From NCBI GenBank assembly GCA_903929485.1, contig CAIYUY010000045.1:1-44156 (forward strand): a stretch of 44,156 nucleotides of DNA. Reading direction: 5' to 3'. The position numbers and the translations under genes were made by a program. The notes beneath the pieces are model-generated. The model did no database searches, was not told the DNA's origin, and worked only from the letters and a program-made list of their open reading frames with translations. The stretch is from an uncultured Desulfuromonadales bacterium (GTDB taxonomy: Bacteria; Desulfobacterota; Desulfuromonadia; Geobacterales; CAIOGM01). Positions 1 to 44,156 of this stretch are shown here, piece by piece. Numbering within the stretch: the stretch's first letter is position 1; the number at the start of each line of letters is the position of its first letter.

Positions 1-1
1 C

Positions 2-187
2 GTTCTTGTTCCTCCGGAAATGGTTCGTTTAGCATTTGACCAGGCAGCCTCCGCTCTTTGGTCGAAAATTCATGCAAATCAAGCTAAAGCCCAAACCCTC
101 ACCACCCTCCGCGACACGCTTCTCCCCCGCCTGATCTCCGGCCGGTTGCGTCTGCCGGATGCCGAGGCGCTGGTTGAGGAGGCTTGA
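2..187 (+). CDS. hsdS: Type I restriction enzyme specificity subunit, C-terminal end (partial)
   Basis: The open frame runs from the window edge to TGA at 185-187. The last ~60 residues include TLRDTLLPRLISGRLRLPD, the hallmark tail of HsdS proteins (the end of the second conserved coiled-coil repeat, followed by the RLISGRL signature). HsdS recognises the DNA target and docks HsdM and HsdR. The 5' part and presumably hsdM lie to the left of the window. The hsdR gene follows about 2.8 kb downstream after two accessory genes, an arrangement common in type I loci. The family assignment is secure; target specificity cannot be read because both recognition domains are outside the window. Confidence 0.9.
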   Translation, partial: VLVPPEMVRLAFDQAASALWSKIHANQAKAQTLTTLRDTLLPRLISGRLRLPDAEALVEEA

Positions 188-266
188 TTGTCGAGTTGAG
201 CAATTTGGTCAGCAGGCTGCGGACTAAATGCACCGGGAAAAATTGTTTCTGCGACTAAGAAAAACT

Positions 267-290
267 GTTGGGGTTTCGTTCGACTCCAAC
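267..290. repeat. Imperfect palindrome, copy 1, left of the RhuM gene
   Basis: The arms GTTGGGGT and ACTCCAAC (8 bp with one G-T type mismatch) surround a short TTCG-containing loop. A near-identical copy lies at 1584-1606, so the RhuM gene and the relic after it are bracketed by the two copies in the same orientation. There is no U-tract, so it is not an obvious terminator. Function is unknown. Confidence 0.6.
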
Positions 291-336
291 TTGCTAATAT
301 CGATGGAAGTGGCATCTATAAGGGAAGGCATCTGTC

Positions 337-1365
337 ATGAAAAAGAAGAAACTCGCCGATAATCAGATAAGTGTCTATCAAACCCCGGATGGCTCAATAA
401 ATATTGAAGTGCTATACGCCAATGAAAACATATGGCTCTCACAAAAAAGAATGGCGGAATTGTTCGGCTGCACGGCGGATAATATTTCTCTTCATCTGAA
501 AAACATCTATCAGGAAAAGGAGTTGGATGCTGTGGCAACTGCCGAGGAATTCTCGGTAGTTCAAAAAGAGGGTACTCGCGAGGTGAGTCGTACCGTTACC
601 TGTTACTCTCTTGAAGCGATCATTGCCGTCGGCTATAGGGTAAATTCCGAACAAGGAACCCAGTTCCGTCAATGGGCTATAAACATATTGCAGCAGTATA
701 TCCATAAAGGGTTTGCCCTTGACGCTGACCGTTTCAAGTATGGCTCCCGTTTCAGTACCCGCTTTTTTGATGATTTGCTGGAAGAAATCCGCGATATTCG
801 TTCCAGTGAACGGATGGCCTACCAGAAGATTACTGATATCTACGCCACCTCCATAGATTATTCCGCCAAGGCTGAGGATACCAAGAATTTCTTCGCAACT
901 GTTCAGAACAAGCTCCATTTTGCAATAACCGGCAAGACCGCTGCTGAAATCGTCGTCGAAAGAGTAGACAGTGCTAAACCGCATGCCGGACTGACATCCT
1001 GGCGCAAAGGTCCGCAGGGTAAAATTCTTCCTTCTGATGTTGTGGTCGCCAAAAATTATCTTGATAAGGCAGAGCTTGACCACTTAAACAGGATTGTAAC
1101 CATGTACCTGGACTATGCGGAACTCCAAGCCGTGCGCCGGAAGCCGATGTATATGAAGGACTGGATCGAAAAACTTGATGCCTTCCTTAAATTCAGTGAA
1201 TACGAAATTCTGACTAATTCCGGGTCGATCAGCCATGAAGTCGCGAAAGCGCTGGCCTTGCAGCATTTTGAAAATTTCAGAAAAATACAAGATGCTGAAT
1301 ATATATCGGATTTTGACCGGGAAGTAAAAGTACTGTTGCAGAATAAGGGAGATGTGAAAATCTGA
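337..1365 (+). CDS. RhuM family protein (virulence RhuM domain)
   Basis: This 342-residue protein has the RhuM family pattern from its N-terminus: a region beginning QISVYQTPDGSINIEV, the segment ENIWLSQKRMAELFG (which looks like a helix-turn-helix), then NISLHLKNIYQEKELD, then a Bro-N-like stretch SLEAIIAVGYRVNSEQGTQF followed by FRQWAINIL. The C-terminal half is helical. RhuM was named from a Salmonella pathogenicity island but is most often found as an accessory gene in type I restriction-modification loci, as here between hsdS and hsdR. Its biochemical role is not established; the N-terminal part suggests DNA binding. The ATG at 337 follows a weak AGGGAAGG ribosome site. The gene is flanked by two copies of a short palindrome, and its codon use is more AT-rich than the housekeeping genes to the right, consistent with horizontal transfer. 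Length is normal for the family. Confidence 0.85.
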   Translation: MKKKKLADNQISVYQTPDGSINIEVLYANENIWLSQKRMAELFGCTADNISLHLKNIYQEKELDAVATAEEFSVVQKEGTREVSRTVTCYSLEAIIAVGYRVNSEQGTQFRQWAINILQQYIHKGFALDADRFKYGSRFSTRFFDDLLEEIRDIRSSERMAYQKITDIYATSIDYSAKAEDTKNFFATVQNKLHFAITGKTAAEIVVERVDSAKPHAGLTSWRKGPQGKILPSDVVVAKNYLDKAELDHLNRIVTMYLDYAELQAVRRKPMYMKDWIEKLDAFLKFSEYEILTNSGSISHEVAKALALQHFENFRKIQDAEYISDFDREVKVLLQNKGDVKI

Positions 1366-1555
1366 CACGGTCGGTATAACGGCTGCGAAATATCGGGGCC
1401 GGACAAGGGCGGTCAGTGGGAGGTGCGTGAATGACCCCACCCTTCAAGTCACCCCCCAAGTCGAACGCCTGCTGGTGATGCTGGATGGCGATATGACCCG
1501 GGACCAATTACAAAAGGCCATCGGCCTGCAAGACCACAAGTCGTTCCGTGAATAG
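1366..1555 (+). pseudogene. Frameshifted C-terminal relic of a Fic/ATP-binding winged-helix protein
   Basis: Directly after the RhuM stop, the same frame reads SGPDKGGQWEVRE (1393-1431) to a stop. Starting at 1427, another frame continues with NDPTLQVTPQVERLL and then MTRDQLQKAIGLQDHKSFRE, stopping at 1553. Together they resemble the C-terminal tail of Fic-type or AlbA-type ATP-binding accessory proteins (the TPQVTPQV linker followed by a winged-helix ending in LxDxKxFRE). The N-terminal catalytic part is missing, one frameshift separates the two pieces, and the usual residues after FRE are lost. I infer the decayed end of a gene once present in this accessory slot. The family name rests on memory of the C-terminal motif only. 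Confidence 0.45.
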
Positions 1556-1583
1556 AGCGTGACTGGCGCAACACATTTAAAAC

Positions 1584-1606
1584 GTTGGGGTTCGTGCGAC
1601 TCCAAC
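1584..1606. repeat. Imperfect palindrome, copy 2, right of the RhuM gene and relic
   Basis: The arms are the same as in the copy at 267-290 (GTTGGGGT and ACTCCAAC), with a loop one base shorter. The bases on both sides are also similar (AAAAC before the copies, then TTGC or CTGC after). It lies about 85 bases before the ATPase gene at 1693, in an AT-rich gap that may hold that gene's promoter. Confidence 0.6.
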
Positions 1607-1692
1607 CTGCGGATGTAATTGCCTTGTATTTTAACTTGATAAAATATAAATTCACCTTGTAATTTTAAATTGAGACTAAAGCAGGATGAACC

Positions 1693-3006
1693 ATGCGCAG
1701 ATTCATAGACGATCAGCTTCGGCAATGGCGAGACAGTGTACGGCGCAAGCCGCTGATTCTTCGGGGCGCCCGACAGGTTGGTAAAACCTGGTCGCTGAAA
1801 GAGTTTGGAAAATCATGCTTTGAATCTGTTCTGTTGGTTGATCTGGAGCGCAATCTTTCCCTGCGTAAATTGTTTGACGGCGATCTTGGCGCGGTGCGTA
1901 TCTGTGCCGACCTTGAGGTTCTGCTGCGGCAGAAGATCACACCGGGAAAAACCCTCCTTTTTTTCGATGAAATCCAGGCGTGTCCCCGCGCCATTACCGC
2001 CCTTCGCTACTTTTATGAGGAAATGCCGGAACTACACGTGGTGGCCGCGGGTTCGCTTCTTGAATTTGCGCTGAAAGACGTCTCTTTTCCCGTGGGGAGA
2101 ATTCAGTTTTTCAATCTGTACCCCCTTTGTTTTGCCGAATATATGGAGGCCATCGGCAATGCTCCTGCCGCAGCAGCTCTGTTTGGCGATCCGGCGGAGA
2201 TATCTCCCAGTGTGCACGGACTTCTCCGGGATGAGCTGAAACGTTACTTTTTCATCGGAGGGATGCCGGCGGCAGTGAAGGCATATCTGGAAAGCAACTC
2301 GCTGCGGGACGCCTTCGAGGTGCAGGGTGAGATTGTCGAATCATATAAAATGGATTTCGCAAAATACACACCTCACGTGGACCGCTACTGTCTTGACGCG
2401 GTCTTTACCTCTTTGGCGCAGAGTGTCGGACAGCAGATCAAATACTCACGACTGGCCGAGGGGTACAGTAATCCCACGCTGAAAAAGGCTTTTGAAGCTC
2501 TTTGTCTGGCCCAGGTCGCACGCAGGGTAACCTCGGCTGACCCTTCCGGCCTCCCCTTGGGAGCAACCGCATCCATCAAGGTATTCAAGACGCTAATGCT
2601 GGACCTGGGCTTGCTGCGGTATCTCTCCGGTATGCCGGACGATAGGGAATATGCCAAAGGTGATCTTCTTGCCATCTATCGCGGCTCCATGGCTGAACAG
2701 TTTGTTGGGCAGGAAATGCTGGTTTCGCAGCAGGGAAACCTGCATTACTGGGACCGACAGGCAAAAAGCAGTTCCGCCGAGGTTGATTATCTGGCAGTCA
2801 TAAACGGCAAGATTCATCCTGTGGAGGTTAAAAGCGGCGCTTCCGGCAGTTTGAGAAGTCTGCATCTGTTTCTGGCCACGTACCCGGAGTGCGGTAAGGC
2901 GCTGGTCTTTTCCGATCAACCCTATGCCGATCTTCCAGCGCAAAAAATTACTTTTTTACCGCTGTACACGGCCTTTGCCGCAACCAAAGTTTCGGAGCAA
3001 CCATGA
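1693..3006 (+). CDS. AAA family ATPase with DUF4143 domain
   Basis: The 437-residue protein has a Walker A motif GARQVGKT at residues 25-32 and Walker B LFFDEIQ around 89-95, both typical of the AAA_14 domain. The middle and C-terminal parts match DUF4143, ending in a restriction-like segment AEVDYLAVINGK followed by HPVEVKSG, which looks like a PD-(D/E)xK core (D and E-x-K). Proteins of this type are widespread, mobile and of unproven function; many sit in defence or accessory loci. Here the gene overlaps hsdR by four bases (ATGA), so the two are translationally coupled. This suggests acquisition with, or a role linked to, the restriction system. The ATG at 1693 follows AGGATGAACC. Confidence 0.85.
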   Translation: MRRFIDDQLRQWRDSVRRKPLILRGARQVGKTWSLKEFGKSCFESVLLVDLERNLSLRKLFDGDLGAVRICADLEVLLRQKITPGKTLLFFDEIQACPRAITALRYFYEEMPELHVVAAGSLLEFALKDVSFPVGRIQFFNLYPLCFAEYMEAIGNAPAAAALFGDPAEISPSVHGLLRDELKRYFFIGGMPAAVKAYLESNSLRDAFEVQGEIVESYKMDFAKYTPHVDRYCLDAVFTSLAQSVGQQIKYSRLAEGYSNPTLKKAFEALCLAQVARRVTSADPSGLPLGATASIKVFKTLMLDLGLLRYLSGMPDDREYAKGDLLAIYRGSMAEQFVGQEMLVSQQGNLHYWDRQAKSSSAEVDYLAVINGKIHPVEVKSGASGSLRSLHLFLATYPECGKALVFSDQPYADLPAQKITFLPLYTAFAATKVSEQP

Positions 3007-6000
3007 CCGAAGATCAACTTGAACGGGAAACTCTCGGCTGGCTGGCCGATATGGGCTATCAGCTCTGCTCCGGCCTGGATATGGCGCCGGATGGCTCCTC
3101 GCCGGAACGAACCAACTACACCCAGGTTCTGCTGGTGGGGCGACTGCGCGAGGCGATCAACCGGCTGAATCCTTTGGTCCCGCTGGTTGCACGGGAAGAT
3201 GCCCTGCAACAGCTGCTGAACCTGGATACGCCGGTGCTCATGGCTGCCAATCGCGCTTTTCATCAGCTCCTCGTTAAAGGCGTCCCGGTACAGTACCGGA
3301 AAAATGGCGAGACCCGAGGTGACTTCGTCCGCCTGATTGATTTTGACGATCCCGCAGCCAACCAGTGGCTGGCCGTAAACCAGTTTTCCATCAAGGGGCC
3401 AAAGTATACGCGCCGTCCTGATATCATCCTCTTCGTCAATGGCCTCCCCCTGGTACTCTTTGAGTTGAAGAATCCCGCCGATCAGAATGCCGACATCTGG
3501 AAAGCCTACGACCAGATCCAGACCTATAAAGAACAGATTCCCGATGTCTTTCAGTACAACGAATTGCTGGTGATTACCGATGGTACCGAGGCGCGCCTGG
3601 GCTCGCTCTCCGCCACTGCGGAACGTTTCATGGCGTGGCGCACCATCGACGGCGTGACCCTGGACCCGCTGGGACAGTTCAATGAGTTGGAGACCCTCGT
3701 GCGGGGGATTCTCGACCCCAAGTATCTGCTGGATTTCCTCCCTTTCTTTATCCTGTTCGAGAATGACGGCGCTACGATCAAGAAGATCGCCGGGTACCAC
3801 CAGTTCCATGCGGTCCGGTCGGCCATCTTGCAGGTTATTGCGGCGTCCCGCCCCGGTGGCAATCGGAAGGGGGGCGTTGTCTGGCATACCCAGGGATCGG
3901 GCAAGAGTATCACCATGACCTGCTTCGCGGCGGTGGTGATGCGTGACGAAGCCATGGAGAACCCCACGGTCGTGGTCATCACCGACCGGAACGACCTGGA
4001 TGGGCAACTCTTCGGGGTCTTCTCTCTGTCTCAGGAACTGCTGCGGGAACAGCCGGTGCAGGTGGAATCGCGACAGGATCTCCGCACCAAACTGGCCAGT
4101 CGTCCCTCGGGAGGGATCGTCTTCGCCACCATCCAGAAGTTCATGCCGGGAGCGGATGAGGACAGTTTCCCGGTTCTTTCCCACCGCCATAATATCGTGG
4201 TGATCGCCGACGAGGCCCACCGGACCCAGTACGGTTTCGAGGCGAAGTTCAAGGGTGACGTCAAGGGGTATCAGGTCGGCTACGCTCAGCACCTGCGCGA
4301 TGCTCTTCCCAATGCAACCTTTGTGGCCTTTACCGGCACCCCCGTCTCCGCCGAGGATCGCGACACACGGGCGGTGTTCGGCAATTACATCAGCATCTAC
4401 GACATGCAGCAGGCCCGTGACGATGGGGCCACGGTGCCGATCTATTATGAATCACGTCTGGCCAAGCTGGGCTTGAAGGCGGAACTGTTGACCGATATCG
4501 ATAACCAGGTGGACGAGCTGGCGGAGGATGAGGAAGAAGACCAACAGGCGCGATTGAAAAGCCGCTGGGCGGCGCTGGAGAAGGTGGTGGGAGCCGATCC
4601 GCGTATCCGGCAGGTGGCGGCGGATCTGGTGGCCCACTTCGAAGAACGGAATAAAGCGCAGAGCGGCAAGGGGATGATCGTCGCCATGAGCCGTGAGATC
4701 TGTGTTCACCTCTACGACGCTATCATTGCCCTGCGCCCCCAGTGGCACGATGAAGAGCCGGAAAAAGGGGTTATCAAGATCGTCATGACCGGTTCCGCCA
4801 GTGACAAGGAGTTACTACGCCCCCATATCCATTCCAAACAGGTCAAAAAGAACCTGGAAAAGCGGTTCAAGAAGGCGGACGACCCTCTGCGGCTGGTGAT
4901 CGTGCGCGATATGTGGCTTACCGGCTTCGATGCGCCGTGCGTTCATACCATGTACATTGACAAGCCGATGCGGGGGCTTAGCCTCATGCAGGCCATCGCC
5001 CGTGTAAATCGGGTTTTCCGTGACAAGCAGGGTGGACTGGTGGTGGATTACATCGGCATTGCCAACGACCTGAAGCAGGCGCTGAAGGAGTATACCGCCG
5101 GCTCCGGTCGTGGTCGCCCCACCGTGGACAGCGCGGAAGCATACGCTCTGCTGGAGGAAAAGCTGGATGTGCTGAGGGCCATGCTCCATGATTTCGACTA
5201 CAGCGGCTTTTTGACCGGCGGTCACTACCTGCTGGCCAAGGCCGCTAACCATGTACTTGGTATTCCCGAAGGGAAGAAGCGTTTCGGCGATACCGCCCTG
5301 GCCATGTCCAAGGCCTTCACTCTCTGCTGCACGCTGGATGAAGCCAAGGCGGTACGTGAAGAGGTCGCCTTCTTCCAGGCGGTGAAGGTGCTGCTGACCA
5401 AACGTGACTTCACCGAGAGAAGACGCACGAATGAGGATCGTGAGCTTGCCATACGTCGGATTATCGATTCGGCGCTGGTGTCGGAAGAGGTCGTGGATAT
5501 CTTTCAGGCCGTGGGGCTGGATAAGCCGAATATCGGCATCCTGGATGATGACTTCTTGAATGACGTGCGTAACCTGCCGGAACGGAACCTGGCGGTGGAA
5601 TTATTGGAGCGATTGCTGGAGGGGGAAATTCGGACCCGCTTCGCCACCAACGTCGTTCAACAGATCAAGTTTTCCGTCCTCCTGGCCAATGTCATCCAGC
5701 GCTATCAGAACCGTTCCATAGAGACCGCCCAAGTCATGGAAGAGCTGATCGCCATGGCGAAGAAATTCCAGGAAGCCATGGGGCGGGGTGAAGCGCTGGG
5801 GCTGAATCCCGATGAACTGGCTTTCTACGATGCCCTGGCTAACAATGAAGAAGCGGTACGTGAGATGGGGGACGAGACCCTGAAGAAGATCGCCCATGAA
5901 CTGGCGGAAAGTCTGCGCCGGAACATCAGCGTGGACTGGGCGGTGCGGGACAACGTGCGGGCCAGGCTGCGGCTGATGGTGAAGCGGATTCTGCGCAAGT

Positions 6001-6128
6001 ACAAGTATCCGCCATCAACGCAGGAGGAGGCGGTGCGGCTCGTGCTGGATCAGGCGGAGACGTTGAGTGCGGAGTGGGGTGCGTGGGAACAGAAGGAGAT
6101 GTGTATGAAAAATCCGATCAATCTTTGA
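3003..6128 (+). CDS. hsdR: Type I restriction enzyme, motor/endonuclease subunit R
   Basis: At 1041 residues this is full-length HsdR. The N-terminal nuclease domain has the PD-(D/E)xK residues D140, E154 and K156 in PDIILFVNG and FELKNPAD. The translocase follows with Walker A HTQGSGKS (about 295-302), motif II ADEAHR (402-407), motif III AFTGTP (442-447) and later LTGFDAP and QAIARVNR (motifs V and VI). The C-terminal third is the helical region that contacts HsdM. The enzyme cleaves DNA away from unmethylated sites after ATP-driven translocation. It starts in an ATGA overlap with the preceding ATPase gene and is followed at once by a strong terminator, so it ends the operon. No disruption is visible, and the subunit appears functional. 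Confidence 0.95.
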   Translation: MTEDQLERETLGWLADMGYQLCSGLDMAPDGSSPERTNYTQVLLVGRLREAINRLNPLVPLVAREDALQQLLNLDTPVLMAANRAFHQLLVKGVPVQYRKNGETRGDFVRLIDFDDPAANQWLAVNQFSIKGPKYTRRPDIILFVNGLPLVLFELKNPADQNADIWKAYDQIQTYKEQIPDVFQYNELLVITDGTEARLGSLSATAERFMAWRTIDGVTLDPLGQFNELETLVRGILDPKYLLDFLPFFILFENDGATIKKIAGYHQFHAVRSAILQVIAASRPGGNRKGGVVWHTQGSGKSITMTCFAAVVMRDEAMENPTVVVITDRNDLDGQLFGVFSLSQELLREQPVQVESRQDLRTKLASRPSGGIVFATIQKFMPGADEDSFPVLSHRHNIVVIADEAHRTQYGFEAKFKGDVKGYQVGYAQHLRDALPNATFVAFTGTPVSAEDRDTRAVFGNYISIYDMQQARDDGATVPIYYESRLAKLGLKAELLTDIDNQVDELAEDEEEDQQARLKSRWAALEKVVGADPRIRQVAADLVAHFEERNKAQSGKGMIVAMSREICVHLYDAIIALRPQWHDEEPEKGVIKIVMTGSASDKELLRPHIHSKQVKKNLEKRFKKADDPLRLVIVRDMWLTGFDAPCVHTMYIDKPMRGLSLMQAIARVNRVFRDKQGGLVVDYIGIANDLKQALKEYTAGSGRGRPTVDSAEAYALLEEKLDVLRAMLHDFDYSGFLTGGHYLLAKAANHVLGIPEGKKRFGDTALAMSKAFTLCCTLDEAKAVREEVAFFQAVKVLLTKRDFTERRRTNEDRELAIRRIIDSALVSEEVVDIFQAVGLDKPNIGILDDDFLNDVRNLPERNLAVELLERLLEGEIRTRFATNVVQQIKFSVLLANVIQRYQNRSIETAQVMEELIAMAKKFQEAMGRGEALGLNPDELAFYDALANNEEAVREMGDETLKKIAHELAESLRRNISVDWAVRDNVRARLRLMVKRILRKYKYPPSTQEEAVRLVLDQAETLSAEWGAWEQKEMCMKNPINL

Positions 6129-6129
6129 C

Positions 6130-6155
6130 AGCCCTGCTTTGCAGGGCTTTTTTTT
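6130..6155 (+). terminator. Rho-independent terminator after hsdR
   Basis: A perfect stem GCCCTGC / GCAGGGC with a TTT loop is followed by eight T residues, starting two bases after the hsdR stop codon. It ends the restriction operon. Confidence 0.92.
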
Positions 6156-6374
6156 AAAAAGAACTATCTTTGGCGTTTCAGGTAGTTGTCGCAAAATCAA
6201 GCTCTCGCCCGTGGCGGCAGCGCCCCTGGGCGCGGATGCCGCGAGGGGCTGGGGGAGAGACGTAGTCGTGAAGGAGAGTGTTTGGGGGCGGAATTCGAGG
6301 TAAATGCCACACTGCAACTTTCCGTATTTCACCCGGCTCTTTGTTGTGCTATCCTTAAAGATTACATCACCGGC

Positions 6375-6536
6375 ATGGCACGAGCCATTATCAAGAATAA
6401 CAAGCTTAAGGAGACCAAAGAGGCTCTGAAACAGATTCTTCCCCAATCGGCTGCCGGTTACGCAGCCATCAGGAAGGAAGAAGCGAAGCCGGGATGGTGG
6501 CTGCCGGCGGCTCCGGACCGGTGGGTGCGGAAGTAG
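6375..6536 (+). CDS. Possible small basic protein, 53 residues, unrecognised
   Basis: The frame starting at ATG 6375 encodes MARAIIKNNKLKETKEALKQ, then a short linker and a tail rich in Trp, Pro and Arg (GWWLPAAPDRW). The first half would form a basic amphipathic helix. There is no good ribosome site before the ATG, and the frame extends upstream into the GC-rich repeat-like stretch, so the true 5' end is unclear. It may be a real small gene, the end of a decayed gene or chance. I do not recognise a family. Confidence 0.28.
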   Translation: MARAIIKNNKLKETKEALKQILPQSAAGYAAIRKEEAKPGWWLPAAPDRWVRK

Positions 6537-6546
6537 GCGAGAGTTA

Positions 6547-6560
6547 CTTTTACGTAAAAG
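6547..6560. promoter_or_regulatory. 14-base perfect palindrome before the DRTGG gene
   Basis: CTTTTACGTAAAAG is a perfect palindrome ending eight bases before the ATG at 6569. Its right arm contains the AAAAGG that serves as ribosome site, so a protein bound here could block expression. It is only a candidate operator. Confidence 0.3.
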
Positions 6561-6568
6561 GATGAATC

Positions 6569-7666
6569 ATGGCGCATAAAATATTCATAGCGGCCACCGG
6601 CCAGAACAGCGGCAAGACAACCACCAGTGTCTCTCTGATGCACCTGGCTCTCAAGAAATATCAGCGGGTCGGCTTCATCAAGCCGTTGGGCCCAAAGCCC
6701 ACGGTCATGCGGGGGATGGCGATCGACAAGGACGCCGCACTCATGGCTCAGGTCTTCGGCCTGCAAAAAGAGCTCCGCTTCATGTCCCCCGTGGTGGTTT
6801 ATCCCGATACCACCCGCAGGTTCATCGATGGCGAAATTTCCCTGCCGGAACTTGAGGAGCGGATACTTCGGGCCGCGGGGGAACTGGAAAAAAGGTGCGA
6901 TTTCCTCATCATCGAGGGGTCGGGGCATCCGGGGGTCGGCTCCGTGATGAAACTTTCCAATGCGCGCATCGCCCGAATGCTGAATGCGCCGATCCTCATG
7001 GTGACTGGGGGGGGGGTCGGCAACGTGGTGGACACCGTCTCCATGAATCTGGCGCTTTTTCGTCAAGAGGGGGCAGAGGTCCGCGCGCTACTGGCCAACA
7101 AGCTGATTTCCGAAAAACGGGACAAGACCATTCATTATCTCCGGAGGGCTTTTGCGGATGAGCCGTTTACGGTGCTGGGTGGGTTTGATTACCAACCTAT
7201 TTTGGCCAACCCGACCCTGCGTCGCATCTCCCAGATGTTGGAACTTCCCCTCCATGGCAATCGACGAGACATGGGGCGAATCATCCACCATGTGCAGATC
7301 GGCGCCGCCTCCACGCAACGGGTCACCGAGCTGCTTCGCCCCTCGTCACTGCTCATAGTCACCAGCAGTCGGGACGAACTGCTGGTGACCCTGGCTAATC
7401 TCTACCAGATGCCCGAATATCGTTCACAGATTGTGGGGCTGGTGGTCCCCGGTATCATTCCGGTAAGCACCATCACTCAGCGGATCCTCGAGCGGAGTAA
7501 CATCCCCTACCTCCGGACCATCAATCACACCACCGCCGAACTTCACCACCTTATCACCGAGGATGTCTCCAAGATCACCAGTGACGACACGGAAAAACTC
7601 GAATTGCTCCGATCCCTGGCGGAAAAACGTCTGGATTTTGAAGCTCTGGACGCACTCTTTGCTTAG
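6569..7666 (+). CDS. P-loop NTPase with DRTGG domain (phosphotransacetylase N-terminal-like)
   Basis: The 365-residue protein begins with a dethiobiotin-synthetase-like P-loop domain: Walker A ATGQNSGKTTTS at 9-20, and FLIIEGSGHPGVGSV at about 112-126 in the place of the DTB synthetase acidic motif. After about residue 215 comes a DRTGG-type domain (SSLLIVTSSRDELLVTLANL, then QIVGLVVPGIIPV). The same two modules form the regulatory N-terminal part of long phosphotransacetylases, but the catalytic PTA_PTB domain is absent, so this is a stand-alone regulator or sensor of unknown ligand. Such proteins are common in Geobacter relatives. Single-gene unit: a palindrome stands before it and a strong terminator after it. 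ATG 6569 follows AAAAGGATGAATC. Confidence 0.82.
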   Translation: MAHKIFIAATGQNSGKTTTSVSLMHLALKKYQRVGFIKPLGPKPTVMRGMAIDKDAALMAQVFGLQKELRFMSPVVVYPDTTRRFIDGEISLPELEERILRAAGELEKRCDFLIIEGSGHPGVGSVMKLSNARIARMLNAPILMVTGGGVGNVVDTVSMNLALFRQEGAEVRALLANKLISEKRDKTIHYLRRAFADEPFTVLGGFDYQPILANPTLRRISQMLELPLHGNRRDMGRIIHHVQIGAASTQRVTELLRPSSLLIVTSSRDELLVTLANLYQMPEYRSQIVGLVVPGIIPVSTITQRILERSNIPYLRTINHTTAELHHLITEDVSKITSDDTEKLELLRSLAEKRLDFEALDALFA

Positions 7667-7687
7667 TCGCCCAGTTGAAAATATGAA

Positions 7688-7719
7688 AGGCCCGCCGAAA
7701 ACGGCGGGCCTCTTTTTTT
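7688..7719 (+). terminator. Rho-independent terminator after DRTGG gene
   Basis: A ten-base perfect stem AGGCCCGCCG / CGGCGGGCCT with an AAAA loop is followed by a run of T residues. It begins 22 bases after the stop codon. Confidence 0.95.
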
Positions 7720-8020
7720 CTATCGCTGCGTTACCCATTTCATGGGCGATCCCGGCGCTCTGAAGCCGCCGGACAGGTCATGCATTTGATTGGTGATCCG
7801 GAGTAGCTTCCTCGATAGTTTAGCCCCCCTTTGCCTCGTCAGTACATTTACCGGTAGCGCTACCTGATTTGAATATATCCTTTTAAAATTGAAAAAACAG
7901 TCTGTTTTTTTTTATTTTATCCGTGTAAAATGCCGCTTTTGACTGTACTGAATGATTCAATGGACAAATTCGTCAGCAATCCAATTCCGCGGCTGATAAG
8001 GCCGGCAAGGGGAAGTATTT
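7720..8020. other. Intergenic region before the 78-residue gene
   Basis: This 300-base gap is more AT-rich than its neighbours at about 7870-7930. It holds a perfect 12-base palindrome GGTAGCGCTACC at 7853-7864 and a snap-back sequence AAAAACAG / CTGTTTTT followed by more T residues at about 7895-7915 (a weak terminator or an A/T promoter region). A TAAAAT at about 7925 could be a -10 box for the gene at 8021, but no matching -35 is clear. Nothing coding was seen. Confidence 0.4.
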
Positions 8021-8257
8021 ATGGGAAATCCACACGCGGACCACTTTGGGGTAATCATGAACAGGATCGAGCGGGAGCGGGGCGCGGTGGGAATCCTGTT
8101 GATGGCGACCAAGCAGGCGCAGATCGAAGAAGATATCGATTATGAGTTGTTTTTGTCCGATATGGAACACATGCTCAGTGACCGCTATCATAACCTGTGT
8201 GAACTGGTGACGGAAACCAGGGAGTTTAACGGCGAACTGTTCTTTGCCGAGCGGTGA
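8021..8257 (+). CDS. Hypothetical protein, 78 residues
   Basis: The small protein starts MGNPHADHFGVIMNRIER and continues with alternating acidic and hydrophobic residues that predict two or three helices (MATKQAQIEEDIDYELF, then MEHMLSDRYHNLCEL). There is no signal peptide or membrane segment, so it is probably cytoplasmic. ATG 8021 is preceded by a good ribosome site (AAGGGGAAG, seven bases away), which supports it as a real gene. It converges with the DUF3820 gene, six bases between stop codons. I do not recognise a family. Confidence 0.68.
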   Translation: MGNPHADHFGVIMNRIERERGAVGILLMATKQAQIEEDIDYELFLSDMEHMLSDRYHNLCELVTETREFNGELFFAER

Positions 8258-8263
8258 AACGGT

Positions 8264-8527
8264 TTAGGTCACCGGTGTCCGAAAATTGGGGGGATTACCG
8301 CCGAGTCGCAGCGGTTTGAACAGGTATTCCAAGCCGTTGACCTTGATCTCGTAGAGCGCCTGTAGCATCCGGCCAAGTTTTCCCTCGGGGAATCCTTGCC
8401 GGGAAAGCCAGATTACATAGGGTTCCGGGAGGTCGATGAGAAGACGCCCGGCATATTTGCCGTAGGGCATCCGCATCCTTGCCAGTTCCAGCAGCCCCTG
8501 ATGATCGTAGCCCGCTTCCCGTTCCAT
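8264..8527 (-). CDS. DUF3820 family protein
   Basis: The 87-residue protein contains the DUF3820 signature: MPYGKYAGRLLIDLPEPYVIW, then a short turn (RQGFPEGKLGRML), and a C-terminal LEYLFKPLR. Family members are small cytoplasmic proteins, one of which was described in Pseudomonas as quorum-sensing regulated; the molecular role is unknown. Its start at 8527 overlaps or nearly touches the 3' end of the dihydrouridine synthase gene (stop at 8532), so it is the last gene of a leftward unit slyD-dus-DUF3820. The full domain length is present. Confidence 0.85.
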   Translation of the reverse strand: MEREAGYDHQGLLELARMRMPYGKYAGRLLIDLPEPYVIWLSRQGFPEGKLGRMLQALYEIKVNGLEYLFKPLRLGGNPPNFRTPVT

Positions 8528-8531
8528 GGGG

Positions 8532-9452
8532 TCACCCTATCCTCGCCAGTTCGGCGCGAAACTCCCGCACCGTCCGGCTCTTTTTGAGACGTTTGCGCTC
8601 TTTTTCGAAATCGGGGTCATTCATGGTGGCAAGAATCCCTTTAACCTTGCCCAGCAGCTGGTTTTCCCCGCAGAAAAGTTCGCCGTAGCGATCCACCAGG
8701 TCGTGCAGATACCGTTGCAGTTCCACTCCCCGTTCTTTTTTATCCGGTTGAGCGGAAGCCTGACCGCGCAGTCGTTGAAACAGGAGCGGGTCGGCGATGG
8801 CGCCTCTCCCCAGCATGAGTCCCGCGGCGCCGCTACTCTCCAGTAACCGCCAGCCGTCCGCCGCGGTACGGATGTCGCCGTTGGCGATGACCGGAACTCT
8901 TGTTCGGCGGACCACCGCGGCGGTCACGGCATGGTCCGCCACTCCTTCATACTCCTGAATCACGGTGCGGGGATGGAGCACGATAAAATCAACCCCCGAC
9001 GCTTCAAAAAGCGGGAGGAGGGAGAATATTTGCCCGGGGTCATCATATCCGGAGCGGAGCTTGACGGAAAAGGTGCCGATGATGGCCCGGCGGAGTTCCG
9101 TTATGATCGCCGGCAACTCTTCCGGACGGCTGAGCATCCCGCCGCCGGTGAGGCCGGAGGTCATGCGGCCGTAGGGACACCCCAGGTTGAGGTTCAGATG
9201 CGCCGCACCGGCATCCTGGGCGGCAAGCGCCGCCGAGACAAGAGCTTCCCGGCCGTGGCCGATGAGTTGAATCACCAGTGGCGCCCCCTCCTGGGAAGGG
9301 GCGATTTCACGGAGGTCAACCGCCGAGAGTCGACGTACCGCGGCCGCTGGATTGACCCGCATGAATTCGGTGAAGAGGACGTCCGGACGGACCTGCCGGA
9401 TGAAGAGCGCCCGCAAGGCGCGATTGGTCACCCCCTGCATGGGAGCCAGCAT
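8532..9452 (-). CDS. dus: tRNA-dihydrouridine synthase
   Basis: An FMN-dependent TIM-barrel enzyme that reduces uridines in the tRNA D-loop. Signatures in order: LAPMQGVTNRALR at the N-terminus, FTEFMRVNP, VIQLIGH, LNLNLGCPYGR (the GCP cysteine is the conserved catalytic residue), FSVKLRSG, FIVLHPRT, VPVIANGDI and GLMLGRGAI (phosphate binding). The frame is open upstream to a GTG at 9560 overlapping the slyD stop. I chose ATG 9452 (TTG 9455 is an alternative) because family members begin with M-x-LAPM, an AGGA lies just upstream, and the extra 36 residues would be encoded across a 13-bp hairpin and look non-native. Which tRNA position it modifies (DusA, B or C type) cannot be decided by eye; DusC-like is most likely. 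Confidence 0.9.
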   Translation of the reverse strand: MLAPMQGVTNRALRALFIRQVRPDVLFTEFMRVNPAAAVRRLSAVDLREIAPSQEGAPLVIQLIGHGREALVSAALAAQDAGAAHLNLNLGCPYGRMTSGLTGGGMLSRPEELPAIITELRRAIIGTFSVKLRSGYDDPGQIFSLLPLFEASGVDFIVLHPRTVIQEYEGVADHAVTAAVVRRTRVPVIANGDIRTAADGWRLLESSGAAGLMLGRGAIADPLLFQRLRGQASAQPDKKERGVELQRYLHDLVDRYGELFCGENQLLGKVKGILATMNDPDFEKERKRLKKSRTVREFRAELARIG

Positions 9453-9502
9453 CAATGGTGTCGTTCCTGACTCCCAGGGGAGAAGAGAGGCGGAGTCGGA
9501 CG

Positions 9503-9533
9503 CATGAGAGGCGGCTCGGGGCCGCCTCTCATG
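9503..9533 (-). terminator. Strong hairpin between slyD and dus
   Basis: A perfect 13-bp inverted repeat (CATGAGAGGCGGC and its complement, five-base loop) begins 24 bases downstream of the slyD stop. On the leftward transcript no T-run follows, so it may act as an RNA processing or stabilising element or partial terminator instead of a classical terminator. It also argues against translation of dus starting upstream of it. Confidence 0.5.
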
Positions 9534-9556
9534 GTTTTCCGGGACGTGTGGGGTGA

Positions 9557-10069
9557 TCACTGCGGAGGGAGAATCTCGACCAGTTCGAACTCGAAAGTGA
9601 GGTTTTCTCCGGCCAGTGGGTGGTTAGCGTCGAAAGTGATGTTCTCTTCGGTGACCTCCATGACGGTGACGCCGATGGTCTCGTCGTTTTCGTCGGAGAG
9701 CCCCAGTTGATCGCCCACTTCCGGGTCCAGATCATCGGGGAGGTCCTTGCGGGAAACGGTGAAGACCTTCTCTTCTTCATACTCGCCAAAGGCGTCATCC
9801 GCAAGAATGACCAAAGTTTTCTTTTCGCCGGGAGTCATGCCGATGAGCGCTTCTTCTATCTGGGGAAAAAAATCGGCGGCTCCGATTGTCAGTTCCATCG
9901 GTCCGCTTTCATGGCCACCACAGTCACACCCTTCGTCGTCGCACCCCTCGCTTTCGCACTCTTCGGGATCACAGTCGTCCCCTTCTTGTGTGGAATCGAA
10001 GATGCTGCCGTCGTCCAGTGTGCCGGTGTACTCTATCTTGACCCTGTCTCCCTGCTTTGCCTGTGCCAT
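9557..10069 (-). CDS. FKBP-type peptidyl-prolyl isomerase, SlyD-like, with Cys-rich insert
   Basis: The 170-residue protein matches SlyD/FKBP: GDRVKIEYTGTLDDGSIFDS at 7-26, then PMELTIG, FPQIEEALIGMTPGEKK (the IF-domain junction), GEYEEEKVF, and a C-terminal NHPLAGENLTFEFELVEI. It catalyses proline isomerisation and chaperones folding, probably in the cytoplasm since there is no signal peptide. Unusually, between the first FKBP strands and PMELTIG there is an acidic Cys-rich stretch at residues 29-56 (Cys 33, 38, 43, 48, 50 and His 53). E. coli SlyD instead carries its metal-binding Cys/His residues in a C-terminal tail, which is missing here. The ATG at 10069 follows AAAGGTAGGACA. First gene of the leftward slyD-dus-DUF3820 unit. 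Confidence 0.9.
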   Translation of the reverse strand: MAQAKQGDRVKIEYTGTLDDGSIFDSTQEGDDCDPEECESEGCDDEGCDCGGHESGPMELTIGAADFFPQIEEALIGMTPGEKKTLVILADDAFGEYEEEKVFTVSRKDLPDDLDPEVGDQLGLSDENDETIGVTVMEVTEENITFDANHPLAGENLTFEFELVEILPPQ

Positions 10070-10118
10070 TGTCCTACCTTTCGTTTCCGTAAAGTGTGGC
10101 GTTGCGCCGTAATCTCTC

Positions 10119-10147
10119 TTTTACGGGGGGAAGCGCCCGTCAGTCAA
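10119..10147 (-). promoter_or_regulatory. Candidate sigma-70 promoter for the slyD-like gene
   Basis: On the minus strand, TTGACT (10147-10142) is followed after 17 bases by GTAAAA (10124-10119), about 50 bases upstream of the start codon. The -10 box is a weak match. Confidence 0.35.
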
Positions 10148-10303
10148 TCAAAATCGTCACGGTACCGGATAGTCGTGTGGATTTTAGAAAAAAGGTAAAG
10201 GTGTGCCTGTTTTTCCGAAATGAGGCGCGCCGGGACGGCAGCGGAATATTCTGAGAGGTAATGACGGCGTTTTGTGCTATGGTGGCGGAGAAAGGAGGAG
10301 ATC

Positions 10304-11053
10304 ATGTCCCTGAAAAGAGTGTTAATCGCCGCCCTGGTTGTCATGACCACGGCAAGTTCCGGGTGGTGCGCCTTTGCCGTACCCGAGCGGTTGGTGTTTG
10401 ATGTAAGTTGGAGCGGCATCAAGGCCGGCACCGCCGTGCAGGAGATCGTCCCCGGCAGTGATGGGGTAACCATCACCTCAACCACTAAATCGGCCGAGTG
10501 GTTGTCGGTCTTTTACAAGGTGGATGATCAGATGGAGACGGTCATGACCAAGGGGGAGAACGGTCAGCTCTTCGGGGTGCCGAGGATCTACCGGGAGAAC
10601 CTCAGTGAAGGCCGGACCCGCTTTCACAAGGAGGTGACCTTCGACCATGCCGCTCGTAATTCCGTCATTGTCAACTATCTGGACAACTCTCGCACCAACT
10701 TTGCCATTACCCCTATCACCTTCGACTCTCTCTCCTGTTTTTATTTTGCCCGGTTGCAGAACCTGGAGATCGGCAAGTCTTTTTATGTGGATGTTTTCGA
10801 CGGAAAACGTCTGCATAATACGGAGGTGAAGGTTCTGCGTCGGGAGGAACTGAAGAGTGATCTGGGAACGTTCAAGACCATCCTCATCATGCCCATACTC
10901 AAGACCAATGGCATCTTCAGCAAGAGCGGCGACCTGTATATCTGGTTGACCGATGATGAGCGGCACATTCCGGTGAAGATGAAGTCCAAGGTGAAGATCG
11001 GCAGCATCACCGCCAAATTGGTGGGTGGGAGCTATTGGCCGGATAAAAAATGA
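10304..11053 (+). CDS. DUF3108 domain-containing exported protein
   Basis: The 249-residue protein starts with a signal peptide (MSLKRVLIAALVVMTTASSG, with WCA as a possible cleavage site) and then a full DUF3108 domain: LVFDVSWSGIKAGTA, FYKVDDQMETV, RFHKEVTFDH, DSLSCFYFARLQNLEIGKSF, and the end YIWLTDDERHIPVKMK. DUF3108 proteins are periplasmic or envelope beta proteins of unknown function. ATG 10304 is chosen over an upstream GTG at 10274 because AAAGGAGGAG sits six bases before it and the signal peptide begins there. The small basic gene at 11074 follows closely and may be co-transcribed. Confidence 0.88.
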   Translation: MSLKRVLIAALVVMTTASSGWCAFAVPERLVFDVSWSGIKAGTAVQEIVPGSDGVTITSTTKSAEWLSVFYKVDDQMETVMTKGENGQLFGVPRIYRENLSEGRTRFHKEVTFDHAARNSVIVNYLDNSRTNFAITPITFDSLSCFYFARLQNLEIGKSFYVDVFDGKRLHNTEVKVLRREELKSDLGTFKTILIMPILKTNGIFSKSGDLYIWLTDDERHIPVKMKSKVKIGSITAKLVGGSYWPDKK

Positions 11054-11073
11054 TGCCAAGGGAGAGCCATAGG

Positions 11074-11340
11074 ATGAAAAAAATTCTCAAAGTCATGATG
11101 TTCGTTTTGTTACCGACGAATGTCGCCCTGGCCGCGCCGTCCGTGGGGGTAGGGGTAAATGTGAATACGCCCGCGTCACAGGTACAGGTTCAGGTGGGGA
11201 ACCTGGCGCCGCCGCCGTTGTATGTCGTGCAACCTCCCCCCCTGATGGTGAAGGAAAAAAGTGACAGGGGGAGGCACCGGGGGCGCTCCAAGAAGCAGCA
11301 TCGGCATGGGCATGAAGGAAGAGAAAAGAAGAAGAATTGA
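11074..11340 (+). CDS. Small exported protein with basic His/Arg/Lys-rich tail
   Basis: The 88-residue protein has a signal peptide (MKKILKVMMFVLLPTNVALA, cut after ALA), a short Val/Asn-rich segment (VGVGVNVNTPASQVQVQVGN), a proline-rich stretch (APPPLYVVQPPPL) and a tail of about 28 residues rich in Arg, Lys, His and Gly. Similar small secreted proteins in many Proteobacteria are annotated as hypothetical. The tail could bind nucleic acid, polyanions or metal, but this is a guess. ATG 11074 follows AAGGGAGAGCC; the frame is also open to 11050, which overlaps the preceding stop, but that start lacks a ribosome site and would bury the signal peptide. Confidence 0.72.
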   Translation: MKKILKVMMFVLLPTNVALAAPSVGVGVNVNTPASQVQVQVGNLAPPPLYVVQPPPLMVKEKSDRGRHRGRSKKQHRHGHEGREKKKN

Positions 11341-11373
11341 TCCTTTTCCGGGTTGTACGTTTGCGCGTAAAAA

Positions 11374-11402
11374 TTGAAATTCGGAGTGGGAGCGTGTATA
11401 GT
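11374..11402 (+). promoter_or_regulatory. Sigma-70 promoter of the TPR gene
   Basis: TTGAAA (11374-11379) and TATAGT (11397-11402) are separated by exactly 17 bases. The predicted start of transcription, about 11409, leaves a leader of roughly 60 bases before ATG 11470. Confidence 0.75.
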
Positions 11403-11469
11403 CGACAGGTTCATGAGCAGCTCCGGCCGTAGCGGAGTACTCATACATCATCTGCCGAAAGGATATTTC

Positions 11470-13347
11470 ATGATCTTTGTTCGGATAGTTCCGTTGCTGT
11501 TGCTCCTCGTGCTGCTGACAACGGGATTTGATTGGGGATTCGGCTCCAAGGATAAATGCGGAGAGGCGCGGGCGCTTCTTCAGGGACTTACCGTCAGGAA
11601 TCCGGTGGAGCGGAAGAAATTCGAGGCCCGTATCCGGGAAATATGTCCGGAAGGCGCGGCGGCTCATCTTCTTCTTGCTCGCCAACTGGAGCAGGAGGGG
11701 AAGCAGGACGAGGCCGTCTCTGAGTATCGTAGCGTCCTGAAAATCGATCCCGCACTTTCCGATGCCAGCAGGAGTCTCGGGCTGATCTATCTCCAGAAGG
11801 GACAGATCGAAGAGGCTGCCGTGGAGCTGACCAAGGGGCTTGCGGATGGAGGGGATGCCCGTACCCAGCGGGCGTTGGCTACCATTTTTTTCGACAAGAA
11901 ATTCTATTCACTTGCCGCATACCATTACGTGGCGGCGCTTAAGTCGTATCCCGACGATCTCTCGCTCCATCTGGGGCTTGCCGAAGCGTATCGCAACATG
12001 GGCGCGCCCAACGATGCCGAAGCCGAGTATCTCAGGGCGCTCACCCTGGAGCCCAAGAGTACTGATGCGCTCCTTGGTCTTTCCGCGGTTTACGAGGAGT
12101 CAAATCAGCCTCGCAAGGCATTGGATCAGGCGAAGAAGGCGGCGGAGGCCGAGCCGAAAAATAGTGAAATTCATGCCAGGCTGGCGGAGTTGTACGAGAA
12201 GAGCGGTGAGTTGGAGCGGGCCGCGGCGGAGTATCATCTTGCCGGAAGAAAACAGGGTGAAGCCGCAGTCGGTTTTATGAGCCGCGGCGACTCCTTTATG
12301 GTGGCGAAGGAGTACGACAAGGCCATAATCGAGTATCGGAATGCTCTCAAGGGAAAGCCCGACTGGCCGGAAGCTCAAGTAAAACTTGCCATGGCGTTCC
12401 AGGAAGCGGCTCAGGATGAGGACGCCATCAAGGCATACCGGGAGGCCCTTCGGCTGAAGGTGAACAGTGGCGATCTGCATCATAATCTCGGTCTCCTGTA
12501 TGAGAAAAAAGGGCTCACCGATGAAGCGGTCGTTGAGTACCGGCAGGCGCTGAAGTTTTTCCCGGAGCATTACGAGACCCACCTCCATCTTGCCGAGATC
12601 TATGCTGCTCGTGGAACAGTTCCTCAGGCCATAGAACAGTACCAGGCGCTTATCAAGCTGAAAGGTGATAATCCCATTTTGTATCTTAAGATGGCTCGTT
12701 TGCAGATCCTGTGTAAAAATGTCAATGAAGCCGCGGTTTTCTATGAGGAGTGTCTCCGTCTGGACGCGGATAACGTGGATGCTCACCGGGAACTGGCGTC
12801 ACTTCAAAAGAAGCAGGGAGACAATGAGGGGGCAGCCCAGCACTATCGCCAGGTGCTCCGGCTGAAAAGGGATGACACCGAGGCCAGAAACGCCCTGATC
12901 GCCATCCATGTGGAGAATAAAAAATATGATGACGTCATTATCATCCTCAAGGATGGGGTCGCGGTGAACCCTGGTGACGCCAATAATCATTACAAACTTG
13001 GAATTATTTACGAATTTCAAAAAGAATATCCGGCGGCGGCCATACAGTACAAGCGCGCCGTGGAGCTCAATGCCGAGCATGCCAAGGCGTACAACGCCCT
13101 GGGGCGCGTCTACATGAAGAGCGGTCGGATTGTGGAGGCGCGGGAAGCTCTGGAATCAGCGAAAAAAATTGACCCCAATCTGGAGGAAACCAAGGTCCTC
13201 CTGGGGAACCTGCGGGAGGAGCTCTCCTCGGAGCCGAGAAAGGCCACCCGCAAACGGGGCAAATCGGTAAAAAGGGAGAAAAGGGGCAAATCCTCGGGGA
13301 AGGTGGCGACCAAAGGGAGATCCCAGAAAAAGAAGAAGAAAAAATAG
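11470..13347 (+). CDS. Exported tetratricopeptide repeat protein
   Basis: The 625-residue protein has an N-terminal signal or anchor (MIFVRIVPLLLLLVLLTTGF) and then about 14 consecutive TPR units recognisable by the A-x-x-x-Y-x-x-A-L-x-L-x-P pattern (for example EAVSEYRSVLKIDPALSDAS, KAIIEYRNALKGKPDWPEAQ, AAAIQYKRAVELNAEHAKAY). It ends in a basic tail of about 35 residues finishing in seven lysines. It is probably a periplasmic or inner-membrane scaffold; no enzymatic domain is visible. ATG 11470 is preceded by AAAGGATATTTC. A longer open frame to 11374 is rejected because it starts inside the -35 box of a clear promoter. It stands alone, ended by a bidirectional terminator shared with rlpA. 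Confidence 0.88.
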   Translation: MIFVRIVPLLLLLVLLTTGFDWGFGSKDKCGEARALLQGLTVRNPVERKKFEARIREICPEGAAAHLLLARQLEQEGKQDEAVSEYRSVLKIDPALSDASRSLGLIYLQKGQIEEAAVELTKGLADGGDARTQRALATIFFDKKFYSLAAYHYVAALKSYPDDLSLHLGLAEAYRNMGAPNDAEAEYLRALTLEPKSTDALLGLSAVYEESNQPRKALDQAKKAAEAEPKNSEIHARLAELYEKSGELERAAAEYHLAGRKQGEAAVGFMSRGDSFMVAKEYDKAIIEYRNALKGKPDWPEAQVKLAMAFQEAAQDEDAIKAYREALRLKVNSGDLHHNLGLLYEKKGLTDEAVVEYRQALKFFPEHYETHLHLAEIYAARGTVPQAIEQYQALIKLKGDNPILYLKMARLQILCKNVNEAAVFYEECLRLDADNVDAHRELASLQKKQGDNEGAAQHYRQVLRLKRDDTEARNALIAIHVENKKYDDVIIILKDGVAVNPGDANNHYKLGIIYEFQKEYPAAAIQYKRAVELNAEHAKAYNALGRVYMKSGRIVEAREALESAKKIDPNLEETKVLLGNLREELSSEPRKATRKRGKSVKREKRGKSSGKVATKGRSQKKKKKK

Positions 13348-13355
13348 TCCGGCGC

Positions 13356-13389
13356 TGAAAAGTGAAAAGTAAACGTGAAAAGTGAAAAG
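13356..13389 (+). repeat. 7-base-period array after the TPR gene
   Basis: Four to five degenerate units of the type AAAGTGA (GAA recurring mainly every seven bases) lie between the stop codon and the terminator stem. It belongs to the same class as the arrays at 29659, 35145, 36034, 36742, 37553 and 42475. Confidence 0.6.
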
Positions 13390-13412
13390 CCGGGGAGGAA
13401 TCCCCGGCTTTT
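13385..13412. terminator. Bidirectional terminator between TPR gene and rlpA
   Basis: A perfect 11-bp stem AAAAGCCGGGG / CCCCGGCTTTT with a six-base loop has A residues on one side and T residues on the other. It can serve both convergent genes. Confidence 0.88.
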
Positions 13413-13457
13413 CTGTTCGCCCTGATTTATGGATTTTGTTCAGCTTCTCTGTTCAGC

Positions 13458-13892
13458 TTACAGGGCAGTGATCATCACCCTGGCTCTGCCTTGACGGAGG
13501 AAGTCGAGTTTCCTTGCCGCTGCTCTGGACAGATCGATGAGACGGTTCTTCCGTTTTTTGCATCGATCGTTGACGGTCACCACGACCATCCGGTCGTTAT
13601 CAAGATTGGTGACCTGTACTTTTGTACCGAGGGGTATGAAGTTATGCGCCGCCGTCATTCTGGCCGGATTATAACGTTCCCCCGATGACGTACGTCTTCC
13701 CTTGTAGCGGGAGGCGTAGTACGTTGCCATTCCCTCTTTTCCTCTGCTGCTTACCGCCACTTTTTCGTGAGCGACGACCCCTTGTGTGACACCTGTGTCA
13801 AACTCTTCTGCTCTCAGGGGGTGACTCGGTGCGAGCATCGTGCAGGACATGACGGCCAGAACCGTCAACATCCGCAGATTCGGGTACCGCAT
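13458..13892 (-). CDS. rlpA: RlpA-like septal ring lytic transglycosylase / double-psi beta-barrel protein
   Basis: The 144-residue protein has a signal peptide (MRYPNLRMLTVLAVMSCTML to about residue 28) and one double-psi beta-barrel: GMATYYASRYKGRRTSSGE, then MTAAHNFIPLGTKVQVTNL, VVVTVNDRC and RLIDLSRAAARKL. RlpA proteins act in the periplasm on naked peptidoglycan glycan strands. The Asp (VNDR) and His (AAHN) that line the active site are present. The SPOR domain of longer RlpA proteins is absent, as in many short homologues. The ATG at 13892 is supported by AAGGAGGTATCA and by a well-spaced promoter. Confidence 0.9.
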   Translation of the reverse strand: MRYPNLRMLTVLAVMSCTMLAPSHPLRAEEFDTGVTQGVVAHEKVAVSSRGKEGMATYYASRYKGRRTSSGERYNPARMTAAHNFIPLGTKVQVTNLDNDRMVVVTVNDRCKKRKNRLIDLSRAAARKLDFLRQGRARVMITAL

Positions 13893-13918
13893 TGATACCT
13901 CCTTCTGGGCGAGGCTCT

Positions 13919-13947
13919 CTTATGCCACATCCCTTTTTGCATGTCAA
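13919..13947 (-). promoter_or_regulatory. Sigma-70 promoter of rlpA
   Basis: On the minus strand, TTGACA (13947-13942), a 17-base spacer and CATAAG (13924-13919) lie just upstream of AAGGAGG and ATG 13892. It is the best-matching promoter in the window. The gcv operon diverges from the other side of the same gap. Confidence 0.75.
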
Positions 13948-14159
13948 GAAAAAAATTATAACGTTAGGTGCAACCAGTTGTAATATATATATTGTTTTAG
14001 AAATTTATTGTTTCTTCTCCGTTACTTTATCGCTCTGTTTGCTTTCCCAAGCGTCCCGTGAGCAGATCCTCCGAAACAACGGAGAAATGGGTTTACAAAC
14101 TGGGGATTATTTCTTACAGTGTGTCCGATGACTATTACGTCGGTGGAAACGGGGATTGC

Positions 14160-15254
14160 ATGGAACAGCTCAAAAAAACACCGCTTTTTCAGGAGCATCA
14201 GCAACTGAAGGCGCTTATGGCCCCCTTTGGCGGCTGGGAGATGCCGATTCAGTATGCAGGCGGCATTATTGCGGAGCACCGCTGGTGCCGGGAGGAGGCT
14301 GCCCTCTTCGATATCTGTCACATGGGGGAATTTCTTTATGAAGGGGATTTCGAGGCGGGGGGACTGGAGGGGGTATTTACTTTCTCCGTCAAGAGCATCC
14401 CGGTGGGGCGCTCCCGCTACGGTTTTGTTCTCAACGAGAGCGGCGGGGTCATTGATGACTTGATCGTTTTTCGCCTTGGCCTGGAGAAGGCGATGGTGGT
14501 TGTCAACGCCGCCACCATCGCCAATGATTTCAGTGTCATAAGTTCTCGTCTCACCGGGATTGCGAGCTTCACCGATATTTCCGATGTCACAGCCAAGCTG
14601 GATCTGCAGGGCCCTCATGCCCGCGCCGTTCTGACGCGTTTTTTCGGCGACGAGTTGGGAGACATTCCCTACTTTACCTTCAGGGAGAGCAGCATCCTGG
14701 GAGTCACGGCAATCATCAGCCGGACCGGCTATACCGGTGAACTGGGGTACGAGCTCTTTTTACCCGGGGACAAGGCGCGAGAACTGTGGGAACTTCTCCT
14801 GTCCGACGAGCGGGTCAGACCGGTGGGATTGGGGGCCCGGGATCTGCTCCGACTGGAGGTCGGCTACAGCCTCTACGGTAGCGACATAGACCAGGCCACC
14901 ACCCCGCTGGAGGCGGGCTTAAATTCATTTGTCAATTTCGCCAAGGAGTTCCAGGGGAAGGGAGCACTGCTGAAACAGCAGCAGGAGGGGGTTCCTCGGA
15001 TCAAGGTGGCCTTCAAGGTCGCTTCTCGCCGTTCACCACGCCACGGTTATGACATCTTTTCCCGGGAGGAAAAGGTCGGCATCGTTACCAGCGGCGCCTT
15101 TTCTCCCATGCTGAGCTCCGGTATCGGCATCGGTTTCGTTCCCCCGGCCATGGCGGCCATTGGCTCGTCCCTCACGATCAGGCACGAAAAAGTCTGCATG
15201 GAAGCCACGATTTGCGAACTCCCCTTTTACCGGGACGGGTCACTACGGTCCTAA
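14160..15254 (+). CDS. gcvT: Glycine cleavage system T protein (aminomethyltransferase)
   Basis: The 364-residue protein transfers the methylene group from aminomethyl-lipoyl-H protein to tetrahydrofolate, releasing ammonia. Landmarks: MAPFGGWEMPIQY at the N-terminus, ALFDICHMGEF, RYGFVLNESGGVIDDLIVFR (the conserved Asp pair that binds folate), LDLQGPHAR, ISRTGYTGELGYELF, GLGARDLLRLEVGYSLYG, and the C-terminal SPMLSSGIGIGFV. The ATG at 14160 matches the start of known GcvT proteins and has GGGG just upstream; the frame is open upstream but lacks homology. First gene of gcvT-gcvH-gcvPA-lipoprotein-gcvPB-lipM. A glycine riboswitch was looked for in the 5' gap and not found. Confidence 0.95.
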   Translation: MEQLKKTPLFQEHQQLKALMAPFGGWEMPIQYAGGIIAEHRWCREEAALFDICHMGEFLYEGDFEAGGLEGVFTFSVKSIPVGRSRYGFVLNESGGVIDDLIVFRLGLEKAMVVVNAATIANDFSVISSRLTGIASFTDISDVTAKLDLQGPHARAVLTRFFGDELGDIPYFTFRESSILGVTAIISRTGYTGELGYELFLPGDKARELWELLLSDERVRPVGLGARDLLRLEVGYSLYGSDIDQATTPLEAGLNSFVNFAKEFQGKGALLKQQQEGVPRIKVAFKVASRRSPRHGYDIFSREEKVGIVTSGAFSPMLSSGIGIGFVPPAMAAIGSSLTIRHEKVCMEATICELPFYRDGSLRS

Positions 15255-15309
15255 CTACATTTTCCACAGGGATGGACAGGATATTCAGGATAAAACCGAG
15301 GAGTTTAAC

Positions 15310-15684
15310 ATGGAAACCTATTTCACCAAGGAACATGAGTGGGTCAGGGTAAGTGAAGGGGTGGCGGTTGTGGGGATCAGCGATCATGCGGCGCAGCTGT
15401 TGGGGGATGTCACCTTCGTGGAGCTCCCCAGCCCGGGGAAGGTGGTGACGCAGTTCCGGCAGTTCGCCGCCATCGAGTCGGTGAAGGCAGCCAGCGACAT
15501 CTATGCCCCGTTGTCCGGAAAGGTGGTCGCGGTGAACGAGACGTTGGAGAGTGCGCCGGAGATCGTCAATGAGTCGCCGGAGGATGCAGGCTGGATCGTC
15601 CGGATAGAGCCGTCCGACCTGGATGAGCTGAGGAACCTGATGACCGGCGCCCAGTATGAAGAGTTCCTGGGGGGGATGGAATGA
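15310..15684 (+). CDS. gcvH: Glycine cleavage system H protein
   Basis: The 124-residue lipoyl carrier shuttles the aminomethyl group between the P, T and L proteins. The lipoylated lysine is K59 in [12 protein letters not shown]. Other typical segments are [30 protein letters not shown], and [17 protein letters not shown] 15310 is preceded by GAGGAGTTTAAC. The gene follows gcvT after 55 bases and overlaps gcvPA by four (ATGA). A lipoyl/octanoyl transferase gene at the end of the operon probably modifies this protein. Confidence 0.96.
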
Positions 15685-17036
15685 GCAGCGCCGACTACTG
15701 TCCCACCACGCCCCAGGAGGTCCGGGAGATGCTGGAGGTCATCGGTGCGGCAACTGTTGAAGATCTCTTCGCTCCCATTCCGTCTCATCTGCGGGCCGCT
15801 TCCTTCGATCTACCCCCCGGAATGTCTGAATTCGAGATGCTGGACACGCTCAAGGGGGTAGCCGCCCGGAACGGCCAGGCGGTTACTCCGTTCATCGGCG
15901 GCGGCTGCTATGACCATCTCATACCGGCGGTTGTTGACCACCTGGCAGGGCGGGCGGAGTTTTACACCGCCTACACTCCCTACCAGCCGGAATGTTCCCA
16001 GGGAACGCTCCAGGCCCTCTTCGAGTACCAGACCGCCATTTGCCGCATCACCGGGATGGAGGTAGCAAACGCCTCCCTCTACGATGGGGCTACGGCATTG
16101 GCGGAGGCCGGCCTCATGGCGCTTCGCGCCACTGGTCGCCGCCGGCTCGTCATTGACGGGGGGGTAAGCCCCTTTTCCCGCCAGGTTATCAGGACCTATC
16201 TGGCGAACCTTGACGTGGAGATCATGGAGGTAGTTTCGTTGAATGGCGGTATCGACCGGGATGCGCTTCTGGCGGCCCTGAACGACGTCACCGCCGCCAT
16301 TCTTGTTCAGAATCCTACTTTTTACGGAACGGTTGAGGATCTCACCGCCATAGCCGGCGCCGCCCACGGCCAGGGTGCGCTCCTGGTGGTTTCAGCTTAC
16401 CCCATCTCCCTGGGGCTGGTGAAATCACCCGGCGAGATGGGGGTCGATATCGTCGTGGGTGACGGTCAGCCCCTGGGCAACGCCATGAGTTTCGGGGGCC
16501 CTTCCTTCGGCTTCATCGGCTCCCTCAAGAAGCATATCAGGAACATGCCGGGACGGATCGTGGGAGAGACCGCGGACGGTCAGGGGCGGCGCGGTTTCGT
16601 CCTGACTCTTCAGGCGCGGGAACAGCATATCAAGCGGCAGAAGGCGACATCCAACATCTGCAGCAACCAGGGGCTCTGCGCCCTCAAGGGGCTGATCTTC
16701 CTCACCTCCCTGGGTAAGGAGGGGTTTCGGGAACTGGCGACGCTCAACCGGGACAAATCAGAGTATGCCAAGGGGAAGCTGTCGGCCATCCCCGGTGTCT
16801 CCCTGGTCAACAGCGGCGAGACCTTCAACGAGTTCACTCTCCGTCTCCCCAGGAGCGCCGACCAGGTGGTAGCGTCGCTTTTGAAGATGGGGATTGCTCC
16901 AGGGTTTCCGTTAGGCTCCTCCGAGCCGGAGCTGGCGGAGTGCCTCGTGGTGACAGTGACGGAGAAACGGACGAAAGCGGAGATCGACGAACTGGCGAAT
17001 CTGCTGGGGCGAGAGCTGGAAACCGTCGGTTTCTGA
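15681..17036 (+). CDS. gcvPA: Glycine dehydrogenase (decarboxylating) subunit 1
   Basis: The 451-residue protein matches the N-terminal half of glycine decarboxylase: [18 protein letters not shown] at the start, [55 protein letters not shown], then [10 protein letters not shown] and [13 protein letters not shown] near the end. It forms the heteromeric P protein with subunit 2, which carries the PLP lysine. The two-subunit form is usual in Gram-positives, archaea and Desulfuromonadia. It begins in an ATGA overlap with gcvH. Instead of being followed directly by gcvPB, it is followed by a lipoprotein gene. Confidence 0.96.
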
Positions 17037-17047
17037 AGAGAATAGTC

Positions 17048-17779
17048 GTGAAATTAATCAAGACAGCGGCTGTGGGGTTCATGCTGGCGGCGTTTCTCCT
17101 GGGGTGTGAAAAGAAGTCCGGCCTGGAGGGGACGGTGGTGGATTGCCGGGGGAATCCACTGGCAGGGGTGAGGATTATCGCCAGACAGGTGGAGGAGGTC
17201 GTGGGATATGAGCGGTTCGATACGATCAGCGAACCGGACGGGTACTTCATGTTCGATGAGCTGTATCCCAACGCCGCTTATGAACTGACGGCGACCGCCA
17301 ATGGCGCTACAACCGGGACGTTGCTGAAGGTGGAAAGCGGCGCCAAGGGGCTGACCTATTCCATTCCGCAGCCCATTGCGGTCCGATTTTACTTTTCATC
17401 GGATGGGACCACGCTCTTTGACAGCAAGACCGGTCTCATGTGGGCACGGAAAGCAGTTGTGGCCGGAAAGCAGATGAACCTGGAAGAGGCGATGAGCTGG
17501 GTGTATAACCTGGAGCTCGGCGGGCATAGAGATTGGCGATTGCCGACGAAAGAGGAGTTGGAGGCGTTCATAACTGCCGGAGGGGCAAACCCGGCGAATT
17601 ATTTCAATGCCCTGGGGGTTACCTCCGTGCCCAATCCCGCGAGTACCTGGTACTGGTCGTCCTCCAGCTACACTGAGCGGAGCAACTATGCCTGGATCGT
17701 GGCGCTCTGGGACGGGAGCGCCTCCTACGACTTCAAGGGGCGTAATTACGATGTCTGGCCGGTGCGCGCCGGACAGTAA
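17048..17779 (+). CDS. Lipoprotein with carboxypeptidase-regulatory-like and DUF1566 domains
   Basis: The 243-residue product starts at GTG 17048 with a lipoprotein signal (MKLIKTAAVGFMLAAFLLGC, lipobox LLGC). Next comes a transthyretin-like beta domain (LEGTVVDCRGNPLAGVRI and PDGYFMFDELYP), then a DUF1566 (Lcl_C) domain: LFDSKTGLMWAR, EAMSWVYNLELGGHRDWRLP, TKEELEAFI, STWYWSSSSY, NYAWIVALWDGS and the end NYDVWPVRAG. DUF1566 has a formylglycine-generating-enzyme-like fold and unknown function. It is predicted to sit on the outer or inner membrane facing the periplasm. Its position, 11 bases after gcvPA and 21 before gcvPB, is unexpected for a cytoplasmic metabolic operon. The ribosome site (AAGAGA) is weak. 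Confidence 0.82.
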   Translation: MKLIKTAAVGFMLAAFLLGCEKKSGLEGTVVDCRGNPLAGVRIIARQVEEVVGYERFDTISEPDGYFMFDELYPNAAYELTATANGATTGTLLKVESGAKGLTYSIPQPIAVRFYFSSDGTTLFDSKTGLMWARKAVVAGKQMNLEEAMSWVYNLELGGHRDWRLPTKEELEAFITAGGANPANYFNALGVTSVPNPASTWYWSSSSYTERSNYAWIVALWDGSASYDFKGRNYDVWPVRAGQ

Positions 17780-17800
17780 CCTTCATATGAGGATGGCATT

Positions 17801-19243
17801 ATGAATCTGATCTACGAACAATCCGTTGCAGGCCGTCGCGGCGTGCGGCTTCCGGCTTCCGACGTCCCCGCTGCCGATTCTCTTCCGGTGGAACTCTTAA
17901 GATGTGAACCGGCAGAGCTCCCCCAGGTGAGCGAACTGGATACGGTGCGCCATTTCACCAACCTTTCCCGGCGCAACTATTCGGTGGATACCCATTTCTA
18001 TCCGCTGGGTTCCTGCACCATGAAGTATAACGTCAAGGCTGTGGAAAACGCCGCCGGACTTTTCGCCGCCGAGCATCCTCTTCTGCCGCTCCTTCCCGGC
18101 GGACTGGAACACGCCCAGGGTTCCTTGGGGCTCCTTCATGGCCTTGGGCTGGCTCTGGCCGAGATCACGGGGATGGATGAGGTGACGACTCAGCCTCTGG
18201 CCGGCGCCCATGGCGAGATGACCGGGATCATGCTCATTGCCGCCTACCACCGTGCAAAGGGTAATAAAAAAAGGTACGTGGTGGTCCCCGACTCCTCCCA
18301 CGGCACCAACCCGGCATCCGCGGCCATGGTGGGGTACGAGATCATCACCATCCCCACGGCCCCCTACGGCGACATGGATCCGGAGCTCTTCCGGGCCGCC
18401 ATGAGCGACCAGGTGGCGGCGGTCATGATGACCTGCCCTAACACCCTGGGGCTGTTCAATCCGCACATCAGGGAGATCTGCGACATCGCTCACTCCTTTG
18501 ACGCCCTCTGTTACTACGACGGCGCCAACTTGAATGCAATCATGGGAAAAGTCCGACCGGGAGATGTGGGGTTTGATGTCATTCACTTGAATCTCCACAA
18601 GACCTTCGGTACCCCCCATGGCGGCGGCGGACCGGGATCCGGTCCCGTGGGGGTCAAGGAGGCGCTTATCCCGTTCCTCCCGGTTCCGCGTATCGTCAAA
18701 AAAGACGCCGGTTTTGCCCTGGAGACTGACAATTCGACCAGCATCGGCCGGACCGCCAACTTTTTCGGCAACTTTGGGGTCATGGTGAAGGCTTACGCTT
18801 ACATCCTCTTGTTGGGGCGCGAAGGGCTGATCAGGGTCAGTGAGCAGGCGGTCCTCAACGCTAACTATATGATGGCCAGGCTGAAAGGATATTACGACCT
18901 CCCCTACGACTTTACCTGCATGCATGAATGTGTTTTTTCCGCAAGTCGTCAGGTGAAGCAGGGGGTTCACGCCCTGGACATCGCCAAGTTCCTCATAGAC
19001 AAGGGGTACCATCCACCCACCATTTATTTCCCGCTCATCGTCAAGGACGCCATCATGATCGAGCCCACCGAGACCGAGAGCAGGGAGACCATGGACCTTT
19101 TCATCCAGGTTATGATTGAGGCGGCGGAGCTGGCTGAGAGCGATCCTGGCGCCTTTGCCGCGCTCCCCGCAACCATGCCGGTGAGTCGACTGGACGAGAC
19201 CCGGGCGGCCCGATCCCAGAATGTCTGCTTTGCCGGCTGCTGA
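17801..19243 (+). CDS. gcvPB: Glycine dehydrogenase (decarboxylating) subunit 2
   Basis: The 480-residue catalytic partner of gcvPA holds the PLP cofactor on K267 in HLNLHKTFGTPHGGGGPG. Other conserved stretches are FYPLGSCTMKYNVK, PLAGAHGEMTGIMLI, PDSSHGTNPASAAMVGYE, YYDGANLNAIMG and the end PTIYFPLIVKDAIMIEPTET. It decarboxylates glycine and passes the methylamine to the lipoyl arm of the H protein. ATG 17801 follows GAGGATGGCATT. It is separated from gcvPA by the DUF1566 lipoprotein gene but in the same orientation and tightly spaced, so still one transcription unit. Confidence 0.96.
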   Translation: MNLIYEQSVAGRRGVRLPASDVPAADSLPVELLRCEPAELPQVSELDTVRHFTNLSRRNYSVDTHFYPLGSCTMKYNVKAVENAAGLFAAEHPLLPLLPGGLEHAQGSLGLLHGLGLALAEITGMDEVTTQPLAGAHGEMTGIMLIAAYHRAKGNKKRYVVVPDSSHGTNPASAAMVGYEIITIPTAPYGDMDPELFRAAMSDQVAAVMMTCPNTLGLFNPHIREICDIAHSFDALCYYDGANLNAIMGKVRPGDVGFDVIHLNLHKTFGTPHGGGGPGSGPVGVKEALIPFLPVPRIVKKDAGFALETDNSTSIGRTANFFGNFGVMVKAYAYILLLGREGLIRVSEQAVLNANYMMARLKGYYDLPYDFTCMHECVFSASRQVKQGVHALDIAKFLIDKGYHPPTIYFPLIVKDAIMIEPTETESRETMDLFIQVMIEAAELAESDPGAFAALPATMPVSRLDETRAARSQNVCFAGC

Positions 19244-19258
19244 CCACGGCTGGTACTC

Positions 19259-20077
19259 ATGGTGAGGAGGGAGAGTACAGCGACGTGGCGCCTCATGGAG
19301 AGCGGCTCCCTGGACGGAGCGACCAACATGGCCCTGGACGAGGCGCTCCTCCTTGCCTTTGATCCTTCCCGATCCCTTCCTACCCTCCGCCTCTACGGCT
19401 GGGCGCCGCCGGCGCTCTCCCTTGGACGGTTTCAGGATGCCGCCGGGGTTCTTGACCTGAAGCGTTGCCGCGCCGCCGGTGTTCCCCTGGTGCGGCGGAT
19501 CTCCGGCGGCGGGGTCATCTACCATGCCGACGAGCTGACCTACAGCATCGTCTGCGCCCCCCGTCATCTTCCACCAACCGCCTCCATCAAGGACTCTTTT
19601 CGGATACTCACGGCGTTTCTTCTCCGCTTCTACGGGAAACTCGGCCTTGACCCCTCCTACGCCGCGGATCTTGGTCAGGGGAAGCACCTTGGGCAGCGGA
19701 CCCCCTTCTGCTTCGCGGGACAGGAAAGCTACGACATCCTGGTGCGGGGGAGAAAAATCGGCGGCAATGCCCAGAAGCGGCTGAAGGAGGTCATCTTCCA
19801 GCACGGCTCCATCCCCCTACGGAACAGGGCCGAAGAGGGGGGCTCCTTCATGATGGAGGCGCCGGAGGGGATACGGGAACAGACCTACTCTCTGGCCCAG
19901 GCGGGGATCAAGGGGGACGAAGCGCTGTTGAACTCCCTGTTGGCTGAGTCATTTCGCGAAGGGATGGGGGTTCTCCTGCGGGAGGGATCTCTTACGGCGG
20001 AGGAGAAGTCGAAGTCAGCCGAACTACGGGGGAAGTATGAGGACGACGGCTGGAATCTCCGGGGAGTATGGCCCTGA
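19259..20077 (+). CDS. Lipoyl/octanoyl transferase, LipM-like (lipoate-protein ligase A family)
   Basis: The 272-residue protein belongs to the biotin/lipoate ligase-transferase fold: WRLMESGSLDGATNMALDEA, TLRLYGWAPPALSLGRFQ, RRISGGGVIYHADELTYSI, and a C-terminal EVIFQHGSIPL. The segment PFCFAGQESYDILVRGRKIGG places a cysteine at residue 151 and lysine at 166, the same arrangement as the catalytic Cys and conserved Lys of Bacillus LipM. This favours an octanoyltransferase over an ATP-using LplA ligase, but that is inferred. The operon position directly after gcvPB points to GcvH as substrate. ATG 19259 and GTG 19262 are both possible starts; neither has a clear ribosome site. The frame ends at 20077. 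Confidence 0.85.
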   Translation: MVRRESTATWRLMESGSLDGATNMALDEALLLAFDPSRSLPTLRLYGWAPPALSLGRFQDAAGVLDLKRCRAAGVPLVRRISGGGVIYHADELTYSIVCAPRHLPPTASIKDSFRILTAFLLRFYGKLGLDPSYAADLGQGKHLGQRTPFCFAGQESYDILVRGRKIGGNAQKRLKEVIFQHGSIPLRNRAEEGGSFMMEAPEGIREQTYSLAQAGIKGDEALLNSLLAESFREGMGVLLREGSLTAEEKSKSAELRGKYEDDGWNLRGVWP

Positions 20078-20170
20078 CCGCTGGAGTATCAGGAAGCGCA
20101 AAGTTTTTCAGGTTGAGGGCGATAAGAGGGCTGCAACGTTCAGTTCCTGCGTGAAGGTGAAAATTCGCAT

Positions 20171-21799
20171 ATGAATTCAAAGGTTAGGGTTCTTCTCCAC
20201 GGCGTGGTGATAATCGTGATTACCGTGGCTCTCTTTTGGCGGACGGGAGGGCATCAGTTCATCGATTTCGACGATCCGGATTATGTCACCGCCAACCCCC
20301 CTGTGGCTACCGGCATAACGGCGTCTAATATCCTCTGGGCGTTTACCGCCACTCATTCTTCCAACTGGCACCCCCTGACATGGATATCGCTCATGGCGGA
20401 CGCCCAGCTGTACGGCCTCGAACCGGGCGGTTACCATCTCACGAATGTCATCATACATGCATTTTCAGCGGCTCTTCTGTTGCTCCTCCTGCACCGTTTG
20501 ACCCGCAGCATATGGCGGAGTTCATTTGTTGCAGCCTTGTTTGCTCTCCATCCGTTGCATGTGGAATCAGTTGCCTGGGTGGCGGAAAGAAAAGATCTGC
20601 TCAGCGCTTTTTTCTTTTTTCTCACTCTTTATCTGTATGCCGAATACAGCGCCAAGGAGAAAAAATCCCTGTATCTCCTGACACTCTTTTCCTACATATG
20701 CGGTCTTATGTCCAAGCCGATGCTCGTAACGGTTCCCGTAATCATGCTGTTGGCGGATGTCTGGCCTCTTCATCGGCTTGAGTTCCCGGAATTGAAACAG
20801 CAGCGCGCGGCCGGTACTGTCCGGCTTATGTGGCGCATGAAAGAGAAACTCCCCTTCCTTGCCTTATCATTCCTTTCCGCACTGATTACCATATATGCCC
20901 AGCATATGGGCAGAGCCATGAACAGGATCTCTTTCACGCTGGGGATGGAAAACGCCGCCTTGGCATATGCGCGATACCTTGCCAAAATGCTCTGGCCGCG
21001 CAATTTGGCGATCTTCTATCCGCTGCCGGTCGCCATACCTCTTTGGCAGCCCCTCTGTTCCCTGCTGGGAGTGGCGCTGATTTCATGGCTCACCATTCGG
21101 GCTGTACGCCAAAAACCATACCTTATGGTGGGGTGGTTTTGGTACCTTGTCATGCTGGCGCCGGTTATCGGCCTTATTCCCGTGGGAGAACAAGCCATTG
21201 CGGATCGTTACACGTATCTCCCCCTCACGGGAATTTTCATTATCATTGCCTGGGGAGTTCCCGATCTGCTGAAAAAACTCCCCTGCCGTCGGATCATACT
21301 TACCATTTTTGCTGTCGGGTGGTTGGCCCTACTCGCTTTCATGACTCGGCGGCAACTGGGATATTGGCGGGACAGTGTCACCCTTTTTAACCATGCCGTA
21401 GGGCTGGCTCCGGACAGCCATACTCTCCATACCATGATGGGAAACGCCCTTGTACATAAAGGGGACGCAGGCGCCGCAATCAAGGAATATGAGAAGGCCC
21501 TTTCTCTCAAGCCGGACTATGGTAAAGCGCGCAATAACCTGGCGCTTCTCCACCTCAATCTGGGGAATGCACTCTCCGATAAAGGCGATCTTGACGCCGC
21601 AATCGGGCAGTATCGTCAATCCCTTTCCCTGGCGCCAAATCTTTCCGGCACACATAATAACCTGGGAATTACCCTGGCAAAAAGGGGTGACATGAATGCC
21701 GCCATCAAGGAGTTCCAGGATGCCTTGGCCTTGGATCCCAATTCCGCGGATGCCCGCAACAATCTGGAACTCGCCCTTTCCCCTGAGGGAGGGCATTAA
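20171..21799 (+). CDS. TMTC-like polytopic membrane protein with C-terminal TPR repeats
   Basis: The 542-residue protein begins with a membrane segment (VLLHGVVIIVITVALFW), then the acidic motif FIDFDDPDYVTANP in the first periplasmic loop, as in GT-C glycosyltransferases and TMTC O-mannosyltransferases. Next comes HPLTWISLMADAQLYGLEPG, several hydrophobic spans, LHPLHVESVAWVAERKDLLS and VGEQAIADRYTYLPLTG (all family signatures). The last 130 residues hold three to four TPR units (GDAGAAIKEYEKALSLKPDY and similar). Bacterial homologues are common in Deltaproteobacteria and are annotated as TPR proteins; glycosyl transfer to envelope proteins is inferred and unproven. ATG 20171 follows GTGAAGGTGAAAATTCGCAT. 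Confidence 0.85.
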   Translation: MNSKVRVLLHGVVIIVITVALFWRTGGHQFIDFDDPDYVTANPPVATGITASNILWAFTATHSSNWHPLTWISLMADAQLYGLEPGGYHLTNVIIHAFSAALLLLLLHRLTRSIWRSSFVAALFALHPLHVESVAWVAERKDLLSAFFFFLTLYLYAEYSAKEKKSLYLLTLFSYICGLMSKPMLVTVPVIMLLADVWPLHRLEFPELKQQRAAGTVRLMWRMKEKLPFLALSFLSALITIYAQHMGRAMNRISFTLGMENAALAYARYLAKMLWPRNLAIFYPLPVAIPLWQPLCSLLGVALISWLTIRAVRQKPYLMVGWFWYLVMLAPVIGLIPVGEQAIADRYTYLPLTGIFIIIAWGVPDLLKKLPCRRIILTIFAVGWLALLAFMTRRQLGYWRDSVTLFNHAVGLAPDSHTLHTMMGNALVHKGDAGAAIKEYEKALSLKPDYGKARNNLALLHLNLGNALSDKGDLDAAIGQYRQSLSLAPNLSGTHNNLGITLAKRGDMNAAIKEFQDALALDPNSADARNNLELALSPEGGH

Positions 21800-21875
21800 A
21801 TTATTAGTCTCACTTTTCCCCCACCTCATCCGCATTGTTCATGATAGAGTGGGCGCCATGGATAAGGAAAACATG

Positions 21876-23060
21876 ATGTTTCGTTTCAAGTTGTTGACTG
21901 TCTGCTCGTTGAGCCTGCTGCTGTTCGGAGCAGTCTTGATAGGAGTCGGTGGATGTCATCCTGCCTCGCCGGTAACAACGCCCACTGTTTCGTTCCGGTT
22001 CGTGGTAACCGACGACAGTCGCGCCTCCGGCGGCGGAGCCACATCGCCCAACCCTCACGGCGGTTCCGGCTATGGCCGGTCCAACCTGGTGCAGAACAAT
22101 GGCGTCTCCACACTCGTCATGGCGACCATCGCCACTGATATTGTCGCTCAGAATGCCAAGAAAAAGGTTGATTTTGTGTTGTTCCCCGGTGACATGATCA
22201 CCGGAGAAGAGCAGGACTCCAACCATCTCAGCTCTGAAATGGACAGCTGGAAAAGCATCATGAGCCCGGTATACGGTGCGGGAATTCCTATCCATACCAC
22301 CCGAGGGAATCACGAGTACGCATCCGCTTCCACCGTGGGAGCTCGCAACCAGGCCGATCCCGGCTTGGCGACCTATAAGGCGCATTTTCCCCTCACCACC
22401 GGTTTCCTCTCCCCCGGAGGGGTTGAAAATGGCCTGACTTACTCCTTTATCCATAAGAACGCAAAGTTCATAGCCATGGATAATTATGCAAATCGCACGG
22501 CAAACTTCAGCAACAAGCTCTATGCACCAGGTTCCAATAGCGGACAGATGGTGAACTCCTGGGTCCTTGACCAGGTGAACAACTCCAACGCCGGGATTAC
22601 CTTCGTCATGGGGCACGAGCAGATGTGGCCGTCCCGGTCACACCCCGACTGCCTGGCCAACGACCCCGACAGCCGGGATCTCCTTCTCCATGCCCTGGCC
22701 AAGCACAATGGTACATATCTGGCCGGCCATGATCACATGTATCTCCGCGGTATCATGACAAATGGCGCTGACAAGGTTCCGGCTTTTGTCGTGGGCGCCG
22801 GCGGAGCCGGCAATTACACCTATGGCGCGTTCGACGTTGTGGCGGCCGGTTACACCGGAGCATCCACGTACGACGTACGGAAGAGCATTTCCGACAGCAG
22901 CAATCCCACGTTCGGCTACCTGCTGGTCACCGTCTATTCCGACAACAGCTGGAGCGGGGAATTTCGCGGTTTCCGGTTCAATAATTGGAACAGCGCCACC
23001 GATGTTTCCCTGACCCCTGTCACGGTCATGGATTCCTTCAACAGCGCGAATCTCTACTAA
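21876..23060 (+). CDS. Lipoprotein metallophosphoesterase (calcineurin-like)
   Basis: The 394-residue protein has a lipoprotein-like signal (MFRFKLLTVCSLSLLLFGAV, then LIGVGGC). Its calcineurin-type metal motifs appear in order: TDDSRASGGG, LFPGDMITG (GD), HTTRGNHEYAS (GNHE), FVMGHEQMWP (GHE) and YLAGHDHMYLRG (GHDH). This is the metallophosphatase fold, resembling purple-acid-phosphatase-type exported enzymes. Substrate is unknown. Start choice: ATG 21876 has AAGGA seven bases upstream and gives the best signal peptide; ATG 21858 and 21873 are also in frame. The upstream block (21835-21861) is nearly repeated before uvrB. It converges with the barrel gene at 23115. Confidence 0.85.
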   Translation: MFRFKLLTVCSLSLLLFGAVLIGVGGCHPASPVTTPTVSFRFVVTDDSRASGGGATSPNPHGGSGYGRSNLVQNNGVSTLVMATIATDIVAQNAKKKVDFVLFPGDMITGEEQDSNHLSSEMDSWKSIMSPVYGAGIPIHTTRGNHEYASASTVGARNQADPGLATYKAHFPLTTGFLSPGGVENGLTYSFIHKNAKFIAMDNYANRTANFSNKLYAPGSNSGQMVNSWVLDQVNNSNAGITFVMGHEQMWPSRSHPDCLANDPDSRDLLLHALAKHNGTYLAGHDHMYLRGIMTNGADKVPAFVVGAGGAGNYTYGAFDVVAAGYTGASTYDVRKSISDSSNPTFGYLLVTVYSDNSWSGEFRGFRFNNWNSATDVSLTPVTVMDSFNSANLY

Positions 23061-23114
23061 TCGAATGAGATTCTCCCCCCTGACACCCCTCCGTACTTTT
23101 TAAAAATCAACTTT

Positions 23115-24128
23115 TCAGAACGCATATCTTACGCCGGCGGATGGAATCCAGTACGGAGTGAGCTGAACACCATTTACATATTGGTAAATGGGTATCTGTA
23201 CGAAGGCGTACAAAGTTATTCTATCGCTGACAGCGGCCACCATCCCCGGAGTAAGGTACAGCAAGGTCCCGCCGGTACTGCCGTTGTCCGCATTGGCTCC
23301 GGTGTCACGCATGATATTTCGCACGTTAAGCTGAACCTGCGGAATAACAATATCGAGTCCAACGTAGCGTAAGCCCAGGTTGACATTGAGACTGTTCCCC
23401 GGTCGGTAATGATCCGATGAGTTCAGGGATGACTGATACTGAGCTTGGGTGAAGTATGCCAAATCCGGAGTAATGGCGTCGTTATAATAAGCGCCCAAAA
23501 TCAGATCGGAGGTGCCGGTGCCCGGTTGCAACCCCCGGTCGATGGTAACAGGGCCGGGCGCGGCCGGATCGGTGGAACTGCCGGTGTCGGTATAACTACC
23601 GGTGGGCAACTTGAACCCCAGAAGGATTCCCAGGTTGTGTTTCGAGGAAAAACCCTGATAGCGCCCGATAATTTTCATATCGCCAAGAGACGCCGTATGT
23701 GATTCATACTGACCGCCACTGTCCAAGGGAATGATTCCGTTTGAGGCCGTTCCCAGCGTGCCGTGGTTGCGAATAAGGTAGGGGGCTTGCAGATTAATTC
23801 CCCAGTCCGGATTGGAGCTGTAGTCCAGTCCCAGGGTAATGGTCTGGGTGTTGGTGAATTGCTCGACTTCCTGATTGCCGCTGCTCGTTACCCTCTGACT
23901 GGCGGCGACAGGAGATATGGTTCCGGAACCGCTGCGCAACCGGTGCTGATTCATATAATCGTAACGGAGATCAAGCTTGACCCCCGGTTGGTAGGAGTAC
24001 TCCAGGCTTTGCCAATCGGTACTCACGGTACAACCACAGCTTGCGCATGCCTTGGCGTCTGTCGAGGTGAACGTAGCGATGAGTGCCGCCATGAAAAGTA
24101 CGGTCGTGATGGTGCGAATCCGCCTCAT
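23115..24128 (-). CDS. Outer-membrane beta-barrel protein with N-terminal CASCGC motif
   Basis: The 337-residue protein has a signal peptide (MRRIRTITTVLFMAALIATF, ending near TDAKA) followed at once by CASCGC (Cys 28, 31 and 33). The rest is a run of alternating aromatic and polar strands with short turns (LDLRYDYMNQHRL, TITLGLDYSSNPDWGINLQA, GFKLPTGSYTDTG, ALNVNLGLRY-like strands) and a terminal Phe in AGVRYAF, as in barrel proteins that use the Bam complex. No transport substrate is evident. It is the last gene of a leftward ccdA-tlpA-barrel unit; ATG 24128 follows GGAGAGAAAATT. The Cys motif placed next to a thiol-redox pair suggests the cysteines are reduced or metallated by it, which is inference. 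Confidence 0.78.
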   Translation of the reverse strand: MRRIRTITTVLFMAALIATFTSTDAKACASCGCTVSTDWQSLEYSYQPGVKLDLRYDYMNQHRLRSGSGTISPVAASQRVTSSGNQEVEQFTNTQTITLGLDYSSNPDWGINLQAPYLIRNHGTLGTASNGIIPLDSGGQYESHTASLGDMKIIGRYQGFSSKHNLGILLGFKLPTGSYTDTGSSTDPAAPGPVTIDRGLQPGTGTSDLILGAYYNDAITPDLAYFTQAQYQSSLNSSDHYRPGNSLNVNLGLRYVGLDIVIPQVQLNVRNIMRDTGANADNGSTGGTLLYLTPGMVAAVSDRITLYAFVQIPIYQYVNGVQLTPYWIPSAGVRYAF

Positions 24129-24177
24129 AATTTTCTCTCCTGGTTTCATTTTAGCCGCGCGCCGGTTGCTCACGCCG

Positions 24178-24660
24178 CTATTTCTCTTCATAAGCATCAA
24201 GTTGCTCCGGCAGGCCGATTCCTTTGTAGACGATCCGTCCCGCTTTGTTCAGGATAACGGAGGCCGGCACGCCGGGGAGCTGGAATGTTTTTGCCACTGA
24301 ACCATCGGGGTCGAGAACCACTTGATAGTCGATGTTGTTCGTTGAGATGAATCTCTTGGTTTTCCAGGCGCTCTCCCCTTCGTTGACCGCGACGACCTTG
24401 AAGCGGCCGGCATTGAGTTTGCGAAGACGGGGGATTTCCTCGCGACAGGTGGCGCACCAGGAAGCCCAAAAGAGAAGTATGAGCGGCTTATTTCCCAGGC
24501 ACGCCGACAGGGGGATCGTCTCGCCGGTAGGGCTTTTCATGATCATGTCGGAGGCTTTCAGCTTCTCATCCATCCGCGGCGCGGCGGATGCCGGAGCAGT
24601 CAGGAGTGCGCTGAGAGTGACCGGGAGGAGTAGGGAACAGAGTAGTGGGCGAATAGTCAT
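24178..24660 (-). CDS. TlpA-like periplasmic thioredoxin
   Basis: The 160-residue protein has a signal peptide (MTIRPLLCSLLLPVTLSALL, cut after PASA), then a TlpA/AhpC-type thioredoxin fold with the redox pair C69 and C72 in LLFWASWCATCREEIPRL. FQLPGVPASVILNKAG carries the conserved cis-proline region. It reduces disulfides in periplasmic or outer-membrane substrates and would be recharged by the CcdA-like protein encoded just upstream (10 bases between genes). The barrel gene with its CASCGC motif follows about 50 bases downstream, so it is the likely partner. Length and motifs are complete. Confidence 0.9.
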   Translation of the reverse strand: MTIRPLLCSLLLPVTLSALLTAPASAAPRMDEKLKASDMIMKSPTGETIPLSACLGNKPLILLFWASWCATCREEIPRLRKLNAGRFKVVAVNEGESAWKTKRFISTNNIDYQVVLDPDGSVAKTFQLPGVPASVILNKAGRIVYKGIGLPEQLDAYEEK

Positions 24661-24670
24661 GAGAATAGTC

Positions 24671-25378
24671 CTAGAAATAGTTGGCGGCTGCCTGATAGAT
24701 GAAATACCCTCCGGAACTTGCCATCAGGAGAGCCAACCCTCGTTTAATCAAGACCAACCAGTAGCCGGATCTGGGGAGTAGGGCGGCCGCTCCCGTTATG
24801 ACGCCTAAAACCAGCAGGATCGTACAGATACCGCACGCAAAAACGAACAGCAGCGACATGCCGAAGATGATATTTTGACGTGAAGCGACAAAAAGGAGCA
24901 GCGCGCCCATGACCGGCGCGGTGCAGGGGCCGATAACCAACCCGGAGCAGATCCCCATGGAGAAGGCCGCAGCCGATCCCCCCCTTTTTTGCTCCGATGG
25001 TAGTGGCGGTAATGACGGGCTCGGAAGAGTAATAATGTCCAGCATCGCCAGCGCCATGACCATGTAGATGACGCCAACGGCAAAGTTAGTCAATGGATGA
25101 GCCGAAACGAGCCCGAATATTCTGCCGCTGAGCGCGGCGACTCCACCCAGTACCGCGTAGACAACAGCGATGCCGGCGGCATAGAGCACCGTGAGCAGAA
25201 TACTCTCTTTTCTGGTAACCACCGAACGGCTGCCGATGAAGGCGACGGTTAACGGAATCAGAGGATACGTGCAGGGAGTCAGGCTTGCCAGCAATCCGCC
25301 GGCGAAGGCGGCGGGGTAAGCCAGCATGGAGCCCGCTTTAAGAGAGCTCTCAAGAATGTTCAGCGTTGCGTTGATCAA
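24671..25378 (-). CDS. ccdA: CcdA/DsbD-type thiol-disulfide electron carrier, membrane protein
   Basis: The 235-residue protein has six hydrophobic spans and the two family cysteines, C36 in GGLLASLTPCTYPLIPLTVA and C152 in SGLVIGPCTAPVMGALLLF. It moves reducing equivalents from cytoplasmic thioredoxin across the inner membrane to periplasmic thiol proteins such as the TlpA-like product encoded next. Proteins of this type serve cytochrome c maturation or oxidative folding; no cytochrome gene is nearby, so a dedicated role is likely. The frame starts at TTG 25378 with AAAGGGA upstream. First gene of the leftward operon; the gap to uvrB (25379-25598) holds the divergent promoters. Confidence 0.88.
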   Translation of the reverse strand: MINATLNILESSLKAGSMLAYPAAFAGGLLASLTPCTYPLIPLTVAFIGSRSVVTRKESILLTVLYAAGIAVVYAVLGGVAALSGRIFGLVSAHPLTNFAVGVIYMVMALAMLDIITLPSPSLPPLPSEQKRGGSAAAFSMGICSGLVIGPCTAPVMGALLLFVASRQNIIFGMSLLFVFACGICTILLVLGVITGAAALLPRSGYWLVLIKRGLALLMASSGGYFIYQAAANYF

Positions 25379-25598
25379 CTTGGTGCGTCCCTTTCTCTCA
25401 TGGTAATTACTGCTGCACTGTTATCATGGTAAAGCAGGGAAAGCAACTATCCTGGTGGGAGTCATGTTGTACCTGTAACATAAATCCACCGGAATATGAC
25501 AAATCCCGGCTGTTGGAAGTTTACAAACGGGTATGACCATCACTTAGGGAATGACTTTTACTCCACCCCGGAGCGCCGTTCATGATAAGATGGACGCC

Positions 25599-27647
25599 AT
25601 GGATCGTTTCGCGCTCATCTCTGCATATTCCCCCCAGGGGGATCAGCCCCAGGCCATCTCGGAACTGGTGGAAGGTCTGAATCGGGGTGACCGGGATCAG
25701 GTACTTCTGGGGGTAACCGGCTCGGGGAAGACCTTCACGGTGGCCAACGTCATTGCCGCGGCAAACCGACCGGCCCTGGTGCTCGCCCCCAACAAGACCC
25801 TGGCGGCTCAGCTCTACGGCGAGTTCAAGGAGCTTTTTCCCCGGAACGCAGTGGAGTATTTCGTTTCTTACTACGATTATTATCAGCCGGAGGCTTACCT
25901 CCCCAGCACCGATACCTTCATCGAGAAGGACTCGGCCATCAACGATGAGATCGACAAGCTCCGCCATGCCGCCACCCGGAGTCTCCTCACTCGCCGGGAC
26001 GTGATCATCGTCGCCTCGGTTTCCTGCATCTACGGTATCGGCTCCCCCGAGGCGTACGAGTCCATGCATATCTTCTTCCATCAGGGGGATGATTATGGCC
26101 GGGACACCCTCCTCAAAAAACTCATCGAGATTCAGTATGAGCGAAACGACCTGGATTTTCACCGGGGAACCTTCCGGGTGCGGGGGGATGTGGTGGAGGT
26201 TTTTCCCGCCCATGACGATCAACGGGCCTATCGTATCGAGTTCTTCGGCGACACGGTGGAGGTAATAGCCGAGATCGATCCGCTTCGGGGGCAGATCCTC
26301 CATCGTCTCTCAAAATTGACGATCTATCCGGCTTCCCACTACGTGGCTACCAAGGAGAGCCTGGAGCGGGCCGTGGTGCGGATCCGGATTGAACTGGAGG
26401 AACGGCTCCGGTGGTTTCGAGAGCAGAACATGCTTTTGGAGGCTCAGCGGATAGAGCAGCGGACTCTCTTCGACCTGGAGATGCTGGAGGAGGTCGGCTT
26501 CTGCCAGGGAATCGAGAACTACTCCCGCCACTTCGACGGCCGCCAGGCGGGGGAGCCGGCCTACACACTCATAGATTACTTTCCCAAGGATTTCCTTCTC
26601 TTCGTGGACGAGTCCCATATCACCGTCTCCCAGGTGGGGGGGATGTACCGGGGAGATCGCTCCCGCAAGGAGACCCTGGTTAACTATGGTTTCCGGCTCC
26701 CCTCGGCCCTGGACAACCGCCCCCTCACCTTTCCCGAATTCGAGTCAAAGATCAACCAGGTTGTCTATGTTTCCGCCACCCCGGCGGATTACGAGCTGCA
26801 ACATGCCGGCGGCGTGGTAGTGGAGCAGGTAATCCGCCCTACCGGGCTCATGGACCCGGTCATCCAGGTCCGGCCGGTGACTCCTGCCCCCCTTCAATCT
26901 CCCTCTGATTCAGGAGGGGGATTGAAGGGGGGGGACGGGCAGGTGGACGACCTCCTCCATGAGGTGCGGGAGACCGTGGCCAGGGGGGAACGGGTCCTGG
27001 TCACCACCCTCACCAAACGGATGGCCGAGGAGCTGACGGTCTACTACCGGGAACTGGGGGTTCGGATCAAGTATCTTCATTCCGACATAGACACCATCGA
27101 GCGGATGCAGATCCTTCGGGGACTCCGGCTGGGTGAGTTCGACGTTCTCGTGGGGATCAACCTCCTCCGGGAGGGGTTGGATCTCCCCGAGGTCTCCCTG
27201 GTGGCGATCCTGGACGCCGACAAGGAGGGGTTTCTCCGTTCCACCCGTTCCCTCATTCAGACCTGTGGCCGCGCCGCCCGTAACGTGGCCGGCCATGTCA
27301 TCATGTACGCCGACAAGGTCACCGGTTCCATGCAGGCCTGTCTGGACGAGACCCGGCGCCGCCGGAAGATCCAGGGGGAGTACAATCGGGAGCATGGAAT
27401 CACCCCCCAGACCGTGGTGAAGGGGTTGCGGAGCATCCTGGAATCCATCTCCGAGAAGGACTACTACACCGTCCCGGTGGCCGCCGAACCTGGCGAGGAG
27501 TACGGTTCTCTCAAGGATATCCCCAAGCTGGTGAAGAAGTTCCGGAAGGAGATGCTGGCCGCGGCCAAGGAGCTGGATTTTGAGAAGGCCGCGGAGTTGA
27601 GGGATCGGATCAAGGTGCTGGAGGAGCGGGAGCTGGCGCTGCGGTAA
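25599..27647 (+). CDS. uvrB: UvrABC system protein B, with an in-frame palindrome insertion
   Basis: UvrB is the damage-verifying helicase of nucleotide excision repair. Motifs: Walker [37 protein letters not shown] (beta-hairpin region), [62 protein letters not shown], and a C-terminal UVR motif ([13 protein letters not shown]). ATG 25599 matches homologues; ATG 25590 is possible. There is no ribosome site. Between RPV and QVDDLL, E. coli has two residues; here there are about twenty, encoded by a 46-base palindrome (26887-26932, codons about 430-445). The frame stays open, so a full-length protein of 682 residues is expected. Next gene: hemerythrin. Confidence 0.96.
26887..26932. repeat. 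Palindromic element inserted in uvrB
   Basis: The left arm CCCCCCTTCAATCTCCCTC (26887-26905) pairs with the right arm at 26914-26932 with one mismatch in 19, around an eight-base loop. It falls exactly where the UvrB protein gains about 18 residues compared with E. coli UvrB. The arms are poor in conserved residues ([14 protein letters not shown]), as expected for an element that was inserted. Confidence 0.8.
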
Positions 27648-27667
27648 AAAGGTGAAAGGGGTGGGGT

Positions 27668-28081
27668 ATGGCTGTGGAATGGAGCGAGTATCTGTCCGTG
27701 GGGAATGAACGGATCGATGGTCAGCATAAAGAGATCTTCCGGCAGGTCAACGGTTTTATCGACGCAATTAACCAGGGAACGGGTGCTCTAAAGGTTCTTG
27801 ATGTCCTGAATTTTCTTGTGGAGTACACGGTAACTCACTTCCATGACGAAGAAGAGGCCATGAGGGAGAGTCATTATCCCGATCTTGAGCAGCACCATAA
27901 GGAACATGAAAAGTTCTGTCGGGACGTACTGGGACTCAAAAAACAGATTGAGATCAAGGGGGTGAACAAGATCGGCATCCTCCGGACCAGCCATGCCATG
28001 GTCAACTGGCTTGTTCGGCATATTCTGGTCGCCGACAAGGCGCTGGCCGATCATATCCGCTCTGTTCACTCCTTATCGTAA
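27668..28081 (+). CDS. Bacteriohemerythrin
   Basis: The 137-residue single-domain hemerythrin keeps all seven di-iron ligands: H20 (IDGQHKEIF), H57 and E61 (VTHFHDEEEAM), H76 and H80 (QHHKEHEKF), H118 and D123 (VRHILVADKAL). It binds oxygen at a non-haem di-iron site, probably for oxygen sensing, storage or detoxification in an oxygen-sensitive host. It is cytoplasmic, without signal peptide. ATG 27668 follows GGGGTGGGGT. It overlaps the convergent deacetylase gene by nine bases at the 3' end. Residue numbers here are read directly from the translation. Confidence 0.95.
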   Translation: MAVEWSEYLSVGNERIDGQHKEIFRQVNGFIDAINQGTGALKVLDVLNFLVEYTVTHFHDEEEAMRESHYPDLEQHHKEHEKFCRDVLGLKKQIEIKGVNKIGILRTSHAMVNWLVRHILVADKALADHIRSVHSLS

Positions 28082-28903
28082 CGGCAGATCGGAAAGCCTG
28101 ACAAACTTGAAACCCCTTTTCTTCAATTCCGGCACGGCGTCCATGATACCGGGCCCGGTGCCGCTTTCGGGATGATTCATGTGGGCGATGATGATGGAAC
28201 CGGGAGTGGAGCCAAGGAGAGCCTTTTTCACCTGTTCCCGCGTATAGGTCGCCCCCGCGTCCCCCAGGACGGAAAATCCGGCCACCTGATGGTCCAGTTC
28301 CTGGGCGATCCGCACCGCCACCTCATCATAATATGCCGTGCCGGAGCGGTAAAAGCGGGTACGGCGCCCGGTCAATTCCTCTATTTTAAGTGCATTCAGC
28401 TCGATCTCGTCCACCAGTTCCCCAACATCCTTCGTCCCGGAGATGCCGTACACGGATTTCCCCGTCACTGAAGCCGGCTTATGGCGCAGACCGTGGTTGG
28501 CGATCTCGAAGAGCGGATCGGCTGCGAGACGGTTGAAAGTATCCTGATTCGGTCCGATCCACCGGGCGTTGATGAAGAGAGTCGCCGGAACCTTTTCCCT
28601 TTGGAGAAATGCCAGCAATTGGGCGTCAAAGCCCATTCCGCCACGGCTGCCGCAGGCATCCAGGGTAAGGGCGATGATTTTTTCCTTCGTATTCAGACGC
28701 GTTTTGACACCCGTAACCGTTTCACCCCATTCATGGGGCATGGCGGATCCGTACTGCTCTACCAGCCGTTTCTTCACTCCCTGGCCGGCGCCCGTTTCCC
28801 CAGCCGGAACCGATTGCCCCGCCTGGCCCGGAGATGTGGAGAGCAGAATAACCGCCACCGCCACCATGCATCCCCTCAACAACCTGTTTCCATTCACCGT
28901 CAT
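28073..28903 (-). CDS. Polysaccharide deacetylase family protein (NodB-like), exported
   Basis: The 276-residue protein has a signal peptide (GNRLLRGCMVAVAVILLSTS, cut near GQA) and a carbohydrate-esterase-4-like fold: IIALTLDACGSRGGMGFD with D82, then FEIANHGLRHKPAS with H137 and H141, FYRSGTAYYDEVA, and SIIIAHMNHPESGTGPG. In classical NodB motif 1 the sequence is TFDDG; here it is TLDACG, so the second metal-binding Asp is replaced by Ala. Related TFDACGG proteins exist, so activity is possible but cannot be assumed. ATG 28903 has AAAGGTG upstream; the longer frame reaches 28972 but that codon is inside the -35 box of a good promoter. Confidence 0.88.
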   Translation of the reverse strand: MTVNGNRLLRGCMVAVAVILLSTSPGQAGQSVPAGETGAGQGVKKRLVEQYGSAMPHEWGETVTGVKTRLNTKEKIIALTLDACGSRGGMGFDAQLLAFLQREKVPATLFINARWIGPNQDTFNRLAADPLFEIANHGLRHKPASVTGKSVYGISGTKDVGELVDEIELNALKIEELTGRRTRFYRSGTAYYDEVAVRIAQELDHQVAGFSVLGDAGATYTREQVKKALLGSTPGSIIIAHMNHPESGTGPGIMDAVPELKKRGFKFVRLSDLPLR

Positions 28904-28942
28904 GAATTCACCTTTCGTTCCTGCTCTCGCTCCGGATGGATG

Positions 28943-28972
28943 ACCATAGCAGCCGGAATTAGTTATTGTCAA
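28943..28972 (-). promoter_or_regulatory. Sigma-70 promoter of the deacetylase gene
   Basis: On the minus strand, TTGACA (28972-28967), an 18-base spacer and TATGGT (28948-28943) lie 40 bases before ATG 28903. Confidence 0.65.
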
Positions 28973-28993
28973 GACCCATGAACGGAAACCATC

Positions 28994-29022
28994 TTGTCCT
29001 CCAGGTCAAACTCTGTTACGTT
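28994..29022 (+). promoter_or_regulatory. Candidate promoter of coaE
   Basis: TTGTCC (28994-28999) and TACGTT (29017-29022) are spaced 17 bases apart, about 55 bases before the coaE start. Both boxes are moderate matches. Confidence 0.35.
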
Positions 29023-29075
29023 CCGGCTAATCATGAGATTCAACGACAGCTCCGGCATCCGGAAGGGAGGGTAAG

Positions 29076-29678
29076 ATGAAGGTCATTGGCCTGACCGGGG
29101 GGATCGCCTCGGGAAAGAGTACGGCGGCGCGACTGCTGGAGGAGCTGGGAGTGCCGGTCATCGATGCGGATCTCCTGGCCAGGGAGGCGGTGCGGCCGGG
29201 AACCGAGTCGCTGGCCGCCATTGTCGCTCTCTTCGGCAACCGGGTGCTTCGATCAGATGGCGCCCTGGAGCGTGAGCTCTTGGGGAGGTTGGTCTTTGAG
29301 GATCCCCATGCCCGAGTGAGCCTGGAAGGGATCATTCATCCGGAGGTTCGCCGCTTGGCGGAGCTCAAGCTGGAGGGATTGAGAAAGTCGGGCGCCCCGG
29401 TGGTTTTTTATATGGCGCCGCTTCTCATGGAGGCCGGCGCCGATACTCTCTGCGATGAAGTATGGGTGGTCGATCTGGATGCCGGGACTCAATTGCAACG
29501 GGTCAGGGATCGTGACGGCATGAGTCGCCGGGAGGCGCTGCAACGGGTGGCGGCGCAGATGCCGCCGGCGGAAAAGGCGGCCAGGGGGGATCTGGTCATT
29601 GACAACCGGGGAACGGTGGAAGAGTTGGCGGCGCTGCTCAAGGAGCTGGTAAAGACAAGGGTGAAGGGTGAAACGTAG
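29076..29678 (+). CDS. coaE: Dephospho-CoA kinase
   Basis: The 200-residue P-loop kinase phosphorylates dephospho-CoA at the ribose 3'-OH, the last step in coenzyme A synthesis. Walker A GLTGGIASGKSTAARLL at residues 5-21, then VIDADLLAREAV (the DAD motif), IIHPEVRR and MAPLLMEAG; VWVVDLDAGTQLQRVRDRDG and the later DLVIDNRGTVEEL complete the family. ATG 29076 follows GGGAGGGTAAG. The last residues (KGET) and the TAG stop lie in a repeat: two 7-base units and a degenerate palindrome (29659-29700), so the native C-terminus may have been replaced or extended. Confidence 0.95.
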   Translation: MKVIGLTGGIASGKSTAARLLEELGVPVIDADLLAREAVRPGTESLAAIVALFGNRVLRSDGALERELLGRLVFEDPHARVSLEGIIHPEVRRLAELKLEGLRKSGAPVVFYMAPLLMEAGADTLCDEVWVVDLDAGTQLQRVRDRDGMSRREALQRVAAQMPPAEKAARGDLVIDNRGTVEELAALLKELVKTRVKGET

Positions 29679-29700
29679 GGGCGCGGCTTGCCGTGGCCTG
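29659..29700 (+). repeat. Heptamer pair plus degenerate palindrome at the coaE stop
   Basis: Two GGGTGAA units (29659-29672) lead into AACGTAGGGGCGCGGCTTGC, the left arm of the palindrome that is perfect at 35109-35132. Here the right arm has decayed. The coaE stop codon TAG (29676-29678) is part of the repeat. Confidence 0.65.
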
Positions 29701-29715
29701 GTTGGTGAAGGGTCG

Positions 29716-30699
29716 TCAGGCGAAGTGATCGAAACCGCGGGATCCGGGGGTATAGGTGGAGCCGTCGGGGGCGATGACTACCAGGGCTGGTTCCTCATGG
29801 ATCTCTCCGATGGCGGTTATGGGGAGTTGCAGGGAGGCTGAGAGGTCGCGGATCTCTTCCCTCCGTTCCGGGGGGGAGGTGAAGAGGAGCTCGTAATCCT
29901 CCCCTCCCGAGAGGGCGAAGGTAAAGCGGTCGTCGGAGAGAACGGGGCTTCGCCGCAGGTATTCGGCGGAAAGGGGGAGTTGCCGAAGAAAGAGTTTTCC
30001 CCCCTGCCCGGACTGCTCCAGGAGATGTCCCAGGTCGGCCAGGAGCCCGTCACTCACGTCGATCATGGCGGAGACCAACCCCCTTTTTGCCAGCTCCACC
30101 CCTGCCTGGTTCCGGGGGAGCGGGTTCAGATGACGGGTTATGGCCCCCCCCCCCCGTTCTCCTCGCCGGAGCAGTTCCAACCCGAGAGCGGAATCACCCA
30201 CTGTTCCGGTGACATGGATCAGATCTCCCGGCCGGGCGCCGGAGCGGCGGACGATCCGACTGGAGCTCTGCTCACCCATGAGGGTCACGGAGATGACGAA
30301 TCCGGAAAGTGACGAGCAGGTATCCCCCCCGATGAGGGTGACCCCCTGCTCCTTGCCGCAGCCGGTGAATCCGGCCATGAAGTGATCCAGAAACTCCAGG
30401 GGGAGATCCGGTGGGATTGCCAGGGAGAGGAGAGCGAAGCGAGGCTCTCCCCCCATGGCGGCCATATCCGAGAGATTCACCGCCAAGGACTTTCGCCCCA
30501 GCTCAAAGGGAGCGGTGAACGTCAGGTCGAAATGGATCCCCTCCACGAGCATGTCGGCGGTAACGAGGGTCTGCATGCCGGGGGTGGGAATGATCGCGGC
30601 GGCATCGTCCCCGATACCCAGGGCGACTCCCGATCCGGAACCGGCGCCGGTGGCTATCCGACGGATAAAGCCGAACTCCCCCAGCTCCTTCAGGGTCAC
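29716..30699 (-). CDS. thiL: Thiamine-monophosphate kinase
   Basis: The 327-residue ATP-dependent kinase turns thiamine phosphate into thiamine diphosphate. It has the ThiL/PurM-type fold: [11 protein letters not shown] at the N-terminus, [82 protein letters not shown] and [17 protein letters not shown]. The start overlaps the lon stop by four bases (ATGA), so it is translationally coupled to lon, an arrangement I have not seen described as functionally linked. It ends close to coaE on the opposite strand (37 bases apart). Length and motifs are normal. Confidence 0.95.
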
Positions 30700-33146
30700 G
30701 GCATCCCCTCCGCCGTTAGGGCCGGCGGCCGCTGGGCGCCGCGCCGGGGGATCGGTTTCTGTTTGGGGGGGGTCTCGGCGGTTGGCTCCGGTGGAGGGGG
30801 GGGGTAGGTCTCCAGGGCGATCTTCAGTACCTCGTCGATCCCCTTCACCGGCACCACCGTGACCTTGCGCAGGATCTGTTTGGGGATCTCCTCCAGGTCT
30901 TTCCGGTTCTGTTCCGGTATGATGATGGTGGTGATCCCGGCGCGGATCGCCGCCAGCATCTTTTCCTTGAGCCCGCCGATGGGGAGGACCTTTCCCCGAA
31001 GGGTGATCTCTCCGGTCATGGCCACCTCCCGTCTCACCGGAATCTTCGTCAGTGCGGAAACCAGGGCCGTTGCCATGGTAATCCCCGCCGAGGGGCCATC
31101 CTTGGGAATCGCCCCGGCCGGCACGTGGACATGAATCTCCGAGGCGCCGAACAGATCCTCCGTGAGGTGGAGTTCCGCCGCTCGGGAACGGATCCAGGAG
31201 AGGGCCGCCTGGATCGACTCCTTCATGACATCCCCCAGAGAGCCGGTGACCGTGAGCCCTCCCTTCCCTTTCATGATGGTCGCCTCCACATGGAGAACCT
31301 CCCCCCCAACCGGGGTCCAGGCGAGGCCGGTGACGATGCCGATCTCATTATGCTCCATTTCGTCTTCCCTGATATAGCGGGGCGGCCCCAGGTACTTCTT
31401 CACGGTGCCGGCGGTAATGGCGACTTTTTTTCTCTCCCCTTCGGCGACCTTTCGGGCGATCTTCCGACAGAGGCTCCCGATCTCCCGCTCCAGATTTCGC
31501 AAGCCTGCCTCACGGGTGTACTGGGATATGACGACCTTGATTGCCTCGTCGGTGATGGTGATATAGCGCGTGCTGACGCCGTTGTCCCTCATTTGGCGCG
31601 GCGCCAGATATCGTTTGGCGATCTCCAGCTTTTCCTCTTCCGTGTAGCCGGAGAGGTGAATCACCTCCATCCGGTCCCGCAGAGGCCCCGGCACCGTGTC
31701 TATCTGGTTGGCCGTGGCGATGAACATGACGTTGGAGAGATTGAAGGGGAGGTTGATGTAGTGGTCGGAAAACATGTGGTTCTGTTCCGGGTCCAGCACC
31801 TCCAGGAGGGCCGAGGAGGGATCTCCCCGGAAATCGGAGCCGAGCTTGTCCAGTTCGTCCAGCATGAAGAGCGGATTGTTGGAGCCCGCCTGCTTGAGCC
31901 CCTGAATGACCCTGCCGGGAAGGGCCCCCACGTAGGTCCGGCGATGACCGCGGATCTCTGCTTCATCCCGCATTCCCCCCAGGGAGACCCGGACAAACTT
32001 GCGCCCCATGGCCCGGGCGATGGATTTGCCCAGGGAGGTCTTCCCCACGCCTGGAGGCCCCACGAAGCAGAGGATCGGCCCCTTCATTTTTTTGCGCAGC
32101 TTCCGGACGGCAAGAAACTCCAGTATCCGTTCCTTGATCTTGTCCAGGTAATAGTGATCCTCGTCCAGGATTTTTTTCGCACGCTTCATATCCAGCGAAT
32201 CACGGGTTGAGATACTCCAGGGAAGCTCCACCAGCCAGTCCAGGTAGGTTCGGAGCATCCCTGCTTCGGCGGCGTCGGGGTGCATCTGATCCAGCCGGTG
32301 CAGCTGCTTCAGCGCCTCCTTCTCCACCGTCTCGGGCATCTTGGCCTCTTCCACTGCCTTGCGGAGATCGGCCAGCTCCTCGGAGCGGGAATCGGACTCT
32401 CCCAGCTCCAGCTGAATGGCGCGCAGCTGCTCTCGCAGGTAATATTCTCGTTGGCTCTTCCCCATCTCCTCCTTGGCGGCTGTCTGGATCTGCTGCTGCA
32501 TGGTGAGGAGTTCCGTCTCTTTGTTGAGAAATTCCGTCACCTTTTTCAGCCGGTCGATGGGAGTGAAGATCTCCAGAAGATGCTGGGACTCCAGAACCTT
32601 GAGACCGATATTGCTGGCCACCAGATCGGCCAGGCTTCCCGGGTCTTGCATGTTTTCCATGATGACCAGGACCTCGGGGGAGATGGATTTCCCCAGGGAG
32701 ATGATCTTGGAGACCTGTTCGCGGGCGTTGCGCATGAGCGCTTCGGTTTCCAAGGTCTGCTCTTCGTCCTGAACCTCAACAACCCGCTGAACCTGTACGG
32801 AATAAAACGGTTTGACCGCCAGATACTCAGTGATGGTTCCCTTGGCCAGACCCTGAACGAGGATCTTCACCCGGCCATCGGGGAGCTTCAGCATCCTCAT
32901 GATCATGGCGATGGTGCCGACCTCATAGATTGCTTCCGGAGCCGGATCTTCATCATTCATGTCTTTCTGGGTGGCCAGAAAGATCAGCCGATCGTTGGCA
33001 AGGGCATGCTCCACCGAATTCACCGACATCTCCCGTCCCACGAACAGGGGGAGAATCATATAAGGAAACACCACCACATCCCGTACCGGGAGGAGGGGGA
33101 GTTGATCCGGTATTTTCAGCTCTTCGGCTTCCTGGATTTCTTCCAT
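30696..33146 (-). CDS. lon: ATP-dependent protease Lon
   Basis: The 816-residue cytoplasmic protease degrades misfolded and regulatory proteins. It has the LON substrate-binding domain at the start ([19 protein letters not shown]), a long helical region, Walker [18 protein letters not shown], Walker [12 protein letters not shown], sensor region [11 protein letters not shown], and a C-terminal protease domain with Ser-Lys dyad in [15 protein letters not shown] and [13 protein letters not shown]. After the protease domain is a Pro-rich tail of about 35 residues ([14 protein letters not shown]), longer than in E. coli Lon. ATG 33146 is chosen because GAGGAG lies nine bases upstream; a TTG ten codons earlier is open but lacks one. 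Overlaps thiL. Confidence 0.96.
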
Positions 33147-33290
33147 GATCTCTGGCTCCTCTTTGCCATTCTTCAAGTGAAGCGAAGAATCTGCTTTTTT
33201 GGGCTGTCAAATCTACGGCGGATCTTCGCCGGCGCTTTAGGATGACAGCTTTGTCAACGAAACGGCGACATCACCAACGCGCGAAGGTAT

Positions 33291-33320
33291 TAATAAAACA
33301 ACTCACCGGACGTTTGTCAA
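33291..33320 (-). promoter_or_regulatory. Candidate sigma-70 promoter of lon
   Basis: On the minus strand, TTGACA (33320-33315) is followed after 18 bases by TTATTA (33296-33291). Two further TTGACA boxes closer to the gene (about 33256 and 33208) lack convincing -10 partners. No clear sigma-32 promoter (CTTGAA with CCCCAT) was seen. Confidence 0.4.
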
Positions 33321-33427
33321 GGCGGGGGGGGTACAGTTACCCATCATGGAGGCACTGTATGTCAGAACCGTGAGGAGGTCAATGAGAAAACCGGCAGGTG
33401 GGGGGGCGGGACGACTGCGCGGGTGCA

Positions 33428-33456
33428 TTGACTTTATCGGGAGTGGTTGTTATACT
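33428..33456 (+). promoter_or_regulatory. Sigma-70 promoter of the OmpA lipoprotein gene
   Basis: TTGACT (33428-33433) and TATACT (33451-33456) are separated by exactly 17 bases, about 90 bases before ATG 33546. Confidence 0.75.
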
Positions 33457-33545
33457 CCCACGTCATCATCGAGGAGAGCTGCTTTTTGTTTGAATCGAAG
33501 TAACGGTCTCTGTCCGTAACTGCCTACTTTTTTTGAAAGCCCCCC

Positions 33546-34406
33546 ATGAGCCAGACCTATTACCGATTTCTCTTTCCAGCGCTGCTCCTTTTGGTTGCAG
33601 GGGGGTGTGTTTCCACCGGAACCTTTGACAAAAAGGCCGCCGAGGCGGAGAGCCTGACCCGGGAGGTGGCTCTTCTGCGCCAGGCGGAGTCCCAGCGGGT
33701 CAAGGGAGAAAGTGACCAAGAGGCGCGCCGGGCGGAACTGGCGGTCCAAGTGACGGCTTTGACCGAACTGAACAGGAGATGCGAGACCGACAGGAATGGG
33801 GTGGAAGGGCTGCTCAGGGCCAAGGAAGGTGTCCTCTCCTCCTCCATCTTCGATCTCCGCCAGAAAAACGCCGAACTCTCCGGAAGCAATCTCTCCCTGA
33901 AACAGGATCTTGACAACATCCTTAAAACCAGGCTCGACGATGTCCGAAAAACAAGTTCCGTCTACGAAGAGTTGCTCGGACTCATGAAGGATGAGATCTC
34001 TCGGGGAGAGTCCACCGTTTCCGAGTTGCGGGGAATCCTGACGGTGACCCTGTTTGAACCCCTTCTCTTCGATCCGGGCGCGGTGAAGCTGAAACCGACG
34101 GCCGGATCAACGCTGCGGAAACTGGCCGGCTACCTCAAGGAGGTGAAGGGGAAGAGCTTCCGGGTGGAAGGGTACACCGAAACGGCGCTGAGTGCTTCCT
34201 GGTCGCTGCAACAGTATCCCTCCGGATGGGAACTGGCCGCGGCGCGGGCCGTCGTCGTCACCCGTTTTCTTCAGCAGGAAGGGATCCCGCCCCTGGCTCT
34301 TTCGGCTCTTTCCCACGGAGAATACCGGCCTCTGTCGGATAATATCTCTGAACTAGGTCGAACCAGAAACCGTCGCATCCAGCTTGTAGTCATCCCCAAA
34401 GAGTGA
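33546..34406 (+). CDS. OmpA-family lipoprotein with coiled coil
   Basis: The 286-residue protein has a lipoprotein signal (MSQTYYRFLFPALLLLVAGG followed by Cys; lipobox VAGGC). A charged coiled-coil stretch of about 100 residues follows (EAESLTREVALLRQAESQ and so on), then an OmpA/MotB-type domain: LTVTLFEPLLFDPGAVKLKP, STLRKLAGYLKEVKGKSFRV, EGYTE, LAAARAVVVTRFLQQEGI and a terminal NRRIQLVVIP. The domain binds peptidoglycan; the anchor is in the outer membrane. It probably links the two, like Pal. The segment normally reading NxxLSxxRA is AAARA, so the site is slightly atypical. It is co-transcribed with the Smr gene (five-base gap). Confidence 0.87.
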   Translation: MSQTYYRFLFPALLLLVAGGCVSTGTFDKKAAEAESLTREVALLRQAESQRVKGESDQEARRAELAVQVTALTELNRRCETDRNGVEGLLRAKEGVLSSSIFDLRQKNAELSGSNLSLKQDLDNILKTRLDDVRKTSSVYEELLGLMKDEISRGESTVSELRGILTVTLFEPLLFDPGAVKLKPTAGSTLRKLAGYLKEVKGKSFRVEGYTETALSASWSLQQYPSGWELAAARAVVVTRFLQQEGIPPLALSALSHGEYRPLSDNISELGRTRNRRIQLVVIPKE

Positions 34407-34411
34407 AGCCG

Positions 34412-35110
34412 ATGAAAAAACAGCAGCAACTCCCCAAACCGAAAGAGTTCGCACCGGCCCCGTTCTCGGCGCTGAAGGGGCTGGCCGTCAAGGCTATGAG
34501 TGCTTCTTCCGCCAAGCCCTCACCTCCTCTCCCTCCACCTTTGCCGGTAGTCGACGAGGATGACCTGGATCTTTTTTTCTCGGCGGTCTCGGATGTGCGC
34601 CCGCTGACGTTTTCTCGCTGGGGAGAGTCCTCTTCCCCGGCTCCCCCTAATCCGGTCATCCGGGTCAGAAAGCTTGAGGAAGAGGAGAGCGCGCTCTTCC
34701 TCGCGTCGCTAACGGGGATGAATGTTCGATTTCAGGACGAGATTCCCGACGAGGATGATTCGTTCTCCTCCCTGTCCGCCGGCCGGCTGAAACAGCTCAG
34801 GCTGGGAACCATAAAGATCAGGATGGAACTTGATCTGCACGGGTTGACCCGCGACGAGGCGTTGGAGAGTCTCGACCGTTTCATCACCGGCGCTTGGCGG
34901 AGGGAGTTGAAGGCGGTGCTTGTTATCACCGGTAAGGGGAATAACTCCTCCGGTGAGCCGGTTCTCCAAGCGGCGGTGGCGGGATGGCTGCGAGACAAGG
35001 GGAGCAAGAGAGTCGTTGAGTTCGCCCCCGCCCCCCGCCGGATGGGGGGAACCGGCGCCTATGTCGTCTTTCTGAGGTCCCGGGAAGAAGCAGGTGAGAA
35101 TGAAACGTAG
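34412..35110 (+). CDS. Smr domain protein
   Basis: The 232-residue protein has a disordered Pro/Ser-rich N-terminus (KPSPPLPPPLPVVDEDDLDL) and a C-terminal Smr domain: MELDLHGLTRDEALESLDRF with the LDxH motif, VLVITGKGNNSSGEPVL with the TGxG motif, and VVEFAPAPRRMGGTGAYVVF. Smr domains are DNA or RNA endonucleases or nucleic-acid-binding units related to MutS2. Both signature motifs are intact. ATG 34412 is preferred; a GTG at 34403 overlaps the previous stop. The end of the protein (NET) and its TAG stop lie within a palindromic repeat (35101-35132), so the C-terminus may be repeat-derived. Confidence 0.88.
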   Translation: MKKQQQLPKPKEFAPAPFSALKGLAVKAMSASSAKPSPPLPPPLPVVDEDDLDLFFSAVSDVRPLTFSRWGESSSPAPPNPVIRVRKLEEEESALFLASLTGMNVRFQDEIPDEDDSFSSLSAGRLKQLRLGTIKIRMELDLHGLTRDEALESLDRFITGAWRRELKAVLVITGKGNNSSGEPVLQAAVAGWLRDKGSKRVVEFAPAPRRMGGTGAYVVFLRSREEAGENET

Positions 35111-35132
35111 GGGCGCGGCTTGCCGCGCCCCT
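35101..35132. repeat. Perfect palindrome at the Smr stop codon
   Basis: The arms AGGGGCGCGGC (35109-35119) and GCCGCGCCCCT (35122-35132) are perfect, with a TT loop; TGAAACGT precedes them. The Smr stop codon TAG (35108-35110) is inside. Related copies are at 29672-29700 and 36131-36161. Confidence 0.85.
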
Positions 35133-35144
35133 GTTGGTGATGAA

Positions 35145-35165
35145 GGGTGAGGGGTGAGGGATGAG
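35145..35165 (+). repeat. Heptamer array running into the hydrolase start codon
   Basis: Three 7-base units (GGGTGAG, GGGTGAG, GGATGAG) end with the ATG of the next gene (35161). The array provides the G-rich stretch that can act as the ribosome site. Confidence 0.65.
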
Positions 35166-36039
35166 GAATGCCGAACCGGATACCGTCTGGAACTGTTTCG
35201 GCTTTGGACCGGAGGTTTGCATCCGGTATGAACGGCAGGGGCGCGGCCCGATTCCGGTTCTCCTGCTCCACGGTTTCGCCGCTTCCCGAGCGACTTGGGA
35301 CGACCTCCGGGAACTTTTCCCCCTGGACCGGTACACCCTTTACCTCATTGATCTCAAGGGGTTCGGTCGCTCTTCCAAGCCCCCCAACGGCGACTACGGC
35401 CCCGTGGAACAGGGCGCCATCCTTTTGGCTTTTCTTTCGGAGCTGCAGCTGACCAACGTTATCCTGGTGGGACATTCCTACGGGGGGACGGTGGCGCTCA
35501 TGGCCCTCCTCATGGCCCGCAGATCCGCATGGCGGGAACTCTTCGCCGGAGCCGTCCTCATGGGCGTCCCGGCTTGGCCTCAGCATCTCCCCCGATTTTT
35601 CCGCTACCTCAAGGCCCCTTTCCTGGGGAGCCTCCTTTTGCATCTCCTTCCCAACCGTTACGTAGTCACCCGGGCGCTGGAATCGGTCTACTTTGACAGG
35701 AAGCTGGCGGATGACCGTCATCGAAAACGGTACGCCGACTGTTTTCGGGGGGAGGGGACGGTGAGCGCCCTGGTCAGGACGGCGCGTCAAATGGTTCCCG
35801 AGAAGTGGGAGGAGTTCTGCGCCGAATATCCCGCACTGGAAACGCCGCTCCTGCTGCTCTGGGGGCGGGAGGATCGGGTCGTGCGCTTGCGACAGGGGGA
35901 ACGACTCCGTGCTACGGTTCCCGGAGCACGTCTGGAGGTCATCAGCCACTGCGGGCACAATCCCCATGAAGAGCATCCCGAGGAGGCCTGGAATATTATC
36001 CGGCGTTTTCTGGAAGAAGTAACGCAGGTGCAAGGGTGA
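35161..36039 (+). CDS. Alpha/beta hydrolase
   Basis: The 292-residue cytoplasmic hydrolase has the oxyanion segment VLLLHGFAASRATWDDL, nucleophile elbow ILVGHSYGGTVAL (Ser in GHSYG), acid LLLWGREDRVV and catalytic His in SHCGHNPHEEHPEE. A helical lid of about 80 residues (LPRFFRYLKAPFLGSLLLHL and after) lies between. The substrate is unknown; esterase, haloalkane-dehalogenase-like or epoxide-hydrolase-like chemistry are all possible. Both ends are in 7-base-period arrays: the start codon ATG 35161 and the stop TGA 36037-36039. GGGGTGAGGG serves as ribosome site. Length is normal for the family. Confidence 0.88.
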   Translation: MRNAEPDTVWNCFGFGPEVCIRYERQGRGPIPVLLLHGFAASRATWDDLRELFPLDRYTLYLIDLKGFGRSSKPPNGDYGPVEQGAILLAFLSELQLTNVILVGHSYGGTVALMALLMARRSAWRELFAGAVLMGVPAWPQHLPRFFRYLKAPFLGSLLLHLLPNRYVVTRALESVYFDRKLADDRHRKRYADCFRGEGTVSALVRTARQMVPEKWEEFCAEYPALETPLLLLWGREDRVVRLRQGERLRATVPGARLEVISHCGHNPHEEHPEEAWNIIRRFLEEVTQVQG

Positions 36040-36061
36040 AGTGTGAAGAGTGAAAGGTGAA
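36034..36061 (+). repeat. Heptamer array across the hydrolase stop codon
   Basis: Four units (GGGTGAA, GTGTGAA, GAGTGAA, AGGTGAA) are in uninterrupted phase; the first contains the TGA stop (36037-36039). Confidence 0.7.
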
Positions 36062-36090
36062 AAGGGCAAAAGGCGAATCGCAGGGGTGTA

Positions 36091-36161
36091 GGGCGAATCT
36101 TGTATTCGCCCGATTATAATGGTGAATGGTGAAAACGTAGGGGCACGGCATGCCGTGCCCC
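36091..36161. repeat. Two palindromes and a heptamer pair before the nuclease remnant
   Basis: GGGCGAAT / ATTCGCCC (36091-36111, five-base loop) is followed by two TGGTGAA units (36120-36133) and by a perfect 22-base palindrome with arms GGGGCACGGCA and TGCCGTGCCCC (36140-36161). The AACGTA before it is shared with the copies at 29673 and 35104. Confidence 0.75.
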
Positions 36162-36201
36162 CGGGAGATATTGCCGTACGCCTCATTCTTTTTGGGAAAC
36201 C

Positions 36202-36747
36202 TTGCCTGGGGCTAACCGTCTCCGCCGTCTCACCCATCCGCCGGATCAAAACCTCAAAGAGGTCCGGTCCAGCCTGAACGACGCCCTGTTACAGGCATTA
36301 TCCCAGGACCCCATGGCTCCGGCCGCCAACGTCAGCCGGCTTTACGACATTCTCATGGCCGACGATCTTTTTGCCCCGCGGGAGCTGTTCCACTCCTTCC
36401 ATGCCTCCATCCCCCACGACTGGTACCGAAAAAACCAGCGTGCCGGCCATGAAGGGTACTACGCCAGTATCTTCTACAGCTACTTTGCCGCCTTGGGGCT
36501 TGACATAACCGTTGAAGACGCCACCAACAGGGGGCGGATCGACATGACGGTCCGCTTCAACTGCCGGATCTATCCGTTCGAATTCAAGGTGGTGGAGATG
36601 ATTCCGGAAGGGAAGGCTTTGGAGCAGTTGAAACGCAAAGGTTATGCCGAGAAATACCGACAGTACGATGAGTCGATCAGCCTCATCGGCGTGGAGTTCA
36701 GCCGCGACAGCCGGAACATCGTGGGGTTTCAGGTGGAAGAAGGGTGA
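36202..36747 (+). pseudogene. C-terminal remnant of an AAA-ATPase-like / PD-(D/E)xK nuclease family protein
   Basis: The open frame of about 181 residues aligns by eye with only the C-terminal part of AAA-ATPase-like proteins that end in a PDDEXK_9 nuclease domain: FHASIPHDWYRKNQRAGHEG, FYSYFAALGLDITVEDATNR, then GRIDMTVRF (Asp) and YPFEFKVVE (E-x-K), and YAEKYRQ. Complete members are usually over 500 residues and start with a P-loop ATPase; none is present upstream. The frame opens with TTG and has no ribosome site. It follows repeat arrays on both sides, so a rearrangement at the repeats may have removed the front. A short stand-alone nuclease domain cannot be ruled out. Confidence 0.72.
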
Positions 36748-36787
36748 AAAAATTGTGAATTATGAATTGTGAATTGTGAATGGTGAA
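36742..36787 (+). repeat. Heptamer array after the nuclease remnant
   Basis: Units of the type TTGTGAA (36753-36759, 36767-36773, 36774-36780) with variants TTATGAA and TGGTGAA, and GGGTGAA at the stop codon, are in phase from 36753 to 36787. It precedes the rpe promoter. Confidence 0.8.
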
Positions 36788-36801
36788 ACTATTTTTCGAG
36801 C

Positions 36802-36830
36802 TTGAAACCGTTGTCGTTTGTCGCTACACT
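36802..36830 (+). promoter_or_regulatory. Sigma-70 promoter of rpe
   Basis: TTGAAA (36802-36807) and TACACT (36825-36830) are separated by 17 bases, about 50 bases before ATG 36880. Confidence 0.65.
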
Positions 36831-36879
36831 GCATCCGTCGTCCTAAGCGCGACCATCTCTTACTCCCATCGAGGAAACC

Positions 36880-37545
36880 ATGAAAAAGATCGCACCATCA
36901 ATCCTCTCCGCCGATTTTTCACGATTGGGAGAGGAGATCAGGGCCGTGGAGGCGGCAGGAGCAGATTATATTCATGTGGACGTCATGGACGGCCACTTCG
37001 TTCCCAACATCACCATCGGCCCGCCGGTGGTGGCCTCCCTGCGCAAGGTGACCCGGCTTCCTCTTGATGTCCATCTGATGATCGAGAATCCCGCTCGCTA
37101 TGTTCTTGACTTCGCCAAGGCCGGCGCCGATCTCATCGTAGTTCACGCCGAGGCCGATGCCCACCTCCATCGCACCGTGCAGCTCATTAAATCCCTGGGA
37201 AAGAAGGCGGGGGTCTCGCTGAATCCCGCCACCTCCCTGCACGTCCTCGATCATATCATCGAGGATCTTGATTTGGTACTTCTCATGACCGTCAACCCCG
37301 GATTCGGGGGGCAATCCTTCATCGAGTCATCCCTTCCCAAGATTCAGTCCCTTCGCGCCCTCCTGGATCGGCGGGGACTGGAGGCGGAACTGGAGGTGGA
37401 CGGCGGGGTTACCGTGGAGAATATCGCCCGGATCTCCCACGCCGGCGCCGACGTCTTCGTGGCGGGGAGCGCCGTTTTCAACGGCGGGGATTATGCCGCA
37501 ACCATCGGTGAGATGCGGCGCCGGTTCCGGGAACCGCTGCTTTAA
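36880..37545 (+). CDS. rpe: Ribulose-phosphate 3-epimerase
   Basis: The 221-residue TIM-barrel metalloenzyme interconverts ribulose 5-phosphate and xylulose 5-phosphate. Signatures: [83 protein letters not shown] and [11 protein letters not shown]. Metal ligands His and Asp are all in place (HVDVMD, DVHLM, EVDGG). ATG 36880 has GAGGAAACC just upstream, and a good promoter precedes it. Full length, no oddities. The heptamer array starts eight bases after its stop codon. Confidence 0.97.
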
Positions 37546-37552
37546 AATCTCC

Positions 37553-37671
37553 GTTCAAGGTTCCGGGTTCTACGTTCTACGTTAACCGTTCAGCATCCAA
37601 CACTCAACATTCAACATTCAACACTCAACATTCAACACTCAACATTCAACACTCAACATTCGGCATTCCAT
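37553..37671 (+). repeat. Seventeen-unit heptamer array between rpe and the amidohydrolase
   Basis: Every seven bases from 37553 a TTC-type unit begins: GTTCAAG, GTTCCGG, GTTCTAC twice, GTTAACC, GTTCAGC, ATCCAAC, then alternating ACTCAAC and ATTCAAC (nine units), and lastly ATTCGGC and ATTCCAT. The phase never slips across 119 bases, and the last unit contains the first two bases of the amidohydrolase ATG (37670). Confidence 0.9.
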
Positions 37672-38470
37672 GTTCTCTGCTCAGGGTTCACTACCTTTAT
37701 TTGACGCTCATTTCCATATCATGGACCAGCGGTTTCCGCTGACCCCCAATAACGGGTATCTGCCGGAACCCTTCTCCCGCGGCGACTACCTGGCCCGGAT
37801 GGGAGGGTACGATCTCCGGGGTGGAGCCGTGGTCTCCGGTTCTTTTCAGGGGTATGATCAGGGGTATCTGTCGGCTGCCCTCCGGACATTGGGACCTGGC
37901 TTCGTGGGAGTTACTCAGCTTCCGGCGTCGGTTTCCGACAAGGAGCTCCTTTTCCTGGATAAAGCGGGGGTCCGGGGATTACGGTTCAACCTGAAGCGGG
38001 GGGGATCGGAAGGGGTGGAGCATCTGGATCGATTGGCGCGGCGCGTCCACGAACTTGTCGGCTGGCACGTGGAGCTCTACGTGGAGTCGCGGGATCTGGG
38101 GGAACTCTTCGGTACTCTGGCAGGGCTCCCCGCGGTGAGCATCGATCATCTGGGGCTTGGTGGGGAGGGGTTCAAAAGCCTGCTGATGCTGGCGGAGCAG
38201 GGGGTCCGGGTCAAGGCGACGGGGTTCGGCAGGGTCGATTTTCCGGTGAAAACCGCCCTTCGGGAGCTGTACGCCGCCAATCCGGCGGCGCTCATGTTTG
38301 GCACCGATCTCCCCTCCACCCGGGCGCCGCGCCCCTACGATGATAACGATGTTACTCTTCTCCTGGACGCTCTGGGAGAAGAGGGGGCCCGCCGGGTTTT
38401 TCATGATAACGCCGTCGCCTTCTATCGTCAGGAGATCAACTATTTGAATCGCTCCCACCACACTCCTTGA
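37670..38470 (+). CDS. Amidohydrolase family protein (amidohydrolase_2, PDC-hydrolase-like)
   Basis: The 266-residue TIM-barrel metalloenzyme carries LFDAHFHIMDQRFPL (the H-x-H metal site near residue 14), GYDQGYLSAALRTLG, GVRGLRFNL, VSIDHLGLGG (His) and ALMFGTDLPSTRAPRPYDD (the catalytic Asp). It resembles 2-pyrone-4,6-dicarboxylate hydrolases and other COG3618-type lactonases; the real substrate is unknown. The start at ATG 37670 gives the conserved DAHFH at the usual distance, but there is no ribosome site, since the upstream bases are a repeat array. The stop overlaps the -35 box of the symporter operon promoter. Confidence 0.85.
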   Translation: MFSAQGSLPLFDAHFHIMDQRFPLTPNNGYLPEPFSRGDYLARMGGYDLRGGAVVSGSFQGYDQGYLSAALRTLGPGFVGVTQLPASVSDKELLFLDKAGVRGLRFNLKRGGSEGVEHLDRLARRVHELVGWHVELYVESRDLGELFGTLAGLPAVSIDHLGLGGEGFKSLLMLAEQGVRVKATGFGRVDFPVKTALRELYAANPAALMFGTDLPSTRAPRPYDDNDVTLLLDALGEEGARRVFHDNAVAFYRQEINYLNRSHHTP

Positions 38471-38495
38471 CTCAGCAAGTAGAACACCGTACCAT
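38467..38495 (+). promoter_or_regulatory. Sigma-70 promoter of the symporter operon
   Basis: TTGACT (38467-38472) and TACCAT (38490-38495) are separated by 17 bases, 40 bases before ATG 38535. The -35 box contains the amidohydrolase stop codon. Confidence 0.6.
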
Positions 38496-38534
38496 GCGAA
38501 CTCTCAACCAATTTTCTATCCCCGGAGGGTCGTC

Positions 38535-38861
38535 ATGAGCGAAAAACCGTGGTCTGAAGTCAACTTCCTTCGCCCCAAGAAGGGGTATATGGGGGGTGAA
38601 GTCCTCATCACTCTGGTGATCCTGATTGGCTGGGGGGGGGCGACTTTCGGTTTTCAGCTTCTCCAGAAATTTCTGGAGACGACTCCCGCTGGGGAAAATA
38701 TCTTCACCCGTTTTACTTTTTTTAACCTGCCGTTCAATGTCTGGTTCACCGGCCAGTTCCTCCCCCTCTGGTTCGTACTCCTCTGTATCGTCTTCAATCT
38801 TTACATCGACCGGTTGACGGAGCGACACAGTCGCGTGAGATATCCCTATGAACATGAGTGA
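38535..38861 (+). CDS. DUF4212 protein, small subunit of a sodium/solute symporter
   Basis: The 108-residue protein has two membrane spans (EVLITLVILIGWGGATFGF and FLPLWFVLLCIVFNLYIDRL) and family signatures FLRPKKGYMGGEVLI, FFNLPFNVWFTGQFLPLWF and the terminal RLTERHS. DUF4212 proteins pair with VC_2705-type members of the sodium/solute symporter family, and the partner gene overlaps by 14 bases here. The small subunit is thought to assist the large one; its exact role is unproven. ATG 38535 follows GGAGGGTCGTC. Starts the symporter operon. Confidence 0.93.
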   Translation: MSEKPWSEVNFLRPKKGYMGGEVLITLVILIGWGGATFGFQLLQKFLETTPAGENIFTRFTFFNLPFNVWFTGQFLPLWFVLLCIVFNLYIDRLTERHSRVRYPYEHE

Positions 38862-40383
38862 CCTTCATATCAAGTTCGTCCCCCTGGTCATCACCGTCGT
38901 GGTCCTGACCTCGTTTCTCCTGGTGGGGCTCCTCTACAAGGTTCGGGAAAGCTCCGAATACGGTCTGGGGGGGCGCTCCACCGGGCGGATAGGGAGCGGC
39001 GCCGCCATCGCCAGTAACTGGATGAGCGCCGCCAGTTTTCTCGGCATGGCCGGTTTCTTCTACCTGAACGGCTACCTGGGGTTGGCTTGCGTCATCGGTT
39101 GGACCGGCGGGTATGTCCTGCTCCTTACCCTTTTGGCGGGGCAGATCCGGCGCTTCGGCAAGTATACCGCCCCTGATTTTGTCGGTGAACGGTACGATTC
39201 ACCCATGGCGAGGCTGATCTCGGCCCTCATTTCCATCGCCATCTCGGTGATCTACTGCGCCGCCCAGTTCAAGGGGATCGGCATCCTCTTCGGCTGGCTT
39301 TTCGGTCTCCCCTACGACGCCGCCGTCACCCTGGGAGCCGTGGCCGTGATCTCCTATGTAGTCTTCGCCGGCTCCCAGGGGGTAATGAAAAATCAGAAAC
39401 TACAGTACACCATTCTTATTATCTCCTTTGTCGTCCCCCTCATGTTATTGGCGAAAAAACTCGGCTATTTCTGGATACTCCCCCAGTTCGGCTACGGAGC
39501 GGCGCTTGCCCAGGTTTCTCCGGAGTTCAGGGCCAGCTTTACCCTCCCCTTTGCCGGTTCGTCGCTGTTCCAATGGTCGGCCCTCTGTTTTACCCTGATG
39601 GTGGGGACAGCCGGTCTCCCCCATGTCCTTTCCCGGTTTTATATCGTACCCAATATCCGCGACGCCCGCTGGAGCGTGGTTTGGGGACTCTACTTTATCG
39701 CCCTCATCTACTGGTCCGCACCGGCTTATGCCGTCTTTGCCCGGCTCCTGGAGGCCAGAAGCGGCGTTGCGCCGGACCCGGCCACGGCCAGGGGGATGGC
39801 GGACATGATCGTCCTCACGGCGGCGACTCAGGGGGGGCTTCCGCTCTGGCTGGTGGGGGTTCTTGCCGCCGGGGGTTTGAGCGCCGCCTTCGCCACCGTT
39901 TCCGGGCTCCTCATGACCGGAGCAGCCTCCTGTTCCCACGATATCTATGCCGGGTTGTTGCATCCCGCCGCCTCGGAGTATCGCAAGATGCGAGTAGCCA
40001 AGGGGTGTACCTTGCTGCTGGCGCTGGTCGTCTATCTCATCGCGGTTAATCCCCCCGGGCTCATCGTGGAGATCACGGCGGTAGCCTTCGCCCTGGCCGG
40101 GAACACTATCTTTCCCGCTTTTCTCCTGGGTATCTGGTGGGGGCGCGCCAATCGGCAGGGGATCATTACCGGCATGCTTCTGGGAGTTCTGGTAACCTTT
40201 GCCGCGCCGCTGTTGGGCGGGCGGATCCCCTGGGTGGCCACGCTTTTTCCCCTCACCTCATCCGCCTTCTGCGGCGCCCCCCTGGTGATCCTCGTCACCA
40301 TCGCGGTGTCGCTTATGACTCCTGCGCCTCCCGAACGGATTCGACGTTTCCTGGCCACGGAAGTCCACGGTCATCTGGATTAG
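38848..40383 (+). CDS. Sodium/solute symporter, VC_2705 type (monocarboxylate transporter-like)
   Basis: The 511-residue inner-membrane protein has 12-13 hydrophobic spans and typical SSS segments: GLGGRSTGRIGSGAAIASNW, MSAASFLGMAGFFYLNGY, IRRFGKYTAPDFVGERYDSP, AVISYVVFAGSQGVMKNQKL, TLMVGTAGLPHVLSRFYI and LSAAFATVSGLLMTGAASCS. Relatives carry acetate and other short carboxylates, so organic acid uptake driven by sodium or protons is likely; the substrate cannot be read from sequence. It overlaps the DUF4212 gene and is followed nine bases later by a DUF294-like gene. No truncation. Confidence 0.93.
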   Translation: MNMSDLHIKFVPLVITVVVLTSFLLVGLLYKVRESSEYGLGGRSTGRIGSGAAIASNWMSAASFLGMAGFFYLNGYLGLACVIGWTGGYVLLLTLLAGQIRRFGKYTAPDFVGERYDSPMARLISALISIAISVIYCAAQFKGIGILFGWLFGLPYDAAVTLGAVAVISYVVFAGSQGVMKNQKLQYTILIISFVVPLMLLAKKLGYFWILPQFGYGAALAQVSPEFRASFTLPFAGSSLFQWSALCFTLMVGTAGLPHVLSRFYIVPNIRDARWSVVWGLYFIALIYWSAPAYAVFARLLEARSGVAPDPATARGMADMIVLTAATQGGLPLWLVGVLAAGGLSAAFATVSGLLMTGAASCSHDIYAGLLHPAASEYRKMRVAKGCTLLLALVVYLIAVNPPGLIVEITAVAFALAGNTIFPAFLLGIWWGRANRQGIITGMLLGVLVTFAAPLLGGRIPWVATLFPLTSSAFCGAPLVILVTIAVSLMTPAPPERIRRFLATEVHGHLD

Positions 40384-40392
40384 GGGGAGATT

Positions 40393-41679
40393 ATGGCGGT
40401 GACACTGGAGGCGGAGTCCGGCAACTACCTGTCGGACCGGAAGGTAAAACGGCTGTTCGATGAAGTGTCGGACGGAATTTTTCGGGAATTCAGGAAACTT
40501 CCCGCCCCCCAGGGGCGGGAGCTGCTGGATCAGGTAGGGAGAGCTCTCGAGCAGGAGATCTCCGCCGATGAGCGTTTTCAAAATGAATTCGACTTGTTAC
40601 GGGAGGAACTCCTCCGGGTCGCCACGCCGGATGAGCTGGCGCGATTACACAAGGGGATGGTCGGGTTGGTGACGGGCTTTTTCAGCCGACGGGAGTCGGT
40701 ACCCGCCTTGCACGCACTCTGTACCATGCTTCTGGATACAACCGTCAGCCAGGCCCTCCGGCTGGCTGAAGAAGAGTTGGCGGATGCCGGTGGGGGAGTG
40801 ACCCCTCGTTACGCCTGGCTGGTCCTGGGAGCGGCGGGCCGACGCGAGGCGACCATCTCCATGGAACTGGAAAGCTTGTTGGTTCATGGGCCGGGACCGG
40901 ACGCGGCGTGGTACTGCGCACGACTTGCGGCAAGGGGAGCCGCCATCCTGGAGCAGTGCGGTTTCCGGAAGAGCAGACGCGGGATCACGCCGGACGACCC
41001 TGCCTGGCGCGCTTCCCTGGAGGAATGGGAGGAGCGGTTTGAAGAGCTCTGTCGCCGGAGTAGCGGATCATCCTCTCCAACGGCTCGTTCCGGGTTGCGC
41101 GATCTTTTCGCCCAACGGACCACAACTCTGAGCACCCCCCTCTTTCAGTTGGCCGACCTGAGAGTCGTGTCGGGAGATCCGGAGCTGGGTGGAAATTTGG
41201 TGCTCCTGGTCCGGGCAGCGGCGCGGAGGCATCCTGCCTGTATCCTGGAAGCAGCGCGGAGTGTGACGGCGCTTCCCTCCCCGTTTAATTTCTTCGGCAA
41301 CTACCGAGTTGAACGGTCAGGCGCCCATCGGGGGAGAGTGGATCTGAACCGGTGGGGTTGCTTCCCCCTGGTCTCTATGGTTCGTCTCCAGGCGGTGATC
41401 GGCGGGGTGGTGGAAACCGGCACCCTGGAGCGGATTCAGCTGCTCCTCGGGAAGGGAACGCTGGATGTGGCGTTGGGGAAGCGGCTCCTTCAGGGGGGAA
41501 TTGAGATCTTTCGTCTGAAGGCGCGGCTGGAAGCCCGGGAAGATACCGGAGAGGAAGACGGCGCCTGGCTCCTCCCCGAGAGCCTCCCCTCCGATGATGA
41601 AAGAGCCTTGAGAGAAGCTCTGGACTCCTTCTCCACGCTCCAGAAGGTCATTCACAGCAGCCTGGCCCAACAGGGGTAA
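40393..41679 (+). CDS. DUF294-type nucleotidyltransferase-like protein, divergent
   Basis: The 428-residue protein is soluble, helical at the N-terminus, and has a DUF294-like nucleotidyltransferase core near residues 140-165: AWLVLGAAGRREATISMELE. In typical members this reads GSEGRGEQTLKTDQDNALI, with catalytic Asp-x-Asp. Here the corresponding residues are E158 and E160. The C-terminal 200 residues match DUF294_C (LADLRVVSGDPELGGNLV, FNFFGNYRVER). The CBS and cyclic-nucleotide-binding domains that usually precede the core in symporter-linked versions are absent. It probably regulates the transporter encoded just upstream (nine-base gap), perhaps without nucleotidyl transfer. ATG 40393 follows GGGGGAGATT. 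Confidence 0.8.
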   Translation: MAVTLEAESGNYLSDRKVKRLFDEVSDGIFREFRKLPAPQGRELLDQVGRALEQEISADERFQNEFDLLREELLRVATPDELARLHKGMVGLVTGFFSRRESVPALHALCTMLLDTTVSQALRLAEEELADAGGGVTPRYAWLVLGAAGRREATISMELESLLVHGPGPDAAWYCARLAARGAAILEQCGFRKSRRGITPDDPAWRASLEEWEERFEELCRRSSGSSSPTARSGLRDLFAQRTTTLSTPLFQLADLRVVSGDPELGGNLVLLVRAAARRHPACILEAARSVTALPSPFNFFGNYRVERSGAHRGRVDLNRWGCFPLVSMVRLQAVIGGVVETGTLERIQLLLGKGTLDVALGKRLLQGGIEIFRLKARLEAREDTGEEDGAWLLPESLPSDDERALREALDSFSTLQKVIHSSLAQQG

Positions 41680-41681
41680 CG

Positions 41682-42470
41682 ATGCGTTTTTCCCTCTCGT
41701 CCGGTTCGCTTTTTACCTTCCCCCTGCCAAGGGCCTTCGAAATGGCCAAGGCCGCCGGTTTTGACGGCCTGGAACTGATCATCAATCAGGAGTTCCAGCG
41801 GGTCAACAGCCGGGCGCTCATCAAGGAGTTGGCGCAGATACACCCTATCCACTCCATCCATGCTCCGTTCATGATTTTGGACGGCTGGGGGGGGCCGGTG
41901 GAGATGCTTCAGCGTTGCGTGGAGCTGGCGGAAGAGGCCGGTGTCGGTCTCGTTAACTTTCATCCCCCTTCATGGCTGGGGTTGGAGCTTCGCTATTGGC
42001 GCTGGCTCTGCAAGATTCGCGATTTTCAGAAGGAGGTCGGGCGGGAGCAGGTGCTTGTCACCATGGAGAACATGCCGTGGGTGGGGAAGTTGAAGATCAA
42101 TCCTCACATCCTCTCGGTGACGGAGAAGATGGTGGAGTTTATCTCCCAACGGAACCTCTACATGACCTTCGATACGACACATCTGGGGTCAGGCAAGACT
42201 AATTTTATTAATGACTTCTACGCTTTTTATAATTCGGGCCGGATCAGGAATATCCACTTCTCCGACTACGGGCATGGGAGGGAGCACCTGATTCCCGGAC
42301 ACGGCATCCTTCCCCTTACCCGTTTTCTCAATCATCTGAGTCAGACAAACTACGACGGTTACTTTACCCTGGAACTCTCCCCCCACGAATTTCCACGGGA
42401 CGAAAACCTCATCGTCGAATTGCTTTCGGAAATCCGCGAGTTCCTGGTAAAGGAGACGGCGACATCTTAA
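41682..42470 (+). CDS. Sugar phosphate isomerase/epimerase family TIM-barrel protein
   Basis: The 262-residue protein belongs to the AP-endonuclease-2 superfamily: FSLSSGSLFTFPLPRAFEMA, GFDGLELIINQEF, HSIHAPFMIL, LVNFHPPSW, VLVTMENMPW (Glu), YMTFDTTHLGSGKTNF (Asp and His), IRNIHFSDYGHGREHLIPG (His) and YDGYFTLELSPHEF (Glu). Metal-binding residues are all present, so it is likely an active isomerase or epimerase; the substrate is unknown. It starts two bases after the DUF294 gene stop and ends the symporter operon, before a repeat-rich gap. GGGGTAAC precedes ATG 41682. Confidence 0.87.
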   Translation: MRFSLSSGSLFTFPLPRAFEMAKAAGFDGLELIINQEFQRVNSRALIKELAQIHPIHSIHAPFMILDGWGGPVEMLQRCVELAEEAGVGLVNFHPPSWLGLELRYWRWLCKIRDFQKEVGREQVLVTMENMPWVGKLKINPHILSVTEKMVEFISQRNLYMTFDTTHLGSGKTNFINDFYAFYNSGRIRNIHFSDYGHGREHLIPGHGILPLTRFLNHLSQTNYDGYFTLELSPHEFPRDENLIVELLSEIREFLVKETATS

Positions 42471-42474
42471 AGCA

Positions 42475-42718
42475 GTTCTAGGTTCAAGGTTCTAGGTTCC
42501 AGGTTTTCTCGTTCCCAAGCTCCAGCTTGGGAACGTAATTGGAATCAAAGCTCCGGCTTTGTGAGTAGCGCTCCCCTCAAATCCGATTCGAAGCAGGAGC
42601 TTCTTATGCAATTGTGTTCCCAAGCCGGAGCTTGGGAACAAGAGATAATATAGAATCTGGAACAGATAATCTGGAACTTGAACATAGAACGTAGAACCTA
42701 GAACCTAGAACCTAGAAC
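42475..42718. repeat. Composite inverted repeat of heptamers and palindromes
   Basis: Left arm: four GTTCNAG-type units (42475-42502). Right arm: complementary CTAGAAC-type units (42684-42718). Between them four hairpins share an AGC...GCT core: 42511-42534 (11-bp arms, GTTCCCAAGCT and AGCTTGGGAAC), 42546-42561 (CAAAGC / GCTTTG), 42590-42603 (GAAGC / GCTTC) and 42616-42639 (10-bp arms, GTTCCCAAGC and GCTTGGGAAC). No coding potential. The whole block is the gap between two convergent genes. Confidence 0.8.
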
Positions 42719-42729
42719 TTTGTCTCTGC

Positions 42730-43719
42730 TTATCTCCGGACCAGCTCCATCATCGCCTCCGAGTAACGAGCCCCGGCGGCGGAGCCCATGGGAAAGATCG
42801 ACTCCATGGCCTCCACCTCTTCGGGTGTCAGCTCCACGTCGAGAGCTCCCAGGTTCTCTTCCAGGTACTCCCGGCGCTTGGTGCCGGGGATGGTGATGAT
42901 ATCTTCTCCCCGGGCCAGCACCCAGGAGAGGGCCAGTTGCGCGGGAGTACACCCTTTCCCCTCCGCCAACTCCTTGACCCGCGCCACTATTTCCAGGTTT
43001 TTCCGGAAATTATCCCCTTGAAAGCGGGGTGAGTTACGGCGGTAGTCATCGGGGGCGAGATCCTCGAAGCGACGGAACCGACCGGTGAGAAATCCCCGGC
43101 CCAGCGGACTGTAGGCGACGAATCCGATTCCCAATTCGCGACAGAGCGCCAGCAGCTCATCCTCCGGGTCACGGGTCCAGAGGGAATACTCACTCTGGAG
43201 CGCCGTAATGGGATGGACACCATGGGCGCGCCGGATAGTGGCGGGCCCTGCTTCCGAGAGCCCCAGCCAGCGAACCTTCCCCTCCCGAACCAACTCCGCC
43301 ATGGCCCCCACAGTCTCCTCGATGGGGACGTCCGGATCTACCCGGTGCTGATAATAAATATCGATGGTCTGCACCCCCAAGCGGCGCAGACTCCCGTGAC
43401 AGGCGGCGCGAAGATATTCGGGGCGACCGTTGACCCCCCGCAACATCCGGTTGCACGGATCCCGCACCGTACCGAACTTGGTTCCCAGCACGACCTCCTC
43501 CCGGCGCCCCTTGATGGCGCGACCGATGAGCTCCTCGTTGAGGAAAGGCCCGTACATGTCGGCGGTATCAAGAAAGTTAACCCCCAGATCCAGAGCCCGA
43601 TGGATGGTTGCCAGCGATTCCTGCTCGTTGCGACCGCCATAGAAATCGGACATCCCCATGCATCCGAGCCCCAGAGTCGAAACCTCCGGGCCATGGCTCC
43701 CTACTCTGCGTTGTTTCAC
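42730..43719 (-). CDS. Aldo/keto reductase
   Basis: The 329-residue NADPH-type reductase has the family tetrad: D51 and Y56 ([19 protein letters not shown]), K81 (VLGTKFG) and H125 ([18 protein letters not shown]). Other stretches: [69 protein letters not shown] and a C-terminal [14 protein letters not shown]-like segment ([14 protein letters not shown]). It resembles the YajO/IolS or AKR13-type enzymes; the substrate is not predictable. GTG 43719 follows AAGGAGAGTCCG, which decides the start over the longer frame to 43782. A well-spaced promoter lies at 43797-43825. Confidence 0.93.
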
Positions 43720-43796
43720 CGGACTCTCCTTTCGTACCTTCTTCAGATTCCCGGTGGGGGGGTATCTCTCTTCAACGCCCACTCATCACCGAGTAA

Positions 43797-43825
43797 AGTA
43801 TACACCTTTGGGGGGAGAGTTTCAA
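43797..43825 (-). promoter_or_regulatory. Sigma-70 promoter of the aldo/keto reductase gene
   Basis: On the minus strand, TTGAAA (43825-43820), a 17-base spacer and TATACT (43802-43797) lie about 80 bases before GTG 43719. Confidence 0.72.
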
Positions 43826-43869
43826 ACGGTTGGAAAACAGGGGTGTAATTGAACCGAAAAAAGCAGTTT

Positions 43870-44017
43870 ACCACAGAGTCACAGAGATCGCAGAGATAAC
43901 GTACAGGTAGATCTTACAGTTATACCGTCTTTGTCCTTGATCTTGGATTCGCCCATAAGGTGAAAGGTTGTCCTGTTTTCTTTAATTATTTCTTTGTGTT
44001 CTCTGTGACTCTGTGGT
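43870..44017. repeat. Inverted-repeat element with 18-bp perfect arms
   Basis: The arms ACCACAGAGTCACAGAGA (43870-43887) and its exact complement (44000-44017) surround 112 bases. The segment inside is AT-rich and includes AGGTGAAAGG of the heptamer type and a GGATTCGCCC piece like the hairpin at 36091. The right arm lies inside the reading frame of the partial gene at the window edge. Confidence 0.75.
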
Positions 44018-44156
44018 GCAAATGCCGTTTTTAGGATTAACAAAGAGTGGGACGGGATAAGTGAGCGTCCATGGTTCCCGGCTGGGATCGGCGGCGTGCA
44101 GCACCTCCTTCACCGCTTGGTGGGCCGCGGCAGCCAGGGCCGGATCGAACTTGCTC
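43982..44156 (-). CDS. C-terminal end of an unidentified gene (partial)
   Basis: Reading leftward from the window edge, an open frame of 57 codons ends at TAA 43984-43982. It reads KFDPALAAAAHQAVKEVLHA, then ADPSREPWTLTYPVPLFVNP, and finally about 17 residues (KNGICTTESQRTQRNN) encoded by the arm of the inverted repeat. The first 40 residues look like real protein: Ala/His-rich helix, then a WTLTYPVPLFV strand. The last part is probably repeat-derived, so the native stop may have been lost. The family was not recognised. A pseudogene is possible. Confidence 0.42.
   Translation of the reverse strand, partial: SKFDPALAAAAHQAVKEVLHAADPSREPWTLTYPVPLFVNPKNGICTTESQRTQRNN

Follow-up and report, generated by a model that had tools for sequence, protein, structure and literature searches.

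A compact ccdA-tlpA-barrel operon was found in the window, the whole 44,156-nucleotide stretch of DNA that was analysed. We consider it moderately probable that the operon encodes a copper-linked outer-membrane channel module, in which an N-terminal thiol tail of the barrel would bind Cu(I) and would be kept reduced by CcdA and TlpA. All three genes that the first-pass annotation had proposed are present, in the order and on the strand it gave, according to the open reading frames and Pfam. The features of the operon are as follows:

24671..25378, minus strand: ccdA, a DsbD-type transmembrane thiol carrier of 235 aa (PF02683)
24178..24660, minus strand: tlpA, an exported thioredoxin-like protein of 160 aa (PF00578), with a signal peptide recognised by eye
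24445..24459, minus strand: WCATC redox active site of TlpA, located by sequence in the context WASWCATC
23115..24128, minus strand: outer-membrane beta-barrel gene, with a precursor of 337 aa ending in RYAF
24048..24128, minus strand: predicted signal peptide of the barrel, MRRIRTITTVLFMAALIATFTSTDAKA, assigned by the (-3,-1) rule with an A-x-A cleavage site
24030..24047, minus strand: CASCGC cluster, mature residues 1-6, comprising every Cys of the mature barrel
23985..24047, minus strand: N-terminal tail of the barrel, 21 residues ahead of strand 1, modelled by AlphaFold2 with low confidence (pLDDT ~50)

The ccdA product matched DsbD_TM (PF02683) with 123 bits against a Pfam cut-off of 27 and contains both membrane cysteines of the CcdA fold, in LTPC and GPC, as expected of a DsbD_TM member. 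The tlpA product, which matched AhpC-TSA (PF00578) with 62.5 bits against a cut-off of 26, combines the AhpC-TSA/redoxin fold with a WCxxC motif and the export signal, as is characteristic of TlpA/ResA-type thioredoxins. The barrel open reading frame as listed, starting at 24200, was too long; an AGGAG sequence precedes the ATG at 24128, which is likely the start codon. The genes are separated by gaps of ~10 and ~49 bp and form a compact unit, with a divergent uvrB-like gene upstream and a convergent metallophosphoesterase gene downstream. Scanning the operon for promoters and terminators yielded promoter-like sites only as often as expected by chance, and no decisive feature. The barrel gene is single-copy in the genome, and the CASCGC match is likewise unique there. 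Elsewhere, the genome encodes at least four further DsbD_TM proteins and several TlpA paralogs. Thus, the operon carries an extra ccdA-tlpA pair beside the general ones.

The barrel of the window had no match in Pfam, PF13557 (Phenol_MetA_deg) included, or in NCBIfam, and a single-sequence search of the PDB found no solved relative. At the family level, PF13557 was reached by 19 of 74 homologs at E 0.1, with a best value of 4.9e-14, and the family profile reached FapF by sequence, weakly (E 1.3e-7). The AlphaFold2 model had a mean pLDDT of 87.5 for the precursor and 90.4 for the mature protein. Among solved structures, its best Foldseek match was FapF (E 6e-14, target TM-score 0.74), followed by the COG4313 channel Pput2725 (4rl8; E 3e-10). 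DSSP assigned ~13 long strands to the model, and the fold of Pput2725 and FapF is 12-stranded. Based on the predicted structure, the window barrel belongs to the COG4313/FapF fold. It is also similar to these proteins in its PTG and GD motifs and in a periplasmic-side segment before strand 1, and it differs from them in lacking any Pfam or NCBIfam match and in starting, once mature, with an invariant Cys cluster. Known FapF and COG4313 members are tied to hydrophobic compounds or amyloid, not to copper; the mostly hydrophobic substrates of COG4313 channels (PMC4493636) count against a copper module.

In the COG4313 channel (PMC4493636), as in FapF, which is gated (PMC5557850), the N-terminal segment serves as a pore plug on the periplasmic side. 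By analogy with these segments, which enter the pore from the periplasm, the Cys tail of the window barrel is plausibly placed at the periplasmic mouth of the pore. The same plugging, together with the gating of FapF, speaks for a redox gate, in which the tail would act as a thiol/disulfide plug and its reduction by TlpA and CcdA would open the pore. The pore would then serve a substrate other than copper or a copper complex, and its control by copper would reflect only the times when it is needed. The adjacency of TlpA fits such a gate, and the first and last cysteines of the motif, which are invariant, could pair in one disulfide. However, a CxxCxC arrangement of three cysteines is better explained by a metal site than by one disulfide, and the many copper genes in the neighbourhood, together with the TlpA-PCuAC fusion described below, suit metal handling better, so that we regard a purely redox-controlled gate as unlikely. 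It is highly improbable that the barrel is a FapF-like secretion pore exporting a Cys-rich peptide or metallophore, with TlpA reducing the cargo and not the tail. The top fold match, FapF, is indeed a peptide exporter, but the conserved cysteines are located in the barrel itself, and its gene neighbourhood showed no conserved gene for a small Cys-rich cargo, DUF2946 leaders aside.

In the window barrel, DAKA is followed at the cleavage site by CASCGC, and the cluster thus stands immediately after the A-x-A site. A (-3,-1) signal-peptidase site directly precedes the motif in 74 of 75 homologs, which bears out the claim that CASCGC forms the first mature residues and rules out a motif lying within the cleaved signal peptide. 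A lipoprotein reading of the first mature Cys was also rejected. A lipobox-like site was present in 1 of the 75 homologs, and in the sister SCGxxFC clade, where the mature protein starts with S-C-G-[AS]-x-x-C, the first Cys is the second residue, which excludes its lipidation. The mature start in the CASCGC clade is C-[AS]-x-C-G-C. Across all clades, an alignment of 61 mature homologs shows no variation at C1 and C6 of the motif. Among 73 near-full-length homologs, the mature protein has three cysteines in 45 cases and two in 22, and in 67 all of them lie within the first seven residues. The invariance of C1 and C6 together with these Cys counts indicates that the motif is not due to chance, and the restriction of Cys to the first seven residues marks the cluster as the thiol location of the barrel family. 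A distant barrel from the same taxonomic order as the window (L113, 5468-6463) carries CDLC at its mature N-terminus, and the theme of N-terminal cysteines may extend beyond the family of CASCGC and SCGxxFC barrels.

A single scan of 84,980 species genomes yielded 80 homologous loci, mostly from Pseudomonadota and also from Nitrospirota, Verrucomicrobiota, Campylobacterota, Fibrobacterota, and others. Most homologs belong to Pseudomonas, including several culturable species, Burkholderiales, Methylophilaceae, Ferrovum, Nitrospirota, and other groups, and the suggested tie to electron handling in a metal-reducing lineage was not supported. A plasmid search found distant homologs in Manganitrophus, with TlpA 1.5 kb away. 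One homolog from the same order as the window (L110, 7793-8653) is broken by a stop codon in frame and is missing its N-terminus.

The DUF2946 and TlpA neighbours of the homologs were scored with profiles built for this analysis. Of the 72 loci having 700 bp of upstream sequence, 40 had a same-strand DUF2946 gene directly upstream of the barrel, and with closely related loci included there were 40 matches within 1.5 kb of the barrel vs 1 in the remaining flanks; many loci are close relatives, above all in the Pseudomonas group, so that these and the other association counts do not represent independent events and overstate independence. On the family tree, the neighbour-gene labels switch state several times. 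A Pfam check of sampled leaders supported DUF2946, with one of four slightly below the cut-off. Both CruR (PMC9426467) and CutF (PMC9973294) are DUF2946 copper-sensing leaders, each controlling the gene that follows it, and CruR is of the copper-repressed type (PMC9426467). The spacing between CxxC and R[AG]PP in the leaders was ~44 residues (42-47 in all but one of 39 scored), and the CruR signature combines CxxC and RxPP at a spacing of 45 (PMC9426467). The median gap between leader and barrel, ~93 bp, is shorter than the 162 bp of CruR; thus, the type of the leaders, CruR or CutF, is not certain. In having a DUF2946 leader immediately before an outer-membrane protein gene, these loci are similar to cruR-bfrG-bp2921, from which they differ in encoding a small COG4313-like barrel instead of a TonB-dependent transporter. 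The partners listed for CruR- and CutF-headed operons are AhpC-TSA, PCuAC, CopC, and MbnPH (PMC9426467).

Small exported ORFs with Cys and PP near the C-terminus were observed upstream of Nitrospirota barrels, with the motifs FAALNVC[DN]TP...HPPNL and LDVCGHGG...IDIPPKA:

L014, 6788-7072, plus strand: small upstream ORF
L032: small upstream ORF ending 58 bp before the barrel
L039: small upstream ORF ending ~176 bp before the barrel

According to Pfam, the L014 ORF is not DUF2946. These ORFs may represent a class of metal-sensing leader gene that has so far gone unrecognised.

Further copper genes occur near the homologs. In Ferrovum (L052, 2174-3133), one ORF of 319 aa directly after the barrel gene fuses TlpA (AhpC-TSA) to the copper chaperone PCu(A)C. 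PCuAC, CopC, and MbnP genes flank other homologs, a TonB-copper (OprC-type) receptor (TIGR01778, 734 bits) is encoded ~3.5 kb from the barrel in L025, and NosL genes are present in L007 and L018. A small exported protein rich in CGCG/CDCG repeats is encoded in the NosL cluster of L007 (2921-3298) and L111 (7571-7951), and the L007 copy had no Pfam match. Gene neighbourhoods, namely upstream DUF2946, PCuAC, CopC, MbnP, CusF/CusB, the OprC-type receptor, and the TlpA-PCuAC fusion, make copper the most likely metal handled by the barrel family. The first-pass annotation had left the metal open; its proposal of a thiol-reduction route for a metal-linked periplasmic Cys cluster was supported.

CusB/CusA/CusF or heavy-metal-binding genes at two distant homologs, L063 and L078, favour export, in which the barrel would be an outlet for periplasmic copper or silver detoxification and the tail would capture Cu(I) on its way out. 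That expression goes up with copper under CutF-type DUF2946 genes (PMC9973294) is consistent with this role. However, the leaders have the R[AG]PP motif and the spacing of the copper-repressed CruR type (PMC9426467), which favours production under copper shortage and hence uptake. In addition, the commoner partners, PCuAC and the OprC-type receptor, are delivery or uptake genes. Uptake is therefore tentatively preferred, and export seems rather unlikely.

Of the CASCGC-clade loci with enough downstream DNA, about half (27 of 48) had a TlpA gene next to the barrel, as did 3 of 24 loci of the SCGxxFC clade; the lack of an adjacent TlpA in most SCGxxFC loci counts against a copper module. With closely related loci included, 34 TlpA-like matches were within 1.5 kb of the barrel vs 3 farther away. 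The orientation varies: in some genomes the gene follows the barrel on the same strand, and elsewhere the two genes are convergent. The TlpA of the window matched paralogs from its own genome at up to 36%, vs mostly 21-30% for most TlpAs found at barrel loci beyond its clade. This closer similarity to its own paralogs suggests that TlpA was recruited repeatedly to barrel loci. Another thioredoxin family, Thioredoxin_7, adjoins the barrel in L028 and L034 and is encoded nearby in L078. In Bradyrhizobium, TlpA reduces ScoI and CoxB before metallation (PMC6696091). The window system is similar in that a periplasmic thioredoxin is presumed to reduce copper-binding cysteines, and it is unlike the Bradyrhizobium one in that TlpA would act on the N-terminal tail of a barrel in the outer membrane.

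CcdA adjoins the barrel only in the window and in L109, both from Geobacterales, and in a remnant at L111. A family-wide CcdA partnership was rejected, since a single-sequence profile run on the homolog loci found none, leaving only L109 and the L111 remnant. CcdA is a feature of the Geobacterales branch, not of the whole barrel family. The expected flanking of the barrel by ccdA and tlpA thus held for tlpA in slightly more than half of the CASCGC-clade loci, whereas it failed for ccdA outside Geobacterales and largely for tlpA in the SCGxxFC clade.

The barrels of the window, L109 (genome G121, of the same order but a different family), and L018 (Geobacteraceae) group together with support, and in this clade tlpA is upstream of the barrel. 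L109 has the exact ccdA-tlpA-barrel order, followed by DUF3299, ABC/FtsX, and ZnuA genes. In L018, whose contig stops before any ccdA position, the barrel is followed by genes for a YtkA-like lipoprotein, a second barrel starting with SCCGGG, a redoxin, and NosL. In the L111 remnant (6642-7107), the start of ccdA abuts the end of the barrel gene; it adjoins a cluster of NosL, redoxin, and CCGG-barrel genes, as in L018, and the same genome, G121, carries the full ccdA-tlpA-barrel copy of L109 on another contig. The second barrel type, with SCCGG after the signal peptide (L018, 2620-3600; L111, 4641-5630), is followed by redoxin and NosL-like genes and represents another Cys-tail barrel with a thioredoxin-fold neighbour.

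No copper gene adjoins the window operon, and a search of its genome for DUF2946 found none; the operon is thus unlike those headed by CruR or CutF, and for this genome the case for copper is drawn from homology and from the NosL neighbours of its relatives. This counts against the copper module, as do the ZnuA and DUF3299 genes downstream in L109, which would suit zinc. The Geobacterales module might then serve zinc, or several soft metals, with the copper link in Pseudomonadota being a separate use of the barrel. We judge this to be quite unlikely, because L018 and L111, from the same order, have copper-chaperone-like NosL genes in the cluster, and the first and last cysteines of the motif are kept in every clade without exception.

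In the copper-linked module that we prefer, Cu(I) would be bound by the CxxCxC (or CxxxxC) cluster of the short periplasmic-side tail. The periplasmic thioredoxin TlpA would keep the cluster reduced, as its Bradyrhizobium counterpart does for its targets, and the DsbD/CcdA-type carrier, encoded in the same operon in Geobacterales, would pass electrons across the inner membrane to TlpA. Copper caught at the pore mouth would be handed to periplasmic chaperones of the PCuAC type, or to NosL-like ones in Geobacterales, and production of the barrel would be copper-controlled where a DUF2946 leader is present. A more specific form of this module is possible, if tentative, namely a plug-gated COG4313-like pore whose CxxCxC tail is both Cu(I) site and gate and is reduced by a dedicated CcdA-TlpA relay.

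Copper passage across the outer membrane to periplasmic chaperones is poorly known, and the main described outer-membrane routes are TonB-dependent receptors and a few porins. No earlier description of the motif or of the system was found in the literature searched, which comprised open-licence papers. The parts are of known kinds, and a COG4313-like barrel of copper operons with an invariant N-terminal thiol cluster looks undescribed. A widespread barrel family with all of its cysteines at the start, encoded behind copper-sensing leaders and with thioredoxins, is a testable candidate for this passage and would extend the TlpA principle, in which thiols are reduced and then loaded with copper, to an outer-membrane protein. 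If the plug-gated form is true, electrons from the inner membrane would set the state of a metal channel in the outer membrane, and the barrels would represent a new class of outer-membrane copper channel.

Follow-up and report, generated by a model that had tools for sequence, protein, structure and literature searches.

The window analysed here, a stretch of 44,156 nucleotides from an uncultured Desulfuromonadales bacterium, contains an intact uvrB gene on the forward strand (25599 to 27647), which encodes excinuclease ABC subunit B. The start was chosen by alignment with relatives, and an in-frame ATG upstream, at 25551, is a possible alternative. The protein scores 1068.7 bits with NF003673, against a cut-off of 743, and carries the domains and conserved sequence that characterize UvrB. 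In most bacteria UvrB is dispensable, which corrects the wording of an earlier sequence-only reading of this DNA that had called the helicase essential.

Within the gene lies a 46-bp palindrome (26887 to 26932, forward strand), identified by inverted-repeat search and by folding, with 19-nt arms at 26887 to 26905 and 26914 to 26932 and an 8-nt spacer. The arms contain one mismatch (18 of 19 positions complementary, 95%), and the uvrB reading frame is open throughout, palindrome included; the arms, coordinates and frame given by the sequence-only reading were thus all recovered. The palindrome falls within 20 codons (26880 to 26939; residues 428 to 447 counted from 25599) between the motifs VRPV, which ends at 26879, and QVDDLL, which starts at 26940. 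Insert-free UvrBs have two residues there, so the protein is 18 residues (54 nt) longer at this point. The earlier count of about 20 residues where Escherichia coli UvrB has two is matched here by 20 against two in Photobacterium (L113).

The palindrome is the sole inverted repeat with more than 83% complementarity among four in the window (with arms of 16 nt or longer, separated by no more than 60 nt). Its strand folds at -44.8 kcal/mol (z = -6.1), and none of 200 dinucleotide shuffles folded as well. The best 60-nt window over the palindrome reaches -44.4 kcal/mol. Outside the loop, the 22,701 windows of 71 uvrB genes, this gene among them, all have higher energies, with a minimum of -36.9 kcal/mol. 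Folding energies were used because the mismatch hides the palindrome from counts of perfect-arm hairpins (arms of at least 9 nt), which miss it.

The predicted structure of the protein has a mean pLDDT of 82.7, and its fold agrees with that of solved UvrB. Residues 429 to 445, which constitute the insert, have pLDDT values below 50 and lie between a predicted strand (421 to 425) and a predicted helix (446 to 461), and two solved UvrB sequences show an 18-residue gap at this position when aligned with the protein. The low model confidence suggests that the insert is a disordered interdomain linker between the two helicase halves. A disordered linker tolerates changes in length as long as the frame holds, which would explain the survival of the insert.

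Occurrence of the extended UvrB loop

With an insert-free query of 168 residues spanning the site, 134 of 141 genomes of the order, many of them drafts, gave a match. The window's genus is represented by 4 genomes (f1) and one other family by 76 (f4), and two further families of the order were included (f2 and f3). None of the 59 matched f2 and f3 genomes has an insert (168 of 168 residues aligned over 504 bases); a second uvrB in G061 spans 501 bases over the query instead of the usual 504. No insert was found in any of 80 more distant UvrBs (the best 80 of 588), which were placed outside the order by identities of at most 67% and by their titles. In a survey of the phylum, 371 of 395 genomes matched, and the insert is missing from all sequences from outside the order among the approximately 150 best matches listed, some of which have one residue fewer. 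Among the five weakest matches from outside the order, those of G174, G188, and G421 are cut or broken, that of G345 is ordinary, and that of G508 carries an insert elsewhere in the segment. The G508 UvrB (L259, from another family of the phylum) has 18 extra residues slightly downstream, after LLEEIRLRT.

In total, 72 loops were read, 4 in f1 and 68 in f4, with the f4 genomes G092, G099, G130, G131, and G140 giving no match and the loops of G086, G095, and G135 being unreadable. All 72 are open frames. Six loops have 5 residues, 36 have 8 to 14, and 30 have 15 to 64, so that 66 of 72 exceed 5 residues. Within the sequences examined, the extra residues appear to be absent outside these two lineages of the order. 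An insert specific to one strain is ruled out by the extended loops in all four genomes of the genus; a strain-only loop, which the sequence-only reading had proposed to look for, is not what the three genus mates show, as they carry decayed or different loops of 16 to 19 residues at the same place.

Dispersed repeats related to the inserts

The sequence-only reading had named the lack of any other genomic copy as a ground for rejecting its proposal, and for the exact element this lack was observed. No second near-identical copy of the palindrome was found in its own genome (G000) in whole-genome searches by DNA sequence and by pattern, and the exact 46-nt element as a multicopy repeat of this genome is unsupported by either search. 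The pattern search gave 4 forward and 7 reverse matches, two of them the palindrome itself, compared with 1 and 6 in the control. A DNA search of the order with the 46-nt element matched 14 of 141 genomes at an E value of ≤0.01, including G000, and the other matches were partial.

A relationship to dispersed repeats emerged at the level of the core. The name family D is used here for a dispersed palindromic repeat with the core CCCCTCCTGA(A/T)TCAGGAGGGG. The right arm and spacer of the palindrome, read on the minus strand (26905 to 26919), are identical to its form CCCCTCCTGAATCAG over 15 of 15 nt, with 0.02 such matches expected by chance. The match covers one arm and the spacer and not the full element, and the other arm matches with a mismatch and one base short, which leaves the core as a whole imperfect. 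In the order, 66 of the 141 genomes contain the core CCCCTCCTGAWTCAGGAGGG with up to two mismatches, and a backward-read control of the core pattern gave 1 match in all. The only copies in G000 are two remoter cores with two mismatches each, in C182 and C233, and their divergence is greater in the spacer.

A covariance model of family D was built from 17 of 30 core loci, which were picked by eye and orientated and none of which lies in uvrB. On each strand of the window, the palindrome is its top match, with E values of 0.0064 and 0.038, followed by a match at 0.074, although these values are rough. Run over 63 sources totaling 889 kb, the model gave 7 matches at an E value of ≤0.01, and the window palindrome was not among them. 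Six of the seven are uvrB loops of five f4 genomes, and the seventh lies downstream of uvrB in the genus mate G003; the sources had been chosen for holding uvrB, which accounts for 125 kb of the searched sequence, with the uvrB loops making up 3.5 kb. Two of the six loop matches belong to kind A, described below, which indicates that the model also picks up G/C-rich hairpins more generally. Together with the absence, among the sequences examined, of the extra residues outside the two lineages, the match to a dispersed repeat family supports the sequence-only reading in its central proposal, a palindromic repeat that was inserted where the second helicase half begins and is translated in the uvrB frame.

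Several other family D loci were noted. A good copy lies approximately 1 kb downstream of uvrB in G003 (L010:4506-4550). In G073, a family D palindrome is in frame in a CobB-type cobyrinate synthase fragment (L248:3-779, Pfam GATase_3), the start of which looks like a translated family A repeat. L142 (G015) and L135 (G063) appear by eye to represent the same protein and place, with only L248 domain scanned. Another family D palindrome is in frame in a fragment of mfd, also a repair gene, in G087 (L245:1-801, minus strand; TIGR00580, E = 3.7e-41). Apart from these family D loci, tandem units of approximately 28 bp in L133 (G049:C14:80888-80973) match part of the palindrome.

The picture at the UvrB site is also wider than the single inserted element envisaged at first, since other palindromes occupy the same site in the related family f4. 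The long inserts were sorted into kinds by eye. Kind A, which has the form AAATCCCCC...CCCTTT...AAAGGG...GGGGGATTT, is found in uvrB of G129, G048, G052, G087, and G100. Kind B is found in uvrB of G046, G097, and G114 and in decayed form in G056, kind C in uvrB of G089, G106, and G122, and a further kind in uvrB of G040, G093, and G113. Each of the remaining kinds occurs in one to four genomes. BLAST comparison (E ≤ 1e-3) joins 20 of the 30 long inserts in one linked group through shared pieces and flanks, which indicates that the kinds are not cleanly separate and that part of their scatter reflects inheritance with loss.

Kinds A, B, and C also occur outside uvrB. Kind A is found in many places at 92 to 100% identity over one hairpin, with extra copies in the uvrB carriers G129, G048, and G087, and three copies were read as intergenic (L255, L256, and L257); its query included 75 nt of uvrB, which makes its genome tally uninformative. 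Kind B matches were found in 94 of 141 genomes, with extra copies in the uvrB carriers G097, G046, and G114, and kind C matches in 112 of 141, with extra copies in G122, G089, and G106. G000 itself has at least 9 matches to B (best E = 1.8e-8) and at least 8 to C (best E = 3.4e-6). Copy numbers of the three kinds are lower bounds, as the best few candidates were scored per genome. By their matches elsewhere, the inserts at the UvrB site of relatives are identified as dispersed repeats of several kinds.

Comparison with known palindromic repeats

The portion of PMC3733652 consulted describes repetitive extragenic palindromes (REPs) of the GTAG and CGTC superfamilies as short palindromes translated within conserved genes, many of them for DNA repair. 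It reports two single REPs at different sites in Rickettsia conorii uvrB and, for two Xanthomonas species, different REPs that lie at roughly one position in recB. The palindrome studied here resembles these intragenic REPs in being a short palindrome translated inside a conserved DNA repair gene (PMC3733652, as far as its consulted portion describes them). Unlike in the GTAG and CGTC superfamilies, none of the 17 family D copies has GTAG or CGTC in the 45 nt of their alignment. A CGTC tag does occur on the minus strand at 26934 to 26937, one base outside the right arm of the palindrome. These bases are part of the codon pair GAC GGG, where the genus mate G001 has GAC GGC, and the tag may be no more than uvrB codons. 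In contrast to the REPs reported in R. conorii uvrB, and compared by their description in that portion of the source, the present case involves one UvrB site, several kinds of repeat, many genomes, and two lineages. REPs in general are palindromes of 20 to 40 bp that are present in high copy number and mostly extragenic. The present element has 46 bp, and the family that it matches is dispersed in the order and not of high copy number in G000.

Rickettsia palindromic elements (RPEs), as described in the part of PMC10969869 consulted, are palindromic repeats of approximately 150 bp inserted in frame in unrelated genes. The likeness lies in a palindromic repeat held in frame within a gene, and the difference in length (approximately 150 bp versus 46 bp), both judged by description and length alone from that part of PMC10969869. 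Geobacter metallireducens has families of multicopy sequences, some of them palindromic, located between and even within genes, according to the part of PMC2700814 consulted. Going by that description, they resemble families A to D in being both inter- and intragenic; the main text of PMC2700814, as consulted, does not name uvrB. Recurrent occupation of this UvrB linker by repeats was not found in a literature search that covered few subscription journals and relied on secondary accounts of RPEs. In the literature covered, some of it in part, in-frame palindromic repeats and REPs in R. conorii uvrB are therefore known already, and recurrent occupation of the UvrB linker was not found.

Origin and history of the inserts

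These observations make it probable that a REP-like repeat left this palindrome as its remnant in a disordered linker, at a site that takes up such repeats recurrently. The concentration of hairpins in the long loops, detailed below, speaks for this reading. Against it stand the missing second copy in G000, the failure of the window palindrome to appear among the seven matches of the 889-kb run, the long loops that have no hairpin beyond chance, the strong folds around the site in two short-loop genomes (G050 and G125), and the linkage of many inserts in one BLAST group. Three other explanations were considered. The palindrome could have arisen locally, in a loop that was already extended, by template switching or slippage (quasi-palindrome correction) and not from a mobile repeat. 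The single copy of the 46-nt element in its own genome is in favor of a local origin, as are the 16-residue loops of the genus mates G002 and G003, which have no hairpin beyond chance. However, the exact 15-nt family D core, rarely expected by chance, the match of the family D model to the site on both strands, and the dispersed nature of the repeats that relatives carry there all argue against it, and we regard a local origin as unlikely.

Selection on the mRNA is a second alternative, in which a hairpin at the domain boundary would slow translation and aid the folding of the helicase halves, or would regulate uvrB. Very stable hairpins do occur at this one interdomain boundary in many genomes: relative to dinucleotide shuffles, 20 of 30 long loops have a hairpin z score of ≤-2, compared with 2 of 36 short loops, and the short-loop genomes G050 and G125 also have strong folds around the site (-42.3 and -40.3 kcal/mol). 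In a separate control on hairpins of any kind, 542 mechanically defined neighboring open reading frames (ORFs; 591 kb) contained 55 perfect-arm hairpins, a density of 0.09 per kb; between ORFs the density was 0.77 per kb. When these stretches were compared by BLAST with the uvrB inserts, matches lay at 2 places in approximately 540 other ORFs, 7 between ORFs, and 21 in uvrB, a comparison that favors uvrB because the queries were uvrB inserts and most of the 21 places are self-matches. The sets of other ORFs in both controls retain a few uvrB pieces (G017, G086, and G135), with G017's own uvrB excluded from the 2 places. Against a function of the hairpin, ten long loops (those of G002, G003, G056, G113, G126, and five others) retain the extension without a hairpin beyond chance, 34 of the 36 short loops do not reach a z score of -2, and no insert is present in the loops of f2 and f3. 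A role in the mRNA is therefore very improbable. Equally hard to credit is a selected peptide, in which proline- and glycine-rich linkers would tune the movement of the helicase halves with repeats as raw material, for although 66 of the 72 loops in the two lineages are extended, they vary widely in sequence and length, the insert is modeled with low confidence, and lineages without it exist.

If the palindrome is a REP-like remnant, as we favor, its history can be outlined from the distribution of the loops. On a uvrB tree built without the loop, at least 19 changes between long and short loops are needed over 83 sequences, compared with 24.6 ± 2.0 for shuffled labels (6 of 500 shuffles at ≤19), and f1 and f4 alone give 19 changes versus 23.4 ± 2.0. 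These are minimum counts that do not separate gain from loss, on a tree with 24 of 80 inner branches open. The long-loop trait is scattered on the tree, yet less so than by chance. The distribution appears to be in part a matter of inheritance, judging from the kind A inserts of G129 and G052, which belong to different f4 branches and are 89% alike over 124 nt, spacer included, and from the short loops of G096 and G118, which by eye resemble the tail of kind A.

One kind may also have succeeded another. In the kind B inserts of G097 and G114, the first 28 to 29 nt are 96 to 97% like the A inserts, with approximately 12 of these being common uvrB codons, and the last 20 nt of the G114 insert are common to the kind A insert of G052. 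In most of the other B copies, the match to the B query begins at base 7 and leaves out the leading GGCAAA, which suggests that GGCAAA in the uvrB inserts of kind B is left over from A. We read this as suggesting a replacement of A by B in at least one case.

We thus propose that one hairpin of the dispersed, REP-like family D entered uvrB before the genus split. The right half of the palindrome is recognizable in the genus mates G001 and G003 and barely in G002, which would best place the insertion before the split, with subsequent decay in the mates. The palindrome would have survived because it is in frame and lies in a flexible linker between the helicase halves that tolerates changes in length. 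The same linker in the related family f4 would have received other repeats, namely A, B, C, and others, which were then presumably shortened, decayed, or in at least one case replaced by one another. The mobility of these repeats is suggested by their dispersal, and they may have arrived by mobilization, perhaps through a Y1/RAYT-type transposase or through recombination between copies. Y1 transposase genes occur in 125 of 141 genomes, with or without uvrB inserts, and their presence fails as a predictor of the inserts. Many matches to the Y1 transposase family (PF01797) were seen in individual genomes, with 17 in G128 (C1; at least 14 with the same score) and 28 in G014. A separate function of the peptide encoded by the insert is improbable.

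The tolerance of the linker does not by itself account for the frequency with which repeats arrive at the UvrB site. One option is that repeats insert frequently at all sites but are tolerated at few of them; the other is that a resident palindrome favors the next event. The second option leads to a more tentative and rather doubtful possibility, that the UvrB linker is a standing landing site, where a resident palindrome attracts, or is swapped for, repeats of other families through integration directed by the hairpin or through recombination of one copy with another. If this were true, one codon position of a repair enzyme would record the turnover of a community of mobile repeats. In-protein palindromic repeats have otherwise been described mostly as scattered cases. 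The 30 long inserts among 72 genomes in one linker, which are of several kinds and were probably in part exchanged in place, offer a natural set of sites in a well-understood enzyme, ranging from filled through half-decayed to empty. This makes it testable by what route the REP-like repeats of these bacteria move and how DNA of repeat origin becomes protein sequence.
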